NCBI GenBank assembly: GCA_006503475.1
Contig: RSEH01000213.1
Location: forward strand, 21,227 to 85,226
Length of the DNA: 64,000 nt
Origin: Stentor roeselii
Taxonomy: Eukaryota > Ciliophora > Heterotrichea > Heterotrichida > Stentoridae
Direction of reading: 5' to 3'
Under the pieces are notes generated by a model. It was not told the DNA's origin, did not search any database, and was given only the letters and a program-made list of their open reading frames with translations. Below, in pieces: positions 1-64,000 of this stretch. Both the position numbers and the translations under genes were made by a program. Positions within the stretch are counted from its first letter, which is position 1. Every line of letters begins with the position of its first letter.

Positions 1-17
1 ATCAAAGAGTAATAAAT

Positions 18-3000
18 ATGAAAGGTAAAAAGGATCCAAAAAAGTCGAAACAAGGACGACCTATCAAGGAACTGCTTCCACCTGGGTTTAATAAACCTGC
101 AAGGGAAACACTCCCCTTGCCTGTTCTTGACACCACCCCTTCTCAACTCGCTTTTGAAATACTTCCTGCTCAGACTTGTCCTAACTGGCCGGGCGATGAA
201 GTCGCCTTGGCTCATGACTTTGGACTTAACTCTACGGTTTTGTTTGAAGATGATTTTGAGTTTGTCTTTCCTCCTAGCTTTTATTCGTTTTGCAATAACG
301 GCAGATATGCTTGGCGCTTACCTGAAGAACTTGCACCCGTGGATGCCAGTTCCAGGAATAATAATCGCAGGATGACTGCTAAAAAGTCGATTCTTCATAC
401 AACCACCTCAAAAGACCAATCAAAATTGAGTATAGACGACGGAGAAGACGACAAGCCATGGACAATAGTAGCCTTCATGGAACGAGACGAAACTCCTGAA
501 GAGCTTGAAGCCCGAAGACAAAAAGAACTCGAGAAGTTCATAGCAAGTAAAAAGAAAGGCAAACCAGAAGAAGTGCACATTGGTAAAGTAAAAGAGGTAA
601 AGCTAGGAAACATCGACTTAAGCAAAAACCTTCCCTTAAGTGCAAGATGGGTTGGAAGTTTGCTTCAACTATTAAAAGACAAGGGCTGGAGCTACAACGG
701 AGAAAGCATATGGAACAAGATCTACCCTCAAAAAGACGGCATTCCTATATATAACCCCACAGGCAAATACTGGGTGAAAATGATGCTGATGGGAAGCTAC
801 AAACTCGTCGAAATCGACAGCAGAGTCCCAGTCTTCGACGGCAACCTGATGTTTCCTCGGTCTTCAAATGTGAGAGATCTCTGGCCTATTATTCTTTCAA
901 AAGCTTTTTACAAGTTGTACTCTTTTCGATGGAGAAATATCCAGAAGTTCATAAATTCTCCTAATCAAGAACTAGACGGCTCTCTGGTCTTTTCTTTAAC
1001 TGGACTAGTGCCACAGTACATGTTTTTTGACTACATCGGGCCGAATGAATGGGAAAGTTTTAGACATATATTATCGGATGATAACTGGGAACATAACTAT
1101 AACGTCATTTCGGTCTACACTCGCATTGATAAAGACTATGCTATTCACTCTGCATCCTTCATTGAAGAAGAACCTTCTCAAAAGTCTATTGATGATCAAG
1201 TCCAGTCCAAAAAACAAGTAAATGTCATTCAAGGATTTTCATATCTCATCACTGATATTTTCGCAAATGCTGAAGACTTTGATATGAGAAAAGTCATGAA
1301 AAGAGAAAAACAACGGCAAGAAGAAGATATCAAAAATGCGCTGATGAAAGCTAGAGTCTCGTCTCCAGCTAGAAAATTAAAAAGACATCAAAGTCCGGCT
1401 AGGATTAGAGAACTACAAAAACGTAAAGCTCGCAGAGGGAAAGAAAAAGAGGAAAGAAGGCAGAGATTGTTAGAGTCGCGACAGTATCCAGTTTACAAAC
1501 TAATCCGTATAAAAAGCGGTGTGACAGGAGTTCCAAACCTAAACGTCGATTCTGGTTTCACAAACTCTGAAATTGAAGAAGCACGTTTAAAACTAACAAA
1601 CCGTGAGTACTTTTTGAATAAAGAACTTGAAGAACTAGACCGCCTCTTAGAAGCTGAAGACGTCGAGCTCTTCGACCCTAAAGACTCAAACGAAGTCGAC
1701 GTGGGAAGAGTTCTAAAAGAAGACAAACTAGAAGGCATAATCCTTCCAAAGCAAAGATGTCAAGGCGGTTTATGGTTTTCCGCAGAGGAGTTCCCCAATT
1801 CTCTAAACGAGTACTTCATATACCACGAAATCACTCATTTCCCCTACCGGATGATATTAGACGACCTATGGAAAGACCGTAACTTGCCTTACATCCACAA
1901 CCAGAACTTCGATGTGCTATTAATAGACAGTAACTCAACAGACCTGATCAGTTTAGTAGTCGCATTTGCGCCGATGATCCCAGAAGGTGCTTTATCCTCA
2001 TCCGACTCGACTTATCTCCATTTGCAGAAGTTCGACTTCGAGAAAGAGGAAGTCCAAAACTGGTCTCACGAAGTGAGACTCGCTTCAACTTCCATATCTG
2101 CCCATCACTACCTCCTCGAAGGCGATCATTTGGTCCTTCGACCACTGGTGGCCAACTGTCCCTGCGGTTACGTCGTTTGGCTCTCGTCCTCCGTTCCCAT
2201 CTCAACAATGTCCCGCTTGCAGTACCTTGTTGACAAGGCAGGGTGGTCCTCAAATCGATTATCTTTCGACTACTCATTTCTAAACAAAGGCTACTTTTAC
2301 ATTCCTTTTAAAATCGAAATCACTTCAGAAGACTCTCAAGGCGTGATGGTAAAAGTTTCTAGTACAGACCCAAACATGCTTCAATTCGGAAAACTCATTT
2401 TAATAGACCGAGACCAAGGCTCCCATGAGTTGAGTTATAAGTACCTTGACATTCCGACGTTAGAAACGAAAAGACTGTCTTTTCCTCCGAATTCCAAAGG
2501 TTACCGCCTGCTGTTAGTCCTGTTCACTCCGATAAATCTACCAGAAGGGACAGTGACAGTTGACATAGTATCAAAATCCGCTGAAATGATCAAAGCCATA
2601 TCAGGAGAAATGATGGACCCTGTCGAGTTTTCCGACCGGTTCGTGCCAAACAAATACGGAATCATCTTCAAAGAGCAGTTTTTCGTGCCTGAAGAAGTCC
2701 ACTTCTCACTCCACGTCAGAATGCGGAAAGGCGGCCTACCCGTGCCAGGCGCCAAGGGGAAAGAAGTAGTCCCCGAGGAGCACCTGAGTACTTCTCGCCT
2801 TCTTCTCTTCGAGATCTACGACGGTGAAGAACTAGTCGTGGCAACTAAAGGTTACAACCAGGCAATCATCCCTCACTTAAATTTAAAAACAGCTTCAAAA
2901 GAACTTATCATGATCTGCAAATACGACATCGACGAATGGCCTGACTGCAAAGTCGCCTCAGCTGAAGTCCAAGACCTGAACTGGGTCCTTCGAATTGTCT

Positions 3001-3653
3001 CAAGCGACACCGTCGCTCTCATCAAAGACACAAGAAAGGAAGACAAAGAAGAAGCCATTCGCAAGTCCTGGGAAACTGCCCAGCCAGGCAGGGCAGAACA
3101 AGCGAAACAATCACGTCTCAGGTACTTGGCCTACACGAAACTCGCCAGGAATGAAGACTTGACAGATCATGAAAAAGAACTCGTCAAAGAAACCTGGCAA
3201 GATCGAAGAAAGGCGAAAAAAGAACTTGAAGCTGCTGGAAAAGGAAAACCTAAAGCGAAGGAAGATAAAAAACAAAAGGAAGTTGAAAAGCCTCCTGTTG
3301 TTGAAGTTGAAATTCCGAGTCCTGCTGAACATATCATGATTCCGATTAAAAAGTTTTTAACACATCTGCAAACTGACCGTCTTCAGAAAGTTGAAAGTAC
3401 TGACCCGTTGTTGTTCACTACGAGTCTCATTGAACAGACAAAGTCGAAAATAAAATCAGAAATCGCTTCTTATAATGAAGTTTACTCACAAAGGAAAAAT
3501 GCCAGAGCTCAGCAAAAAGCAAAACTTGACTCGATTAAAGAGAGTTTTAAAGAAATGATGATTGGAAAAAAGGAAAGCATTGAAACTTCCGTCGCACTTT
3601 ATCGTGAAGCACGCGCTGAGTACCAGAACAAGATGGAGGTAAAGAAAAAATAA
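18..3653 (+). CDS. Androglobin-like protein (inactive calpain-like domain)
   Basis: A 1211-residue protein. Residues about 204-335 resemble the calpain-like cysteine-protease fold of androglobin: a short helical run ending in KDKGWSYNG, then GKYWVKMMLMGSYK, then an LWPIILSKAFYKLY segment and SLTGLVPQ. The Cys expected in an active calpain (GDCW context) is absent, so proteolysis is unlikely. The middle (about 600-1000) is beta-rich, like calpain C2/domain III repeats. The end (about 1010-1211) is charged helix, including an EAIRKSWETAQPGRA segment of the kind I associate with androglobin relatives. I could not identify the globin domain or an IQ motif. Androglobins are linked to cilia and sperm flagella. 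The ATG is the first in frame, 17 bases from the window edge, so an upstream exon cannot be excluded. The stop lies 37 bases before the next start. Family call fairly sure; exact orthology not. Confidence 0.65.
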   Translation: MKGKKDPKKSKQGRPIKELLPPGFNKPARETLPLPVLDTTPSQLAFEILPAQTCPNWPGDEVALAHDFGLNSTVLFEDDFEFVFPPSFYSFCNNGRYAWRLPEELAPVDASSRNNNRRMTAKKSILHTTTSKDQSKLSIDDGEDDKPWTIVAFMERDETPEELEARRQKELEKFIASKKKGKPEEVHIGKVKEVKLGNIDLSKNLPLSARWVGSLLQLLKDKGWSYNGESIWNKIYPQKDGIPIYNPTGKYWVKMMLMGSYKLVEIDSRVPVFDGNLMFPRSSNVRDLWPIILSKAFYKLYSFRWRNIQKFINSPNQELDGSLVFSLTGLVPQYMFFDYIGPNEWESFRHILSDDNWEHNYNVISVYTRIDKDYAIHSASFIEEEPSQKSIDDQVQSKKQVNVIQGFSYLITDIFANAEDFDMRKVMKREKQRQEEDIKNALMKARVSSPARKLKRHQSPARIRELQKRKARRGKEKEERRQRLLESRQYPVYKLIRIKSGVTGVPNLNVDSGFTNSEIEEARLKLTNREYFLNKELEELDRLLEAEDVELFDPKDSNEVDVGRVLKEDKLEGIILPKQRCQGGLWFSAEEFPNSLNEYFIYHEITHFPYRMILDDLWKDRNLPYIHNQNFDVLLIDSNSTDLISLVVAFAPMIPEGALSSSDSTYLHLQKFDFEKEEVQNWSHEVRLASTSISAHHYLLEGDHLVLRPLVANCPCGYVVWLSSSVPISTMSRLQYLVDKAGWSSNRLSFDYSFLNKGYFYIPFKIEITSEDSQGVMVKVSSTDPNMLQFGKLILIDRDQGSHELSYKYLDIPTLETKRLSFPPNSKGYRLLLVLFTPINLPEGTVTVDIVSKSAEMIKAISGEMMDPVEFSDRFVPNKYGIIFKEQFFVPEEVHFSLHVRMRKGGLPVPGAKGKEVVPEEHLSTSRLLLFEIYDGEELVVATKGYNQAIIPHLNLKTASKELIMICKYDIDEWPDCKVASAEVQDLNWVLRIVSSDTVALIKDTRKEDKEEAIRKSWETAQPGRAEQAKQSRLRYLAYTKLARNEDLTDHEKELVKETWQDRRKAKKELEAAGKGKPKAKEDKKQKEVEKPPVVEVEIPSPAEHIMIPIKKFLTHLQTDRLQKVESTDPLLFTTSLIEQTKSKIKSEIASYNEVYSQRKNARAQQKAKLDSIKESFKEMMIGKKESIETSVALYREARAEYQNKMEVKKK

Positions 3654-3690
3654 TCTTATTAGTTAGCCATTTATAAATAATCAGCGGGAA

Positions 3691-6651
3691 ATGATTAAAT
3701 TTGAATCTTTTTTGAAAGATGTCCTCAGTCCTCGTCGAGAAGTGAGACTTGCAGCTGAGAAGAGTCTTGAAGATCTGCTTATAAGTCATCCGACTGACTC
3801 GTATCTTGCTTTAATCTCGTTTTTAGACGCGAAAATAGAAGACCTTGCGAATTTGAGCTCGATTCTTATTCTTAACAAGTTCTTTGAAGACTTGAAATAC
3901 AAGAAAGTCGAACTTGGGGTATTTAAAAATACTTTTAACTTACTTGCTGAAAAACTTACTCAGCCTATTTCCACAAAAATTCGTGTAAAAGTTGCTGAAA
4001 TCCTTGTAAAATTTTCAGTCATTCAGAAGACTCAACTTGATCTAGTCCTTTACATTGAAAACTGCTTCTCATCTACCAACATTGCTGTTCAGTGCTTCGG
4101 GTGTTATCTCGTTGAAAACGCCTGCAAATCTCAAACTTTCAGTCAAATCTTTCTGACCCGAGTCGAGATTTTCACAGGAATCTTCTTTGAAATGATGCAA
4201 AATCGGCAGGTAGAAATTAAAGTTTCTTCAATTTTAGCATTTTACAGCTTTTTAGAGATCTCAGATGAGAAAAACCTTCATTTTTTTGATCGGTGTTTCT
4301 TGAAAACACTTGAAAATATCGTGGATGACCCAAACCCATTGATAATCAACAGTTTAGCTGAAACGACAAAGTTGAATAAATCGATTTGGTCAGGAAAACT
4401 AGAAAAATTGACAACTCTTTCACTTTCAGTCATCAAGCAAAGCAATGCGAGTCGTAACGTGAAGTACTTATTGGTTGATATGCTTGAAGACTTCATAGAA
4501 ACCAATTCAGAGACTTTGATTTCAAGTGTTTTCTGGCAGGACTGGGTGACCATCGCGTTTACTTTACTTGCTGACGTGGAATACCCTCAAGACTTGCAGA
4601 TGTGGGCCTCGCGTAGTGAAGACCCTCAAGAAATTGACCTTTGTGAGAGAGGACTTGATTTGTTAAAAGCGGTTTCACGTTTGCCAGTCTGTCAGCAGCT
4701 GATTTCGCAACTTTCTGCAAGTCACTTAAATGCGAGTCACTGGGTGTACCAAGCGGCAGGGATTCGAGCAGTGGTGCTTCTTGACTCTTTCAACCCGGTA
4801 GAGATCTTCTCATTCGAAACCCAAAACGTTAGAATACAACATTCTTTACTATGTTCTTTACAGGACTTTATCGAGTCACCTGCCTTTGAGACGATAATAG
4901 AAAAAACACTAGACTTTTCAATGAAAATCTTAAAAAAACAATACGAAACTTGTGAAATCGCTTTTAAAATGTACTCTACTTCTCTTCTAGTCCTTCAACG
5001 AGTTTTCAGCAGATTGATTAGAACTTCTTTTGAGTTAAATGCAGGAATTCAATCAAGACTTCCCCAGGTTTATTCAGTTCTGCTTCAATGTCTCAGCAAT
5101 GAGTCGACACTGCTTCCAGCTTTAGAAGCCTTAACATTTGTCATCAACTTTTCAGGACATTTCTTTGAAAGTATTTCTTCTGACTTCCTCCCTGGTTTAA
5201 ACGCTCTTTTGCTGAGTCCTGCTTTGAGTCATGGTCAAAAAGAAGTCAGAGCTGCTTGCATTCGATGCTGGGGGTCGATTGTTGAAAGTTGTTCAGAAAT
5301 TTTTGATTTTTCAGAACTTTTTAAAGAATTATGGAATGTTAAGGAAAGGATGATTGATGATGAAAAAGGAATTTCAAGCTTTTGGGAAATTGTTCCAGAA
5401 TTTCATGATAAGCTTAGGGAAAGATTTTCTGGGTTTCTTGAAATTGTTTTAGTTGAGTTAGGGGTCAGGATTAACTTGGATCTTGAAATTGGTCATTCTT
5501 TCAGTCATGTGATTAAACCTGGATTTGCTTCGATTCCTTTGAATGTTGAGGGTAAAGGCTTGTATTTTGTCACCATGAATGAAAATAACGTGATGATCAA
5601 AATTGAAGCCGCTAAAGTTTTACATCAAATGATTGATTACTACCCAGATTCTCTCTGCAGTCACTTTGGAATCATTTTCAACATCATATCTACAGCTTTT
5701 AACTGCTCATTCAGTTTAAAGATTCCAGAAATCAGAGAAAATCTTCTTAAAATTTTAACACTTTTACCCTGTTTACAATCATCAGATGACCTGTTACTTC
5801 ATTTTTTCCCAAATCTTTTAAGTGAGTGGTCTTTAAAAAAAGACCTCGACTCTCTTCTATTAATGATAAAATACACTTATTACTTCCTCTCAAACTTTTC
5901 AAACATTTCCGCCATGGGCTTATCCTACGCTAAAGTCTACTCAACCCAGCTATCAATATCCTTAAACCTATTCTTAAAAACTGATGACATTTCCCTTCAA
6001 TCCAAAGGAATCAAGTTCATCTCTGAAAGTATTTGCATCCTATTAAAGTCCTTCAAACAGTCCTTCAGTCCTCTCTTCACAAGTGACTTCCAGCTGAGTT
6101 TCAGTAACTTCCTTTGGAGTCCTTCTGCATCCTCTGAACAAGTGCTAAGCGCTTTAAACATTTTCTGTGATTTCGTCGAATTCACAGGGAACCTGCTGCT
6201 TCAACATTCATCTTGTCCCTTGCTTGAAAAGTTCATCGATCTTTGTTACAGCGAATGTCCAAAAATCAGGAACTCGGCGGCTTCTGCTGTGAAAAAATGC
6301 ATTGAAAAGGACTTTTGCACTGTTAATGCTTATCTTAATAACTTGGTTCCTGCTCTTTTGTTTATTTTAAGATTGCCTGGAGCCAGGGATTCGTTCTTGG
6401 ATGGATCTGAATCTGCCGCGGCTTGTCTTGGAAAAATCGCGGTTTTAGCCAAACCGGAATTATTTTCATTGTTTGTGGAATGGATTCCTTTTAGTTGTGA
6501 TCAGGAGGAGGCTGCTGAAATGCATGCTTTGTTTTTGAAGAATTTGAATCTTATAGGTGATCCATCTGCTGTTTTGAAGAAGTTGAAAGCGTCGGAGTTT
6601 TTGGATTGGGAGTGCCGAGGAATAGTCGAAAAACTAGTCAGTTATAATTGA
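3691..6651 (+). CDS. Importin-beta family (karyopherin) HEAT-repeat protein
   Basis: A 986-residue, almost fully alpha-helical protein. It starts with a short helix pair (FLKDVLSPRREVRLAAEKSLEDLL) typical of the first HEAT repeat in karyopherin-beta proteins. Residues about 630-660 (GKGLYFVTMNENNVMIKIEA) and 880-930 (ECPKIRNSAASAVKKCIEKD, then a segment with SESAAACLGKIA) fit the later HEAT repeats of the importin-4/importin-5 group. The length is slightly below the usual 1050-1100 residues. Such proteins bind RanGTP and carry cargo, often ribosomal proteins or histones, through nuclear pores. The gene follows the androglobin-like gene by 37 bases in the same direction. It ends with TGA, 15 bases from the stop of the convergent ankyrin gene. 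Importin-beta membership is likely; the 4 versus 5 subtype is not settled. Other long HEAT proteins are the alternative. Confidence 0.6.
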   Translation: MIKFESFLKDVLSPRREVRLAAEKSLEDLLISHPTDSYLALISFLDAKIEDLANLSSILILNKFFEDLKYKKVELGVFKNTFNLLAEKLTQPISTKIRVKVAEILVKFSVIQKTQLDLVLYIENCFSSTNIAVQCFGCYLVENACKSQTFSQIFLTRVEIFTGIFFEMMQNRQVEIKVSSILAFYSFLEISDEKNLHFFDRCFLKTLENIVDDPNPLIINSLAETTKLNKSIWSGKLEKLTTLSLSVIKQSNASRNVKYLLVDMLEDFIETNSETLISSVFWQDWVTIAFTLLADVEYPQDLQMWASRSEDPQEIDLCERGLDLLKAVSRLPVCQQLISQLSASHLNASHWVYQAAGIRAVVLLDSFNPVEIFSFETQNVRIQHSLLCSLQDFIESPAFETIIEKTLDFSMKILKKQYETCEIAFKMYSTSLLVLQRVFSRLIRTSFELNAGIQSRLPQVYSVLLQCLSNESTLLPALEALTFVINFSGHFFESISSDFLPGLNALLLSPALSHGQKEVRAACIRCWGSIVESCSEIFDFSELFKELWNVKERMIDDEKGISSFWEIVPEFHDKLRERFSGFLEIVLVELGVRINLDLEIGHSFSHVIKPGFASIPLNVEGKGLYFVTMNENNVMIKIEAAKVLHQMIDYYPDSLCSHFGIIFNIISTAFNCSFSLKIPEIRENLLKILTLLPCLQSSDDLLLHFFPNLLSEWSLKKDLDSLLLMIKYTYYFLSNFSNISAMGLSYAKVYSTQLSISLNLFLKTDDISLQSKGIKFISESICILLKSFKQSFSPLFTSDFQLSFSNFLWSPSASSEQVLSALNIFCDFVEFTGNLLLQHSSCPLLEKFIDLCYSECPKIRNSAASAVKKCIEKDFCTVNAYLNNLVPALLFILRLPGARDSFLDGSESAAACLGKIAVLAKPELFSLFVEWIPFSCDQEEAAEMHALFLKNLNLIGDPSAVLKKLKASEFLDWECRGIVEKLVSYN

Positions 6652-6666
6652 GTGTATACATAATAG

Positions 6667-8040
6667 TTAATCATAAATAACACGGTTCATAAACCTAGTC
6701 TTCCTATTTCTTTTAACATTAGAATAACTTGCAATAATCTCTTGCACTTCCTTATTAGCAGACTTCATAACTTTTCCAACAATTTCTTTCGGAATCAACC
6801 CTCCGCGAGCAAGAACCCGTGCAAGGCAAGTACTCTGATTAAAAGCAGCAGCAAGAGCAGCTGGAGTGAATCCATTTTTATCTTTCAAGTTGATATCAAC
6901 ACTTCTCTTCAACAAAATTTCCAAACAAGTAGCAAATCCTTTTTCACAAACAACATGAAGAGGACTTTTTCCTTGTTCATCCTTTAAATTGACATTTCCA
7001 TCTCTTTGCACAACCTGATCAACGATTTCCGCATCATTCTTCCAACAAGCAAGAGCCAACAAGGACTTTCCCTGAGGAGAGACATAATCAATTTCTTCAT
7101 TCAAAGAAAAATCCATTAACAGAAGTGTGACTTCTTTAAACCCAAGCGTATAAGAAATGATTAAAGGACTAAGACCTTCTTCTCTAATTTTCGTATTCAC
7201 TGAAAAATGCGGCATTAAAGCATGAATCAAATTTTTTTTATTTCCATAGCAAGCCATAAGTAGAAGTTTTTCACAAATGCCTTCACTGATGCGAAACTCG
7301 TTAAACTTAAGTAAAGTTTCAACTGAATTGACTTCGCCCTGCTCCATTGCCAGGTAAACCGCGTTGAGACCTTTGTAGTCGATGAGTTCTTTTTCTCTTG
7401 ACCCTGCTTCGACGAGTTCAGCGACCATGTCAGAGCTTCCTTTGATAATCGCGTGAAAAAGAGGACTTCTTCCATCAACGTCGAGCTTTCCGATGCACTC
7501 TGGACGATTCCTGCAGATTTCCTTGACTATCTCGAAGTTCCCCGCCTTTACTGCCTTGATCACTGCGGTTTCATGACGGTGACCGAATTTCGTCTGGATC
7601 TTCAGAGATGAATGTCGAAGAAGTTCTTTCACAGCTCCTACCTGGTTAGCTTTAATTGCGTATAACAAAGGAGTAGTGCCACTCCAGTCTTCTTGGTTCA
7701 CATTTGCACCTTCTTTGATAAGCTTTTGAATAATCGAAATTTTTCCATAAAAAGAAGCCTGATGAAGTAAACTTTGCCCTTCTTTATTAATTAACTGCCC
7801 AAGAAGCTCTTTTGACCCTCCTTTCGGAGTACTTGACTGAATTTTTGATGTTTTTTTCACTCGAGTTATCCAAAGTTTCGGCTTGTTTATTTGATTTTTC
7901 AGTTCGCCTGGGTCTGGAGCGACTGCAACTCGCGCCGTTTGACACAATTTCGGGTTAATCACTTTATCAAGTTTATCAGACAGGCCCATGTTAACCGAAG
8001 TCAAATACTGAATATTTTTAGTGATCTTGACAAGGTCCAT
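6667..8040 (-). CDS. Ankyrin-repeat protein
   Basis: A 457-residue protein with about ten ankyrin repeats from residue 100 to 430. The recurrent pattern G-x-TPLxxA...G...V..LL can be seen, for example in GQSLLHQASFYGKISI, GTTPLLYAIKANQVGAV and KSPLHVVCEKGFATCLEILL. There is no kinase, channel or death-type domain, so it is probably a protein-binding scaffold; the partner cannot be told. I place the start at the ATG whose complement is at 8038-8040 (MDLVKITKNIQYL). An upstream in-frame ATG at 8062-8064 would run across the eIF3d start codon. With the chosen start only 13 bases separate the two divergent ATGs. The stop converges on the importin-like gene with a 15-base gap. Confidence 0.85.
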   Translation of the reverse strand: MDLVKITKNIQYLTSVNMGLSDKLDKVINPKLCQTARVAVAPDPGELKNQINKPKLWITRVKKTSKIQSSTPKGGSKELLGQLINKEGQSLLHQASFYGKISIIQKLIKEGANVNQEDWSGTTPLLYAIKANQVGAVKELLRHSSLKIQTKFGHRHETAVIKAVKAGNFEIVKEICRNRPECIGKLDVDGRSPLFHAIIKGSSDMVAELVEAGSREKELIDYKGLNAVYLAMEQGEVNSVETLLKFNEFRISEGICEKLLLMACYGNKKNLIHALMPHFSVNTKIREEGLSPLIISYTLGFKEVTLLLMDFSLNEEIDYVSPQGKSLLALACWKNDAEIVDQVVQRDGNVNLKDEQGKSPLHVVCEKGFATCLEILLKRSVDINLKDKNGFTPAALAAAFNQSTCLARVLARGGLIPKEIVGKVMKSANKEVQEIIASYSNVKRNRKTRFMNRVIYD

Positions 8041-8053
8041 ACTTTGTAATAAT
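8041..8053. promoter_or_regulatory. 13-bp bidirectional intergenic region
   Basis: These 13 bases (ACTTTGTAATAAT) are all that lies between the ATG of the ankyrin gene and the ATG of eIF3d. Any promoter must lie within or overlap the coding sequences, or transcripts must start almost at the ATG. This is inferred from the start choices on both sides; no promoter motif is claimed. Confidence 0.5.
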
Positions 8054-9481
8054 ATGGAAGCCATCCACGCGATCTCTGATTCCGCAGGCTGGGGTCCGAA
8101 AAAGGTCCGATTTCCGTCAATTCCTGGAATCGACCCGACAGACGACACATCCCGTCTTTCGTCCTTCGTTGATTTCGGTCAGAAGATTCAAAGACGTGAA
8201 GATGAAGCTGACGAGTTCTCAATAGTCGACAGCAAACTTCAATCGCAACCTAAACTAATGGGAAAGTTTTTACAACAAAAAACCATTGCCGGGGTCAAGC
8301 AAAGAACTGTTCAAGTATCCACGAAGACAGTGCCGACAGTTCAAAGACCAGTTGGAAAGCGAACTTACCGAGAACAAACAATTGCCATCAGGTCCAGCTG
8401 GAACTTGATCGCCGAGTTAAGCAAGCCGAATAATGATAAACTTTCGTATGAGCCGAGTAAACCTGAGGATGTCGGCGAAAGAGGCCTGCTGGCGACTTAT
8501 AAGAAAAGCCAGGATTCACAAGTGACTACAAGTAACCCGAAAGTTTTGAATTCGAAGCAGGTGGAGTTGAAAAGTCAGAACTTGACAACAGCTTCTAGTG
8601 ATCCGTTGTTTTCTACTTTTCGAGGATCTGCTAATGTTTTCATCACGGATACAGTGTTAGTGACGCTGATGACTATGAACAGGTCGGTTTACCCTTGGGA
8701 CATCCAGATCACTAAACAAGCAGGACTCATCACTTTTGACAAGCCAGAGGATTCAGTCATCGACCACCTCACCATGAATGAAAACAACCCGGAGCACATG
8801 CCGGATGAAGAAGAGCCTGAAACAAGTCCTAACAACCCTAAACGATTGTCAGAAGAAGCTCAAAGAGTCAACCGCAGCTTCTTCTTGTCCAGCATTGGAG
8901 AACCAACGACTAATCTTGGACCAACAGGCTTTGAAGAAAACACTCCTGGAGTCCTTAAGTTCAAAAAGTGGATCATCGGCGACTACCAGATTCTCGTCAG
9001 GACTGAAATCGACGCACAGTTCGAAGAAAATGGAGTAAAAGTCCCTACACGACTTTTCGCTGTAAATGAATATGACAATAACATCACTGGAGGATATGCT
9101 GACAAGTTAGAAACACGCAGAGGCTTTATTTTCTCGAATGAAATAAAAAATAACTCATGCAAAATGTCGAAATGGGCCTTAAAAGCTCATTTGGCTGGTG
9201 TTGAATATGTGAAAATCGGATATGCTACTAGAATTAACCCGACTTCTCCAGATCGTCATCATTTGTTAGCTGTTCAGAAGATCAGGACGGGTGATTTGAT
9301 GCAGAACTTGAATTTGGTTTATTCGAACTGCTGGGGAGTGTTCAAGGCTGTGTTAGACACAATAAAGAACCAGCCTGACGGGAAGTTTGTTGTCGTCAAA
9401 GACCCGCTGAAGCCAGTTGTGAGGATTTATTATGCGGTGGAGGAACAAGAAGAGAACTTCGGTGAATTTGATGGGCAGTAG
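8054..9481 (+). CDS. EIF3D: Translation initiation factor eIF3 subunit d
   Basis: A 475-residue protein that matches eIF3d (Moe1) along its length. The N terminus has the GWGP motif (residues 10-13). A central SSWNLIAEL segment corresponds to the SDWEV region of animal eIF3d. The signature of the family follows: NVFITDTVLVTLMTMNRSVYPWD, here at about residues 193-215, then TFDKPED, the FKKWIIGDYQILVRTE strand pair, RRGFIFSNEIKNNSCKMSKW, GYATR and a C terminus with VVKDPLKPVVRIYYA. eIF3d is part of the 40S-bound initiation complex and its cap-binding domain can recruit selected mRNAs. It is somewhat shorter than the animal protein (about 548 residues), mainly in the basic N-terminal linker. 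The start is the ATG at 8054; upstream in-frame codons contain no other ATG. Stop is TAG. Confidence 0.93.
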   Translation: MEAIHAISDSAGWGPKKVRFPSIPGIDPTDDTSRLSSFVDFGQKIQRREDEADEFSIVDSKLQSQPKLMGKFLQQKTIAGVKQRTVQVSTKTVPTVQRPVGKRTYREQTIAIRSSWNLIAELSKPNNDKLSYEPSKPEDVGERGLLATYKKSQDSQVTTSNPKVLNSKQVELKSQNLTTASSDPLFSTFRGSANVFITDTVLVTLMTMNRSVYPWDIQITKQAGLITFDKPEDSVIDHLTMNENNPEHMPDEEEPETSPNNPKRLSEEAQRVNRSFFLSSIGEPTTNLGPTGFEENTPGVLKFKKWIIGDYQILVRTEIDAQFEENGVKVPTRLFAVNEYDNNITGGYADKLETRRGFIFSNEIKNNSCKMSKWALKAHLAGVEYVKIGYATRINPTSPDRHHLLAVQKIRTGDLMQNLNLVYSNCWGVFKAVLDTIKNQPDGKFVVVKDPLKPVVRIYYAVEEQEENFGEFDGQ

Positions 9482-9526
9482 TAGATAATAGGTAGATAAT
9501 GGAAGTTTATGATATTATTACTCAAG

Positions 9527-10060
9527 TTAAATTAATACATAGTCCTCTTCTTTTTTAGACCTGATGGTCAACCATGCCAGGAGAAAGATTATGAACAGGG
9601 CAGGGAAGACCACCCAAATGTAGATCATGTTCGTGGAACCTTCGATGTGGTGGACGCAGTCAAGTGAACAGCTCGCTGGACTTCCTCGACATAAGGATTC
9701 GCATTTCGCACGGATGTTGGCTTGACTTGGCTCAGACATCAGCAGCTCTTCACAGCCGCAACCCCTGACGCAGGACTCGAGCTCGCTGTCAACAAGACTC
9801 ACAGAGCAGCCCTCGCTGCATTGCAAGTCGCAAGAAAGCCCCACCTTCGCCCAGCGGGCTTCCTTAAAAGACATCGAAGGTACATAAACCATTCCAGTCC
9901 TTCCTTGAAACGCGCCACCTCGTACATACTCTGAGGTGAAGACCGGGCAGTTACATAATTCAAGACATTCGATCTTATTTTCGTTAGAGCATCGTGAAAA
10001 ACAATCACTACATCCCATGACGACGATTTGAGATATCAGAGTGGTGAGTTGGATTATCAT
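9527..10060 (-). CDS. Cysteine-rich type I membrane protein
   Basis: A 177-residue protein of unknown function. The N terminus (MIIQLTTLISQIVVMG) looks like a signal peptide cleaved just before CSDCFSRC. About 130 residues follow with some 20 cysteines in closely spaced pairs (CSDC, CLELCNC, CDLQCSEGC, CVRGCGC), as in disulfide-knotted extracellular domains. Near the end is one hydrophobic span (IYIWVVFPALFIIFLLAWL) and a short basic tail. The expected topology is outside-facing cysteine domain, single span, cytoplasmic tail. I start it at the ATG at 10058-10060 because it gives a clean signal peptide. No known cysteine-rich family was recognised. Confidence 0.7.
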   Translation of the reverse strand: MIIQLTTLISQIVVMGCSDCFSRCSNENKIECLELCNCPVFTSEYVRGGAFQGRTGMVYVPSMSFKEARWAKVGLSCDLQCSEGCSVSLVDSELESCVRGCGCEELLMSEPSQANIRAKCESLCRGSPASCSLDCVHHIEGSTNMIYIWVVFPALFIIFLLAWLTIRSKKEEDYVLI

Positions 10061-10126
10061 ATAAATTATAACCAATAAAATGGAGGAATAACTGTATAAG
10101 CGAAACCAAACTGTTAATTAAGAGCA

Positions 10127-12064
10127 CTACTTATAACGAGGTTCAATATATCCAAATCTTTCTTTCAGTAACTCGTGGTACATGCTTTGTTTCAGCTTTG
10201 TCGAGTTCAGCACTTCTTTTGATGGGAAACGGAAGTTGTCATAGCTGAGACTTTTCACACTTGTTGAGTCTTTTAGTTGAAACTGTTGCATTAGTTGAGT
10301 GTGAAGGTTTCTTGGAGAGTTTCCTCGGTATGGACTGTTCATCTTTGTAGAAAACTCGTAGTTTATGTGAACTCCTTTTGCACTTGAACATGTTGGTACC
10401 AGGTCTGTTGGAGTTTCCTTGTGGATGTCGGGGCTCAAGGCTGAGATGCAGCCGTTTAAAGGTCTTGAAGGTGTTTTTGACATGATTTTTTCCATCCGAG
10501 TTCTACTTTCTCTGGATTTATGTTGTTCTTTGGTTTTAGCTTCGAGTTTTGATTTTTCTTCTTCGAGTTTTAAAGAGTTTAATTTGATTTCTTCGTCGAG
10601 ACGGTTTATGTCGATGTTGTTTTTCGCTTTGTATTGAGCTAGAACTTGTTTTTCCTTCAACCAGCTTTCTTTAATTTTCTATTTTTTTCTTACTTTCATC
10701 TCTTCTAGGTCTTTTCCTTCAAAATAATTTTTCAGGTCTTTGTAAAGTTTTTCTTTTTTCTTTAAAAATTTGATGTAAACTTCTTTTTCTAGACTTTCTG
10801 TTTTTTTCGCTGCTTTTTCCTTGACTTTTTCAGGAAGAGTCTCTTTCAAAGTCTCTTCAACGAGTTTCACTTGGCTCTTGTAGAAATTTTCAGCTTCTTT
10901 TTTAAAAAGCTCGAAAGAAAGATTCAGTTCTTCGCCTGATTCTTGAAAAATCTTTTCTTGGTCTGACTTCAGAAGTTTTGTGCTGATTGAATGACTGAGG
11001 AACCTTCTCAGGTCTTTTTCAATGACAGAAGTGACTTCTTGTTTATATTCAAGAGCGACTTCATTTAACATCTCAGAGCGGGCTTCAGAGCTCCAGTCTT
11101 CCAGGAACTGTTCAAGACTTTCTGAATGTTTTTCATTGACATGACTTTTCTGCAGATTTTGAAAAATTTCCTGTGATCTGACTTGTTCTTCCTGAAGAAC
11201 TTTCGCATTGATTTTCAGGTACTTTTCCCTGACTTCATCTTCTTTCTTGTTCAAGATAAGATTTTCTTCTTTTTCCACAATTTTTTCTACTTTTTCTCTA
11301 ATTTTCTTCTTTTCAGCGTCCCATTTGACCTTTTCCTGCATTTTCCGAACAGTAATTTCACTTTCAACAGCAGCTCGAAGGTCATCTTCATCGCGATATG
11401 AAGACTGCGGAGTCATTTCAGCGACTTTTTCTTGAAACTGTCTGTTAAAGTGTTCTTCAATCTCCTCCTCAAGTTTCTCAGATTCACTTTTGAGGGCATC
11501 TTGAAAAGCTTTTTCATAAATAGCCTTCACCCTTTCCTCTTCCTCAACTTGTTTGCTATTTCTCGACCATTCCGCATTTTGCAGTTTGTTGTTCAAGGCA
11601 AAGACTTTGCCTCTCCAGAACTTCTGAAGAGAGTCTCGCTTTTCATCTATCATCGTCGCTTTTTTCTCGTCGTATTGTTTTTTGATACGGGCAAGACGGT
11701 CGTCTTGTTCTTTTTTTAGCTTTTGACGAAGTTGGGATATTCTTAGACTCTGTTCTTCTGAAGGACTTTTGACTAGTGAAGGCTTTGGCAAGGTTTGAAG
11801 GGATTCTTTGAAGTTAAGGAGAAGGTTTTCGAGTTTTTGCTTTGTGAGGATTTGGAAGGCTTCTAATGAGGATTTTTTTGATTTGGGGTTGAATGGGTTT
11901 ATGGATGTTTTGCGACTTTCTAGCTGGTAGGCTGCTTTTGTGGAGATTATTGAATCCGCGTGACGGTCGTAGCCGTATTGAGAGTAGTCCTGCACTTCTT
12001 CTGAGTCTGTTGTTTCAGTGAGATATGAACTGGGATTGACTGGAAGGACGTTATTCTTGATCAT
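10127..12064 (-). CDS. Coiled-coil protein, two exons joined by a 15-nt intron
   Basis: Exon 1 is 12064-10694 and exon 2 is 10678-10127, together 640 residues. The frame is interrupted only by the intron GTAAGAAAAAAATAG at 10679-10693; removing it joins ...EEMK to KIKESWLKEKQ in frame (phase 0). The protein is highly charged: a disordered N terminus (about 100 residues), then a long coiled coil (about 110-500) dense in E, K, Q and R, then a second short helix and a basic, Ser/Pro-rich tail. No domain was recognised. Length and charge suggest a cytoskeletal or ciliary structural protein, but that is inference only. Read without the intron it would look like two separate proteins. Confidence 0.8.
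10679..10693 (-). other. 15-nt spliceosomal intron
   Basis: On the minus strand it reads GTAAGAAAAAAATAG. The TAG at its 3' end is an in-frame stop if it is retained. Removal restores a 640-residue reading frame, phase 0. The length and the GTAAG...TAG form equal those of the introns at 18476 and 21407. Confidence 0.85.
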
Positions 12065-12293
12065 TTTTTAGGAATTATTTATTATTTAACTTGAATAATA
12101 ATTGGAATCTTCAATGAAAGGCTGGGTGTTGAAGGTAAATGGTATAAATCTTATAAAGCATTATTTAAGTAAAAGTGATTAATGTAAGAATACAAGAGCT
12201 TTATAAGACTTTTTTTATCAAAACAATTCTTAGTCATTTCCTTACTTCATTACGCCATTCATTATTAACAAATGATCCTCTATCCCTATAAAA

Positions 12294-13511
12294 ATGAACC
12301 CAATTCATTCAGTTGGTAAAAAATAGTAAAACCTATCTAGTCTTAAAGTCTCAGCCCAGACCTGGCAAAAGGAAACCCACAATCTTTTCGACAACGACTC
12401 AGGAAACATCTCAAAAAGTTCATTCAAAATCCTATCATCAGCGACTTTATATCTCGAGAACAGCATTTGCCGGCTTTACACTCCTCGGTCCAGTAAAGTC
12501 ATGCTTCCCAGTTACGACCCTCTTCTCGGCTTCAAAGTGAGTCAAGGAGAATTCGTTACATATCAAATAGGGAACTCTCCCAACAAACGTTTATGGCTGG
12601 CCATTCGATATTCACACCCGAAAGGCCTGGAGATAAAAGAAAGAGACGTGATAAAACTTGGCAGAATTCGACTTAAAGTAAGAAAAATCGTTACAGTGAT
12701 TGGTAATCATGAAGGCAACATTCAAAAATGCTTCGAGTCTCTTGCTTCTAAAGTAGATGCCGAGGTGGAACTTGAAGAAGACGCTCAGTGTCGAATATGC
12801 TTTGGCACTGAGAGTTTAACTGAGAATCCTTTGATCACTCCTTGTGACTGTACTGGTAGTATTAAGTATATTCACACTGAGTGCATACGGCATTGGCTTA
12901 GAAGTCGCATTCAGACCAAGACGACTTTTTCAACGACCAGCTATTATTGGACTGACCTTAACTGTGAACTTTGCAAGACCTCTTTGCCTTCAAGCGTTTA
13001 TTACATGGGAATGAAAATTGATTTGATTTCTATTGACTACCCGGATAAGCCTTATATTTTACTTGAAGAGTATAGTCCTGATAACTTCAATTCTAGTGGA
13101 GTTCATATTGTTGCTATTGATGATGGCAAAACAATTTCTATTGGAAGGGCTCAGGAAGCTGATTTTAGGATCACTGATATTTCTGTCAGTAGAAATCATG
13201 CGAGTCTTAGTTTTGTTGATGAAAAATTTGTCATTTCGGATAAGAAAAGTAAATTTGGGACTTTAATTAAAATGAAAAAAGTTGTCACTTTGCAAGGAGG
13301 ACACAATTTTGCTATTCAGGTTGGAAGGACTTTGTTTCATGTAAAAGTAGAAAAAAAAATCAATTTGCAGAAGTGTTGTTGTAACCCTTTCAAAAAAATC
13401 GCTCCTGAATGGTCGTATATCACTCAAGAAGGGATAGACCAGAGTGCTTTGGAACCTGAAATGCATAACTTTAGGAATGTTGGAAGGAGTTTCTCTTATA
13501 TTGAAGAGTAA
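12294..13511 (+). CDS. RING-CH plus FHA domain protein, split by a 15-nt intron
   Basis: Exon 1 is 12294-12325 and exon 2 is 12341-13511, 400 residues. Exon 1 gives MNPIHSVGKK and the codon split across the junction gives Tyr. From about residue 160 there is a C4HC3 RING-CH (MARCH-type) finger: CRIC, then PCDCTGS, HTECIRHWL and CELC about 55 residues on. An FHA domain (about 275-330) follows with GRAQEADF, SRNHASL and KFGTL, the residues that bind phosphothreonine. A CCC motif near the C terminus could be lipid-modified. RING-CH proteins are E3 ubiquitin ligases, mostly membrane-embedded; this one shows no transmembrane span, so the FHA domain may bring it to phosphorylated targets (inference). 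The upstream flank has CTATAAAA just before the ATG. Confidence 0.88.
12326..12340 (+). other. 15-nt spliceosomal intron
   Basis: It reads GTAAAACCTATCTAG and interrupts a codon after its second base (phase 2). If retained, TAA at 12327-12329 ends the frame. Removal joins the ATG at 12294 to the long downstream frame, which otherwise has no ATG until 12501. Confidence 0.85.
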
Positions 13512-13711
13512 TATATGTATTTATTAAATTTAAGATAGATGTTTAAAATAGGGGTATGGTTTGGGTATAGGTGAATTTATTGATGAGTGGAATTAATTAT
13601 TATTGAATTAAGATTGTTGAGACGAAGCTTTAGGTTTAGATTAAAGGGTGTTTATTGCTTTGAAGTGAATTTAAGTTTTATATATTATATAGTTATTTTT
13701 TTATTATAGAT

Positions 13712-13740
13712 TTTACAAGTTAATTAATTCAACTTGTAAA
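13712..13740. repeat. Perfect 10-bp inverted repeat (hairpin)
   Basis: TTTACAAGTT (13712-13721) is repeated in inverted form as AACTTGTAAA (13731-13740) with a 9-base AT-rich loop. It lies in the intergenic region downstream of the RING-CH/FHA gene. Function unknown; it could be a transcript-end structure or a remnant of a mobile element. Confidence 0.6.
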
Positions 13741-14028
13741 GATAATAAAATTTTCAAATGAATCAAAGTTATAACTTGTGAAGTGACTAAAGATACAATA
13801 GTTTGATTAAGATAAAGGCAGCTTGATTATTGAAATCAACCTAATATATTCAAATAGTCGAAACAATATGGATTCAATCTTTAAATACCTTCATCATGTT
13901 TACTAATAAGTTTTTTATGAATAGAAATCTAACCACTTACACTTTTAATAGTATTTATCACTCAGTCACAAGGAATATAATACCTTGATTTTTATAATAA
14001 TGGATCGATTATCTAAAAAATTTGAATT

Positions 14029-14070
14029 TCTGTTTTACAAAACAGATGAAATTATCATTTCTCAAATGAT
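14029..14070. repeat. Two adjacent short hairpins
   Basis: The first (14029-14046) has 8-bp arms TCTGTTTT / AAAACAGA around AC. The second (14054-14070) has 7-bp arms ATCATTT / AAATGAT around CTC. They lie about 60-100 bases beyond the stop of the AAA-ATPase-like gene, so they could form in its 3' transcript end. In AT-rich DNA short palindromes arise by chance, so significance is uncertain. Confidence 0.45.
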
Positions 14071-14127
14071 CATGCAAAACACTTTTTTGTTATCCTAAAA
14101 TCAAACATATTCAAACTATGAATATAC

Positions 14128-16173
14128 TTAATTAACTAAAACAGAATCGAGGGCAAACTTGGCTAATTCGTTGAATAGATCATCATTATTCATTACTTCT
14201 TTTCTTTCAATTTCTTCACTTTTGTTTTTCAAGTCTTTTTCCGGAATAAAAGACTCGATTGCTCTTCTCAAATTTTCTCTATTGAACCTTAGCTCAGCCA
14301 TTGATATCTCCCATTTCGAATCTTTCTTCATTTCAAAAAAAACTACCCTGATAATAATACTATTAAATTGCTCACTTGAATTTATTATATCATCTACATA
14401 CTTTTTTTCTAATATTTGATTTAAGGCCTGATTAATGTTATGATCCTTAGTGTTGTTATCTTTCTTTTTAACTTGAATAATAAAAACATTATCAAGATCG
14501 AGAGAAGGCCATATTAAAATGTCTATTTTTTTGTTATCTGAGGTCCAGTACTCTAATTCTCCTAAATATGATTTATCCTTAAAACATGCATAAAGCATGG
14601 ATAGAAAAAAAAACTCTGGATATTCTTCTTTTTTTAACTTTTTAAGAATTCTTTCTTGAAATATTTTTATAAACAGTTTTGGATCTTCAAATTCATTTTG
14701 ATCAATAGTTGCATTTAACAGAAAAAGCTCTTTTTCACTAAACCAAGCCTTAACTATGCTAGTAAAAAATTGATACCTCACCTCATTATTAGGAATCCTG
14801 TATTTTTTTTTATTATCTGATGAAGTTATATATCCTGCATCTAACATAAGTGTCAATAATGCTTCTTGGTCAGTATAAGTCTTATCAAGAATTGTTGAAT
14901 CAGTAGGTGTGAATTCAACTTCTCCTGATTTAATTAAAGTCTCAATTTTATTTTCTATCTTTTTAGTGTTTTTACTTTGTTCTTTATTTTTTCTATGCTC
15001 TTTGATTGCATCTGTTATGAAAGTCTCATTACCTGAGTTTATCCAATAATATCCATAACCCTTTTTGCCATATGCCACACGATCCAGACAATTCATAACA
15101 GACCAAGGATTATAAATTAAAGTATTTTGTATATTGTAACCATTATAGCATCGAGATAATTTTTGTTTTATTTCAGCTTTATCCAGCCTAAGCTTTGAAA
15201 TTCTCACAACATGATTGACCAGCTGGTCAACTTCGGCTTCAGTGAACCCATAATGTTCATTAGTTCTATTATTAGATGAATTCAGAACTGAATCGTGGTA
15301 GATTTTGTTGATACCTGAAAAGATATCATCATTGGCAATCCTAGAAACTCCAGTAAACACTGACAATTGCACTTGCTCAGTGTTTTTGTTTAGAAAAGAA
15401 AAAGTTTCTCTGTAGAGATTACAAGCATAGTCATATAAATGTGGACTCTCTGATTTTATATGAACTAATGTTTTATCGTACTCATCTATAAGAAGTACAA
15501 CTTTTCTGTTATGATGCTCATTCAAAGATTCTATAAGTATCATTAGATGATCTTTAATTTCTTTTCTCGAGAAATTTTTACCAAGTTTATCAATATACTC
15601 CTCCATTATATTTTTCAAATGATTTGATACTTTTGGAGAATTTAATAAGTATTTATGTAAAAACATTCCTTGTCTAAGTGTACTTATAAATGTTGAGTCA
15701 ACTCCATCTTGAGACATCTTAATAACATTATCAAAAGTAAAAGATACCACAGGTAATGTTCCTTCTAAATCAATTATTTTTGTAATCTCTTTCTTTCCTG
15801 TGATTGGATTTTTAGGTAAAATTTCAGATCCGATCAGTAATTTCGCAAAATTTTTCTTTTTTTCATCATCTTCGATAATATTTCCTTCTGGTGAGAATTT
15901 CGGTTGGAAAAAACTCTGAAGCATATTCAAATTCAGTGATTTGCCCCACCTCCTTGGCCTAGTTACGATCACAGTGTCACGTCTGATCAAATCCTTTATT
16001 AGCAGTGATTTATCGACTCTAAGAATACCTCCAGTTAAGACCCTATGAAACTCCTTGAACTCTGCTACAATATCTGTAGGTGCATAAGAGTAAGTTTTAT
16101 CTGTAGAGATCTTTCTGAAGTTTTTGGTAAAGAAGATTGCTTTCCTAGTATTTCTAGTTAGCATATTAAACAT
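14128..16173 (-). CDS. AAA-ATPase-like / PD-(D/E)XK nuclease family protein
   Basis: A 681-residue protein of the family seen mainly in bacteria (AAA-ATPase_like with a C-terminal PDDEXK_9 domain, formerly DUF1703). Family motifs in order: ILRVDKSLLIKDLI (about 53-66); Walker A RPRRWGKS (about 73-80); Walker B VVLLIDEYDK (about 225); FTGVSRI and the GFTEAEVDQL segment (about 285-325); CYNGYN and NPWSVMN; YGYYWINSG; then the nuclease core KIDILI and IIQVKKK (about 535-555) and ALNQILEKKY. The ATPase motifs are intact; the nuclease motif has Gln where the family usually has Glu. The first 26 residues are basic with no acidic residue, which could be a mitochondrial presequence (inference). The gene is more AT-rich than its neighbours and has long noncoding flanks, which suggests acquisition by transfer. 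The cellular role of the family is not established. Confidence 0.88.
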   Translation of the reverse strand: MFNMLTRNTRKAIFFTKNFRKISTDKTYSYAPTDIVAEFKEFHRVLTGGILRVDKSLLIKDLIRRDTVIVTRPRRWGKSLNLNMLQSFFQPKFSPEGNIIEDDEKKKNFAKLLIGSEILPKNPITGKKEITKIIDLEGTLPVVSFTFDNVIKMSQDGVDSTFISTLRQGMFLHKYLLNSPKVSNHLKNIMEEYIDKLGKNFSRKEIKDHLMILIESLNEHHNRKVVLLIDEYDKTLVHIKSESPHLYDYACNLYRETFSFLNKNTEQVQLSVFTGVSRIANDDIFSGINKIYHDSVLNSSNNRTNEHYGFTEAEVDQLVNHVVRISKLRLDKAEIKQKLSRCYNGYNIQNTLIYNPWSVMNCLDRVAYGKKGYGYYWINSGNETFITDAIKEHRKNKEQSKNTKKIENKIETLIKSGEVEFTPTDSTILDKTYTDQEALLTLMLDAGYITSSDNKKKYRIPNNEVRYQFFTSIVKAWFSEKELFLLNATIDQNEFEDPKLFIKIFQERILKKLKKEEYPEFFFLSMLYACFKDKSYLGELEYWTSDNKKIDILIWPSLDLDNVFIIQVKKKDNNTKDHNINQALNQILEKKYVDDIINSSEQFNSIIIRVVFFEMKKDSKWEISMAELRFNRENLRRAIESFIPEKDLKNKSEEIERKEVMNNDDLFNELAKFALDSVLVN

Positions 16174-16878
16174 TATAAAGATATCTGAAATGATAAAATT
16201 ATATTTTTCTATTGTATGCTAATTAATCTTACTTAAAAGTTCTTTAAACAAGCAACTCTAGTGAAAAATTTTGATTAAGTATTAATTCATGCTAAAGTAT
16301 TTTAAGTCTTCTAGATTTTTGAATAGAGACTAAAAAAGTTTTTATATATATTTAGTGTTAGTTCTAATTAAAAAACTTATTCTTTGCAGATGCTTCAAAT
16401 TAAAATCATTTATCTATTTATTTTGAGTTGTATTGAAGGATTTAATGCTATCAGGTATATCAAATTCTTAATTTTTAGATTGAAAAAAGTGTAAAGTTTA
16501 TCATTTCTATCAGAAATTTTTTTTTATTTTGTCTAATATCTGTTCCATAGTTAATTATATTCAAAGAATTGTTGCTTATATATGATAATAAGCAGTCAAT
16601 TTTCGAAAAAGATGATCATCAGAGTATTTCTTACAAAATAGCAAATCTAAGGCAAGTCATCACCTGTAAATGCTTTATATCTGATTAATTCTTAATAATA
16701 CAAACACCAAATCTTAATAAAAATCACTTCATCCCTAATCAAAATCACTCTAAAATAAATATCTATACCTTAAATTCTTATCTTTTCTTTAAAGATCTTA
16801 TCTCTATCAAAAAATCTCAAAACCCAAACTCTCCAACTAAAATCAACTAACCTGAAATATCTAAAATTTAACACTAAC
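16174..16878. other. 705-bp AT-rich intergenic region
   Basis: No supported gene. It lies upstream of the AAA-ATPase-like gene and downstream of the SAPS gene. One short plus-strand frame at 16390-16494 (34 codons) begins with a signal-peptide-like MLQIKIIYLFILSCIEGFNA, but no continuation through a 15-16 nt intron was found; it may be a gene remnant or chance. A 7-bp-arm inverted repeat (16573-16579 with 16588-16594) and a GATGATCATC palindrome (16611-16620) are also present. Confidence 0.65.
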
Positions 16879-18636
16879 CTAAAACCTCCAATATTCCTCA
16901 TCAGCAATCTGACTTCCTTCAGAAGCCGAATCTTCTTCAGTAGTTTGTTTCAAAGCCATTTCAAGTATCCCATCATCCCCATATCGATTTTTTCCCCCTC
17001 TTCCAAAAGTTTCCCCGAAAAATTTATGCTCATCTTTAGGACTATCAGTCTTAAGATCATCCATATCAAGTGGTTCAGAGTCAGCTTCAGGTTCATCCCT
17101 ATCAAAGTCATCTTCTTCCTTTTTATTCTTCAATTTACTGAAAAAAGCGTCAAAGTCATTTTTCGCGTCAACAGCATGGCCACTATCATCTGAAGAAACA
17201 TCATCAGAGACCTTCGACCTTGTTTCTCCTAAAGTTTTTCTTTCAATTTCACTTCTTTTCGCATAAAACTCGAAATAAAATATTTTCCAATCTTCATTTT
17301 CTTCAATAAAACTAGAAAATTCTGAGTTTCTAGCTTTTACCTTAAGTATAGAAGTTCCTATTTTCACAGCATGTCCTGCGTAGCCTTTAAATTCACAGCC
17401 ATTAGCGAAACGTTCTAAAATTTTCGATTTTTTTAGAATTTCTTCTAAAACTCCTTCATCATTTGCATAATAATCAATAAATACAGAGAAGAAGTTTTCA
17501 TAAATTTGATGGAAAAATGAGTTAAATTCAAAATCGATGAAGATCTGAGTCATTTCTTCAATAACTTCATTTTTTCTCATTTCTTCCAAAAACTCGATTT
17601 TTTGGGTTCTTGCCAAACAAAGGAAAAATTCTGAGATCTTCAGACGGTCCTGCCCGAGGACCTTCAGATTTTTCTTGTGAGTCGCTAAAAACGATTCAGT
17701 TTTTCTTTTCAGTCGGTTGAGTAGTTTAGGGATTAAGGATATCAGAGTCTTCGAGAAGTCTGAAAGTTCTTCTTCTTCAAATACAATCGCATCGTCTTCT
17801 GTAGGCTTAGCTGATCTGAACAATTCTTCATGAATCGGGCTTAAAACGACTTGTTTTAAAATTTCTAAAGCACAGGCCACAGTTGTTTCATTTTCCGCTT
17901 CAAGAGCTTCAAGAACTGACTTCAAAGGCACTCCAGACAAAGCAAAAGTGACTAAATCTTTAACAACTGGAGATTCATTAATCTTCGCAATCATTTCAAT
18001 TATTAAGTTCTTCGAATGATGCACAATGATCAAACTCGAGTCTTTCAATTTATCGAAAACGTCTTCAAAAGTTTTTTTCTTCAGTTCAAAAAAAGACGGC
18101 TGGACTTCGCATGTCAGTATTTTCAGTAAAAAGTCAGAAATCGAGCGAGTTTCCAGATGACTGACAAGAACTGTCAAAATTTCTTTATTCGATAAAAAGT
18201 CTAAAAATCCTGCCGGATTTTTTGAAAGAAGAGCTGAAGCCAACTTGGAGAAGTACCCGTCAAGGATCGGGACTTTTGAGGAAGACTCAAGATAACTGAA
18301 GAGTTTTTGCAGAAGAAAGGTGTTGTTGAAGAACTGGTCTAGGACTTGTGGGACTTCACAGCTGAAGAGTTCTGAGACGATGAAAGGATGCTTGTGAGCT
18401 CTTTTATGGTCAGCTGTCTCATCAGGCATGACTGTGATCAAGTCAATCATTTCTAAGATTTTCTCCTCAGTTAGACTAAATGAACCTTACAAATCAATCA
18501 ATTTTTGATTCTGGTTCTTGAACTCCTGAATCACGGAGTCGTCATCAAGGACCTCTCCTAAGGTCACTTCTTCTTTTTCAAATAACTGGTTGAAAGAACT
18601 TGCGTAGTTGAATCCTTTGCAGATCTGCCAAAACAT
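16879..18636 (-). CDS. SAPS-domain PP6 regulatory subunit, split by a 15-nt intron
   Basis: Exon 1 is 18636-18491 and exon 2 is 18475-16879, 580 residues. The joined N terminus reads MFWQICKGFNYASSFNQLFE, then EEVTLGEVLDDD and KLIDFLTEE, the order found at the start of SAPS (SIT4-associated / PPP6R) proteins. Exon 2 continues with HKRAHKHPFIVSELFSCEVPQ and LFSYLES...GYFSKLASALL, also family signatures. The rest is helical repeat with an acidic, disordered tail (about 470-580). SAPS proteins bind the PP6/Sit4 catalytic phosphatase and direct it, for example in mitotic spindle and growth control. I chose the ATG at 18634-18636 because family members start with MFW; an ATG five codons upstream (18649-18651) is the alternative. 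Confidence 0.88.
18476..18490 (-). other. 15-nt spliceosomal intron
   Basis: On the minus strand it reads GTAAGGTTCATTTAG, phase 2. Retained, it gives a stop (TAA) directly after KLID-L. Removed, it gives KLIDFLTEE, which matches the conserved SAPS N terminus. This is independent support from homology. Confidence 0.92.
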
Positions 18637-18660
18637 CCCTCCGAATTGCATTTTATTTGA
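18637..18660. promoter_or_regulatory. 24-bp bidirectional intergenic region
   Basis: This lies between the divergent ATGs of the SAPS gene (18636) and the following plus-strand gene (18661); it shrinks to 9 bp if the upstream SAPS ATG at 18651 is used. It is AT-rich (TTTTATTTGA next to the plus-strand start). No specific motif is claimed. Confidence 0.45.
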
Positions 18661-19749
18661 ATGGCAGATAAAATGAACCCAGAAACTTTTTCCCTTATTT
18701 ACCTTCTGAAGTCTGAGATTCAACAGAAAATCAATCAAAACAATTTCTTGTCATTAAACAAACAACTTCGTCATTATATCTCTTTATGCAATTCAGTCTG
18801 CATCAAACTGATACAAAATGCAAGTTTCAGTGAAGTTCAGTTTATCAAAAAGAAGAGTGAAAAAGCGGATGTTCTGTTAGAGAAGTATGGAAGTTTAGCT
18901 GATAAGTTCTGGCAGGGGAGGATTTTGGCTTGGATCATTCAGACTTATTATTACTGGATAACGAGACAAATCAAATTTGCACTTCAACTTATGTACAGAA
19001 CTCATCTTTTAATTGAAGAAATCAAGAATGCTGGAGGAATTTTAAATAAAGATCTGAAAATTGTGACTGATTTTATATCGTTTTTAGTACTTTGGACTGC
19101 TGATAGGACTGAAAAATGTGAGGATTTTTTGAAGGAAGTCAAAAAGTCTATTGAACGGGAAGAAAAGGATAGGAAAAAAGGAAGACTTGACTTTAAGGAA
19201 GTTAGAGTTCTTGTTTTTATGGCTGTCGCTGGATTTTTATTTAGAGTGTCGGGAAATTATTTGAGGGGAATTAAGATTTTAAGTGATTTAAGTGAAACTG
19301 CTCAGGATTCAGCTTGTTTTGGCTTGTTGAAAAAAATGATTCAAGTTGCTTGGAAAGAGCAGGATTTGGCTTTTTCTTCGGAATTTGGAAGTAAAGAAAT
19401 TCTTGTGACTCTTGAGTTTGAAAGAATTGTTTTTGATGTTTTTGTGGCGCCTTTTAAAAATGATGACTGCCCGATGGTTGAGATTAGTGATAATTTGAAT
19501 GCCACTTCGAAAAGCTCTACTAGTCATTCTGATAAGGCCTCGACTAATTCAACTTTTAGCAAATCAAGTACTTTAGAGATGAATCATGCTGGAATTAAGA
19601 GAAATATGAGGATTTATTATCAGCAAAGAATTAATCCTGCCAAAATGAATATTTATTCTCCGAGCTTGGGAGTGACAAGACCGGTTTCGAGTTTAAGATT
19701 TAGGAATAATTGCAAAGCAAGGCCTAAAAGCACTGGGAAGTATAATTAA
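18661..19749 (+). CDS. Conserved-looking helical protein of unknown function
   Basis: A 362-residue protein. The first 250 residues are predominantly alpha-helical with a solenoid look (alternating amphipathic helices such as KQLRHYISLCNSVCIKLIQ and FWQGRILAWIIQTYYYWITRQ). The last 90 residues are Ser/Thr/Lys-rich and disordered, ending in a basic stretch. Aromatic runs (QTYYYWITRQIKFAL) suggest a TPR-like helical fold, but no family was recognised. The start is the first ATG at 18661; another ATG four codons on (18673) is possible. It diverges from the SAPS gene across about 24 bp. Confidence 0.75.
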   Translation: MADKMNPETFSLIYLLKSEIQQKINQNNFLSLNKQLRHYISLCNSVCIKLIQNASFSEVQFIKKKSEKADVLLEKYGSLADKFWQGRILAWIIQTYYYWITRQIKFALQLMYRTHLLIEEIKNAGGILNKDLKIVTDFISFLVLWTADRTEKCEDFLKEVKKSIEREEKDRKKGRLDFKEVRVLVFMAVAGFLFRVSGNYLRGIKILSDLSETAQDSACFGLLKKMIQVAWKEQDLAFSSEFGSKEILVTLEFERIVFDVFVAPFKNDDCPMVEISDNLNATSKSSTSHSDKASTNSTFSKSSTLEMNHAGIKRNMRIYYQQRINPAKMNIYSPSLGVTRPVSSLRFRNNCKARPKSTGKYN

Positions 19750-19765
19750 TAGCAAGACTAAAATA

Positions 19766-19798
19766 TTCCTGGATAGTGGACTTCTACCTATCAGGGAA
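19766..19798. repeat. Bulged hairpin in a convergent intergenic region
   Basis: CCTG(G)ATAG at 19768-19776 pairs with CTATCAGG at 19788-19795 with one bulged G and an 11-base loop (TGGACTTCTAC); the stem extends by a GU and a UA pair. A poly-A/T stretch follows. It sits 17 bases after the stop of the helical-protein gene, so it may mark a transcript end. It could also be chance. Confidence 0.4.
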
Positions 19799-19933
19799 AA
19801 AATTTTAATTAAGAAATTCGATGATTTTTTAAAGATTTCAATATTTAAGGCCATTCTTCTAAAAAGCTTAAAAACACTTTCAATTAAATCTTTAAAAACT
19901 CAACATCTATTAAATCTTTAATTATCATATTAA

Positions 19934-20473
19934 TCAATCATCAAACTCTTCACTTTCCTCTTCTTCATCCTCTTCAATTTTTTGTTTCTTTTCCAATTTT
20001 TCCCTAAGTTCAAAAAGTTGTTTAAGTTTATTCAAAGGAGTTCCTTGCATTGAAAGTATCATAGAAAGAACAGAAATCTGAGGAATTTCAAGTCCTTCAA
20101 TGAAACTTTGACTAAGTCCAAATTTTTCCCTATTAAACTCTCTAAGAACAGTGAGTTCTTCAGTTGACATATTTTTTCCAGTATTGACGATGCAATTGCT
20201 TTTTCGCTTGACGTCGATTTTCTGATTGTTGTACCTGGCGACTTTGTCAATGTCAAGATGCAGATGCATGTATTCAGCTAGGCTCTGCTGGCCAAGAAGT
20301 CTTTGCGTCTGGGAAGATAATTGACTTGGAGTTTTCCCGGGAAGACACTCGCTGTTCATGATTTTTTTCCATCTGCCGATGCCGTATTTCATTAGAGCTA
20401 CTTTTAGGACTTCTACCTCGTCTGTTCTCCAACCTGGGGCAAGAGTACCGTTTTTTAGACTTTGACTGTGCAT
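19934..20473 (-). CDS. Myb/SANT-like DNA-binding protein
   Basis: A 179-residue protein. Residues about 14-60 form a Myb/SANT-type repeat: WRTDEVEVLKVALMKYGIGRWKKI, with the spaced tryptophans and the YG-x-GRW motif, followed by the third helix PGKTPSQLSSQTQRLLG. The middle is basic (NNQKIDVKRKSN) and the C terminus is a coiled helix with an acidic tail (about 20 residues of mainly D/E). Single-repeat proteins of this type act in transcription or chromatin; telomere-binding proteins are another possibility. The target cannot be told. The ATG at 20471-20473 is the first in frame. The membrane RING gene ends 25 bases upstream on the same strand. Confidence 0.75.
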   Translation of the reverse strand: MHSQSLKNGTLAPGWRTDEVEVLKVALMKYGIGRWKKIMNSECLPGKTPSQLSSQTQRLLGQQSLAEYMHLHLDIDKVARYNNQKIDVKRKSNCIVNTGKNMSTEELTVLREFNREKFGLSQSFIEGLEIPQISVLSMILSMQGTPLNKLKQLFELREKLEKKQKIEEDEEEESEEFDD

Positions 20474-20497
20474 TTTTTACTGAATTAGGCAGGTTAG

Positions 20498-21961
20498 CTA
20501 ATTAGTTTTAGTCCCTATCACGTTTAATACCTTGCCAGGCTCAACTTTTATTTTAACTACCTGTGCAATAGGACTTCTGCACATATGACACTGTCTTTTT
20601 TGTTTCATAAGTAGATTAGCACAATTATGACAAATTCCTCCATGTCCACATTCAAGAAAAACCGAATTACACTCTTCACTCCAACAGATGCTACATTTTT
20701 TATCCACAAATGACAAGTCAGCTGAATGTCGATATGCAAGTGAATTTTCCTTTGGCAAGCTGCTAAGACTTCGAAAGTGCACATTTTCCCTTGTTATATT
20801 TTCTTTTACATCATGACTCATAGTTCGAACGACCTTCGGTGCCTGCTTCGGAGAAGCAGGTTGAAAATAAGTACTACTCAATCTAACCAAAGCCCTTGGA
20901 GGTAATTTGATAGCTCTGATGATTTTTTTCATATGCAGTGCTTGAGAAGGAGGGAGTGGAAGAGGTCCACTATTACTGAGACTCGGTATCGAAATATGTC
21001 CATCTTCAAAGAAAAACGACCTCCACCACTTCTGCAGATGAAAACGGAGTAAAAAGGTGATAAAAACAAAAATAGTCAAATAAGAGATTCCATAAGCTGC
21101 TATTTTGTCGTATTTCTCTTGAACCATATCTAGTCCAAATAGAAACAAAACCAAACAAGCGCCACTTGACGTGTAAAAAGACCAAATCGATGAAAAGACT
21201 TCAGTTTTCGAAGGGTCTGAATAGTAATAAGAAAAAATCGACATAATCATCAGCAAAAAGGTCCCAATGCTTAAAACTGATAAACATGCAAGAACCACCC
21301 ACAAGGGCCAAAGGGCTGAAGCCCAGCTCCAATTAGCTAAATCATCGATTTTAATAGAAACACTTACAGTCAATACGACTTTAAACAGCTTTGCTATCGA
21401 TTGGCACTAAGTGAATCTTACGATTAATGAGAAAAGCTGACATTGGTTCGAAGTTCGCTTTTTTATCAGGAAGTCTGCAAGGAAGTCAAAGAAAAGTGGA
21501 AAAGAAGAAAATATAAAGTAAGCTCTGTAGTAATAAATGATTCCAAGACTCATGAAGAATAAAAAGTTTGAGAAAGAACTGATCAATGACTTGATTTCTG
21601 TGATTTTATCGATTTCACCTTCTTGATAATTTGAAATACTCTTCAGGCGAATTGAGTGAAGGAACAACGACCGGATTTCAATGAGCAGGACAGGAATCAA
21701 ACAAATGAGAAGCTCAAAGTGAAGAATGAACTGCAGCTGCAGTAAGACTAAAGAAACAAGGACTGTAATTCCGTATTCCAAGTATTTCGAAATCTCGAAA
21801 GAAATCACTTCAGTGTCGAACTCTTCGTCATACTCAGTGATCATCCTTTCAGCGCCCATCATCTGTCGATTCGTGTTGATTTCTTCTTCATGTTCTTCTT
21901 GAATTTCGTAAATCGGTTGCATTTCATTCATATTAGTATTGTTCTGGTCAGCATCGACCAT
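20498..21961 (-). CDS. Multi-span membrane protein with C-terminal RING finger, split by a 15-nt intron
   Basis: Exon 1 is 21961-21422 and exon 2 is 21406-20498, 482 residues. The N terminus is acidic and disordered (about 60 residues). About five or six hydrophobic spans follow (for example LEYGITVLVSLVLLQLQF, FLFFMSLGIIYYYRAYFIF, WVVLACLSVLSIGTFLLMIM and YLTIFVFITFLL). A basic loop leads to a C3HC4 RING near the C terminus: CSICWSE, ECGHGGICHNCANLL and CHMC. The layout (TMEM185-like spans plus RING) is a common ciliate membrane E3 ligase type. The intron falls between the spans and joins ...FSLI to CQSIAKLF. Start is the ATG at 21959-21961. It diverges from the next plus gene with a 104-base gap. 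Confidence 0.85.
21407..21421 (-). other. 15-nt spliceosomal intron
   Basis: On the minus strand it reads GTAAGATTCACTTAG, phase 0. Its TAG is an in-frame stop if retained. Removal joins two hydrophobic-rich frames into one membrane-RING protein. Confidence 0.85.
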
Positions 21962-22065
21962 TACTCTTTCAATATCACTGCTCAAGGATTTAAAATAATT
22001 GGGGAAAGGAAAATCGTTTTTAGTAATATTTAGAATTTTTTTCTTTCAAGAACATTTTTACTGTC

Positions 22066-22695
22066 ATGGAAAATCCACTCAGCAAGTCAGCAAGGTCAAT
22101 CATCAGCATCAAGTCGAAATTAAAAAAAGAACTGAAAACTTTAGAACCTCATGGCGCTAGTGACAGAACTTTCAAGGCAAACACGTCGAATATTGAAAAG
22201 TCTTTTAATGATATGAGAACTTTTCAATTTAAACATGATTCAGAAAGAGCGAGACTTACTGAAGGTTTGCACTCTCCTATTAAACTAGTTCGACAAGGGT
22301 TAAGAATGGAAAAAATTCCTCAGAAATTCCAGAAAATCGACTTTAAAATTAACTCTCCTAAAAAGAGACCTGAAAACGTTGAAAGTTGTAAAGAAACTCC
22401 GATTTTACATAAAAGACTGGATTTTATCATGAAAAACTGCAAAAAACTCTACAAGGAAAACAAGTCGGCGTTGAGACTCTTGCCGGATCTCGCAAAAGAA
22501 ACTAATGAAAAGTTCGAAAACTTCTCAAATATCATCGAATATCTGACGTCTTCAACTCCAGGTAGAAAGCTGAAAGATTACCAAGACTATCGAAACTTAA
22601 CAGAAAGAAGCTATGAGACTATCAACGAATTTTCTAGAGGTAGACTTCGCAAAAAGTCCCCTTTTTGCAAGATTAAAAATGACATGTTAAAATAA
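22066..22695 (+). CDS. Basic disordered protein of unknown function
   Basis: A 209-residue, strongly basic protein (runs such as SIKSKLKKELK and FKINSPKKRPEN) with little predicted fold apart from a helix around residues 120-160. No domain was recognised. It may be a structural or nucleic-acid-associated protein. The reading frame starts at a good ATG 104 bases from the divergent RING gene. The last codons overlap the end of the convergent PH-like gene by 9 bases (see findings). Its reality is supported by its length and its position filling the gap. Confidence 0.65.
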   Translation: MENPLSKSARSIISIKSKLKKELKTLEPHGASDRTFKANTSNIEKSFNDMRTFQFKHDSERARLTEGLHSPIKLVRQGLRMEKIPQKFQKIDFKINSPKKRPENVESCKETPILHKRLDFIMKNCKKLYKENKSALRLLPDLAKETNEKFENFSNIIEYLTSSTPGRKLKDYQDYRNLTERSYETINEFSRGRLRKKSPFCKIKNDMLK

Positions 22696-23946
22696 ATCAC
22701 TTATCCATGATTTTAAACGTTTTCCCCACTTTTCTTGAGTTACTTTTTGCACTCGATTCACAATGTCTGACAAGTTTTCCACGTCGATTTCAAGTCGCCA
22801 AAGTTCAGTTTCGAATGATGAAGTGTCTTCTAAGGACTTGATTTTTGATGAAAATTCAGTTTCGAGAAGGATCAACTTCGACCTGCATTCGTTGTTTAAG
22901 TCTTTCAAGCGATGTTGCTCTGTGTGGAAAATCTCGTCGTTTGCGAAGTCTTCGACTCCGATTTCAAAGTACTCTCCTCCGAAGGCTTCGTTGGATTGAT
23001 GCCCTGTGTCGTAGGATAAGAAGTCATCAGGAAGGTCGAGAATGTTTTCGGCGATTTTTGAGAGTTTTGAATGGACTTTAGACAGCTTTTGGGAGATTTC
23101 TTCTTTTGATAGTTTTCTTCGGGCGATGCACTCTTCTAGTTTTTTTGACTCGGCTTCTTGGTAGATTGATTGAGTGGCTGCACTTATTTTATTCAACTTT
23201 AAATATTCATTAAAGCGTCTAGAGTGACTGAGTAGAACCTGCTTTGAAATATTTAGTTCTCGATAATGACAAAAAAGTGCTTTCAATCCGATCATCCACA
23301 AGTCAAATTCTCGCTCATCGCGACAAGTAAGATCAAGGGTACCTTTATTATAAATCAAAGAGAAAGACAAATGCTCCAAGGCAGGTATAGGATATTCCAA
23401 GAAATTTTCAGTCTTTTGTCCTGGAACTATTTCTAAAATATTTTCAAGCACTAATGAGCTTTCCTCTTGTGACTTGCCAGAAGAATACCAAATAAGAAAT
23501 CTTAAATCTCCAGTGACCTGAAACAACCTAATATGCGGCATAGAGTTTCTAGTATGTTTCAAAAGATTAGACCCACTTTTCATATACTCCAAAGCTCTAA
23601 GTGCTTCAAGATGCTTAAGAGGTGGTATTTCAACAGAAATCCTTCTAAACCTATTCCCAATGACTTTTTCCTTTCCCTGTATCTCACTTCCATGTCTCAA
23701 AAAGTACTTCGACCCAGGTACGATATCTCCAATATTAACAGGGAACCCATCAAGATCAACAAGTAAAAACCCTTGATCAACAATGCAATCACAAGCACAT
23801 AAAATAGCATCTTCAATATCTTTACTTTCCAATCCACGATACCAAGACACAATATTTTCCTTTCCATCAAATTCAACAATGACTTTCATATTTTCATCAC
23901 AAACTTCAACAGAAGCCTCTCCAAGTTCAAGTAAATCGAAATCCAT
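22687..23946 (-). CDS. PH-like domain protein with C-terminal coiled coil
   Basis: A 419-residue protein. Residues about 115-235 look like a pleckstrin-homology-type fold of the kind found in plant RCC1/FYVE proteins: EYMKSGSNLLKH, HIRLFQVTGDLRFLIWYSSGK, a LENILEIVPGQKTENF strand and the C-terminal helix EREFDLWMIGLKALF, whose tryptophan is characteristic. The first 110 residues resemble a small ubiquitin-like/beta domain (VIVEFDGKENIVSWYRGL). From residue 260 on it is coiled coil. It likely binds phosphoinositides or a protein partner at membranes. Start is ATG at 23944-23946; the Polo-like kinase gene begins 20 bases further upstream and runs the same way. Confidence 0.75.
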   Translation of the reverse strand: MDFDLLELGEASVEVCDENMKVIVEFDGKENIVSWYRGLESKDIEDAILCACDCIVDQGFLLVDLDGFPVNIGDIVPGSKYFLRHGSEIQGKEKVIGNRFRRISVEIPPLKHLEALRALEYMKSGSNLLKHTRNSMPHIRLFQVTGDLRFLIWYSSGKSQEESSLVLENILEIVPGQKTENFLEYPIPALEHLSFSLIYNKGTLDLTCRDEREFDLWMIGLKALFCHYRELNISKQVLLSHSRRFNEYLKLNKISAATQSIYQEAESKKLEECIARRKLSKEEISQKLSKVHSKLSKIAENILDLPDDFLSYDTGHQSNEAFGGEYFEIGVEDFANDEIFHTEQHRLKDLNNECRSKLILLETEFSSKIKSLEDTSSFETELWRLEIDVENLSDIVNRVQKVTQEKWGKRLKSWISDLF

Positions 23947-23965
23947 GATTTTTTACATATTTAAC

Positions 23966-25612
23966 TTACACTTTAACTGGCTGCAGCATGGTTGTAAGGA
24001 CTTCCTTTGAATATCTAAGTCTTTTCGTGAGTTCCTTATCATTACTTTCCATTGCAGTGCTCAAGCAATGTTCAGTAATTTTTCCTTTTCTATCAACAAA
24101 AATCACGATTTTTTCCTCACTACAAAGCAAAAGCTCAGATTTATCTAAAAACGCGACTTGAACCACCCTATTGCTAAGTCGAAAGAACATCGCATGACTG
24201 GTACTAAGCCATTTCTTCACATAAACCAAAGGACTTTTCGCTTCTTTCTCTTCAGCCAGGAGATGTTTTTTGAAATGTTCTAAAAGAGTGACTTTTTTCT
24301 TTAAATGTTCTGGAAAGTCCTTTATTGAGTAACTCAGCTCCTGCCCTGACCTGCAGTAGTAGTCAAAAGTGCTTCCTGAACTGATAATCTTCGTTGAATC
24401 GTTGAAATAAACACCTACTGTACTGTTGCTGAGTAAATAACCGATTCCGTATTTACTGCTGTAATCGACCCATTTTTTTACCCATAGATGGTCGCTTACT
24501 TCTGGGTTGTATGAGGAAAAACATGGCTTTTTACCTTCTGTCTTCTCTCCTTGTGGACGGGGAATGTTTTGAGTGTCACGGGCTGTGAATGGAACTGATT
24601 CAAGGTTGCTTAGAGTTCGGGTTATTGGAATTGTTAAAGTCTCTCCACGGCTGCGGGGCCTGGAACCTTGGCTACTGCTGTGTGATAGGGTCGCACTGGG
24701 AGGTACTGCTAGAGTACTTGCTGGCATTAGTTTTGGAATTCCGGAACGGGCTAGGAATGGGTGGGCTAAGAGATCATCGAGGCTAGGCCTCGATGCTGGT
24801 TCGGAAACAAGAACAGATCTTACAAAGTTCTTCGCTTCATCTGTGATAGAAACATGATCAGGAAACGAATAAGTATTCATTCTTATTTTCCTATAAGTTG
24901 TTTTCACATCAGCAGTTTCAAAAGGTGGTCTTCCAATTAGTAAAGTATAAACAAGTACTCCGAGGCTCCAAATATCAACTTCAAAAGAATGCCCACTTTT
25001 TCCTTCAAGTATTTCAGGAGCTATATAGTTTGGAGTTCCACAAATAGTTCTCTTTCGTTCACCGTCATATTCCAATTTTGTAGCTAATCCGAAATCTCCC
25101 ATTTTGACCTCCATCTTATCACTCAAAAACAGGTTTCCTAATTTGATATCTCTATGAATGACCCTATGACCATGTAGATACTTCAATGCAGAGATAATTT
25201 GAATAGTATAACATATGACTTCAATCTCAGTCAGACGTTTCCGACGACGAATCAATTCAGTTAAAGTATGATTAGGACACAATTCCAGTAAAATATAAAC
25301 ATTTTCAGGGTCCTCAAAATAATGATCGAATCTAACGATATTCTGATGCCGAAGCGATTTATGAATTTTAATCTCAGACATCAACTTCTGCCGTGTTCTA
25401 GGTTTCGAAAGTGACGATTTCTCAACAAGCTTTCCAGCATAGAGAGTTTTAGTTTCAACATCCGTGAATTCATAAACTTTAGCAAATCCTCCTTTTCCCA
25501 GAAATCTTCCCTTGATATACTTTTTCGAAGAGAGTTCATTCCCAAGTTTTCTAACATTTTCAACAACAACAGTTTCCTGATTATCCGTAGAACTTCTTGA
25601 TTTTGAATTCAT
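23966..25612 (-). CDS. Polo-like kinase (PLK1/PLK2-3 type)
   Basis: A 548-residue serine/threonine kinase. Kinase domain about residues 34-293: GKGGFAKVYE loop, AGKLVEK lysine, HRDIKLGNLF catalytic loop, DFGLA, and an activation loop with RTICGTPNYIAPE including the T-loop threonine. Two polo boxes follow (about 380-540): the first has VKKWVDYSSKYGIGYLL with the conserved tryptophan, then NSTVGVYFNDST; the second has KKWLSTSHAMFFRLSN and LLLCSEEKIVIFVD. PLKs control spindle, basal-body and cytokinesis events. The His-Lys pair that grips phosphothreonine in the second polo box of PLK1 is Lys-Glu here (see findings). The PP2A subunit A gene lies 36 bases upstream, same direction. Start is ATG at 25610-25612. 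Confidence 0.93.
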   Translation of the reverse strand: MNSKSRSSTDNQETVVVENVRKLGNELSSKKYIKGRFLGKGGFAKVYEFTDVETKTLYAGKLVEKSSLSKPRTRQKLMSEIKIHKSLRHQNIVRFDHYFEDPENVYILLELCPNHTLTELIRRRKRLTEIEVICYTIQIISALKYLHGHRVIHRDIKLGNLFLSDKMEVKMGDFGLATKLEYDGERKRTICGTPNYIAPEILEGKSGHSFEVDIWSLGVLVYTLLIGRPPFETADVKTTYRKIRMNTYSFPDHVSITDEAKNFVRSVLVSEPASRPSLDDLLAHPFLARSGIPKLMPASTLAVPPSATLSHSSSQGSRPRSRGETLTIPITRTLSNLESVPFTARDTQNIPRPQGEKTEGKKPCFSSYNPEVSDHLWVKKWVDYSSKYGIGYLLSNSTVGVYFNDSTKIISSGSTFDYYCRSGQELSYSIKDFPEHLKKKVTLLEHFKKHLLAEEKEAKSPLVYVKKWLSTSHAMFFRLSNRVVQVAFLDKSELLLCSEEKIVIFVDRKGKITEHCLSTAMESNDKELTKRLRYSKEVLTTMLQPVKV

Positions 25613-25648
25613 TAAATATGAAGTCTTCGATAACTACTCTCTATTATC

Positions 25649-27343
25649 CTAATTCTTTTTATTAACTTCTCTGAGTGCATCTTCCGCGAAGAACTTCACA
25701 TCAGGGTCGCTATCGCCTTTCATTTTTTCCAAGATCTTATTGTACGACTGTCCTTTGACTTTATTAAAGTTGTTTTTGATAGTTTTCGAAACATTAAACT
25801 TGATATTAGGAACCGGGTCATTCCCCAGCAACTCGACCAACGCAAAAAAGTCTTTCGCACCAACAAGACTTCCAAATTTATTCAGCGCATTTAAACACGT
25901 CATTCTTCTAGTGAAGACCTGGTCCTTGGCAAGTTCTTGAATCACAGGAAGTACTCGAGTCTTGACCCAAACCTCTCCATACCCGTCCATACTCGCGATT
26001 TGTTTGATGGACTCTAAAGTCGCTTCTCTGACAGCGAAAACACTGTCTTTAATCCAATTGATCAGTGGTTCTGAGATATTTTCATTGAAAGAGTCAGAGC
26101 CTATCATTTCAGCGACTTGCGGAAGACATTCAACGACTTTCAGTCTAAGTCGCCATTGGTTGTCTTTCATCAGTTGCAAGACGAGAGGGATTGAGTAGCT
26201 CAGGACCTTATCAGGCCCGATGGACTTGTTGAACTGATGCATGCTGTCTGCGAAGCTGATGCGCACGTCGAAACTTTCGTCTTTTATCAGGGTGTTGATT
26301 ATTGGAAGTAACTTTTGAACGGCGGTTTCTACTTCGAAGTGACCTGAAGTGTTGCATATTGCTTGCACTAGAGAAAGTCTTACGTATTGAGATGGGTCTT
26401 TTGATAACTTCTCGAAGGATGGCATTATGTAGACTTCGATGCTGTTTTTGTCTAGCTTCTGGATTATGTGGGAAAGACTGGAAAGTGTTATGCACTTTAC
26501 TTCCGGCTCGGTGTCGTTTATTAGAGAGACTACTTCGTTTACTAGGTTTGATGCGGAATCGAACGGCTCGAGGTATTCTTGGAGATGCTCTACTAGGGTG
26601 TATCGCACCCTCCAACTTTTATCCTTCGCTAACTTCTTAACAAGTTGTATCAAATCCTTATACCTGTTAATAATCTTCGAAACACTTTCCAAAACCGCCT
26701 GCCTAACACTATCATGTTCATCAGTACTAAGAGCTTCAAGTAGCCTTCCCAATTCCGCATTAGAAACAATAGAGCACATAGCTCCTAAATTAGCAGCAGC
26801 AGCTCTTCTAACCATCGGAGTATCATCTTTTCCCAGAGTAACAAAAAGCTTGATAAGTTCCTGTTGTTGCTGTTCTTTCATTTTCTGAAAGATGGCGGCG
26901 AACAAAAAACAAGCAGCGATCCTAGCCGAGTACCAATCATTAGTAGCAAGACTGTTAAGTACAGGTAAATAAGCATCTTCAACAACTTTCGCAGGCAACT
27001 TTTCAGCGATTTTATTCAAACTTTGAACAGCTTTTTCCCGCACATTGTTTTCCTCATTCGAAGCCAGGGTGTTAAGTGGAGGCAACAAGCAGACCATATA
27101 CCGAGACTCGCCGACGTACTTTGCCAAGTCTCCTAATTTCAAAGCGACAGTCATTAAAGTTTCTTCATTGTCGTCGTCAAGAAGCTCAGCGGTATAAGGG
27201 ACGAGTTCTTCGCGGGTCCTTTCCTCACCAATGGCCTGGGCGATGGTTTCAAGACTGTTGATCGCGTTAATTTTAGTTGTATGGTCTTCAGATTTCAACT
27301 CGTCGATTAGACATAAAATTGTATCACATTCGTCTTCGTCCAT
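25649..27343 (-). CDS. PPP2R1A: PP2A scaffold subunit A (PR65), HEAT-repeat
   Basis: A 564-residue protein of about fifteen HEAT repeats, close to the 589-residue animal PR65. Typical repeat segments are MVRRAAAANLGAMCSI, SVRQAVLESVSKII, WRVRYTLVEHLQEYLEPF, VKCITLSSLSHII, WRLRLKVVECLPQVAEMIG and FAVREATLESIKQIASMDG. The N terminus MDEDECDTILCLIDELK lies at the expected place. It holds the catalytic C subunit at one end and the variable B subunits along the other, so it sets which targets the phosphatase removes phosphate from. It is directly upstream of a Polo-like kinase; PP2A and PLK antagonise each other in mitosis in other eukaryotes, but their adjacency here may be chance. Start ATG at 27341-27343. 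Confidence 0.93.
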   Translation of the reverse strand: MDEDECDTILCLIDELKSEDHTTKINAINSLETIAQAIGEERTREELVPYTAELLDDDNEETLMTVALKLGDLAKYVGESRYMVCLLPPLNTLASNEENNVREKAVQSLNKIAEKLPAKVVEDAYLPVLNSLATNDWYSARIAACFLFAAIFQKMKEQQQQELIKLFVTLGKDDTPMVRRAAAANLGAMCSIVSNAELGRLLEALSTDEHDSVRQAVLESVSKIINRYKDLIQLVKKLAKDKSWRVRYTLVEHLQEYLEPFDSASNLVNEVVSLINDTEPEVKCITLSSLSHIIQKLDKNSIEVYIMPSFEKLSKDPSQYVRLSLVQAICNTSGHFEVETAVQKLLPIINTLIKDESFDVRISFADSMHQFNKSIGPDKVLSYSIPLVLQLMKDNQWRLRLKVVECLPQVAEMIGSDSFNENISEPLINWIKDSVFAVREATLESIKQIASMDGYGEVWVKTRVLPVIQELAKDQVFTRRMTCLNALNKFGSLVGAKDFFALVELLGNDPVPNIKFNVSKTIKNNFNKVKGQSYNKILEKMKGDSDPDVKFFAEDALREVNKKN

Positions 27344-27382
27344 TTGGAATTATTTTTAAAAGAATTTTTTAAGGTTAAACTT

Positions 27383-30319
27383 TTAGTTAACTCTTTCGTA
27401 AAAGAGAAGATATGCTGAGTTACTCACGATTTTTTCTGGACTTGTCATTGAAACTCGACTGTCGTCCATTTCGAACCAGTTGTCTCCGTTTTTTACGAAA
27501 GCTGTGTAGTGGCCGCCTCCTGTCCCTCCGTAATGGTTGGAAATCGCGAAGAGGTTGAATTTTACGGATTTTTCAGTGATGCTGTCGAGAAGAAGGTTTT
27601 CTACTGGAAAGTCGACGAATTCTGTGTTTTTTTCAGTCCAGTAACCTTTTTTTTTGAATCTTAAAAGGTGGATCACGAGGATATTAGGGAATTTGAAGAC
27701 GTCCATTTGTTTACTTGCTCTTACGTCTTCTTTGCAGGTGGAACAGTACCATTTGTTGTCTTCGTCGAGGATTTCAGGGTATTTCGCAAGTTCTAAACAG
27801 AAGTTGATGTCGAGTTTCTTTTTTTGGACTAGGTTTATTTGGCTTGACTCGCTGGGATTGTTTAAAACGCTGAGAGATAAAGACTTGCTTAGTTCTAAGT
27901 CGAGGATAATCGTTTCTTGTTTGAACCCTTCGAAGGTTTCTTTGATTTTTTGTATTGAAATATCATCAGAAAGACCCAGTTCGCAACCTTCACATTTTGA
28001 TTTACAGAAATTGCAGAAAACTCTTGGCTTTGATACTTTTAACTTAAAGATCGGCGATGTTAACAACTCGGAATAACTTTCAGGAGGAGAAATATTTGAT
28101 TCTTTAAAAGTTTTCTTTAGAAAATCTTTGATTTTTTCGAATAAAGCTAAAGAATTCGCCTTTTTTTCTACAAAGATCATCCTGGGAATAGCGCAGTTCA
28201 TTGAAGCAGAGGCAAAAGTTTTATTCTGTTCCATTCTCTTTAAATTCAAAGGAACTGGGTAAAAATCTTGAAGGTTTTCAGGACACTCGAAACATGCGAT
28301 GATAGATCCTCCTACTTCTCCAGCTTTTTCTTCATTTTTCAAGAAACGAAGGAAACAAAGTTTTGAAATTGAATAACATAACAACTTACATTCCAACTTT
28401 TCTTCAAGATTTTCTTTAATCATAGTAAAAGGGAAGTTTTTTTGTACATCGACTTTAAAGTTTCTCTGTTTTTTTTCAGGATTTGAAGGAAAAAAGTAAA
28501 GATTTAGTTGAAGACTTTCATTTGCTTGTAAAGTTGCAGAAAGGGTTAAAAAAGGGTCAAATGTTGTTGATTTTTTACTGCATGTCGGGCAAATCACGGT
28601 ACTTTTCAACTGTCCATACATATGATCAACGATAATACTTTGATTCCTCTTTAAAAATAACTCCCACATCAACTCTGCATATTCAAGATCACTTTTTTCT
28701 CCTTGGTCCGGAGTTTCCACGTATTCCTTTTTCTTGACCCTGTTCAAGTCTTCATGCAACCCACTAAGCAAGAAACTGAGAAATTCTTGAGAATCATGTT
28801 GTTGAAAACCTGAAAATTGAGAGGCGAACTTGCTTAGACATGACTTGAATTCCCATGGCGATACTGTTGATGAGTACCCAGTCCATATTTCTTTTACCAG
28901 CTCCGCATATCGAATGGCTAACTGGGCACCTTTAGTGCCAAGAGGATTATCGTAATTCAAATCTTCTCGGTACTTCCCACTGATGAAATAACCAGTAATA
29001 GGTTTACAGTTTGAAAGACATTGAAGTCCAGAATTCATAAAACAAGTATTTCCTAAATTTTGAAGACCCACTTTTCCAGCTTTTGAATTAATTGTAAAAG
29101 TTGCAGTTGTTGAGCAGGACTTACTGTGAATCGAGTAGTGAGTCTGTTGGCAGGTCTTGCTGCAGTACTTCACCTTGTTGCACCTTGAACATGATGCTAG
29201 GTTTCTGGTACCGCCACAGTTTTCACATTTCTGGGGAAGGGTCTTGTATATTGTCCAACATTGGTCGACTTTAGGAAGTTCAAAGATTAGGATGTCTGAT
29301 GGAGCTACTTTGTTTTCTTCTAATGTTTTAGAGACTTGGAGAAAACTTGCTTCTGGTAAAAATATTTTGGGTAGGGTCGGGTCGAGGTCTGGCTCTTTTT
29401 GGGATTCTGGGTATTTCCAGATTGTGCATTCTTGGTCATCGTAGCCGAGGAGGATTTTGTCGGATATTAATTCGAGGATTGATTCTTTGATTTCGTCTAC
29501 TAGTCTTGTTCGGCTTATAGCTAGAGTTTTTAAAGAATGAGATGATTCTACACCTAAAAACATGATTTTTCTTAGTGGAATCTGAACTTCTACAGTTACT
29601 TGTCCCCGTCCAGCATTTTCCGAAGACATTCTCATAATTTCATAATCAACCGAGATCCCTTCCGTGAGTATCTTATAAGCATCTTCAGTAACAATCTTAT
29701 AGTCAACCTCTTCCTTCAACCCATTCTTAATCAAATTTTTTGTTTCATCCCAATTCTCAACACATAAAAAATCCTCATTCTGAAATTCAATCAATTCAAA
29801 GTTGACTAAATTTCCAGGATGTTCTTGATCTTGTTTAGTCTGAAACCTGACCCATTTTTCAAACCAAGAAACCGAGACAATAAAAAACTTCTGCCCAGGA
29901 GAATCAACTTTTCTGTTATTTTTCAACTCGAAACTTTTGAGTACTTCAGATTTATTCAGTTCAAAGAGGTATTTGTAGACTTCTTCAGATCTGTACCCGG
30001 AGGCCATCAATGAATTAAGGACTTGAATGGCCAGGTCGACTTGGGTGTTAAGTTTGTAAGCTTTAGCAAGACAAAGGCTGAGTTTAAAGATTTCTTCTTT
30101 TGTATCTTCTGATGAATTTAAGTATTCGATGCCTTCAAGAGCGTATTTGATGCTTTTTTCGAAGTCTTGTTCTCGAATGTGACAGATTGAAAGAATGTTG
30201 TAAATAATGAAAGACTTTTCATGCTCGAGACATTTTTCAGCCTTTTCAATGGCCTGGCGGTTCTCGTGATTAATCACGTGTTTTTTAGCTTCTAGCAGAA
30301 GGACGGAAATGTTCTTCAT
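27383..30319 (-). CDS. Ubiquitin-specific protease with TPR, DUSP and MYND domains
   Basis: A 978-residue deubiquitinase. About 1-125 is TPR-like helix. About 145-250 resembles a DUSP domain (FEKWVRFQ, PGNLVNFELI). About 361-400 is a MYND zinc finger with CENCGG, CSRC, YCSKTCQ and HSKSC. The USP catalytic core runs from about 416: Cys box NLGNTCFMNSGLQC, Gln/His region FQQHDSQEFL, a zinc-finger cysteine quartet CPTC and CNFC, and the C-terminal His box with HYGGTGGGHYTAF and WFEMDDSRV. Catalytic Cys, His and Asp/Asn are all present, so it should be active. It cleaves ubiquitin from proteins; DUSP and MYND suggest protein docking, as in USP19 and USP4/15. Its start is ATG at 30317-30319. Confidence 0.92.
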   Translation of the reverse strand: MKNISVLLLEAKKHVINHENRQAIEKAEKCLEHEKSFIIYNILSICHIREQDFEKSIKYALEGIEYLNSSEDTKEEIFKLSLCLAKAYKLNTQVDLAIQVLNSLMASGYRSEEVYKYLFELNKSEVLKSFELKNNRKVDSPGQKFFIVSVSWFEKWVRFQTKQDQEHPGNLVNFELIEFQNEDFLCVENWDETKNLIKNGLKEEVDYKIVTEDAYKILTEGISVDYEIMRMSSENAGRGQVTVEVQIPLRKIMFLGVESSHSLKTLAISRTRLVDEIKESILELISDKILLGYDDQECTIWKYPESQKEPDLDPTLPKIFLPEASFLQVSKTLEENKVAPSDILIFELPKVDQCWTIYKTLPQKCENCGGTRNLASCSRCNKVKYCSKTCQQTHYSIHSKSCSTTATFTINSKAGKVGLQNLGNTCFMNSGLQCLSNCKPITGYFISGKYREDLNYDNPLGTKGAQLAIRYAELVKEIWTGYSSTVSPWEFKSCLSKFASQFSGFQQHDSQEFLSFLLSGLHEDLNRVKKKEYVETPDQGEKSDLEYAELMWELFLKRNQSIIVDHMYGQLKSTVICPTCSKKSTTFDPFLTLSATLQANESLQLNLYFFPSNPEKKQRNFKVDVQKNFPFTMIKENLEEKLECKLLCYSISKLCFLRFLKNEEKAGEVGGSIIACFECPENLQDFYPVPLNLKRMEQNKTFASASMNCAIPRMIFVEKKANSLALFEKIKDFLKKTFKESNISPPESYSELLTSPIFKLKVSKPRVFCNFCKSKCEGCELGLSDDISIQKIKETFEGFKQETIILDLELSKSLSLSVLNNPSESSQINLVQKKKLDINFCLELAKYPEILDEDNKWYCSTCKEDVRASKQMDVFKFPNILVIHLLRFKKKGYWTEKNTEFVDFPVENLLLDSITEKSVKFNLFAISNHYGGTGGGHYTAFVKNGDNWFEMDDSRVSMTSPEKIVSNSAYLLFYERVN

Positions 30320-30395
30320 TTATAAGTCTACATTAACGCGAATGTGTCTGTCATCAATATGGAATGATTGGAAACTCATGAAACTATTACATTAT

Positions 30396-31829
30396 TTAAA
30401 AACCGACCAAATCAGACTCAGCTGTATTTTCTTCAATTGCTACCTTATAACGCTGTTTGGAATATTGAGAAATCACTGACTTTACAGCAAGATTTCTGCT
30501 TTTTTCAATGAAATTTCCTAAATTTTTCGAAAACTTGTGCTTTTCGATTGCTTCTTTAAAGACTATTCTGATTTTTGCAATGATTTCTAATAAACCATCA
30601 CTTTTCTTCACTTTAACAACTTGACTTTCGCTGATTTTCAGTAGTTTTCTAACCATTTCACCGAGACAAGTTTTAATCTTTTCGTTAATATTTTCAATCA
30701 GGTATTTTTTTTGAGCTAATTCGAAATTTTCCCTGATCATTTTCTTTTCTTTCATCTTAACCCCTTCCAAACTTCCTTTTTCGGACTCGTCATTCGTGAT
30801 CTTGTCAACTTTTATCTGAAGTAAGCTGATTTTTTCCTTGATTTCATTACATGTCTCTTCCTTTACCTTCACAGTATGAAGCAAGCCATTATAAGTAAAT
30901 TCTTTAGTCAAAAAATTCTCAACAACAGCTTCAATTCCACTGAGCCCTGTAAAAATTTTAATTCTCTGAAAGGCTTCTTCAAGTTTCTGAAACTTTTTCT
31001 TTTTCCTCTCAAAAAGTTCAGTCAAGTTGCTATACCAGACTCTATGCAAGTTGATACTTTCTTTAATAGAAATGTTTTTCTTGCTGCGGTCTTCAATGAC
31101 AGCTGCTTCAAACATGGACTCTCGATGTTTTTTCCATTCTTCTCGTCTGTCAGCGACAACTTTGCTTTTTTTAATCTCGTTGATGAGATGGCTGACATGT
31201 CCAGCGCCTAAAAGTGTTTCTTCTTGCACATCATTACTCATCAATTTCATGAAATTCACAACTTTCGCCTTAGACTCATTCGTGACCAAAGACTTATGCT
31301 GAGCGGTTTTCAAGTCAATATCAGAAACTTTCAAAATTTCATTGAACTGAAAAGCTTTAGAGTCTAAAAAAACTTTAGTTTTTTTCATTCTTTTCAATAA
31401 GTGAATGTAAATCTGTTGATTAAACATCTCAGCCTGTTGTTTTTCTAAAGTTTTTTCAAGTTTTTCTTCAAGTTGCTTAAGGTTGAAGAAGAGTTGCCTG
31501 TTAAAAAACTCTCTTTTTGTGCTTTCAATGTCTAACTGGCGAAGCTCTGACTTGAGATTTGAAAGGTTTTTATCTCCAGAGTCCACTCGAAGTCGCTGTC
31601 TATTTATTGTCTTTTTCAACATCTGAAGCTGGAAACTGCTGCCCGTCTTGTCCTCCGGTAATGACGTCGGACTTACTGAAAGTCTTGAAATCCTCTCATT
31701 CAGCAAAACTGAAGGGTTTCTATTATGAATCGCTCTCGCAATTTCTCTTGTTTTCGATGCACTCAAATAACTGTTTTCATCAAAAGTTACAGACAAAGCA
31801 CGTTTTTTGTTGAAATCTCGAGAACTCAT
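30396..31829 (-). CDS. Coiled-coil protein resembling outer dynein arm docking subunits
   Basis: A 477-residue protein, largely coiled coil from residue 65 to 400. A segment near residues 285-320, EEAFQRIKIFTGLSG then EAVVENFLTKEFTYNGLL, has the shape of the 'IK-x-x-TG...E.V..FL....' motif that recurs in CCDC114, CCDC63 and CCDC151, the proteins that dock outer dynein arms on ciliary doublets. Before it lies a basic stretch (VVADRREEWKKHRE), also common in that group. The match rests on a short motif, so the subtype is open. If right, it is a cilia gene close to other cilia genes in this window. The start is the ATG at 31827-31829. Confidence 0.5.
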   Translation of the reverse strand: MSSRDFNKKRALSVTFDENSYLSASKTREIARAIHNRNPSVLLNERISRLSVSPTSLPEDKTGSSFQLQMLKKTINRQRLRVDSGDKNLSNLKSELRQLDIESTKREFFNRQLFFNLKQLEEKLEKTLEKQQAEMFNQQIYIHLLKRMKKTKVFLDSKAFQFNEILKVSDIDLKTAQHKSLVTNESKAKVVNFMKLMSNDVQEETLLGAGHVSHLINEIKKSKVVADRREEWKKHRESMFEAAVIEDRSKKNISIKESINLHRVWYSNLTELFERKKKKFQKLEEAFQRIKIFTGLSGIEAVVENFLTKEFTYNGLLHTVKVKEETCNEIKEKISLLQIKVDKITNDESEKGSLEGVKMKEKKMIRENFELAQKKYLIENINEKIKTCLGEMVRKLLKISESQVVKVKKSDGLLEIIAKIRIVFKEAIEKHKFSKNLGNFIEKSRNLAVKSVISQYSKQRYKVAIEENTAESDLVGF

Positions 31830-31840
31830 TTACAAGATTA

Positions 31841-32410
31841 TTAATTAAATTCTTTCAGGATTGAAAAGTGACGATTTCTAAACTGCAAAAATGAAGCTTT
31901 TACCTTCGAAAGAACATCAGTTTGAATAAATTCTGAGAAATTCGGAGGATTTGACTGGTTTTTTGGAGTTTTCGGAGTTTTTGATTCCGTGATTGTGAAA
32001 TTTGCTGGTTTTAAGGTTTTTTTTAAGTTTTCGAAAGTGAGGTTTGGAGGTTTTGATTGTGGAATGTAAGCGTTTCGAAGGGTTTTTGTGAAAGTGTTGC
32101 TTTGGGCTGAGTCAAGAAGGTTGGGCTTTGAAGGGATTCGCACCTGGATGTCTTCGTGGTTTAGAGGACTTGACTTGTGGATGATTGTCTTCACTTTTCT
32201 TCGGTAACCAGGGCTTAGAGAGTCTTTGCTGAACTTCCTGCTGGACTTTGGAGTGTATTCGTTAGTTTTACCTCCGATTAATGATAGTACCTGGTTTTCA
32301 CCTGTCAGGAACTTTCCTAGTTTCATGTCGCGGATTTGAGAAATGCTTAAACTTCTTAATTTACTTTTCAGCTCGATTTTAGTTGAACTGCTCATCTTTG
32401 AACTCTTCAT
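31841..32410 (-). CDS. Basic disordered protein of unknown function
   Basis: A 189-residue protein rich in Lys, Ser and Pro (for example SKPNLLDSAQSN, TESKTPKTPKNQSNPP) with no recognised domain. Many short segments with Ser/Pro look phosphorylatable. It is transcribed in the same direction as the next coiled-coil gene, with an 11-base gap. A 389-base AT-rich region separates it from the divergent split gene. It is reported because it is bounded by an ATG and fills the interval in a densely packed segment. Confidence 0.6.
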   Translation of the reverse strand: MKSSKMSSSTKIELKSKLRSLSISQIRDMKLGKFLTGENQVLSLIGGKTNEYTPKSSRKFSKDSLSPGYRRKVKTIIHKSSPLNHEDIQVRIPSKPNLLDSAQSNTFTKTLRNAYIPQSKPPNLTFENLKKTLKPANFTITESKTPKTPKNQSNPPNFSEFIQTDVLSKVKASFLQFRNRHFSILKEFN

Positions 32411-32799
32411 TGATTTGGATTATAACTGGATTCATTTTTAAAGATTCGGGTTTCATGGATGGGTTTTGGGGCGAGGTGAAGATTTCTAGTTTAAAAAAGG
32501 GGTTTTTGAAATTTCATTTGAGTTTTTTATGATTTTTTATTGTTCTTAGTTTTGGTTTTATTAAAATTTTTATGATAGTATTTTAATAGATTAGAAAATA
32601 TTGGATTATCTGAAGTCATTTATAAAGAAACTCTTAACTTACTCTATAGAGAAACATTTTTTAACTGATGAATTACTATTTCACATATATTACAAATCAC
32701 AAGGATAAGAAAGTCTTACATAAAGGAAAGTTTTAATTGAGCTTTATATTAAACTAAATTATCTTATCATCAAAAATTTAAACTAAATTAATAAACTCC
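32411..32799. promoter_or_regulatory. 389-bp AT-rich region between divergent genes
   Basis: No gene. Long runs of A and T dominate, in contrast to the flanking coding sequence. It presumably holds the divergent promoters of the basic protein gene (minus) and the split small gene (plus). I could not identify a specific motif. Confidence 0.5.
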
Positions 32800-33382
32800 A
32801 TGAATCCCAAGCAAAATGATGATATTATTGAAGAAAACGACCAAAACTCATTCCTGGTCGAAACTACTTTTAACAGCGACATCGGGTTAGAAATCCTTAA
32901 AGAAATCGATGAAAAGTTCAAAAACTCTAAAGTGAATCAAAATTACATCTTTCCGAGAATACCTGGAAATTTCTTCAACCGTAGCAGAAGAAATTTATCG
33001 AATTTTCGAAGTAAAAACCGTACAAATCGTTTTGATACTAGCCAGAAACAACAGGAAATTCTAAAAATATATTCAAGAGAACAGCTGGTTTTAAAGCAAA
33101 TGTATCCAGTTATATAGCCAAAAGCACTACACTGAACAAATGATGCAGAAAAGCAGAAGTAACAGCAAAAAACATGGAAGAGGCCGAAGTTCACCTTTTC
33201 GGTCGAAAAGTCCGAACCAAACAATAGAAAGTATCTCAAATGCCTATCAACACCCGATTCAAATGAGAAAAAATCATTATTTCGTAGAAGGAAACGTGAA
33301 TCATGTGTCCTTTTTGCCTAAACTACCTACTGCTTATATGAAATTAACGAGTGTGATGAGTAACAATAAGAAGCTTCTTTGA
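32800..33382 (+). CDS. Small basic protein, split by a 16-nt intron
   Basis: Exon 1 is 32800-33101 and exon 2 is 33118-33382, 188 residues. The frame joins across GTATCCAGTTATATAG: codons AAG-CAA-AT|C-CAA, giving KQIQKHYTEQMMQKS. The N-terminal third is acidic and the rest is strongly basic (RSRRNLSNFRSKNRTNR and KKHGRGRSSPFRSKS), with no known domain. Unspliced, it would look like two tiny unrelated proteins. It overlaps nothing and is followed 5 bases later by the stop of the convergent coiled-coil gene. Confidence 0.65.
33102..33117 (+). other. 16-nt spliceosomal intron
   Basis: It reads GTATCCAGTTATATAG, phase 2. It starts GTAT rather than GTAA. A 15-base alternative ending at the same AG would begin with TA and is not a GT intron. 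It restores one frame between two short ones. Confidence 0.6.
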
Positions 33383-33387
33383 AATAA

Positions 33388-34227
33388 TTAGTTTTTACGA
33401 CTTTTTATTAACTCTGATACAAAGGAATCATTTTTTTCTAGCTTTTCGAGACGGATTCTTATTGGATTCAGCTCCGAAAACCATTTACTGATGCTGTCGT
33501 GCACGTAGTCGATTAGTTCTTGATGGTAGTTTAAGCTTTGGTATGGAACTGCTTGTCTCGTCGTTGAATTTTGGAAGGTTTTCTGGGTGTTTTCGATTGA
33601 AATCTTCAAGGTTTTCAATTTTTCATCAAATTTAAGAGATTCAGCATTTAGACTGTTTTGGAAGTCGAATCTGAGATAGTCCAAAGCTGTTTTTATGTCG
33701 TTTATCATTATTTTCATTTGGTCACAGTTCTTTTCGGATCTTTCTGAATAGTTTTCTCGAAAGTCGAGAATAAATCCCCTGTTTTTTTCAAGATCTTTGC
33801 GGATCATGTCTAGGTCTTCTTTTATAAATGAGATTTTACTTTGATATTCCACGTTTTTCTCGCGAAGTTTACTGAGATGATCGGTAAAATTATCGTCTTG
33901 AGATTTTATCAGGTTTTCAAAGTTTTCAACCCGTCCAGCAATCCCTTCTACCTTATTTTCAAGTAACCTAAATTTAAACTTGATATCCTGAAATTCTATT
34001 TTCAGTTCATTCTCCAAACAAGTAAACCCATTTAAATATTCCTGATTCATAACCTGAAGACACTGAGCAATGACATTATTAACTTCACAAATAACAGCAT
34101 TTTTTACTTCAAGAGCGATATGTTGTTTATGTCTCAACAGTTCAATTTGTAGTTCTTGAGTATCCTGAGTTTTGACAACATCGATCTGACTATCTTTGTT
34201 AACATTGGCGATTTCAAGGTTATTCAT
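33388..34227 (-). CDS. Coiled-coil protein of unknown function
   Basis: A 279-residue protein, almost entirely coiled coil from residue 25 to 230 (charged heptads such as DLDMIRKDLEKNRGFILD and FRLLENKVEGIAGRVENF). No domain was recognised. The start is the ATG at 34225-34227 (MNNLEIANVNKDS); upstream in-frame codons do not include another ATG. It diverges from the NDK-domain gene with a 56-base gap. A cytoskeletal or ciliary role is plausible but unproven. Confidence 0.7.
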   Translation of the reverse strand: MNNLEIANVNKDSQIDVVKTQDTQELQIELLRHKQHIALEVKNAVICEVNNVIAQCLQVMNQEYLNGFTCLENELKIEFQDIKFKFRLLENKVEGIAGRVENFENLIKSQDDNFTDHLSKLREKNVEYQSKISFIKEDLDMIRKDLEKNRGFILDFRENYSERSEKNCDQMKIMINDIKTALDYLRFDFQNSLNAESLKFDEKLKTLKISIENTQKTFQNSTTRQAVPYQSLNYHQELIDYVHDSISKWFSELNPIRIRLEKLEKNDSFVSELIKSRKN

Positions 34228-34283
34228 TATCCAGCCATATCCAAATCTAAACAAATCCGAATATGCGAAAAACTTATTAGTAA

Positions 34284-35753
34284 ATGGAAAACAAGATGGA
34301 ACCTCTGCCTTATACAGTGGCAGTTATAAAGCCCGATACAGCCTCTTCACAAGACAAGGTCAACACGATATTGAAAAAAATTGAAGACTCAGGACTCACG
34401 ATTTATGAAAGAGAAACTCGAAATCTAGACAAAGAAGACGTCGCTAATTTGATGGCGAAACACAAAAATAAAGACTTTTTCAACGACGTCGTTGATTATA
34501 TGATGAGCGGTCCTTGTGAAATCCTGCTCATCACTCAACAGTCAGGAGACCCAGTCAAGCTCTGGAAAGACATGATCGGTCCTTCAGACCCAGTTGAAGC
34601 GAAAGCAAAACGTCCTGATTCGCTTAGAGCACAGTTTGGGGTAAATTTACTGAAAAATGAATTCTGGGGGTCAGATGACTATATTCAAGCGAATCGTGAA
34701 AGAGACATTTTCGATTTGCCCATTCCTGTCAGAGAGCCTGATTTTATATTTGATAATTATAAGATCACTTTGGAGACCCTTTTGAAGTTTATCTATCCTC
34801 CACATCTTGAACACCCAAACGCCTGTGGAAGACTTGACCTAGTAGCATTGTACGGACCTATCGTAAATCACCACTCTGTTGACTTAGGATGTTTTTGCAC
34901 CCCTTGTTCTCGCCTCGCTAAAAATAAGTTAAAAGAGGCAGGAGTTCAAAGTTTCCAACCTTTAAAAAAAGGAAAACTCGCAGAAGTTGCTAGAAGATTG
35001 CTTCATGAACAAGAGATTATTGATATGTGGGGAGAGTTCTGTGAAAAATGCAGACATCATCTTGATAACTACTCTCATCTACCCAGTGGCAGGTCAGGTC
35101 AGCACCTGATGACAGACATCGAGATAAACCAGCTGATCCAGGAGATGAACAAGAACGAAATCGAAGAATTACTCACAGCGGTCAAAGGAAACGCTGCGAA
35201 AATAATCATAATGACCATCGATTTAAAAGAACCAGAAGAAATTCAATATTCTCCAGTCCACATCCGAGAGCTCTTCGAAGGACTAGACAAGGACTACTTC
35301 CAAAGGATGGACTTTTACACCATGCAAGAAATGATCCTCAGGGACAGAAAGACACGAATGAACCTTTGGGTCTCGAAAATAACAGGCATGCCAATTGAAA
35401 GCATTCCAATCGAGCCTTCATTTAAAAAACCTGCAGCTTTCGGCTTTGAAAGAACACTTCCACTTTCAGTGACTCATACAGACAAGCCCTTGACAGGGAC
35501 TCAAAGAGACCCGAGCATTGTCGATCAGCCGAAACTTGGTCCAAATGCGGAAAAACTGGCTTTATTGAAAAGAATGCATCGAGAAGGGTTTTTAATCGGC
35601 GCTGGGAAGTCGTTGAACGTGGTAGACACAGCAAATAACGTGAAACTTCTGAGGAACTATGCACCTGGCAGACATGGAGGCTGGGATAATTACTTCGCGA
35701 TTAGACATCCAGGGACAAATACAATGGTTTACAAGAAGGCTCATAAAAAGTAG
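34284..35753 (+). CDS. NDK-domain protein, predicted inactive, cilia-type
   Basis: A 489-residue protein. Residues about 8-140 form a nucleoside diphosphate kinase fold: TVAVIKPDTA, GLTIYERETRNL, CEILLITQQSGDPVKLWKDMIGPSD and LRAQFGVN. The catalytic histidine (normally in NxxHGSD) is replaced by tryptophan: NEFWGSD at about residues 125-131, so kinase activity is unlikely. A second region (about 165-245) has FIYPPHLEHPNACGRLDLVALYGP and paired cysteines CFCTPC and later CEKC, which may bind zinc. The C-terminal part (about 300-489) is extended and resembles ciliary doublet-lumen proteins in look (NYAPGRHGGWDNYF); that is inference. NDK domains occur in radial spoke and other ciliary proteins. 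It ends 15 bases from the convergent LRR gene. Confidence 0.75.
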   Translation: MENKMEPLPYTVAVIKPDTASSQDKVNTILKKIEDSGLTIYERETRNLDKEDVANLMAKHKNKDFFNDVVDYMMSGPCEILLITQQSGDPVKLWKDMIGPSDPVEAKAKRPDSLRAQFGVNLLKNEFWGSDDYIQANRERDIFDLPIPVREPDFIFDNYKITLETLLKFIYPPHLEHPNACGRLDLVALYGPIVNHHSVDLGCFCTPCSRLAKNKLKEAGVQSFQPLKKGKLAEVARRLLHEQEIIDMWGEFCEKCRHHLDNYSHLPSGRSGQHLMTDIEINQLIQEMNKNEIEELLTAVKGNAAKIIIMTIDLKEPEEIQYSPVHIRELFEGLDKDYFQRMDFYTMQEMILRDRKTRMNLWVSKITGMPIESIPIEPSFKKPAAFGFERTLPLSVTHTDKPLTGTQRDPSIVDQPKLGPNAEKLALLKRMHREGFLIGAGKSLNVVDTANNVKLLRNYAPGRHGGWDNYFAIRHPGTNTMVYKKAHKK

Positions 35754-35768
35754 GTGTTTTATTTAAAA

Positions 35769-38330
35769 CTATTCATAAGCCTTCGGACGGTACATCATTT
35801 TGAAGTAGGTCTCTTCTGTGGGCTTTTGGAAATTGTCTGCCACGTTTGAAGGACAGGCTGATAGTAAGTTGTCAACGATTTCTACAAGTTTTTCTTTCAG
35901 TGAAGCCTCTGGGTCGTCTTCGATGGTTCTTTGACGGGCTGCTCTGCAGATGGCTTCTAAGAATTCCACGAAATTCATTTCGAGATGGCGCTTTTTGAAT
36001 ATAATGTCGACTTGAGTCATCATTGCTTGGTTGAAACAAACGTCGATCTCACGTGTTGTGAAGCTGTCACTTATTATCCTGGAATCTGTGCATAGTAAAC
36101 GAAATTCTTCTAAAGACATGAATGGCTTCTGGCCTGGAACTGATTTTCTTCCTGAGTATTTTTTGTAAAGGGAATCGAAAATTACCTTGTGGGCTTTTAT
36201 GAAATAGTCTACTTCTTCGACCATTATTTCTTGAGTCCTAACAACTCGATTATCATAACTTCGAATAGCGACTTCTAGATGTTCAGTTAAAAATTTATCA
36301 AAAGCCTCAGCAGCATTTTTGCATATTTTATTTCTGACAAATCGATCATTTGCAATTCTTACTAAAATTTCCATGAATTCATATCTACAAAGTCCATTAC
36401 CTGCATTGAAAGTTTCTCCTTTTTCCTTTCCAGCATTAGCTGAGTTCCAATTGACTCCAAGATCACTGACCTGAAAAAGGTTATCAATGACTTTGCAAGA
36501 GTTTAAAAAGTCTATAAGAACATTTTGAGTGATACAAAAAAGTTCATTTCCTGAGTAAGCTGAAAGAGTTTTATAGCATTCTTGAATAAACTCATAAACT
36601 CCTTTAAGCGAGTCATAAACAAGATTTTGGACCTCAGGAACTTTAATGAAATTCATGAGTTTAGAACTCTTCCAGTCGAACTCGAAGCAATCATTAAGAT
36701 ATTCAGGACTATCCATCCTATAATCTTTAAAGACACTCATATTTAAGTTCCAAGGAATTTTTTCATATTCAGAGGCAGCAGCTTCATAAGTATCACTCGG
36801 GATTCTCGCCTTCGAAGCGAAAAGATCTTTGACATCACATTCAGTTCCATGTATCTGAGCATAGTTCACAACAGCGACCTGGCCAAATGTCGGATGATTA
36901 AAAGGCTGAATCAAGTTTAAAGTTTTAAACTCATTGCTTTTCATAACCCCTGCTTTATTCGAAAAGAAAAATTTCACCTTGCCTGGAGGAACGACTCTAG
37001 TTTTTAAGAACTTTCCATCTTGTTGCTTGTTCATCAGTTCCGGTGCATAGTTGTCACATTCCAAATGAAGATAAATAGGCGGCATGTTAGCATCTCCAGA
37101 AGTCCTGGGAGTCCAAATAAAAGTGACTTCAATCCATCTTTCACAGATCCAACAGTTTAAAATCGTTTTTTTCTTGGGAACTTTTGAGTCACTCACAAAC
37201 ATCCTGTTAAAAAAATGACTTTGCTGCATTCGGGTGTTATTTTCTGCAGGGATCACGAAACCTTTACTGTCGATCAGGCAGTCGTTGCCGAGAGAATGAA
37301 GGCCGATTAAGGTGTGGTTGTCTTTTAAACCTTCTGCAAGGACCTGGGCTTCTTCTTTTGAGAAGTAGTTGAAAGAAATGTCGAGATGAAGAAGGTCTGT
37401 GTTGTCTTTCAGGGCTTTTCCAAAAGATTTTACTACTGCGAGGCTTGTGTCTCTTCCTAGTGAGTTCCAAGATAGGTCTAGTTCTGAGAGGCCTGTGTTT
37501 TCGGAAAGTCCTTCAAGGATTTCAAGAGCCCCTTGTGTTCTGAAGTTGTTCCAGTGAAGGTCTAGGCGCTTTAGACTTCTGTTGTTTTTTAGCATTTCTT
37601 TCAGTGCTACTGCTGAGAAAAAACCGAGGTTGTTGTTGGCGATGCTGAGATGAGTTATCACTGAACTTCGGCTTATTACTTTGCAGAGGACTGAAACTGA
37701 CTTGTCTGAGACCATTGTGTTTTCGATGTCGATCCACTTTAACTTGTTTTTAGGGTGCTCTAAAATCTCAGCAATGACTGTAATCGACCTTGCTCCTATC
37801 TTATTATCTGATAAAATAACTTTTTTAATTGTTTTTTCTTTAAGCTTCTGCAATATTTTAACACACCCATTCTCAGTAAGTCGATTGTTATTTAGATTTA
37901 ACTCTTTCACATTTTTGCAGTGTTCAATTCCTTCAGAGAATGCATTGGCATAAACATCTCCCATGCTATAACTATGAATATCAATCTTAGTATCAGGACC
38001 TTTTCTTCTAACAATGCCAAAAGGTTCAGGATTAAGATGAATTTTATCAACTTTTTGCAGATAAGCGACACTAGGAGAGTCTTCTAGTTTCTCAATCTTA
38101 TTTTTTTGAGACAACAACGAGATATTTTTATAAGTGTCAATAAAATCGAGCTTCGCTCGATTTCCGACAGGGGAAAAACTGTTTATTTGAGACAAACGGC
38201 GCTCTCGGGATGACCGAAGAAGGTAAAAAAGCGGGTCCTTCGATGCGATTCGGCGATTTGTGACAATAGGTTGGGCCAGGCCGTCTAAAGAGACCCAGTC
38301 CCTTCGATGTATTTTCGGAAGTTTGCTCAT
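35769..38330 (-). CDS. Leucine-rich-repeat protein with C-terminal EF-hand-like region
   Basis: An 853-residue protein. Residues about 140-350 carry seven or so ribonuclease-inhibitor-type leucine-rich repeats (ELNLNNNRL, KVILSDNKIG, THLSIANNNLG, RLDLHWNNF, ELDLSWNSLG and LHLDISFNYF). A following segment (about 385-470) with WIEVTFIWTPR and PPGKVKFFF looks like a small beta-sandwich, perhaps a carbohydrate-binding or E-set fold. The C-terminal 400 residues are helical with two EF-hand-like pairs (for example MNFVEFLEAICRAA), but I see no clear calcium loop. Similar architectures occur in protist cilia and flagella. Function is not recognised. Start is ATG at 38328-38330. Confidence 0.8.
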   Translation of the reverse strand: MSKLPKIHRRDWVSLDGLAQPIVTNRRIASKDPLFYLLRSSRERRLSQINSFSPVGNRAKLDFIDTYKNISLLSQKNKIEKLEDSPSVAYLQKVDKIHLNPEPFGIVRRKGPDTKIDIHSYSMGDVYANAFSEGIEHCKNVKELNLNNNRLTENGCVKILQKLKEKTIKKVILSDNKIGARSITVIAEILEHPKNKLKWIDIENTMVSDKSVSVLCKVISRSSVITHLSIANNNLGFFSAVALKEMLKNNRSLKRLDLHWNNFRTQGALEILEGLSENTGLSELDLSWNSLGRDTSLAVVKSFGKALKDNTDLLHLDISFNYFSKEEAQVLAEGLKDNHTLIGLHSLGNDCLIDSKGFVIPAENNTRMQQSHFFNRMFVSDSKVPKKKTILNCWICERWIEVTFIWTPRTSGDANMPPIYLHLECDNYAPELMNKQQDGKFLKTRVVPPGKVKFFFSNKAGVMKSNEFKTLNLIQPFNHPTFGQVAVVNYAQIHGTECDVKDLFASKARIPSDTYEAAASEYEKIPWNLNMSVFKDYRMDSPEYLNDCFEFDWKSSKLMNFIKVPEVQNLVYDSLKGVYEFIQECYKTLSAYSGNELFCITQNVLIDFLNSCKVIDNLFQVSDLGVNWNSANAGKEKGETFNAGNGLCRYEFMEILVRIANDRFVRNKICKNAAEAFDKFLTEHLEVAIRSYDNRVVRTQEIMVEEVDYFIKAHKVIFDSLYKKYSGRKSVPGQKPFMSLEEFRLLCTDSRIISDSFTTREIDVCFNQAMMTQVDIIFKKRHLEMNFVEFLEAICRAARQRTIEDDPEASLKEKLVEIVDNLLSACPSNVADNFQKPTEETYFKMMYRPKAYE

Positions 38331-38405
38331 ATTAAGATATAACTGAATTAAATGAATCCTTTCGAGACTTATTAAATACTCTTTTTCTCTATTGAAGAAA
38401 ATAGT

Positions 38406-40505
38406 CTACTTTGACTTGTATGTCTCTATTTTTTCACTTTTTTGGTGGAATAAAGGTAAGTTTTCATCTAATAATAAGGATTTTGGAGCAGTTTCTTTTA
38501 AAGTTGTTCTTCTTTCTACTTTGCATTCGTTTTCCCAGACCTGGATGTTGCGCCTGACCTGTTCTAAACAATTCTTGGTGAAGTGATCGGATTGTAGGAA
38601 GCTTCCAAGGGCCTCGTAGAGAGGAAGAGCGATGTTCTTTAAGAAACCGATTTGGGACTTGGGAATGTAAGTTGTTTCTCGGTCGCAGTACATTGAAACT
38701 GGCTTTCCACTTTCTTTTTCAATGTCGCCTTGACGGAAAAACTCTTCACTGATTAGAAGACTCCAGTTTCGGTGAATGTCTGGCCGCTTTGCTGAATGTC
38801 CAATATCTGATGCTTTGATCAAAATTCGCAGAGACTCTAAACGAATTTCTTGCAAGTCAAAATGGCTTTTATTATAATTGTTCGACTTGAAAACTCTTAA
38901 CAATTCAAAGTGCTTTCCCATGTCGGTTGCCAGGATAAACTCGATTATCCATTTTCTCGTCAGCAGGAACTGGTCAGGGTCGAGATTTGACAAAAAATTT
39001 GAATCTTGGTCTCTCAGCAGGTTGAAGGTCAATGATGAGTGCATATTTTCGAGCACTGAGATGTCGTTATCTAAATGAAGATTACATTTTATTGCTAATT
39101 CGTCTTGAAAATTCACTAAAAAACGGTTCGTAAATCCTGGATGGCCTACATCATGTGCCAAGTGTGAAACAATCAGAGCAAGCATTTCCAGGTCAGTTAA
39201 ATTAGGCTGGACAAAAGAAGTACTAACAATATAAAGTCCAGACGACAAAATATCCGCAGCATGAACAGCATTATGATAAGGGTTAAGTTTATACCCTTTT
39301 TGTAGTTCCATCAAAAAACACTGAAGTTTTTGCCCCTCGATTCTGAAAGTTTTCTGCAAGTTAAACATCCGAAAAGCATGAATTCCAACACTAGGAATAG
39401 GAAGACTATCAGATCTTGTATTGAAGTCAAACATATCAAGATTCCAATTGAATCCGATTTGTTTAAGCAGAAGTAAAAGGTCCTGATTTACTCCTTTATC
39501 AACGACTTTATCAGTTTCCTTATTTTTTACCTTTTCCCTCTTCCGAATATTGACTACCTGGAAGTTAGTCCAGCTCTGTTCAATATAAAGTCGATCATCA
39601 TCATCAAGTCCTTTAGTGATAAATTCCATGTTAAAGTCAGTGTTATTACGAGTTCGATAGTCAGAAATAATAGAAAGGAACTGGACAGTACTTTCAATCT
39701 CTTTCCTTATACTCGAGTCAACATGTGGCAGAAGATTATTCAAATCATCTGCACAATTTTTCAGTTTCATTGAAATTTCTTCATTCAAATAATCGTTTTT
39801 CTCAGTTTCCTCAATCTTCAAGCAGCTGCCATCGAAAAAAGCCCTTCGCAACTCGAACTCTTCATGATAAACACGCAGCTGCTGGGCACAAAGAGCTAAA
39901 ATCAACAACAAAAATTCAAGAATTCCAACTTTCAGTCCTTGAGTTCCTGAAATCCTAACAGCGCCGAATAAGAAAAGAACAACCAGGTTACTCCAGAAAA
40001 GGATAAAAAAACCTGAAAGACAGTAAAAGTTGAGTAAAAATGATAAAAACACCAGTCCAGGCAAAGCAGGAAGACTCGGCCTGTCGTTCCTGTCGAATAA
40101 GATCTGCTGAAAATCGAAATCGTTTAAAATAAGAGAAACTGCAAAGACCAGGTAACTGGAGATGGGGAAGTAAGCAGAAATTTTACTCTTTTTTTTGTGT
40201 ATCAGGATAAAACTTGCAGCAGAGACCAAACATGTGAAAAGTATTGTGACTAGCTGGAATTTTAAAGAATTCAGAATGAATGAGTCTTGCAGCTTCAATA
40301 GGTAGCTTGCAAAGTAAAGGGTTATCAGTGAAAAGTGAAGAAAAAAGACTAGAGGGTTACCAATGCGTAACTTTGAAGTGACTTTACTTGATTTTAAATA
40401 CTTTTGGAAGTTTAACTCGGTTCTTGTGTCATGAAACCTGAGCTTGTAGTAGTTCAGGCTTCTTGAAAAATCATCTGGTTTCATATCAAGTGGCTCTATT
40501 CTCAT
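38406..40505 (-). CDS. Six-span membrane cyclic nucleotide phosphodiesterase
   Basis: A 699-residue protein. About six hydrophobic spans lie in residues 50-230 (LVFFLHFSLITLYFASYLL, TILFTCLVSAASFILIH and LVFLSFLLNFYCLSGFFILF, among others). The class I PDE catalytic domain follows: HNAVHAAD with the first metal His (about 410), SHLAHDVGHPG (about 447-457), LATDMGKHF, KASDIGHSAKRP and the purine-grip QIGF in the C-terminal part (YIPKSQIGF). All metal ligands are present, so it should hydrolyse cAMP or cGMP; the substrate cannot be told. The link to a cAMP/cGMP-regulated channel nearby is suggestive only. Start is ATG at 40503-40505, 10 bases from the dynein stop. Confidence 0.92.
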   Translation of the reverse strand: MRIEPLDMKPDDFSRSLNYYKLRFHDTRTELNFQKYLKSSKVTSKLRIGNPLVFFLHFSLITLYFASYLLKLQDSFILNSLKFQLVTILFTCLVSAASFILIHKKKSKISAYFPISSYLVFAVSLILNDFDFQQILFDRNDRPSLPALPGLVFLSFLLNFYCLSGFFILFWSNLVVLFLFGAVRISGTQGLKVGILEFLLLILALCAQQLRVYHEEFELRRAFFDGSCLKIEETEKNDYLNEEISMKLKNCADDLNNLLPHVDSSIRKEIESTVQFLSIISDYRTRNNTDFNMEFITKGLDDDDRLYIEQSWTNFQVVNIRKREKVKNKETDKVVDKGVNQDLLLLLKQIGFNWNLDMFDFNTRSDSLPIPSVGIHAFRMFNLQKTFRIEGQKLQCFLMELQKGYKLNPYHNAVHAADILSSGLYIVSTSFVQPNLTDLEMLALIVSHLAHDVGHPGFTNRFLVNFQDELAIKCNLHLDNDISVLENMHSSLTFNLLRDQDSNFLSNLDPDQFLLTRKWIIEFILATDMGKHFELLRVFKSNNYNKSHFDLQEIRLESLRILIKASDIGHSAKRPDIHRNWSLLISEEFFRQGDIEKESGKPVSMYCDRETTYIPKSQIGFLKNIALPLYEALGSFLQSDHFTKNCLEQVRRNIQVWENECKVERRTTLKETAPKSLLLDENLPLFHQKSEKIETYKSK

Positions 40506-40514
40506 ATTTATTAA

Positions 40515-43500
40515 CTAATCTTCTGAACCTGTCAGGAATAAAGCGACACCGCTTATTATTCGCTCTTCTGATGAACCGCTGTTTGGAAGGGCTAGCGTGC
40601 ATAGGGATTTTTCTCTTTCAATGGAATTGTAAAGAGGAACGTTTACAAAGTCTCCTGTGATTGGCTGGGGTTCGTCGTTTCTGATCCAAGCAATCGAGAA
40701 CTCAGGCATCATAGCCAAGTCAGACGAGTTATCAGCCGAAGTAGTTAAACTCCTCTTAAATTCACATCCCTGCAACAAGATTCCCTTGACACTAATCCCT
40801 CCATCCAACTTCCTATCAAAAGAAGCTACAAGTTTCAACTGTTCCATGGGATGTTTGAGTTTCCGAGCCTGTACCTGTCTAAGTACATTCAAAAAGGTTT
40901 CAGGATGAAACAATTCTCCTAAAACAACCGAATCACTAAACAAGTTCTTCCTTCCTAAATTTTCAAGCCACCTCTTAAGTGCCGATGTTTTCCTGACAAG
41001 TGCCCTAAGCCACGCAACAGGACTATTCGGTCCTTCCCAGAGACTAGTCCAAGTATCAGGAACCTGGTTCATAAGCAGTTCTTTTCCATCCTGTTCAATA
41101 CTACTTGTTAGCAGTTCAGTCCCACTGATAACTTTGCTGATGCTTTCTAAAGACTCATTCACTTTTTCCAACATCTTAAAAGCATATCGCGCTTCTTGAA
41201 CAACAAAACTTCCCAGAGGGTCTTCAGAGTCTTCAAGTTTTCCTTTAAACTTATCCTCACTTTTCATCATTGTTTTCCACAAGTTCCAGATAGGTCCGAG
41301 TTTTTCTCCCCATTGTTCTCGGTCGAATTTTATCTCGTCTTGACTGATTGCAGAGAGTTGCTTCAGTTGCTTTATCACTGTTGAGCTGTTGAATCTTTGC
41401 ACTGAACGGTTGATATTCAACGGCAGGCCGAAGAGTTTAGGACTGTCCACATCTGCAAGTGAGTCAATGATTTTCGAGTAGTCTTTATAAGACTTGGTGC
41501 TTGGAAGTCGAATATTCGATGCCAGGGCTCCTGAGTTGAAAGTTTCTTCAGAAAAGTACTTTTTAAGGTATGCCTGAAGGACTTTTATATCAAAAAAGTT
41601 ATCAATTCTTCCACCATAAACCGCATTTTCCAGTAGTCCTCGCAAGGTGCTCCATTGAACAGGAGCTTTTTCCAGGACTTGCTCAAGTAAATTAATCCCA
41701 GCACGGATATCTGCAAGGCTGAACTCGTAGAACTTGCTCCAGCCCTGAGGAATGTAAGTTCTTCGCTCCTGAACAATCGCATGAAACCAAGCCAATGAAA
41801 ACAAAGCCTGTGCACGAATGACTGACCCCTTTTCAACATCATCCTGACTAAGTGAAAGATAAGTCCTCTGCAAATTTTTCTTAATACCCGGGGGAGATTC
41901 ATAACTAATTTTCAAACTTGACTGTAACAAAATCGCAGGAAACTTAGGATGGGGTTCAGTTGTAAGCCAAAGTCTAAAGTTTTGATGAGGTTTCATGATT
42001 TTCAGTTCTTTTTCCAGAAGTGGAAGCCATCCAGTGACAATATGTAAGTTCTTCAAACAGAGCCAATGGCCTTTATGTGCGCAGTCTTTCAGTAATTTTA
42101 AAGCCTCGTCGTTTTGACCTCCTCCCATTGCCATTTCGTGGAATTTATCACGGCCGATGAGAGATTCAGCGAATTCTTCCAGTTCTTTCGTCGGGTCTGA
42201 CCCGGGGCTGACGATGAACAAGACAGGTTCGGAACAACTCGACTCTGACTTGTAAATTTCTGATAAGGACAACGGCGGCGGCGCTATGTCTGACTCGCCC
42301 AGGGCTTCTGATACGAATAAATGCATTGCGGACTCTAAACGGTCTGGACGTAGTACTTTTACTAGAAGCATCTTTTGGAAAAGGGTCATTTTTGATGATA
42401 TGCTTTGAGGAAACTCCTTCTCGCAGGTACTTGAAGAACCCCAACTGTCCCATGAGGAACTGTCGAGTTGAAGAGAGTTGATTAACTTTGGAAGAGTCGC
42501 TGCCAACATACCGAACTCGTCTCTACGGTCTTCTGAGGCCCATGATGGGAATAAACGACCTGCGTCGCCGCTTGCGGCGACTTCCCCTTTTAGGAATTCC
42601 CATTCGTTTGGCTCGAATATCTCAGGACGGGTAAAGTGAACGAAGTGGATACCGAACATCACCTGGTCGGCTTTGAATATTGCACGACAGACGTGGAAGA
42701 AAAGATATTTTACTAGGTTTCGACGTAGCTTTTCTAGTTTTTCGGAAAGGGATGATGAATTCACTTGACTGGAAAGCGCTTTATTAAATAAATGCAAAAA
42801 GCTAACCAGTGAGAACTGATACATATTATTCACTTTTTTCAAGTCAGCCAAAGACGAAAAAATAGTACTTCCACTAGTAGCCAAAGGCCTATACTCCTCC
42901 CTCTGCCTATCAACAGAAGCCTGCAACTCCTGAGACTTTTTAAGACTTTCAGTAATTTCAATACTATTACTTTTCGTCCTATTGAGTGATTCAATAAGTG
43001 ACTTATTCTCTAAAATATTTCCAGTGGCAGTAGCAAGTTCTTCCAAAAGTTCTTTTTCCAGATCCGCAAGTTGAACCTTTAAATGTTCTTCCTTTGCAAG
43101 CATTTCCGTTTTCTTCTTTTCCAATTCAGGTTGTTCATGATTCAAGATAATACTAAGCAGCTGCCCTTCAAGTCCAGACCTGGTGACTGTAAAGTTAACG
43201 AGACTAATAACAGCTTTCGAATTCGACGATACTTCAATGCTGCTGTCCCTGGTGCAAAGGTAAAGCTTGAAGCTTTCATTGTAATCAATCTGCTTATCTC
43301 CGATCTGAACGACGTACCTCGGCCCTTGCTTGATCAGGTCGAGTCGAAGAAGAGGAAAAAGCATCGGTTCGAGTTTGTCGATTTCTTGAACAATGATGAC
43401 TTTTCCGAACCTGACTCCTAATTCGAACTGCGACGTGAAACGAGGATCGGACTGGTTCAACACTTCGCTTTTACCTGCATTTTGACCTTTCAGCCAAGAT

Positions 43501-46500
43501 GTCGCTGCCGTCGCCGGGTCGATAATAAGAGGAGTTTTTACTGAGTTGAATAAAACTATCGCGTTTTCAGTGGATAAGATGTCTTCAGGAAGGCCTTCGC
43601 CCTTCCACCTTAGTATCTCGCTTTCACTTGACATGAAACGGCGGAAGTCGAATTGTGGAGTGTTTGAAGAACTTTTCCACTTTTTTAACAGAGAGTCTCT
43701 TACATCTTCAGGGTATGAAGACAGGTAAGTACAGAAACCAGCTGAAAGCATTGAGTACTTCGGAACTAAAGCCAAGTTTTCCTTCAGTTCTTTCAACTGT
43801 CCTTCCCACCTCAACTTCTCACCACTGAGCTTGCCTAGTAAATCCTGAGCACTGTTTAAAGTAGCTTCAGCTCCAGCAAGTTCATTTTTTAGTTTTTCTG
43901 CTTCTGAGGTTCTTTTCGCGAAGTCTTCTTTGAGACTTTCAACAAGTGAGTTGATTTTATTAAGTTCACTTTCACATTCCAAGACCCTTTTCTGAGAAGT
44001 TTCTAAATTTTTCGTCGCTTTGTAAAGATCGTCTTCCAAAGGCTTTACCTTCTGAAAAATGACTGAACATTTCAACAAGTTCTTGACCCAAGTGGCCATT
44101 CCTGCTGCGGCGACACTGGCTCTGGTAATGACTGAGTCTTCGAAAGACGAGGCGTTTTTTCTGACGAGTTTTTCGACGTCTTCTCTGATTTCAGGAGTGA
44201 TTGACCGTGGGTCGAAGTTCATGATACTAGCGATGACACTTCGGCCTTTAAGGAACTCTTTGCATGAGTTCCAAGAAGTGTCGTAGCTTCCCATGAGTCT
44301 CAGAACTGCGCAGAGGACGTCGTGAACTGGCTCTGGTGGCATTCTCAGAGCTTTTATTTCGTCAAGGTTTTCTTTTTTAATGCTGCCCACAGCTCGACGG
44401 GCTTCTTCCACTGCAGGTTGGATTTCGGCTAAGTCGCTTTCGACTTGAGTCTTTCGGGTGTTGATTTTCACGTTTTCTTTTTCAAGGTTCTTCTGAAGAG
44501 TTTCGACTTCTTGACGACGTTCTGCTGCCTTCGCCATGGCTTCTGTGATTTTCTTTAAAGCGTCGTCAGCTTCTTTTTGTTTCACAGCTAAAAGCTTTTT
44601 TTTAGCCTCTGCGTCAACTCGAAGGTCATCAACTAGTTTTTCTGCTTCTTTTAACTTGTCAAGTCCTGCTTTCAGGTGACTTGACTGGCCACCTTGCGAG
44701 TTGGTCTTCGAGCCGAAGATTTTTCGGAAGGTTTGGAGAAGGTCGATGAAGTTGCGGAGGACTCCGTGGGGGACTGAGGAGTGCATTGACATTGCGAGTT
44801 TTATCAGGTCTGCCTTGTCAGGAAGGTCTTGGATTTGCTCTTGAAGCTCGATTTGTGTCACTGTTTTAAGCGAGTCTTCACTCCATTGCTTCATCCAGAC
44901 TACTGAACAACGAGTGTAAAGAGCTGGGTTGTTTGCACAGTTCACCTCGTAGAGAGGGTGGGAGTGGTCAAGGGAAAGAACGATTCTTAAGTTATTCCGA
45001 ACCCGACTGACGAAGAACTCATAAAGAGTCCTGAATCCTCCAATCTGCCTCATTTCATCTGCTAAGCTTCCAAGTAACGGCTCGATTTCTTCAGCGGTGT
45101 AAAGCCCTGGGACTTCAGCAGAGCTAAGAAGTGAGTTTAAAAGCTGTAAAAATTCATTACTAACAAGTTGATAGTCCTCTACAAACATGCAGGTCGGTTT
45201 ACCTTCAACTCCAGCTGTTTGTAAGATGGCTTTAAGATCTCTTCTGAATTCTTTAGACGAGTATTCTCTGGTGATGTTAAAAGAAACGAACTGTAAGTTT
45301 AACATATGGGATACTAATAAGGCAGAGTTTCTTCTTCCGATGCCACTTTCGCCGACTAATAAAAGACATCCTCCAGGTCGTGACAAGATGCGATTCGCAA
45401 TAGCGACACTATGAATAGATTCAGGAAACAAGTGCATGTGAAGTTCTCTGAACTCTCTTTCATAAGCAAGAAGGCCCTGCTTGATGATAGATTCAAGACT
45501 TTCCAAAGAAACCCTTCCTAAAGGAGGACCAGAGCCTTCATGAGTGGCAGACCAGGTCGTGAAATAACAATTCAAAGGATCATTAAAGTTAAAGTCACTT
45601 CGAAGCTTATCAGCAAGAAGGCCTTCAAAGACCCTTACATGATTTTTCTGTTGTTTTCCAACAACGAGTCGATCTTTAAAGATCCTGGAGGCTTCATATC
45701 CCCAGACTTCAAACAACTGACTCGCATTTTTCGCTTCATACCTCAAAAGACTCAAGGTCCACTGAGTGACATCTCGAGGAGTGAACAAGTAGTGTTTATA
45801 TTCGTCAATAGTGAACTTCGACCTAATCGTTGTGAACATCTCGATCATTGCACTTGCAAGTTTCGCTGAATGACTTGCAAGTCCTCCGAGATTCCCGAGT
45901 TTTAAAATGTTTTTCAGGTACATCGTGTAAATGTGAATCAATTCGTCACGTGGCGGGTAGTCCACGCTTACTATTCTTACTATTGCAGTGAAACGAGGGG
46001 ATAAGTTGTGACGGCCTACGGTTGAACTTGGGTTCATACTTGCAACGATTTGAACTCTTTCGAGACTTACGAACTCTAGACCGTCGTAGAAGCCGGAGTA
46101 ACTCACTAGTTGTTGTAGAAGAGCAATTAACTGGATTGTGTTGTATTTGTCTGGGGTTGGAAGGTTTATGTCTTTTAGGTAGAGGATTAAACGAGATGAC
46201 TCTTTTGGTCTTAGGACTTTTCCTTGGGTACTCGTGCTTTGCATGCAAACTTGAAGAAGCTTTTGGATTAAATGATTTGCGGAAGTTTGGGCGTTGCAGT
46301 TTAGTACTGCTACTTGAGTGGATTTTAGTTGCTTGAATGCGCTGCGTAGCATTAGACTCTTTCCGCTACCTTCTGGACCGACTACTATGAAGGGCTGCCC
46401 ATTCTCAAGCCAATTCCTAAACGTTTCAATATCCCTCTGCACCCCAACAGTTCTAACCAAGGGTGGTTCAAAAGCATCACTAAACTCTTGAGGTTCAAAA

Positions 46501-49500
46501 TTTTCATTTTCCGAAACAAAAGGCCTCAAATTACTAGTCTTATCAGAGTAAAAACACTCCAAAGGATATCTCGGATCAGGAGGGTTTTCCTTTGCTCTAT
46601 TAAACATTTCCTTGGCAAACTGCACTCTAAGTTCAAGCCTAAAGTTAGACCCGACTCCTCTGATAACAGCATAAACAAACTCCAGTTTATTTTTAATGCC
46701 ATTAATCATACTAAGTGCACTGATAACAACTCCAACCTTCGTAGTTTCAACAACCATTTCCGCAATATTAATCAAAGCCCATTCAATTCCAGGGACCAAG
46801 ATTTCCTCAACCCACCTTTCAATGCGAGCCGCGTCATCAGGTGTTTGTTTTTTCATCCAACTAGTGACAAGTCTTCTAATATCCACATCTTCTTCGGACA
46901 TGAAAATCATTCCCATTCTCGAAACAGTAGCAGGAGAAGCAAATCGCAAGTCATTAGTTTCAAAGATAAAATTTACATTATCAGCGAAGCTGATTCTTTC
47001 TCCAGTCGGCAGAGTCAACAAGTGATTATCATCCAAGACAGAATTAAGTGACTCGATCCACTCAGGGTCGATGTCGCCATCACAAATTACCCAAGACCTG
47101 ACAGTGAGAGGCTGTTTTACGCATTCACGTGCAGCAGCAGTTAAAACTCCTTCATTCCATTCTCGGGTGTCGTTGTCCATGTGCCCCAGAAGCTGCTGTC
47201 GAGGCATGCTCTTCGGGTTCATCACGTAAGTCATGATTTCTTTGCTCAGCTTGTGAAGCGCGCTTTTTAACACCTTCCAAATCGTCGTCTTTCCGCAACC
47301 TGAAGGCCCGACGAGGACGACTCCCATTCTTTGCATGGTTGACTCGTAGAACTGAAGGATTTTACTTACTTGACTTTGAGAGTACTCAAGTTTCATTTCT
47401 TCTAATGTTTTTCGAATCGCTTGCTCGAGGTCGTCGTATTTCAGGTCTTCCACGCTGCTTCCTACAAAGATGTCGTTTAGCAGAGGGGAAAATTTCTGGA
47501 GATCTGCGTAGGTTAGTTTTGGCAGGGTGTTAATTCGGATCGCTTTTATTAGGATTACTGCTTCTCGAGAGGCGGAAAGGGTTCCACTTACTGCTCGTTC
47601 ACTTTGAATGATCTGCCCGCCGATGGTCAAGGTGGTCTTTAAAGCTCGTAACCCCCAGTCATAGTGTTGCTGTGGAGAGAGTAACTGCCTTGCTAGAATG
47701 AAAAGCTCAACTAATTTTTTTGAAAGCACCTTAGCACTGGCGAAACCTTCAGAGTACAAAAGGACTTCAGCGATAAGTTCATTATCAGGAACACTCATAG
47801 CGACAGGTCTAAAAAGCATTTTTAAGTTATCAGGAAGTTTCGACCTTCCCCCATATCCTTTACCAGCAGGGTTCATAGTGACGAAGATTCCAGCATTCTG
47901 GTTGACTTCTACATTTCTTCCTAGTAATTCAAGGTTTTTTTCTTTATTCTTGATAGCCCACTGAATCACTTGAATTTGCTGAGAAATAGCTGAGAGCTGT
48001 TCTTCTAAAAGTCGGTTAAACTCATCGAAGCATCCCCAAGCGCCGCACTTGACCAGTCCAATAAAAATTCTTCCCATGGACTTGAAGTCGATTCCTTCAT
48101 CACAGTTGAAGACGAGGACCTGTCTTCCAAAGGCCTGTCCGAGTGCTTTGACCGATTCGGTCTTTCCAGTCCCGGCAGGTCCATAAGGGTTGCCTCCATA
48201 TCCCATCATCATTCCTTGAGTGAGGGTCAAGTAGCACTTGTCAGTCAACGGCGTGTGGACCAGTTTCGGGGCATTGCCTTGGTATTCATAAGTATAGTCG
48301 AAAACTGCCTCGACCATTCGAATCACGCAGTTGTTCGAAGATATGAAGAACTTCAACTGACGGTGCCAGTGCCAGTCGTTCACTGATGATACTCGGTTCT
48401 CGATTAGACAGTCAGTCACTTCCAGGTTGTGAATCATGTCAAGGATCAACGACTTGACTTTCAAAAGTGTCAGAGAATCTGATAAACGCGCAGAAGTCAT
48501 TTCTGAAAGTTTCTTCTGCAGGTCTTGCTTTAGCTTTGAAAGTCCTCCTGATTCGATTGACTTGACGCAGGTCTCGGAAAAAACTATCACCTCGCTTAAG
48601 GAACATAATTGGCTTGGCTGAGAAGGAAGAATTGAGTTTAAATTGCCGGACTTTAAACAGGTTATCAGGTCTTTTGAAAGCGTTGACTGCATTTCTTTGC
48701 TTAAACTGTTGAGCCAGATTTCAACATCATCTACTATTTTTATCGCGTTGTGCAACTGGACTCGCTCTCCTGCTGAACTCAAAAAAGCAGTGATTTTTGA
48801 GTTGTTTTCGCCGAATTCCACTCGATAGATACCGGAAAATAGCTTTTTTAAGTGAGTTTGAATCACTGTTGGGTTCTTGGCCTGACCTAGAATTTCAAGA
48901 AGGTCGTCGTCTCCGATGAAGTAAAATCTGGGAAATTTGCTTCTTTTTTCTTCTAAAAAGTCGTTCAATGCTTTTTGGCAGCGGTCGAGTTGGTCGATGA
49001 GCATATCTAGGGTATCTTTAAGTCCGGAAATTCCGCATAAATTTATGACCTTTGGGTCGATTCCGACTCCGGTCATGATGTTTCTGTACTCTTCGTCAAT
49101 TCTCCTGAATCTGGCCTGTTCCTGTGGAAGGCTGCCTCTTCCGAAAATTGGTTCTAGGTAGACCCACTTGCGTTGAATTACAGCGAGTTTTGCGAGGTAC
49201 TCATCAAGAGCTGACAATTTAGTTTCAAACTGGCCGACCTGGTCAGCAAACCGGCTGAAGTACCTAGATTCCTTAAGTGAAGCTAACAGAGACTGGTTAT
49301 CGCTCACTTGCGTCATAAGTTCCTTCCAGTCCTTTATCAAAGGAGTTACCCTGTCATTCTGCACGTGTTCAAATAATGAAAAAGTTGCTTCATCGCACCA
49401 GACTCTCAGTTCTTGAATTGCTTCACGAATCGTGACTTCTCCTTGAGACCGGGCCTGAAGTTCTTTTATCTGATCAGCAGACGCAATCACATAAGCAATA

Positions 49501-52500
49501 TTTTCAATAAAATGGGAAAGCTTCAGGTTCTCCATTGTCACATCTTTTGGAAGCTTCATGTAATGGAAAAGAGACTTCCAGTGCTCTTTCTCGAAACCTT
49601 CTCCTGTGCTCAGCTTTAGAAGAGGCCAGGCTCGCTTGTAGAGCTCAAGTTGAGAGATTATGAAACGGGAAACTACTTCTTTTGAACGGGATTTCAACTT
49701 TTCTGACCAGGATACGAAGAATTCTTGGAATAGGTAGAGACGCCCTCGGAAACTCAGCCAGTCTTCGTCTGAAAGTTTTTTTAGATCGTCTCGAAATTCT
49801 TCGAAAATTTTCCAGTTTTCGGATTGGTCTGAGATTTCTTTTTCGATTTTTTGGAGATCGAATTTTGGAACTTCTACTGAAAACTGCTGGCTTTCTTCGT
49901 TTAGTGATTTTACTTTTTCTTTTAGGGTGTTCCAGTCCTCCCTCCACTCTTTAATCCTCTCAGAGTTTTCAACAGCAGATTCCATTTTCAATTCCTCTAA
50001 AGGTTTCGGTTTTAAAGCATTCCACCTACTTTCAAACTTTTCAAGAGCCTGTGCAGTTTCATCAATTCTTTTCTGTATATCTTTCTTAACAACATCCCTC
50101 TGTTGTTCAATGATTTCCTTGAAACTTTCGACATTACTAAGAAATCCTTCCCACTTATCATTAAGCCCAGCAAGATTAGGAGCAGTTCCAACGATTTGTC
50201 TGAGATTTTTTGATTTTTCCTGAATAGCATCAAAAACCGTTTGCATTTTTTCCTTCTGCGAGACGACTTCAAGTATTTCCTTTTGAGCTTGACTGATTTC
50301 TTCAACAGTCTGAGGCCTTTGATTGAGTTTATTCTGGGCATTTTTTAAAAACTCTCCTAAAAGTTCAGCGTCAGTTTTGATGGTGGTCTTCATGTTCAAG
50401 ACCAGCGCATCTGAAAGTCTCTGAAGCTGGTCATCAAGGGCTGACTTAAGCGGCATGGTTGAGATGTTAAAACAATGAATTTTGTGACTGTCTGCAATCC
50501 TTTCAACATCTTTTCTTTTTTGACGTAGTACTTTGAAGTTATGGTCGAAGTCTGCCATTGTTTTCACTTTTTCTTCTACTAAGGTCTCGATGTTGACCTT
50601 TCCGAGGACTGTCCAGTGTTGGTAACTTGACTGGAATTCTTTTAGCTCTGTGAAAAGGTTTTCTGCGTTTTTGTAAACTGTGTAAAGAAGATCTGAAGAC
50701 TTGTCTGGCATTTTTCGGTATATCTCTGGGTTGCCTCCGAAACCTTGGAAGGTGATTGGGATTGAAATGAACATTCTGATCTCTGAGTAGTATTTTGACT
50801 TCACCTCTTCGAGTGGAGGACGGAATTGAAGAGACTTGTTTATGAAGGCTAGGTCGACTTTTATGTCTGGAAGGTTCTGACTTAGGTTTTCTAAACCTAA
50901 CTTGTATTGAGTTTCTAAGGCTTTGTAAAGCTCTTTGTCGAGGGCTGACTTCCAGATTGCTAAACCTGTCTCATCTTTTTGGTCACTCACTGTGTCGATG
51001 CTTCGGCGGATCTCGTTTAGTTTGTCTTTCCACATTTGACGGAATTTTAGTAGGTCAATCCCTGAAAGTTCTTTAATATTTTCAATTATTTCAAAATGCA
51101 CTTTCCTCAGTTTCCGGTTTTCACTCATAAGTTCATTAGCAGCTTTTTGCACAGTTTTAATATACTCAGAGACTTCATTAGTCGAGTTCCACTTCAACTT
51201 TCCAGAACTAGCAGCTTTATTACTTTTCACAACTTCTTCGAATGCAAGAGCTTCTCCAAGGAGCATACGTTTTTGGCATTCAAGTATTTGAGAGCTCATA
51301 TTATTGTAAAAATTTGCAACTTGCTTTAAAGTGATGGCTTCTTTACAGTATTTTTTACCTTCAACAGCGACAGTTTTGATGCTTTTGGGGATTTCGAAAC
51401 CATACTCGATCAGCTGTCGTACTTCTTTAATTAGTTGAACTAGTTTGTCAGAAAATCCGACTTTAAGGACTCCATCAGTGAGGTCAAGGTCCATGAGTTT
51501 GCCAGTAATGTCTAATGCCAAAGGGTCATTTTTATCAGAAAGTGCTTTTTCAATAGTAGAAGACCAGCCACTAAAGCTCTGTTTTTGATATTCTTCTAAT
51601 TTTTTTCCTAAATTCTCCCTTATCTGTCTCAATTTCTTGAAGTTCTCCAAGTCCGCCAAAAGCCATTCAGACTGAGTATAAGTCCTAGTAAGTTTCGTCA
51701 TAAGCTGCCTAGCCCAAATGATTCCAGAAATAACAGGTGACATATTCTCCTGATTGACCTTATCAAATCCAGACATCGCAGCAGAGACCTGAGACTTCTG
51801 CTCGAATTCCTGTTTCAAAACTTCAAGTCCAGTCAATATCTGCCCAAGTAGCTGTTCTCTTTCATTCTGAAGAGCTCTTTTGATGTTTGCCCTGCCGATT
51901 AAACCCTTGCAGGTCTGGATGTACCTGAGTTGAAAGTTGGTTTCTGTTGATTGCAGCAATTTTTTTCTGATCTCTTGAGCAATTACTTCTTCAGGGCCCT
52001 GGATGTTGGAGTTGTATCTTGATTTTGCCTCTTCCCATAAGGATTTTGAATAGTCGCTCACTTGAAAGGGGTTGATTTTTTTAAATGGCTCGAAGATTCT
52101 GTCTAGTTTGAATCGCTTCTGGTTTTCGGGAGTTAGAAGATGAAGGAGCTCGTCCATTTGGCTTTTTATTTCTATGATTTCTTCAACTCGGGACTGGAAA
52201 TCTTGGAGGTTTTGAACGCTTATTTCTTTGCCTTGCCATTTTCGTTTTTTCTTGAATGAGTTTGGAATGGCTTGCATGTGGAGTATCCAGGTCTGCACAA
52301 CTTTCAATCCTTCATTCAGTTTCGAAATAACATCAGCTACATCTTCTTCCCACAGATCTTTAAGTCCTAATTGCATTTTCCTAGGAATAGCTTCAGCAAC
52401 AACATTCAAAACCCTTTCCATACGATTTTGAGGATACAAAAATTTTTCTTCCTTCCAAACATTTTCTAAACTTTCTGCAGTTTGTTCAACAAGTTCATGA

Positions 52501-53078
52501 AACTCAGAAAATTCGATTCCAACAAAATTGCTCCATCCTTGGGCGATTTTTGAGAAGTGGTCTGAATAATTTTTCCCTTGTTCTTGTTTTTCTGACCTAT
52601 AGTCGTTGGCGACGTTATTCCAATACTCGATCTCGTCACTTGGAGTCAGAATACAAGAAATGTTTTCTCCTGAGCTTTCTTTTAAAGAATAAGAAAGACC
52701 TCCAACTAGGTCTTCAAGCACTGAAGAAAGTCTCATGTCCATTTTACCACTTTTAAGCAGAGGCGCTGATAGGGCAGATAAGGATCTGTAAAGGGTTGCT
52801 AATGAGTTTGAACCAAGAGAGCCAATTATTATCTGGCTGGTCAGCTCTGCCTCAGTAATAGGTCTTGGAACTAACTTGATAAAGTGAACTTCGCGGCAGT
52901 TCTGGGGAGGCTGCTGAAGTTCAGCTCGGAAATGGAACTCACTGTCGTACAAGACTTGCAAAACGCTGAAGTCTGAAGAGTCAAGGAATGAGATGATCAG
53001 TTGCGAGCTGCTCGGAGAACCGGCTCGTAAATAAGACGATACACAGCTTGAGATGTATGCTACTCTTGCATCTGCCAT
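40515..53078 (-). CDS. DYNC2H1: Cytoplasmic dynein 2 (IFT) heavy chain
   Basis: A 4187-residue motor, close to the size of animal dynein-2 heavy chain, without a visible intron. AAA1 has GPAGTGKT (about 1633) with NCDEGIDFKSMGRIFIGL and CGAWGCFDEFNRL, very close to dynein-2. AAA2 has GPSGCGKT (about 1926), AAA3 GPEGSGKS (about 2238) and AAA4 a degenerate GESGIGRR (about 2580). The stalk coiled coil is near 2790-3090. The motor drives retrograde intraflagellar transport. Closest resemblance is to dynein-2 rather than axonemal dynein. I start at the ATG at 53076-53078, because MADARVAYIS aligns with the family N terminus; an upstream ATG pair at 53121-53126 would add 16 residues. Start choice is the least certain part. 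Confidence 0.95.
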   Translation of the reverse strand: MADARVAYISSCVSSYLRAGSPSSSQLIISFLDSSDFSVLQVLYDSEFHFRAELQQPPQNCREVHFIKLVPRPITEAELTSQIIIGSLGSNSLATLYRSLSALSAPLLKSGKMDMRLSSVLEDLVGGLSYSLKESSGENISCILTPSDEIEYWNNVANDYRSEKQEQGKNYSDHFSKIAQGWSNFVGIEFSEFHELVEQTAESLENVWKEEKFLYPQNRMERVLNVVAEAIPRKMQLGLKDLWEEDVADVISKLNEGLKVVQTWILHMQAIPNSFKKKRKWQGKEISVQNLQDFQSRVEEIIEIKSQMDELLHLLTPENQKRFKLDRIFEPFKKINPFQVSDYSKSLWEEAKSRYNSNIQGPEEVIAQEIRKKLLQSTETNFQLRYIQTCKGLIGRANIKRALQNEREQLLGQILTGLEVLKQEFEQKSQVSAAMSGFDKVNQENMSPVISGIIWARQLMTKLTRTYTQSEWLLADLENFKKLRQIRENLGKKLEEYQKQSFSGWSSTIEKALSDKNDPLALDITGKLMDLDLTDGVLKVGFSDKLVQLIKEVRQLIEYGFEIPKSIKTVAVEGKKYCKEAITLKQVANFYNNMSSQILECQKRMLLGEALAFEEVVKSNKAASSGKLKWNSTNEVSEYIKTVQKAANELMSENRKLRKVHFEIIENIKELSGIDLLKFRQMWKDKLNEIRRSIDTVSDQKDETGLAIWKSALDKELYKALETQYKLGLENLSQNLPDIKVDLAFINKSLQFRPPLEEVKSKYYSEIRMFISIPITFQGFGGNPEIYRKMPDKSSDLLYTVYKNAENLFTELKEFQSSYQHWTVLGKVNIETLVEEKVKTMADFDHNFKVLRQKRKDVERIADSHKIHCFNISTMPLKSALDDQLQRLSDALVLNMKTTIKTDAELLGEFLKNAQNKLNQRPQTVEEISQAQKEILEVVSQKEKMQTVFDAIQEKSKNLRQIVGTAPNLAGLNDKWEGFLSNVESFKEIIEQQRDVVKKDIQKRIDETAQALEKFESRWNALKPKPLEELKMESAVENSERIKEWREDWNTLKEKVKSLNEESQQFSVEVPKFDLQKIEKEISDQSENWKIFEEFRDDLKKLSDEDWLSFRGRLYLFQEFFVSWSEKLKSRSKEVVSRFIISQLELYKRAWPLLKLSTGEGFEKEHWKSLFHYMKLPKDVTMENLKLSHFIENIAYVIASADQIKELQARSQGEVTIREAIQELRVWCDEATFSLFEHVQNDRVTPLIKDWKELMTQVSDNQSLLASLKESRYFSRFADQVGQFETKLSALDEYLAKLAVIQRKWVYLEPIFGRGSLPQEQARFRRIDEEYRNIMTGVGIDPKVINLCGISGLKDTLDMLIDQLDRCQKALNDFLEEKRSKFPRFYFIGDDDLLEILGQAKNPTVIQTHLKKLFSGIYRVEFGENNSKITAFLSSAGERVQLHNAIKIVDDVEIWLNSLSKEMQSTLSKDLITCLKSGNLNSILPSQPSQLCSLSEVIVFSETCVKSIESGGLSKLKQDLQKKLSEMTSARLSDSLTLLKVKSLILDMIHNLEVTDCLIENRVSSVNDWHWHRQLKFFISSNNCVIRMVEAVFDYTYEYQGNAPKLVHTPLTDKCYLTLTQGMMMGYGGNPYGPAGTGKTESVKALGQAFGRQVLVFNCDEGIDFKSMGRIFIGLVKCGAWGCFDEFNRLLEEQLSAISQQIQVIQWAIKNKEKNLELLGRNVEVNQNAGIFVTMNPAGKGYGGRSKLPDNLKMLFRPVAMSVPDNELIAEVLLYSEGFASAKVLSKKLVELFILARQLLSPQQHYDWGLRALKTTLTIGGQIIQSERAVSGTLSASREAVILIKAIRINTLPKLTYADLQKFSPLLNDIFVGSSVEDLKYDDLEQAIRKTLEEMKLEYSQSQVSKILQFYESTMQRMGVVLVGPSGCGKTTIWKVLKSALHKLSKEIMTYVMNPKSMPRQQLLGHMDNDTREWNEGVLTAAARECVKQPLTVRSWVICDGDIDPEWIESLNSVLDDNHLLTLPTGERISFADNVNFIFETNDLRFASPATVSRMGMIFMSEEDVDIRRLVTSWMKKQTPDDAARIERWVEEILVPGIEWALINIAEMVVETTKVGVVISALSMINGIKNKLEFVYAVIRGVGSNFRLELRVQFAKEMFNRAKENPPDPRYPLECFYSDKTSNLRPFVSENENFEPQEFSDAFEPPLVRTVGVQRDIETFRNWLENGQPFIVVGPEGSGKSLMLRSAFKQLKSTQVAVLNCNAQTSANHLIQKLLQVCMQSTSTQGKVLRPKESSRLILYLKDINLPTPDKYNTIQLIALLQQLVSYSGFYDGLEFVSLERVQIVASMNPSSTVGRHNLSPRFTAIVRIVSVDYPPRDELIHIYTMYLKNILKLGNLGGLASHSAKLASAMIEMFTTIRSKFTIDEYKHYLFTPRDVTQWTLSLLRYEAKNASQLFEVWGYEASRIFKDRLVVGKQQKNHVRVFEGLLADKLRSDFNFNDPLNCYFTTWSATHEGSGPPLGRVSLESLESIIKQGLLAYEREFRELHMHLFPESIHSVAIANRILSRPGGCLLLVGESGIGRRNSALLVSHMLNLQFVSFNITREYSSKEFRRDLKAILQTAGVEGKPTCMFVEDYQLVSNEFLQLLNSLLSSAEVPGLYTAEEIEPLLGSLADEMRQIGGFRTLYEFFVSRVRNNLRIVLSLDHSHPLYEVNCANNPALYTRCSVVWMKQWSEDSLKTVTQIELQEQIQDLPDKADLIKLAMSMHSSVPHGVLRNFIDLLQTFRKIFGSKTNSQGGQSSHLKAGLDKLKEAEKLVDDLRVDAEAKKKLLAVKQKEADDALKKITEAMAKAAERRQEVETLQKNLEKENVKINTRKTQVESDLAEIQPAVEEARRAVGSIKKENLDEIKALRMPPEPVHDVLCAVLRLMGSYDTSWNSCKEFLKGRSVIASIMNFDPRSITPEIREDVEKLVRKNASSFEDSVITRASVAAAGMATWVKNLLKCSVIFQKVKPLEDDLYKATKNLETSQKRVLECESELNKINSLVESLKEDFAKRTSEAEKLKNELAGAEATLNSAQDLLGKLSGEKLRWEGQLKELKENLALVPKYSMLSAGFCTYLSSYPEDVRDSLLKKWKSSSNTPQFDFRRFMSSESEILRWKGEGLPEDILSTENAIVLFNSVKTPLIIDPATAATSWLKGQNAGKSEVLNQSDPRFTSQFELGVRFGKVIIVQEIDKLEPMLFPLLRLDLIKQGPRYVVQIGDKQIDYNESFKLYLCTRDSSIEVSSNSKAVISLVNFTVTRSGLEGQLLSIILNHEQPELEKKKTEMLAKEEHLKVQLADLEKELLEELATATGNILENKSLIESLNRTKSNSIEITESLKKSQELQASVDRQREEYRPLATSGSTIFSSLADLKKVNNMYQFSLVSFLHLFNKALSSQVNSSSLSEKLEKLRRNLVKYLFFHVCRAIFKADQVMFGIHFVHFTRPEIFEPNEWEFLKGEVAASGDAGRLFPSWASEDRRDEFGMLAATLPKLINSLQLDSSSWDSWGSSSTCEKEFPQSISSKMTLFQKMLLVKVLRPDRLESAMHLFVSEALGESDIAPPPLSLSEIYKSESSCSEPVLFIVSPGSDPTKELEEFAESLIGRDKFHEMAMGGGQNDEALKLLKDCAHKGHWLCLKNLHIVTGWLPLLEKELKIMKPHQNFRLWLTTEPHPKFPAILLQSSLKISYESPPGIKKNLQRTYLSLSQDDVEKGSVIRAQALFSLAWFHAIVQERRTYIPQGWSKFYEFSLADIRAGINLLEQVLEKAPVQWSTLRGLLENAVYGGRIDNFFDIKVLQAYLKKYFSEETFNSGALASNIRLPSTKSYKDYSKIIDSLADVDSPKLFGLPLNINRSVQRFNSSTVIKQLKQLSAISQDEIKFDREQWGEKLGPIWNLWKTMMKSEDKFKGKLEDSEDPLGSFVVQEARYAFKMLEKVNESLESISKVISGTELLTSSIEQDGKELLMNQVPDTWTSLWEGPNSPVAWLRALVRKTSALKRWLENLGRKNLFSDSVVLGELFHPETFLNVLRQVQARKLKHPMEQLKLVASFDRKLDGGISVKGILLQGCEFKRSLTTSADNSSDLAMMPEFSIAWIRNDEPQPITGDFVNVPLYNSIEREKSLCTLALPNSGSSEERIISGVALFLTGSED

Positions 53079-53187
53079 TTTATAAGAGGATGGTTTTTTA
53101 AAAAGAGTTATTGTTTTTATCATCATCTTCTAGTGTACACAAGGCTTTGAGGGTTTCACCGAAAGCTTTTAGTCGCTTGCGAATCAA

Positions 53188-55080
53188 CTAATTAGAAATT
53201 ACAGCGATTTCATGACGAAAAACTTTGTTCTGTAATTCCAGATTATGTTTATAATCGAACCAGTCTCCTGGGTAGACCACTTTTCTTCGAGAACAAATCA
53301 AACTTGATCTCCCAGCAAGTTGATCATAAGACTTCAGTTTCTGAATCTGTACAGTATCAAGCAAATCAATAATATCATCCCTATCCTGCAAATTCCTTAA
53401 ATTTTTAATTTTCGCAACATCTCTAATAAATTCAAAAACACTAGGAAACTGTTCCGAGATTTCCCTTAAAACCTCTCCGGTCATTTCAAGTACTTCGCAA
53501 GGACAACAAGTGACAGCTCCAAAGTCCCTGGGTTTTTTCTCAATAAGTCCTATTTCCCCAAAGTAAGACCCCGAGATCATAGTTTTAAACACGAAATTTC
53601 TTTCATCAAACACGAAAGAAACCCTTCCTGAAAGAAGAAAATGCATACTTTCTGGGTAATCACCTTGACTGAAAATAACTTCTCTTGCTTTGTACCCCCG
53701 CAGGTTAAGTCGAGGGATGCAAGCACTTAAAAAGGTTTTTTCTTGTGAACGAAAAAAAAAAATCTGGAAAACTCGTCCTTGATGCATGCTTGAAACGATT
53801 TTTGCCCGAATTTTCTTCGGAATTATTGAAAGAATACTTTTTCTTTCGAAGTCGTTAAGAATTGAGTTCTCGAAATGATGCTTCAACTCTCGGATTGTTG
53901 ACTTGTGGATTGACTTTGGAAGGATTGTGTCTTTGCAAAATAAACTCATCATGCTTAGCTTGGTTTGGAGAAGGATTTCTTTGTGGTCTATTGAGGTTAA
54001 TAGACTTGTTGTTACACCTAGCACGAATGAATAGAAACCGATTCCTACTAGTTCGAGTAAGATGCAGATTATTTTTTCTAGTTCGGTTACTGCAGAGTAG
54101 TCTCCAAACCCCACAGTAAAAATAGTAGTAACCGCAAAATAAATCCCATCAAAATACAATTCCAGATTAGATTTATCCTGCTGTTTTTTCCTAACAATCC
54201 AAGTATCAGGGCTATAATTATCAAGTCTAACAGTAAAATTCCAGATACACGAAGTAAAATGAATAAGCAACGCAATAAGCACAAGGCAAATAATGAGTCT
54301 ATTAACTGCCATATAAGTCGCTTCTTTACCTCCAGTCAAGCTTTCCAAAATCTTATTAATCTTCAAAGCTTTTACAAGTCTTAACAGTCGAGTAAGTCTG
54401 AGTATTTTAAAATAAGTGTTGATTCTATGAGAAGTGTTAGTCAAGTAGTTAAAAGGAACAATCGCCAAGATATCAAAGACAAGCATTCCTTTCGCATAAT
54501 TTTTGATTATTTCCTTTCTCTTATAAACCAGTTTTCGTTTCTGATCCCGATAAGCCAAATTCGCTGTCACGATGATATCAATAAAAAATATTGAGTCGAT
54601 CAGGATGTCAATGTAAAGCCAAGGACTCGTCTTGGAATTCACCTCAAAAGCCAGTACCCAAGGCATGACTGTGCATGTATAAAGCAGCGAAAGACAAAGC
54701 ATCAGATTCCAGATTTTAAAAGAAATGAAATGTGGAAAGATTATCCACTTTCTTACTACTTCTAGAATGTTTTCTTTTTTTACTGAGTGTCTTGTCACCT
54801 TTTGTATCATAATTTCTGCTAAATTCTCTTTATAATTTTTAGTCCCGTCGAATAAACTTGACCCGGTTCCGTAGTTTCTGATTTGTTTGATAATTGCACT
54901 CCAATAAAGTACGCATTTTAGCTTAAATTTTGCTCTTTGGAATATTTTCTGAACGTTTTCACTTTGAATGCTTTTTGAAAGGATGAACTTTCTTCTTCTT
55001 GATGTTAGGCTTAAATCTATTGGAATAGATAAATATATATTTTCTAATGGTTTTTTCAAATGGTTTTCTGTCTCGTCCAT
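53188..55080 (-). CDS. Potassium channel with C-terminal cyclic-nucleotide-binding-like domain
   Basis: A 630-residue EAG/CNG-type channel. The voltage-sensor S4 (about 215-240) is RINTYFKILRLTRLLRLVKAL. The selectivity filter (about 322-327) reads TVGFGD, a K+ type variant of GYGD. The linker and CNBD (about 463-545) have GYKAREVIFSQGDYPESMHF and FGEIGLIEKKPRDFGAV. The phosphate-binding cassette lacks the usual Arg-Thr pair, so cyclic nucleotide binding is uncertain (see findings). Ciliates have many such channels. It is divergent from the voltage-gated Ca2+-type channel, with 372 bases between the starts. Start is ATG at 55078-55080. Confidence 0.92.
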   Translation of the reverse strand: MDETENHLKKPLENIYLSIPIDLSLTSRRRKFILSKSIQSENVQKIFQRAKFKLKCVLYWSAIIKQIRNYGTGSSLFDGTKNYKENLAEIMIQKVTRHSVKKENILEVVRKWIIFPHFISFKIWNLMLCLSLLYTCTVMPWVLAFEVNSKTSPWLYIDILIDSIFFIDIIVTANLAYRDQKRKLVYKRKEIIKNYAKGMLVFDILAIVPFNYLTNTSHRINTYFKILRLTRLLRLVKALKINKILESLTGGKEATYMAVNRLIICLVLIALLIHFTSCIWNFTVRLDNYSPDTWIVRKKQQDKSNLELYFDGIYFAVTTIFTVGFGDYSAVTELEKIICILLELVGIGFYSFVLGVTTSLLTSIDHKEILLQTKLSMMSLFCKDTILPKSIHKSTIRELKHHFENSILNDFERKSILSIIPKKIRAKIVSSMHQGRVFQIFFFRSQEKTFLSACIPRLNLRGYKAREVIFSQGDYPESMHFLLSGRVSFVFDERNFVFKTMISGSYFGEIGLIEKKPRDFGAVTCCPCEVLEMTGEVLREISEQFPSVFEFIRDVAKIKNLRNLQDRDDIIDLLDTVQIQKLKSYDQLAGRSSLICSRRKVVYPGDWFDYKHNLELQNKVFRHEIAVISN

Positions 55081-55452
55081 ATTTTTATTAGGCTTTGAAA
55101 ATGATTTGCTTCTCTCTTTAGATGAATGAAAAGAGTCATCAATTACTTCTGATGGATTTTTTGAAGGCTTAAAGATGGAATTTTTTTACTTTTTGAAGGA
55201 GGAGGACGACTTTGTTTAAGTTTTAGGAATTTTAGGGTGGGTTTTAATGGAGCTTGGATTTTATAGTTGAAAAAATAATTAATTTTCGAAGCTTTTGTGA
55301 ATTTAGTGAGTATTTTAGAATATTTACTGAGTTTGTCTTCAGTAGTTTTGAAATTTTCAGTGAAAATTCAGGCATTATGATTTTTAGAACCTCTTAACGC
55401 CTAAGGAAGCTTCTAAGAGTCTTTAATAAAATAAACTAATAAAACAAGTGTA
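55081..55452. promoter_or_regulatory. 372-bp divergent region between two ion-channel genes
   Basis: No gene is seen. This AT-rich interval separates the ATG of the K+ channel (minus) and the ATG of the four-domain channel (plus). It is one of the longer gaps in the window and presumably contains both promoters; no motif is claimed. Confidence 0.5.
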
Positions 55453-58400
55453 ATGGACTCGAAGCCCACACAAGATCAAAATATCGGATTAAAAATAAGC
55501 ATGCCAGAAACAGCTTCAGAAACCCAAGTTGAAGGAAAAAACTTCCACATAGGAATTTTAAAAACCCCTCCGTATAATCCTTTATTAAACGAAACCCTTT
55601 CAAACAGGGAAGATTCAAGTCGTCCCTATCAAGAAATCTTTCGAGTAAACTCATGTTTCCACGCAAACTTCAAAGTTCTTCACCATTCCGAGACGTACAA
55701 CCCAAACGAGAACTCAACAAAAGAGCTTGAAAACTTAAAAGACTACATTTACATCAGATTTAAAAGAAAATTAGAAGTAATCGACAACTACTCAGACACT
55801 TATCCATTCTTAGAAATGCGAAAAGCCTTCTTAGTGATCGGTTATTCTTTATCTGAACTTTCATTTCGGGTGGTAAAATCGAGGCTATTTGAAATTATTG
55901 TAATTCTGGTTATTTTGATGAATACCATCGTCCTTGCCTTTGAAGACCCGAACAGTAACGTGAATGAAAACTTTGAAGGAATAGAGTTTTTTTTTATTGT
56001 GTTTTATTCCATCGAGTGTTGCATGAAGGTCTTGGCTTTCGGATTCTTGTTTAATCAAGGCAGCTACTTGAGGGATAAATGGAATGTTTTGGACTTTGTC
56101 ATCATTGTCACTGCTTGGGTGTCGTTGTATGGAGGGTCTAATGTGCAACTTAATGCTTTGAGAATGTTTAGAATACTTAGACCACTTAGAAGCATCTCGT
56201 CTGTTAAAGGCATTCGAGCTTTGTTTCTTGCACTTTTTAAGTCGTTCAAACATTTGTTCTCCGCTCTTGTTGTTTTGTTCTTTTTTTTGTTGATCTTTGC
56301 CATCGCTGCTCTGCAGCTCTGGAGCGGAACTCTTAAAAGTAAATGCATGGATCTGCATGATGGAACTTTTGTTTCGGCTAAACCTTGTGGAATCGATCAA
56401 TGTTCGGGGTTCTATGATTGTGTTCAAAGCTTGGATAATCCTAACTATGGGACTGTAAACTTCGACAATATTTTCATAGCAATTCTAATGGTTTTTCAAA
56501 TTCTAACTCTAGAAGGCTGGACACAAATCCTTGAATTAAATCAAAGATCATTCAGTTATTTTTCTATTCTCTTTTACATTCCACTAATATTTCTAGGTTC
56601 TTACCTGATAATGAACCTTTCCCTGGCAATCATAACATCAAGTTTTACTAATGCAGTTGAAAAAACAAACCAGGAAACCCTTCATCACTTTTCCTTAGAC
56701 TATCTGGACGACGAAAACGACGAAGAAAGCAAGCCATTCATAAAGCACGTGAAAAAAAATCCATCAGAAGAATACCTTCTGGAAGAAAACAACTCGAAAG
56801 CTCTCGACATTAATACTAAAAAAAGACTAGAAAAACTTCGCCCAAAGAGCATATTTAACATAAAAAGGTCAGTCATAAGGCCTTCAGGAACCTTGGAACT
56901 CGATAAGTCCCTGAGCAACGACTGGTACAACTCATCTTTGAAATTTTCAGTTGAATCTGACAGACAGCACTCTGAGTTCAGCCCGGTTTCTTCAAGGTCT
57001 AGTCATTTATCATCAGATTTCTTTGGAGAGCCGAAAACTGGGAAGATGGTTCAAGTGATTCCTGAGGAAATGTCTTTGATTAAGTCAGCTTCGAGTAGAG
57101 TTGATCATTTGCACATCTCTTCAGACTACGAGTCTCCGATGACGAAGTCAACAATTAGAAGGATTAAAAGTATTTTAAGCTTGAAAACTGATAGTTTGGC
57201 ACAGATGAATAATAAAATTGACAAGAACTTCATGTTGGGAATTCATGATAATTACATGTTGAAGTCATCATCAATTCATGATATTTCATCTGATTATCGA
57301 GATATCAAGTATAACCATTTCTACTCTTTTAACTACACCAAAGAAGAAACCAATCTGATAAATCAAAAGACTTTTGAGAAGTACTCAGAATTCAATGAAC
57401 ATCAGCTTCGGTTCATGCTAAAAAATAAGTATGGCGGGAAGAGGGCTTTTAAGGATTACTATATGTATGTCAGAAAAACTATTAAAGATATGCAAACTCA
57501 AGATACCTTCAACATGGCTATTTCTGGCCAGTGGTCAGGGTCAGATGTGAAGCACAGTTCAATCGGAGATGATTTCGAAAGACTTCAAGGAATGACTTAC
57601 TCTATCTGGAAAAACCGATTCTATGAAATCCCAATGTTTGCACTTCGAAAGATCCTACAGCACAAAATAACAGTAAACACAGTGACCCTTGCAGTGATTT
57701 TCAACACAATAATCCTATCAACTGACCATCACGGAATAACTCAAGAACATTCAGCTCTTCTAACCCAAATGAACACATTTTTTACTTACTTCTTCGCAGT
57801 TGAACTACTTTTAAGGTTTTGCAGTTTAGGACTTCGAGATTTTTTAAGAGACCAAATGAATTTTTTTGATACAATCGTCGTGATTCTTTCAATAATCGAG
57901 CTTTCTTTTCTCTCAGGCAAAACCTCCGCCTTTTCAGCCTTCAGAGCAATTCGAGTCTTCCGAATCTTCAGAGTTTTGCGAGTAGTTCGATTATTAAGAT
58001 ACCTGAAATCAATATCTCACATAATCCGAGCAATAGGAAAATCAATTTCTCATTTTCTTTACTTGTTCACTTTACTCATTCTCTTTTTAATCATCTTCAG
58101 TCTTCTCGGAATGAAGATCTTCGGAGGTCAGTTCAACTTCAACGAAGGGGTACCCAGAGCGAATTTTGATAGTTTTCACTGGGCTTTTGTGACGACTTTT
58201 CAGGTATTGTCGACAGAGAACTGGAATGATATTCTTACTTCTGTGCTTAGGTCGTCTGTAGGAATTCCTGGAAGTTTTTTTTTGGTACTTTGGGTTATTC
58301 TGGGAAATTTTATTTTTTTGAATTTGTTTCTTGCGATTTTAATTGAAAGCTTCAGTGAGGAGCAGCCTGAAGAGGTGACTGAGCATTCGAGTGCTTATGA

Positions 58401-60876
58401 AAAGGCTCTGGCTTTGGCGAAGAAAAGGTTTAGCAAAGACCTGAGAAGGTTGGAGGAGTTTGAAAGTTTAAACACGAGTATTATGGACAACCTAGGCCAA
58501 AAGACTGAAAATCCTGAGTTAAAATTACTGAAATACGATGAAATCCCTTGTAAAAAAAGTTATTTTTTATTTGGAAAAGACTCAAGTTTCAGAAAACTTT
58601 GCTTTGAGATCGTGTCACATCAGTGGTTCGATTATTTCACCTTAGTTTTGATCATGTTGAATTCAGTGAAACTCGTGTGGGATACTTACCTGTTGGACCT
58701 GGACTCACAGGCAGTGCAGTTAAAAGTTTCAATATACTTCGACTACATCTCCACAGTGATTTTTTTTCTAGAGTTCGTTTTGAAGTCAGTGAGTCTTGGT
58801 TTCGTGTTCAATCAAAGCACTTATCTCCGAGATAACTGGAACCTTGTCGACTTTTTAATCATCCTCTGCTCCATAATCGACCTGGCAGTGGAATCAGTGA
58901 ACATCCCAATCATAAAAGTCTTCCGACTACTGAGATGTCTTCGTCCTTTAAAGTTAATTTCCCACAACATTTCAATGAAAATTGTGGTGATCGCTTTAGT
59001 GGAGTCAATGGGTGAAATCCTCAATGTTTTAGTAGTGATCCTCTTGATTTGGCTAGTTTTCGCTATTCTAGCAGTCTCGTTACTTGGTGGAAAAATGTAC
59101 AGTTGCAGTAATTCACTGATTGAAACACAAGAAACTTGTGAAAGTTCTGGATTTGAATGGTTTAACCAAAACGCGAACTTTGACAACGTGATTGAAGCGA
59201 TGTCCACTCTTTTCATTGTCATGTCTCAGGAGTCCTGGCCAAACCGAATGTTTGAAGGCGTCGACGCTCGAGACGTTGGACTTTCTCCAAAAAAAAACTC
59301 GAATCCAGGAATGGCTTATTTTTACATCTGTTACTACATCATTGGAAATTTTTTCCTGGTTAACTTGTTCACTGCTGTCGTTTTTGATAAGTTCTCTAAA
59401 GCAAAACAAGAGCAAAGCACGATGTCCGCCTTGCTCTTGACAAAGGAACAAATGACCTGGTCTGAACTGCAAAAAATGGTCCTTGGGTCGAAAATTTTAA
59501 TAGAACCGTCTATTGTTCCTCATGATTGTCTTCGAGGATTCTTGTTTAAAGTGATTAAAAGTAAGAAGTTCGAGGTTGGAATGATGGCTGTCATTTTACT
59601 CAATATCTTTGTGATGGCCTTGCATTATGAAGGCGCTTCTCAGGAATATGAAAATGTTTTGGAAAATTTGAATATTGGACTTACTTTTGTGTTCTTTGCT
59701 GAAGCCATGGCGAAAATCACTGCTCTTGGATGTGGGAATTATTTCAAAAATAACTGGAATAAATTTGATTTTTTTGTTGTTTTGGCTTCAGCGGCTGACT
59801 TTATTATGCAGGTTTCTTTAGGCACTCAGGTAAAGTATTTAAGAAGCTTTCCTCAGCTTATCAGGGTGTTAAGGGTGTTGAGGATTGGAAGGGTTTTAAG
59901 GATTGTTAAAAGTTTACAGTCACTTCAGAATATTGTCATGACGATCACTTATGCTCTTCCTGCTTTGCTGAATATTTTAAGCTTGATGGTCTTGATTTTG
60001 TTTATTTTTTCAGTCCTTGGGTCTTTTTTGTTCCATTCTGTGAAAAGTGGGGTCGCGATTAGTGAATATTTCAATTTTTCGAATTTCGGGTTTTCTATGA
60101 TTATTTTGTGGAGGATTTCAACTGGAGAAGACTATCCGAATATCATGTACGATGTTTCTAATCAACTTGGCTCAAAGGTTTATTATACCTACTTTATTTT
60201 TTTTATCACAATCATTGATTTTATTATTATTGAACTATTTGTGTCTGTCATCATCCAAAACTACGAAGAACAAGCTCAAAATCAAGAAAGTCCTTTACAA
60301 ATTTTCACATCACAACAAAAAAAATTCAGGAAAATCTGGAGTTATTACTCGGTTCAACATTCAGGGTTTCGACTTGATAAGGAAAATTTGATTGATTTTT
60401 TGTTTGAATATGCTCCGAAACTTGGAGTGATTCATGAGAGACCCACTAGAATTGAATTGATTTTACTTATCAATAGTTTGGATATTAAGAGCGTTGGTGA
60501 ATTTTATTATTATCATGATGTATTTTTCGCTGTTTTGAAAAGAAAATATGGGAAAATTAAAAGACAGAAAAATCCGGATCAGATTCGGTTGAAACTTATT
60601 AGAATTGATGAACTTCGTACATCGAAAAAACTTGCTAGATTGAGGGAAAAGTCTATGAATGAGTTTAATGATCGCATGGTGAAGATTCAAGATCGTGATA
60701 ACTTTTTCTTTAAAATTATGCTGACCAGAAGTGTTTTTAGAAGTTGGAAAAAATATGTGAAAGAAAAGAAAAACCGCGGGTCAGTCATAAGTATCACTCC
60801 AAGGTTCTCAGAATACGAATACCCAGGAGAAAACAGTCTAAAAAGTTTGAGCAGTCAAGATAGTAAAAAAAACTAA
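55453..60876 (+). CDS. Four-domain voltage-gated Ca2+-type channel alpha subunit
   Basis: An 1807-residue channel with four homologous six-span domains. S4 segments: MFRILRPLRSI (I), FRAIRVFRIFRVLRVVRLLRYL (II), VFRLLRCLRPLKLI (III), LIRVLRVLRIGRVLRIVKSL (IV). Filter glutamates: TLEGW (about 354), STENW (about 922), SQESW (about 1259) and STGED (about 1557), so E/E/E/E, the pattern of Ca2+-selective channels. The loop between I and II is long (about 270 residues, Ser-rich). The C terminus has an EF-like pre-IQ region and a basic IQ-like segment (RSVFRSWKKYV). In ciliates such channels sit in the ciliary membrane and trigger reversal of beating. It converges on the acyltransferase gene with a 23-base gap. 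Confidence 0.95.
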   Translation: MDSKPTQDQNIGLKISMPETASETQVEGKNFHIGILKTPPYNPLLNETLSNREDSSRPYQEIFRVNSCFHANFKVLHHSETYNPNENSTKELENLKDYIYIRFKRKLEVIDNYSDTYPFLEMRKAFLVIGYSLSELSFRVVKSRLFEIIVILVILMNTIVLAFEDPNSNVNENFEGIEFFFIVFYSIECCMKVLAFGFLFNQGSYLRDKWNVLDFVIIVTAWVSLYGGSNVQLNALRMFRILRPLRSISSVKGIRALFLALFKSFKHLFSALVVLFFFLLIFAIAALQLWSGTLKSKCMDLHDGTFVSAKPCGIDQCSGFYDCVQSLDNPNYGTVNFDNIFIAILMVFQILTLEGWTQILELNQRSFSYFSILFYIPLIFLGSYLIMNLSLAIITSSFTNAVEKTNQETLHHFSLDYLDDENDEESKPFIKHVKKNPSEEYLLEENNSKALDINTKKRLEKLRPKSIFNIKRSVIRPSGTLELDKSLSNDWYNSSLKFSVESDRQHSEFSPVSSRSSHLSSDFFGEPKTGKMVQVIPEEMSLIKSASSRVDHLHISSDYESPMTKSTIRRIKSILSLKTDSLAQMNNKIDKNFMLGIHDNYMLKSSSIHDISSDYRDIKYNHFYSFNYTKEETNLINQKTFEKYSEFNEHQLRFMLKNKYGGKRAFKDYYMYVRKTIKDMQTQDTFNMAISGQWSGSDVKHSSIGDDFERLQGMTYSIWKNRFYEIPMFALRKILQHKITVNTVTLAVIFNTIILSTDHHGITQEHSALLTQMNTFFTYFFAVELLLRFCSLGLRDFLRDQMNFFDTIVVILSIIELSFLSGKTSAFSAFRAIRVFRIFRVLRVVRLLRYLKSISHIIRAIGKSISHFLYLFTLLILFLIIFSLLGMKIFGGQFNFNEGVPRANFDSFHWAFVTTFQVLSTENWNDILTSVLRSSVGIPGSFFLVLWVILGNFIFLNLFLAILIESFSEEQPEEVTEHSSAYEKALALAKKRFSKDLRRLEEFESLNTSIMDNLGQKTENPELKLLKYDEIPCKKSYFLFGKDSSFRKLCFEIVSHQWFDYFTLVLIMLNSVKLVWDTYLLDLDSQAVQLKVSIYFDYISTVIFFLEFVLKSVSLGFVFNQSTYLRDNWNLVDFLIILCSIIDLAVESVNIPIIKVFRLLRCLRPLKLISHNISMKIVVIALVESMGEILNVLVVILLIWLVFAILAVSLLGGKMYSCSNSLIETQETCESSGFEWFNQNANFDNVIEAMSTLFIVMSQESWPNRMFEGVDARDVGLSPKKNSNPGMAYFYICYYIIGNFFLVNLFTAVVFDKFSKAKQEQSTMSALLLTKEQMTWSELQKMVLGSKILIEPSIVPHDCLRGFLFKVIKSKKFEVGMMAVILLNIFVMALHYEGASQEYENVLENLNIGLTFVFFAEAMAKITALGCGNYFKNNWNKFDFFVVLASAADFIMQVSLGTQVKYLRSFPQLIRVLRVLRIGRVLRIVKSLQSLQNIVMTITYALPALLNILSLMVLILFIFSVLGSFLFHSVKSGVAISEYFNFSNFGFSMIILWRISTGEDYPNIMYDVSNQLGSKVYYTYFIFFITIIDFIIIELFVSVIIQNYEEQAQNQESPLQIFTSQQKKFRKIWSYYSVQHSGFRLDKENLIDFLFEYAPKLGVIHERPTRIELILLINSLDIKSVGEFYYYHDVFFAVLKRKYGKIKRQKNPDQIRLKLIRIDELRTSKKLARLREKSMNEFNDRMVKIQDRDNFFFKIMLTRSVFRSWKKYVKEKKNRGSVISITPRFSEYEYPGENSLKSLSSQDSKKN

Positions 60877-60899
60877 CAAGAACTGTAAAAATAACTAAT

Positions 60900-61832
60900 C
60901 TAAATATTTAAGTATTTTTCAGGGTCTTCCAGTACTTTCTGTAAATGATTCTGTGCAGCCAAAGCATGAACCCCATCAATAAACCGATGATCAACAGTGA
61001 TAGCAACAGTCATAACCTTATCAATACCAAGTTTTCCATCCTCAACGACGACATCATCTTTAATTGAGTTCATGACAAGAATAAGAGGAATCTTAAGAAT
61101 AGTAGGAAAAGGTGCATATATAAGTTCAGAGCCCATCGTTCCAATATTCGTGATCACCGCAGGTCCACAAGGGTGCCTTTCAAGTCCAAAAGCAGATAAA
61201 TCAATCCCAAGAGTAACAACGATCCAAGCAGTGATTTCCCCAAGAATCCCTCCAACACAAGTAGGAATCAACTTAAAAGGCCCAACAGCTTTGGTATGCA
61301 TTTTCCTCTCATCTCCAGTCCTCGCAGAGCTGACTCTATTTTTCGCTTCATTTGCAAGATCAGTTGCAGATTTTCGATCAGCTTCTCTGAAGCAAACAAA
61401 TCCAAGATCCTGTCCTTCATCCAAAGCAACCAAGCAAGAAATATCGACAGTGTCATAAGGTACAATGTTTCCGAAGACCATTTTCGCATTGAGGTTTGGG
61501 TATTTGCTTAAAGTATCAGCAACAGCCTTAACCACCAAATGAGTTGGAGTCAAATGTGCTTTGCCTTCACGATTTTTTCTATCGATTAATTCAAGTGCTT
61601 TAGAAAACCTGACTTTTATATTGCTTAAAATCTCAGGACCATAAGGCGCGTTCCAAGAGACGATGCTTACTTTTCTTCTCAATGAGTTGTAAACAGAGCC
61701 GTAAGGATAGTAAATGTAAGTCAGGACCAGATAAACCCCGGAAACATACAAAAAAATCCGCAGCAGGTCCCAGTTGAACAGCAAGACATAAAAAATAAGT
61801 CCGAGCATTGAACACACTGCAAGTCCGTTCAT
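60900..61832 (-). CDS. Membrane-anchored 2-oxoacid-dehydrogenase-type acyltransferase
   Basis: A 310-residue protein. The N-terminal 50 residues carry two hydrophobic stretches (MLGLIFYVLLFNWDLLRIFLYVSGVYLVL), probably one or two spans. The rest is the E2 catalytic domain: RFSKALELIDRKN, LTPTHLVVKAVADTL, NAKMVFGNIVPYDTVDISCLVAL, CGPAVITNIGTMGSELIY and VAITVDHRFIDGVHA, containing the catalytic DHRxxDG motif (about 280-286). There is no lipoyl domain or subunit-binding domain, unlike in the mitochondrial E2 (pyruvate, 2-oxoglutarate or branched-chain). So it is not a normal E2; it might be an acyltransferase with another acyl carrier. Start is ATG at 61830-61832. Confidence 0.85.
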   Translation of the reverse strand: MNGLAVCSMLGLIFYVLLFNWDLLRIFLYVSGVYLVLTYIYYPYGSVYNSLRRKVSIVSWNAPYGPEILSNIKVRFSKALELIDRKNREGKAHLTPTHLVVKAVADTLSKYPNLNAKMVFGNIVPYDTVDISCLVALDEGQDLGFVCFREADRKSATDLANEAKNRVSSARTGDERKMHTKAVGPFKLIPTCVGGILGEITAWIVVTLGIDLSAFGLERHPCGPAVITNIGTMGSELIYAPFPTILKIPLILVMNSIKDDVVVEDGKLGIDKVMTVAITVDHRFIDGVHALAAQNHLQKVLEDPEKYLNI

Positions 61833-61842
61833 ATTTATTACA

Positions 61843-62613
61843 CTATTTCAGGTTCTTTTCTGAACGCTTTATGTTTGGCTTTGATTGGGACAAGTAACTC
61901 GGCATGTAAGCTTTTGTCTTTGGGACTTTTGATGATAACTTGGTGACTTCGGTTTTCATTACTTGAAGACTTTTAGTACTGCTGCTTTTTGAAGAGACTG
62001 GAGAGGCTGAATGGGTTTCTGCTCTTTTGATTTTTTTACGAAGTTCTTCTTTTAGTTCCTCGATTCGCTCGGAACATTCAGCTTTGTTCTTTTCGTAGAG
62101 TTTTAAAGTGTTTTCAAGAACTGGAATGACTTTTTTCTTGATGTATTCTTTTTCTTTTATTACTTCTGCGGCTTGGTTGTCAGTTTCTTGAAGTTTCTGC
62201 TGAAGTGACTCGATTTCAGCTGCTGTTAACGAGTCTGAAGTGTCGGAAAGTGGTTCACTTGAGGTGTACCCGACAATGGCTTCTTCGTATTTCGCTTTAA
62301 AGCACTCTTTAAGTGAAGATGAAAGTTTTGCCTGCATTTTTAAGTCGTTTGACTCGTGATGGAGTTTTTTCAGTAGTTTATTTTCTTCCAGGAGACTTTT
62401 GTAGACTTTTACCTTGTCAGTCGAGGTGTTTTCAACGTTTCCAGCGGATTTCATAAGTTCTCGTTCAACTAACTCAACCTTTAACGAGAGTTCAGCGACT
62501 TTCGCTTTAAGTGAAGCGATTTCTTTGATGCAGGTGTATTCAACCTTTACAAGTTCTTCTCTTTTAAGAGCTTCTTCACGAACTTGAACGAGTTCGTCGA
62601 TGGTGATTTCCAT
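61843..62613 (-). CDS. Coiled-coil protein of unknown function
   Basis: A 256-residue coiled-coil protein (about 5-200), rich in E, K, L and Q, with a Ser/Lys-rich basic tail (about 205-256). No domain was recognised. The start is the ATG at 62611-62613 (MEITIDELVQ). It lies 29 bases downstream of the kelch gene's stop, transcribed in the same direction, with a gap of 10 bases to the acyltransferase gene. Confidence 0.7.
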   Translation of the reverse strand: MEITIDELVQVREEALKREELVKVEYTCIKEIASLKAKVAELSLKVELVERELMKSAGNVENTSTDKVKVYKSLLEENKLLKKLHHESNDLKMQAKLSSSLKECFKAKYEEAIVGYTSSEPLSDTSDSLTAAEIESLQQKLQETDNQAAEVIKEKEYIKKKVIPVLENTLKLYEKNKAECSERIEELKEELRKKIKRAETHSASPVSSKSSSTKSLQVMKTEVTKLSSKVPKTKAYMPSYLSQSKPNIKRSEKNLK

Positions 62614-62642
62614 TTCTTTCAAGAAAATTGTGCTAAAAGTTA

Positions 62643-63695
62643 CTAAAGGCTAAAAATGCACTTAAATTCTTTTGTTTCTCGGTTAAACCTGCAGATATAC
62701 CCGGGTTCTTCCCACCAGACAAAGTAAATAAACTGGTTGAAAACAACAGGAGGACAATGACTCCACCAGCTTTTTTTCTTAGGAAGTCTGCATTCTTCGA
62801 TTATCTGACGATTGTTCAAGTTGCAGACTTTTACCTTGTCTGACGAAAAAATGTAAAGATTTCCACCTGCGAAACTCATGCAACCTCCTTCGTCACTTTG
62901 AAGGTCAAGTTTAAAGTCATCTGAATTGTACTTGACTAAAAAATTACTTCCTTTTCCAAAGACTAAAATCGAGTCATTCATTGCGAAGACTGAAGTGTCT
63001 CCTCTTTCAACGTCCATATCGTAGATTTTTTCCCATCTTTCATTTGAAAGGTCGTATTTTTCGCAGTCTTTTATCATTTTTGTCTGGTTTGAATTCATTT
63101 TGATCCCTCCCATCACGTAAACACTTCCGTTACAATAAGAAATTCCGTGAGAATGACGAGCTTCAAGCATGTTTGCAAGAGGCTTCACGGTTTTTAAGTA
63201 AGGGTTCAGCAGATAAACCTCATTTGAAGGCACCGGGTTTCCTCCTCCACAGTAAAAAATTTCACCGTTCGGCAACTCGACCCAAGCCGCGTATTCTTTA
63301 AAGGAAATGCTGAGAGGGAAGTGAATCCAAGAAAGAGTTTCTAGTTCAATGTCGAAAATTGCCATGTTTCGAGTACGGGGTTTGAAAAATTTTAATGATT
63401 GGTGATCGAGAGATATTTGTGATGCTGGAGAATGAAGGGATGACTTTTCTAGCTTTGGAGCGATTTTTATTGTTATTGTTGATAGGAATTCTGATAGACA
63501 TGCCTCGAATGTCATCTCATCAACTATTTCGCAGAGGTCTTTTTCGCTGTCGGAGTAGAATAGTGATAAAGTTAGTGGATCACTTTTGTAGTATTTTTCG
63601 ATTAGAGTGTACAGGTCGGAGAGAGATGATGGGATTGATTTTAAGAGGATTCCTTTGCGGTCTTTGAAAAGAAGTTTTAGTTTTCGAGTTTCCAT
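62643..63695 (-). CDS. Kelch-repeat protein with PB1-like N terminus
   Basis: A 350-residue protein. The first 75 residues (KLKLLFKDRKGILLKSIPSS, LYTLIEKYYK and IVDEMTFEACLSEFL) look like a PB1-type ubiquitin-like fold. About 120-345 form a kelch-like beta propeller of four to five blades: GEIFYCGGGNPVPSNEVYLL, SHGISYCNGSVYVMGG, CEKYDLSNERWEKIYDMD, GGNLYIFSSDK and a last blade with FIYFVWWEEPGYI. Kelch propellers bind protein partners, including as adaptors of ubiquitin ligases, but there is no BTB domain here. Start is ATG at 63693-63695. Confidence 0.8.
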   Translation of the reverse strand: METRKLKLLFKDRKGILLKSIPSSLSDLYTLIEKYYKSDPLTLSLFYSDSEKDLCEIVDEMTFEACLSEFLSTITIKIAPKLEKSSLHSPASQISLDHQSLKFFKPRTRNMAIFDIELETLSWIHFPLSISFKEYAAWVELPNGEIFYCGGGNPVPSNEVYLLNPYLKTVKPLANMLEARHSHGISYCNGSVYVMGGIKMNSNQTKMIKDCEKYDLSNERWEKIYDMDVERGDTSVFAMNDSILVFGKGSNFLVKYNSDDFKLDLQSDEGGCMSFAGGNLYIFSSDKVKVCNLNNRQIIEECRLPKKKSWWSHCPPVVFNQFIYFVWWEEPGYICRFNRETKEFKCIFSL

Positions 63696-64000
63696 TTGTA
63701 TCTAAATTATTATTATTTCTGTAGCTTAATTAAAGTGATTGAAATCTAGCATAGATTATTCCTAGTTAAATGATTCTACTATAAAACTTATCAAGCCTCT
63801 TAATCCTAAACCTTCTTTTATTCTTATTCTCTTTCAACCCTAACTCATATTAAAATACTTGAAATTCAAAAACTTTATCTCTAATCACTTCTTTTTATTC
63901 TCCTATCAAAAACCTAAAACATAAAACAAACTCAACTTTTCCTATTACAACCCTTTAAAAATCATTGAAAATTCAATTACTTAAGCTCGACCGTACCACT
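63696..64000. other. 305-bp AT-rich end of the window
   Basis: No gene seen. It is the 5' side of the kelch gene and runs to the window edge. It includes one CCCTAAC heptamer (63838-63844), too short to call telomeric. Confidence 0.6.

Follow-up and report, generated by a model that had tools for sequence, protein, structure and literature searches.

An AAA-ATPase_like/PDDEXK_9 (DUF1703) gene of Stentor roeselii belongs to a large, diverged family with presequence-like leaders

How does a bacterial-type ATPase and nuclease gene come to sit in the genome of a ciliate, and what might its product do there? The question is raised by positions 14128 to 16173 (minus strand) of a 64,000-nucleotide stretch of Stentor roeselii DNA (contig RSEH01000213.1), which was analyzed at its full length and is here called the window. 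The locus is a 681-amino-acid open reading frame (ORF) without an internal stop under the standard code, and it encodes an AAA-ATPase_like/PDDEXK_9 (DUF1703) protein. None of 2,000 simulated frames survived random substitution at 0.1 substitutions per site, and so the open frame is not due to chance.

The AAA-ATPase_like domain (PF09820) lies at residues 40 to 285 (15319 to 16056, minus strand), as evidenced by Pfam (E value of 1.2e-29; 104 bits, above the gathering score of 26.1), motifs, and fold. Both motifs of the DUF1703 family (Walker A, RPRR.GK(S/T); Walker B, DEYD) are present, as RPRRWGKS at residues 72 to 80 and as DEYD at residues 230 to 233. The available text of an earlier study likewise describes the RPRR.GKS type of Walker A for this family (PMC1913061). 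A PD-(D/E)XK nuclease domain follows at residues 520 to 609 (14347 to 14616, minus strand), where the PDDEXK_9 model (PF08011) scores 22.2 bits, below its gathering score of 25.5, and where a restriction-endonuclease-like fold is present. The catalytic positions read D551-Q567-K569 rather than D-E-K, and most copies in this genome have E567. An earlier note on this DNA had described an intact AAA-ATPase/PD-(D/E)XK family gene; that description holds, with a nuclease match that is subthreshold.

Fold comparison relates residues ~31 to 478 of the window protein, an NTPase core followed by a helical region, to STAND NTPases, including CED-4, NLRs, and Avs, with archaeal SSO1545 and PABY2304 as extended relatives. 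In contrast to STAND NTPases, no sensor-repeat domain was seen in the ciliate protein, which carries a nuclease at its C terminus. The nuclease domains of Wolbachia CinB/CidB also match by fold, with an identity of 13 to 15%, and cifB proteins combine PD-(D/E)XK with AAA-ATPase-like domains, according to the accessible part of one report (PMC12445526). A review table, in the portion available, ties PF09820 to RADAR, PARIS, and Old-tin defense (PMC10952713). For the window protein itself, assignment to a known defense system or a named family was rejected, as PADLOC-DB models (0 families) and NCBIfam gave no match at an E value of ≤1; a search of PDB sequences found no relatives, the sole row having an E value of 0.28. 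The looser defense link suggested by the earlier note may still hold.

The gene sits amid ordinary eukaryotic genes, since its neighbors encode a RINGv/FHA protein and a SAPS-domain protein (Pfam). The window also encodes a dynein heavy chain, whose top PDB match is cytoplasmic dynein 2 heavy chain 1, and its ORFs use all three standard stop codons; these features are compatible with a ciliate and not specific to one. Introns of 15 nucleotides, as a mark of Stentor, were sought in the window, and no clear length peak was seen. The earlier note had also called the gene AT-richer than its neighbors and its surroundings loosely packed, and both observations were borne out: the GC content of 0.298 and GC3 of 0.254 are the minimum among the 30 window ORFs of at least 150 amino acids (second-lowest values, 0.336 and 0.307), and the flanking intergenic gaps (~615 and ~705 bp) rank with the larger gaps between listed window ORFs. 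Nevertheless, AT-richness is no sign that the window gene arrived recently, because mean GC is 0.301 in 44 family-matching ORFs of this genome versus 0.374 in 49 others.

The window gene is one member of a large family; the earlier note mentioned neither the other copies nor the leader, the promoter-like block, and the changed nuclease site. Searched against its own genome (44.4 Mb; 522 contigs), the window protein has at least 74 matches; 28 long open frames, the window copy included and drawn from 40 fetched genome regions plus the window, span the ATPase to the nuclease region, and the remaining matches are fragments or stop-bearing copies. The L018 and L019 copies are without the N-terminal part, the frame being broken upstream, the L027 copy runs past the contig end, and the L012 copy stops early at the C terminus. 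Contigs C144, C158, C379, and C476 hold clusters of copies, and single copies are dispersed elsewhere. PF09820 matches at an E value of ≤0.01 in all 26 of 26 copies and PF08011 in 11 of 26. Against the 25 other rows in alignment A1, the window copy shows 28 to 54% identity; its nearest copy (62% identity) lies on C221 and is interrupted by one stop. Membership in so divergent a family rules out a single recent transfer of the window gene alone. The homology of flanks between copies ends at varying limits, as in segmental duplication, and the repeats around the window gene are weak AT-rich matches. A mobile element with defined ends was rejected on these grounds, and the mobile link suggested by the earlier note is not supported.

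Other repeated stretches were observed in the fetched regions and the genome. Near both ends of contig C509, 2,148 bp are identical in inverted orientation (L033:3854-6001 and L044:52-2199); each segment adjoins a broken family copy, and the arrangement is a terminal inverted duplication or an assembly artifact. A nonfamily stretch is 88% identical between contigs C158 and C33 (L017:1-746 and L039:6-722) and is either a dispersed repeat or a duplicated neighbor gene. Besides a full GroEL-type ORF on C19, there is a second GroEL-like stretch with two stops (G000:C108:9174-10733), which is a pseudogene, a diverged copy, or an intron-bearing copy.

In this ciliate lineage, the ATPase is better conserved than the nuclease, since the Walker motifs are mostly kept and the triad is not. 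The Walker A lysine is present in all 26 of the ciliate rows covering the region, and Walker B is DEYD in 22 of 28 copies, whereas 13 of 28 copies retain the full triad of D551, E567, and K569 and the other 15 have lost it. Alignment A2 has 46 rows of other relatives (44 from genomes and two from viral contigs); the triad is intact in 45 of them, and one row ends short.

Selection between close copies is on balance purifying but loose, as evidenced by omega values of 0.27 to 0.72 (NG86) over 30 pairs of more than 60% identity, none of which includes the window copy. The most variable segment corresponds to residues 145 to 216 (15526 to 15741, minus strand), ahead of Walker B within the ATPase region, where pN is 0.25 to 0.27 versus 0.07 to 0.22 in other 24-codon blocks, as measured over nine sister pairs that likewise do not include the window copy. 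This segment is a candidate specificity or interface segment. Synonymous change between sister copies is also uneven, being low in the leader codons (16102 to 16173; rank 9 of 657 windows) and high near residues 193 to 264 (15382 to 15597), a pattern that suggests either that copies exchange sequence or that the DNA itself is constrained at the 5′ end.

The copies share sequence upstream of the coding region too. A promoter-like block (16174 to 16217, minus strand) abuts the ATG; in an alignment of 18 upstream regions it reads GGTAGAAAAATATA-TTT ... TCAGACATCTTTATA and ends at the ATG. Its strict consensus has 13 matches in the genome, all at family copies, versus 0 for a reversed control. Judged by coordinates, 10 of these matches lie directly beside a genome match starting at residue 1; the remaining three coincide with the starts expected for copies matched from residues 51, 51, and 64, the N termini of which were read. 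The window copy departs from the strict pattern and is outside the 13. Farther out, a conserved noncoding block ~92 to 183 bp upstream of the ATG (16265 to 16356, minus strand) is 72 to 79% identical to the upstream regions of several family copies, as evidenced by blastn.

Residues 1 to 24 (16102 to 16173, minus strand) form a leader with mitochondrial-presequence features, judging from sequence features and low pLDDT. In the window copy, the first 22 residues hold six K/R and no D/E, and the leader is amphipathic with a cleavage-like end, RKIST; the consensus of most ciliate copies is M-(F/I/Y)-x-W-L-x-R-N ... A-I-R-K-R-F-S-T. Presequences are cleaved with an arginine two or three residues ahead of the cut and F-S nearby. 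An uncalibrated leader test on the first 22 residues allowed no more than one acidic residue and required three or more basic residues and a hydrophobic moment of 0.35 or higher; its thresholds were our own and were chosen after the leaders had been inspected. It was passed by 32 of 38 family N termini, by one of the 49 other ORFs, and by five of the 112 homologs from bacteria and viral contigs. Three of those five homologs are one gene on three contigs, and one is a Megaera plasmid protein. Under an earlier scoring, stricter and with truncated ORFs among the sequences, 22 of 44 family members passed versus 1 of 46 others. Across 165 divergent pairs (38 to 50% identity), the leader is 55% identical and the following 16 residues 19%; in 15 close pairs, leader omega is 1.13, a value resting on few synonymous changes. 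The family leader, by these sequence features, looks like a cleaved mitochondrial presequence, and the proteins would be imported into mitochondria.

We favor, at somewhat better than even confidence, an old acquisition of a bacterial DUF1703 gene that was amplified and now supplies a mitochondrially imported, STAND-like ATPase switch with a nuclease tail. Under this explanation, a bacterium, plausibly one living as an intracellular symbiont, would most likely have supplied the ciliate lineage with a single ancestral gene. This gene would then have come under a host promoter and acquired a presequence for mitochondrial targeting, and segmental duplication would have produced the ~28 long open copies and many broken ones. 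The protein would consist of a STAND/archaeal-ATPase-like P-loop switch (residues ~40 to 478) and a C-terminal PD-(D/E)XK nuclease (residues ~484 to 645). Once the protein is imported and its leader cut off near residue 24, ATP binding may set the switch and control a nuclease acting on nucleic acid, its presumed substrate, within the mitochondrion. Copies with an intact triad may cut mitochondrial nucleic acid, and the window copy, with its E567Q replacement, may have a weakened or dead nuclease, its main role then being that of an ATPase or of a partner or decoy to the active copies; inactive copies in general may play a regulatory role. A more specific and rather improbable proposal is that the family is a diversifying, NLR-like repertoire inside mitochondria, where imported ATPase switches of bacterial derivation, with active and inactivated nucleases, would sense foreign or rogue mitochondrial DNA (selfish mitochondrial DNA or invading bacteria or their plasmids), with residues 145 to 216 as the specificity segment.

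Comparable expansions have been described in other systems. Cardinium cCpun, a bacterium, has at least 25 recombining DUF1703 paralogs, described in the available text as putative secreted nucleases (PMC6387759). The ciliate family resembles bacterial DUF1703 proteins such as these, to the extent of that text, in the order of its two domains (PF09820 and PF08011) and in its large, divergent paralog expansion (PMC6387759). Unlike bacterial DUF1703 genes, the ciliate copies are nuclear encoded, have a presequence-like leader and a common promoter-like block, and have lost the triad in 15 of 28 cases. In the excerpts available for whiteflies, many AAA-ATPase-like genes are of bacterial origin and make up 17 of 31 new transfer candidates, and such transfers are cited for psyllid and coccoid lineages with a possible role towards endosymbionts (PMC11800479). 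For two psyllids, the accessible text reports that AAA-ATPase-like genes are strongly raised in bacteriomes (PMC10558732). As described there, the insect genes are like the ciliate family in being a bacterial-type family with several copies in a eukaryotic nuclear genome; the same portions mention no mitochondrial leader, and the likeness is drawn from the published descriptions (PMC11800479, PMC10558732). An AAA-ATPase-like family that entered a eukaryote and expanded there therefore has precedents in kind. What this case adds is a ciliate as host, a leader of mitochondrial type in front of most copies, a promoter-like block that copies have in common, and nuclease sites that lapsed while the ATPase was retained. 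Among the matches listed in the open-license literature (titles and starts of abstracts), no report of the PF09820/PDDEXK_9 family in ciliates was found, and the terms “AAA-ATPase” and “PDDEXK” are absent from the available text of the Blepharisma genome paper (PMC9942806) and of a Euplotes survey of horizontal gene transfer (PMC13071891).

The insect cases, with both the whitefly transfer candidates and the bacteriome expression in psyllids, lend themselves to the alternative that survives best, which we consider unlikely: a symbiont-interaction family, whose bacterial AAA-ATPase-like proteins the host would direct towards its own intracellular bacteria, as proposed for sap-feeding insects, with the leader serving a symbiont-facing or dual location instead of mitochondria. 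Several of the top matches listed come from Rickettsia endosymbionts, which suits this alternative. However, the conserved leader fits a mitochondrial presequence, these data show no symbiont of the ciliate, and the insect likeness is drawn from published descriptions.

The relatives bear on the origin of the family. The homolog collections searched comprised prokaryotes, viruses, and plasmids, with this genome as the sole source of eukaryotic sequences, which is partly why all relatives are bacterial or viral. A scan of prokaryotic genomes with two patterns derived from the ciliate ATPase motifs found at least 557 relatives among 591 pattern matches, of which 80 were kept; bacterial diversity is consequently undersampled and skewed to ciliate-like motifs. 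The best prokaryotic matches among those listed come from an alphaproteobacterial metagenome-assembled genome (31 to 32% identity), Tepidibacter, and Rickettsia endosymbionts. Within the order to which one Rickettsia genome belongs, 32 of the 216 genomes searched carry a match, and two loci from that order (L168 and L176) carry the ATPase/nuclease region within open frames of 1,986 and 2,165 amino acids. Matches also occur in 49 of 72,556 plasmid records, including Simkania, Cardinium, and Megaera, in 27 of 50,697 phage records (the 20 listed of the 27 are human fecal contigs), and at eight loci on viral contigs.

In an unrooted tree of 144 rows, from which eight repeats of the same gene and rows of <170 bits or <430 model positions had been left out, all 28 ciliate copies lie on one side of a branch with a support of 100 and a stem of 1.39, and the clade adjoins four Rickettsiales-order proteins (support of 80). 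An unrooted tree of 62 rows, which readmitted three rows below the bit limit (Simkania, Cardinium, and one Rickettsiales-order row), also unites its 12 ciliate copies (support of 100/99), here with plasmid sequences of Simkania and Cardinium, on very long branches, as neighbors (99/99). Because the choice of rows altered which sequences adjoin the ciliate clade, no donor is claimed. A bacterial origin is plausible, and we keep it at that strength because the trees are unrooted, the ciliate stem is long, and the collections were those of prokaryotes, viruses, and plasmids. Thus, of the horizontal acquisition put forward in the earlier note, the proposal itself stands as plausible, given many bacterial relatives and one ciliate clade, and the appeal to AT-richness does not; the phylogeny that the note had looked to placed the ciliate copies in one clade and gave nearest bacterial neighbors that differ between trees.

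The same long stem, on which the root could fall, and collections without other eukaryotes leave some room for an old vertical eukaryotic gene that was amplified in this ciliate with no recent bacterial source. The family is patchy in eukaryotes. We regard vertical descent as fairly improbable, since the searches found the family widely in bacteria.

It is also doubtful, and we think improbable, that the leader is an N-terminal extension for assembly or DNA binding rather than a targeting signal. In 57 of 80 prokaryotic loci (80 of at least 557 relatives), the match to the window protein begins only at query residue 41 or later, and in 75 of 80 at residue 30 or later. In 111 bacterial and viral-contig ORFs, the first methionine lies a median of 27 residues from the DK motif, versus 47 to 58 residues in 22 of 28 ciliate copies; in the same motif search, two of the other six copies are without the DK-motif region and four fall outside this range. 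Nevertheless, 17 of the 111 ORFs, several of them from Rickettsia, also have at least 42 residues before the motif. Several Rickettsia relatives thus have extensions of similar length without leader features, which weakens the novelty of the ciliate extension, slightly lowers our confidence in the preferred explanation, and, together with a targeting assignment drawn from sequence, would suit a nontargeting role. Against that role, pLDDT in the structure model is <50 at residues 1 to 33 and about 30 over residues 1 to 30, acidic residues are few, and conservation drops past the cleavage-like site in divergent pairs.

Least likely, and very improbable in our judgment, is a selfish or mobile family that spread as a nuclease-encoding element in a merely tolerant host: high copy number, many broken copies, clusters on few contigs with dispersed singles, and relatives in plasmid and phage records would suit it, but repeats at the window copy are weak, flank homology limits vary, and the loss of the triad in 15 of 28 copies with the Walker A lysine kept in 26 of 26 is the opposite of what a nuclease-driven element needs.

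An old bacterial acquisition put to mitochondrial use, therefore, is the explanation that we prefer, and it gives the family a wider interest. DUF1703 proteins are common in bacteria and expanded in some intracellular symbionts. A ciliate with dozens of copies, most with a mitochondrial-type leader and a shared promoter-like block, in which about half of the nucleases have lapsed and the ATPase is kept, would offer a eukaryotic setting in which to learn the role of DUF1703, and the family may be a case of a bacterial conflict-type protein put to use in an organelle.
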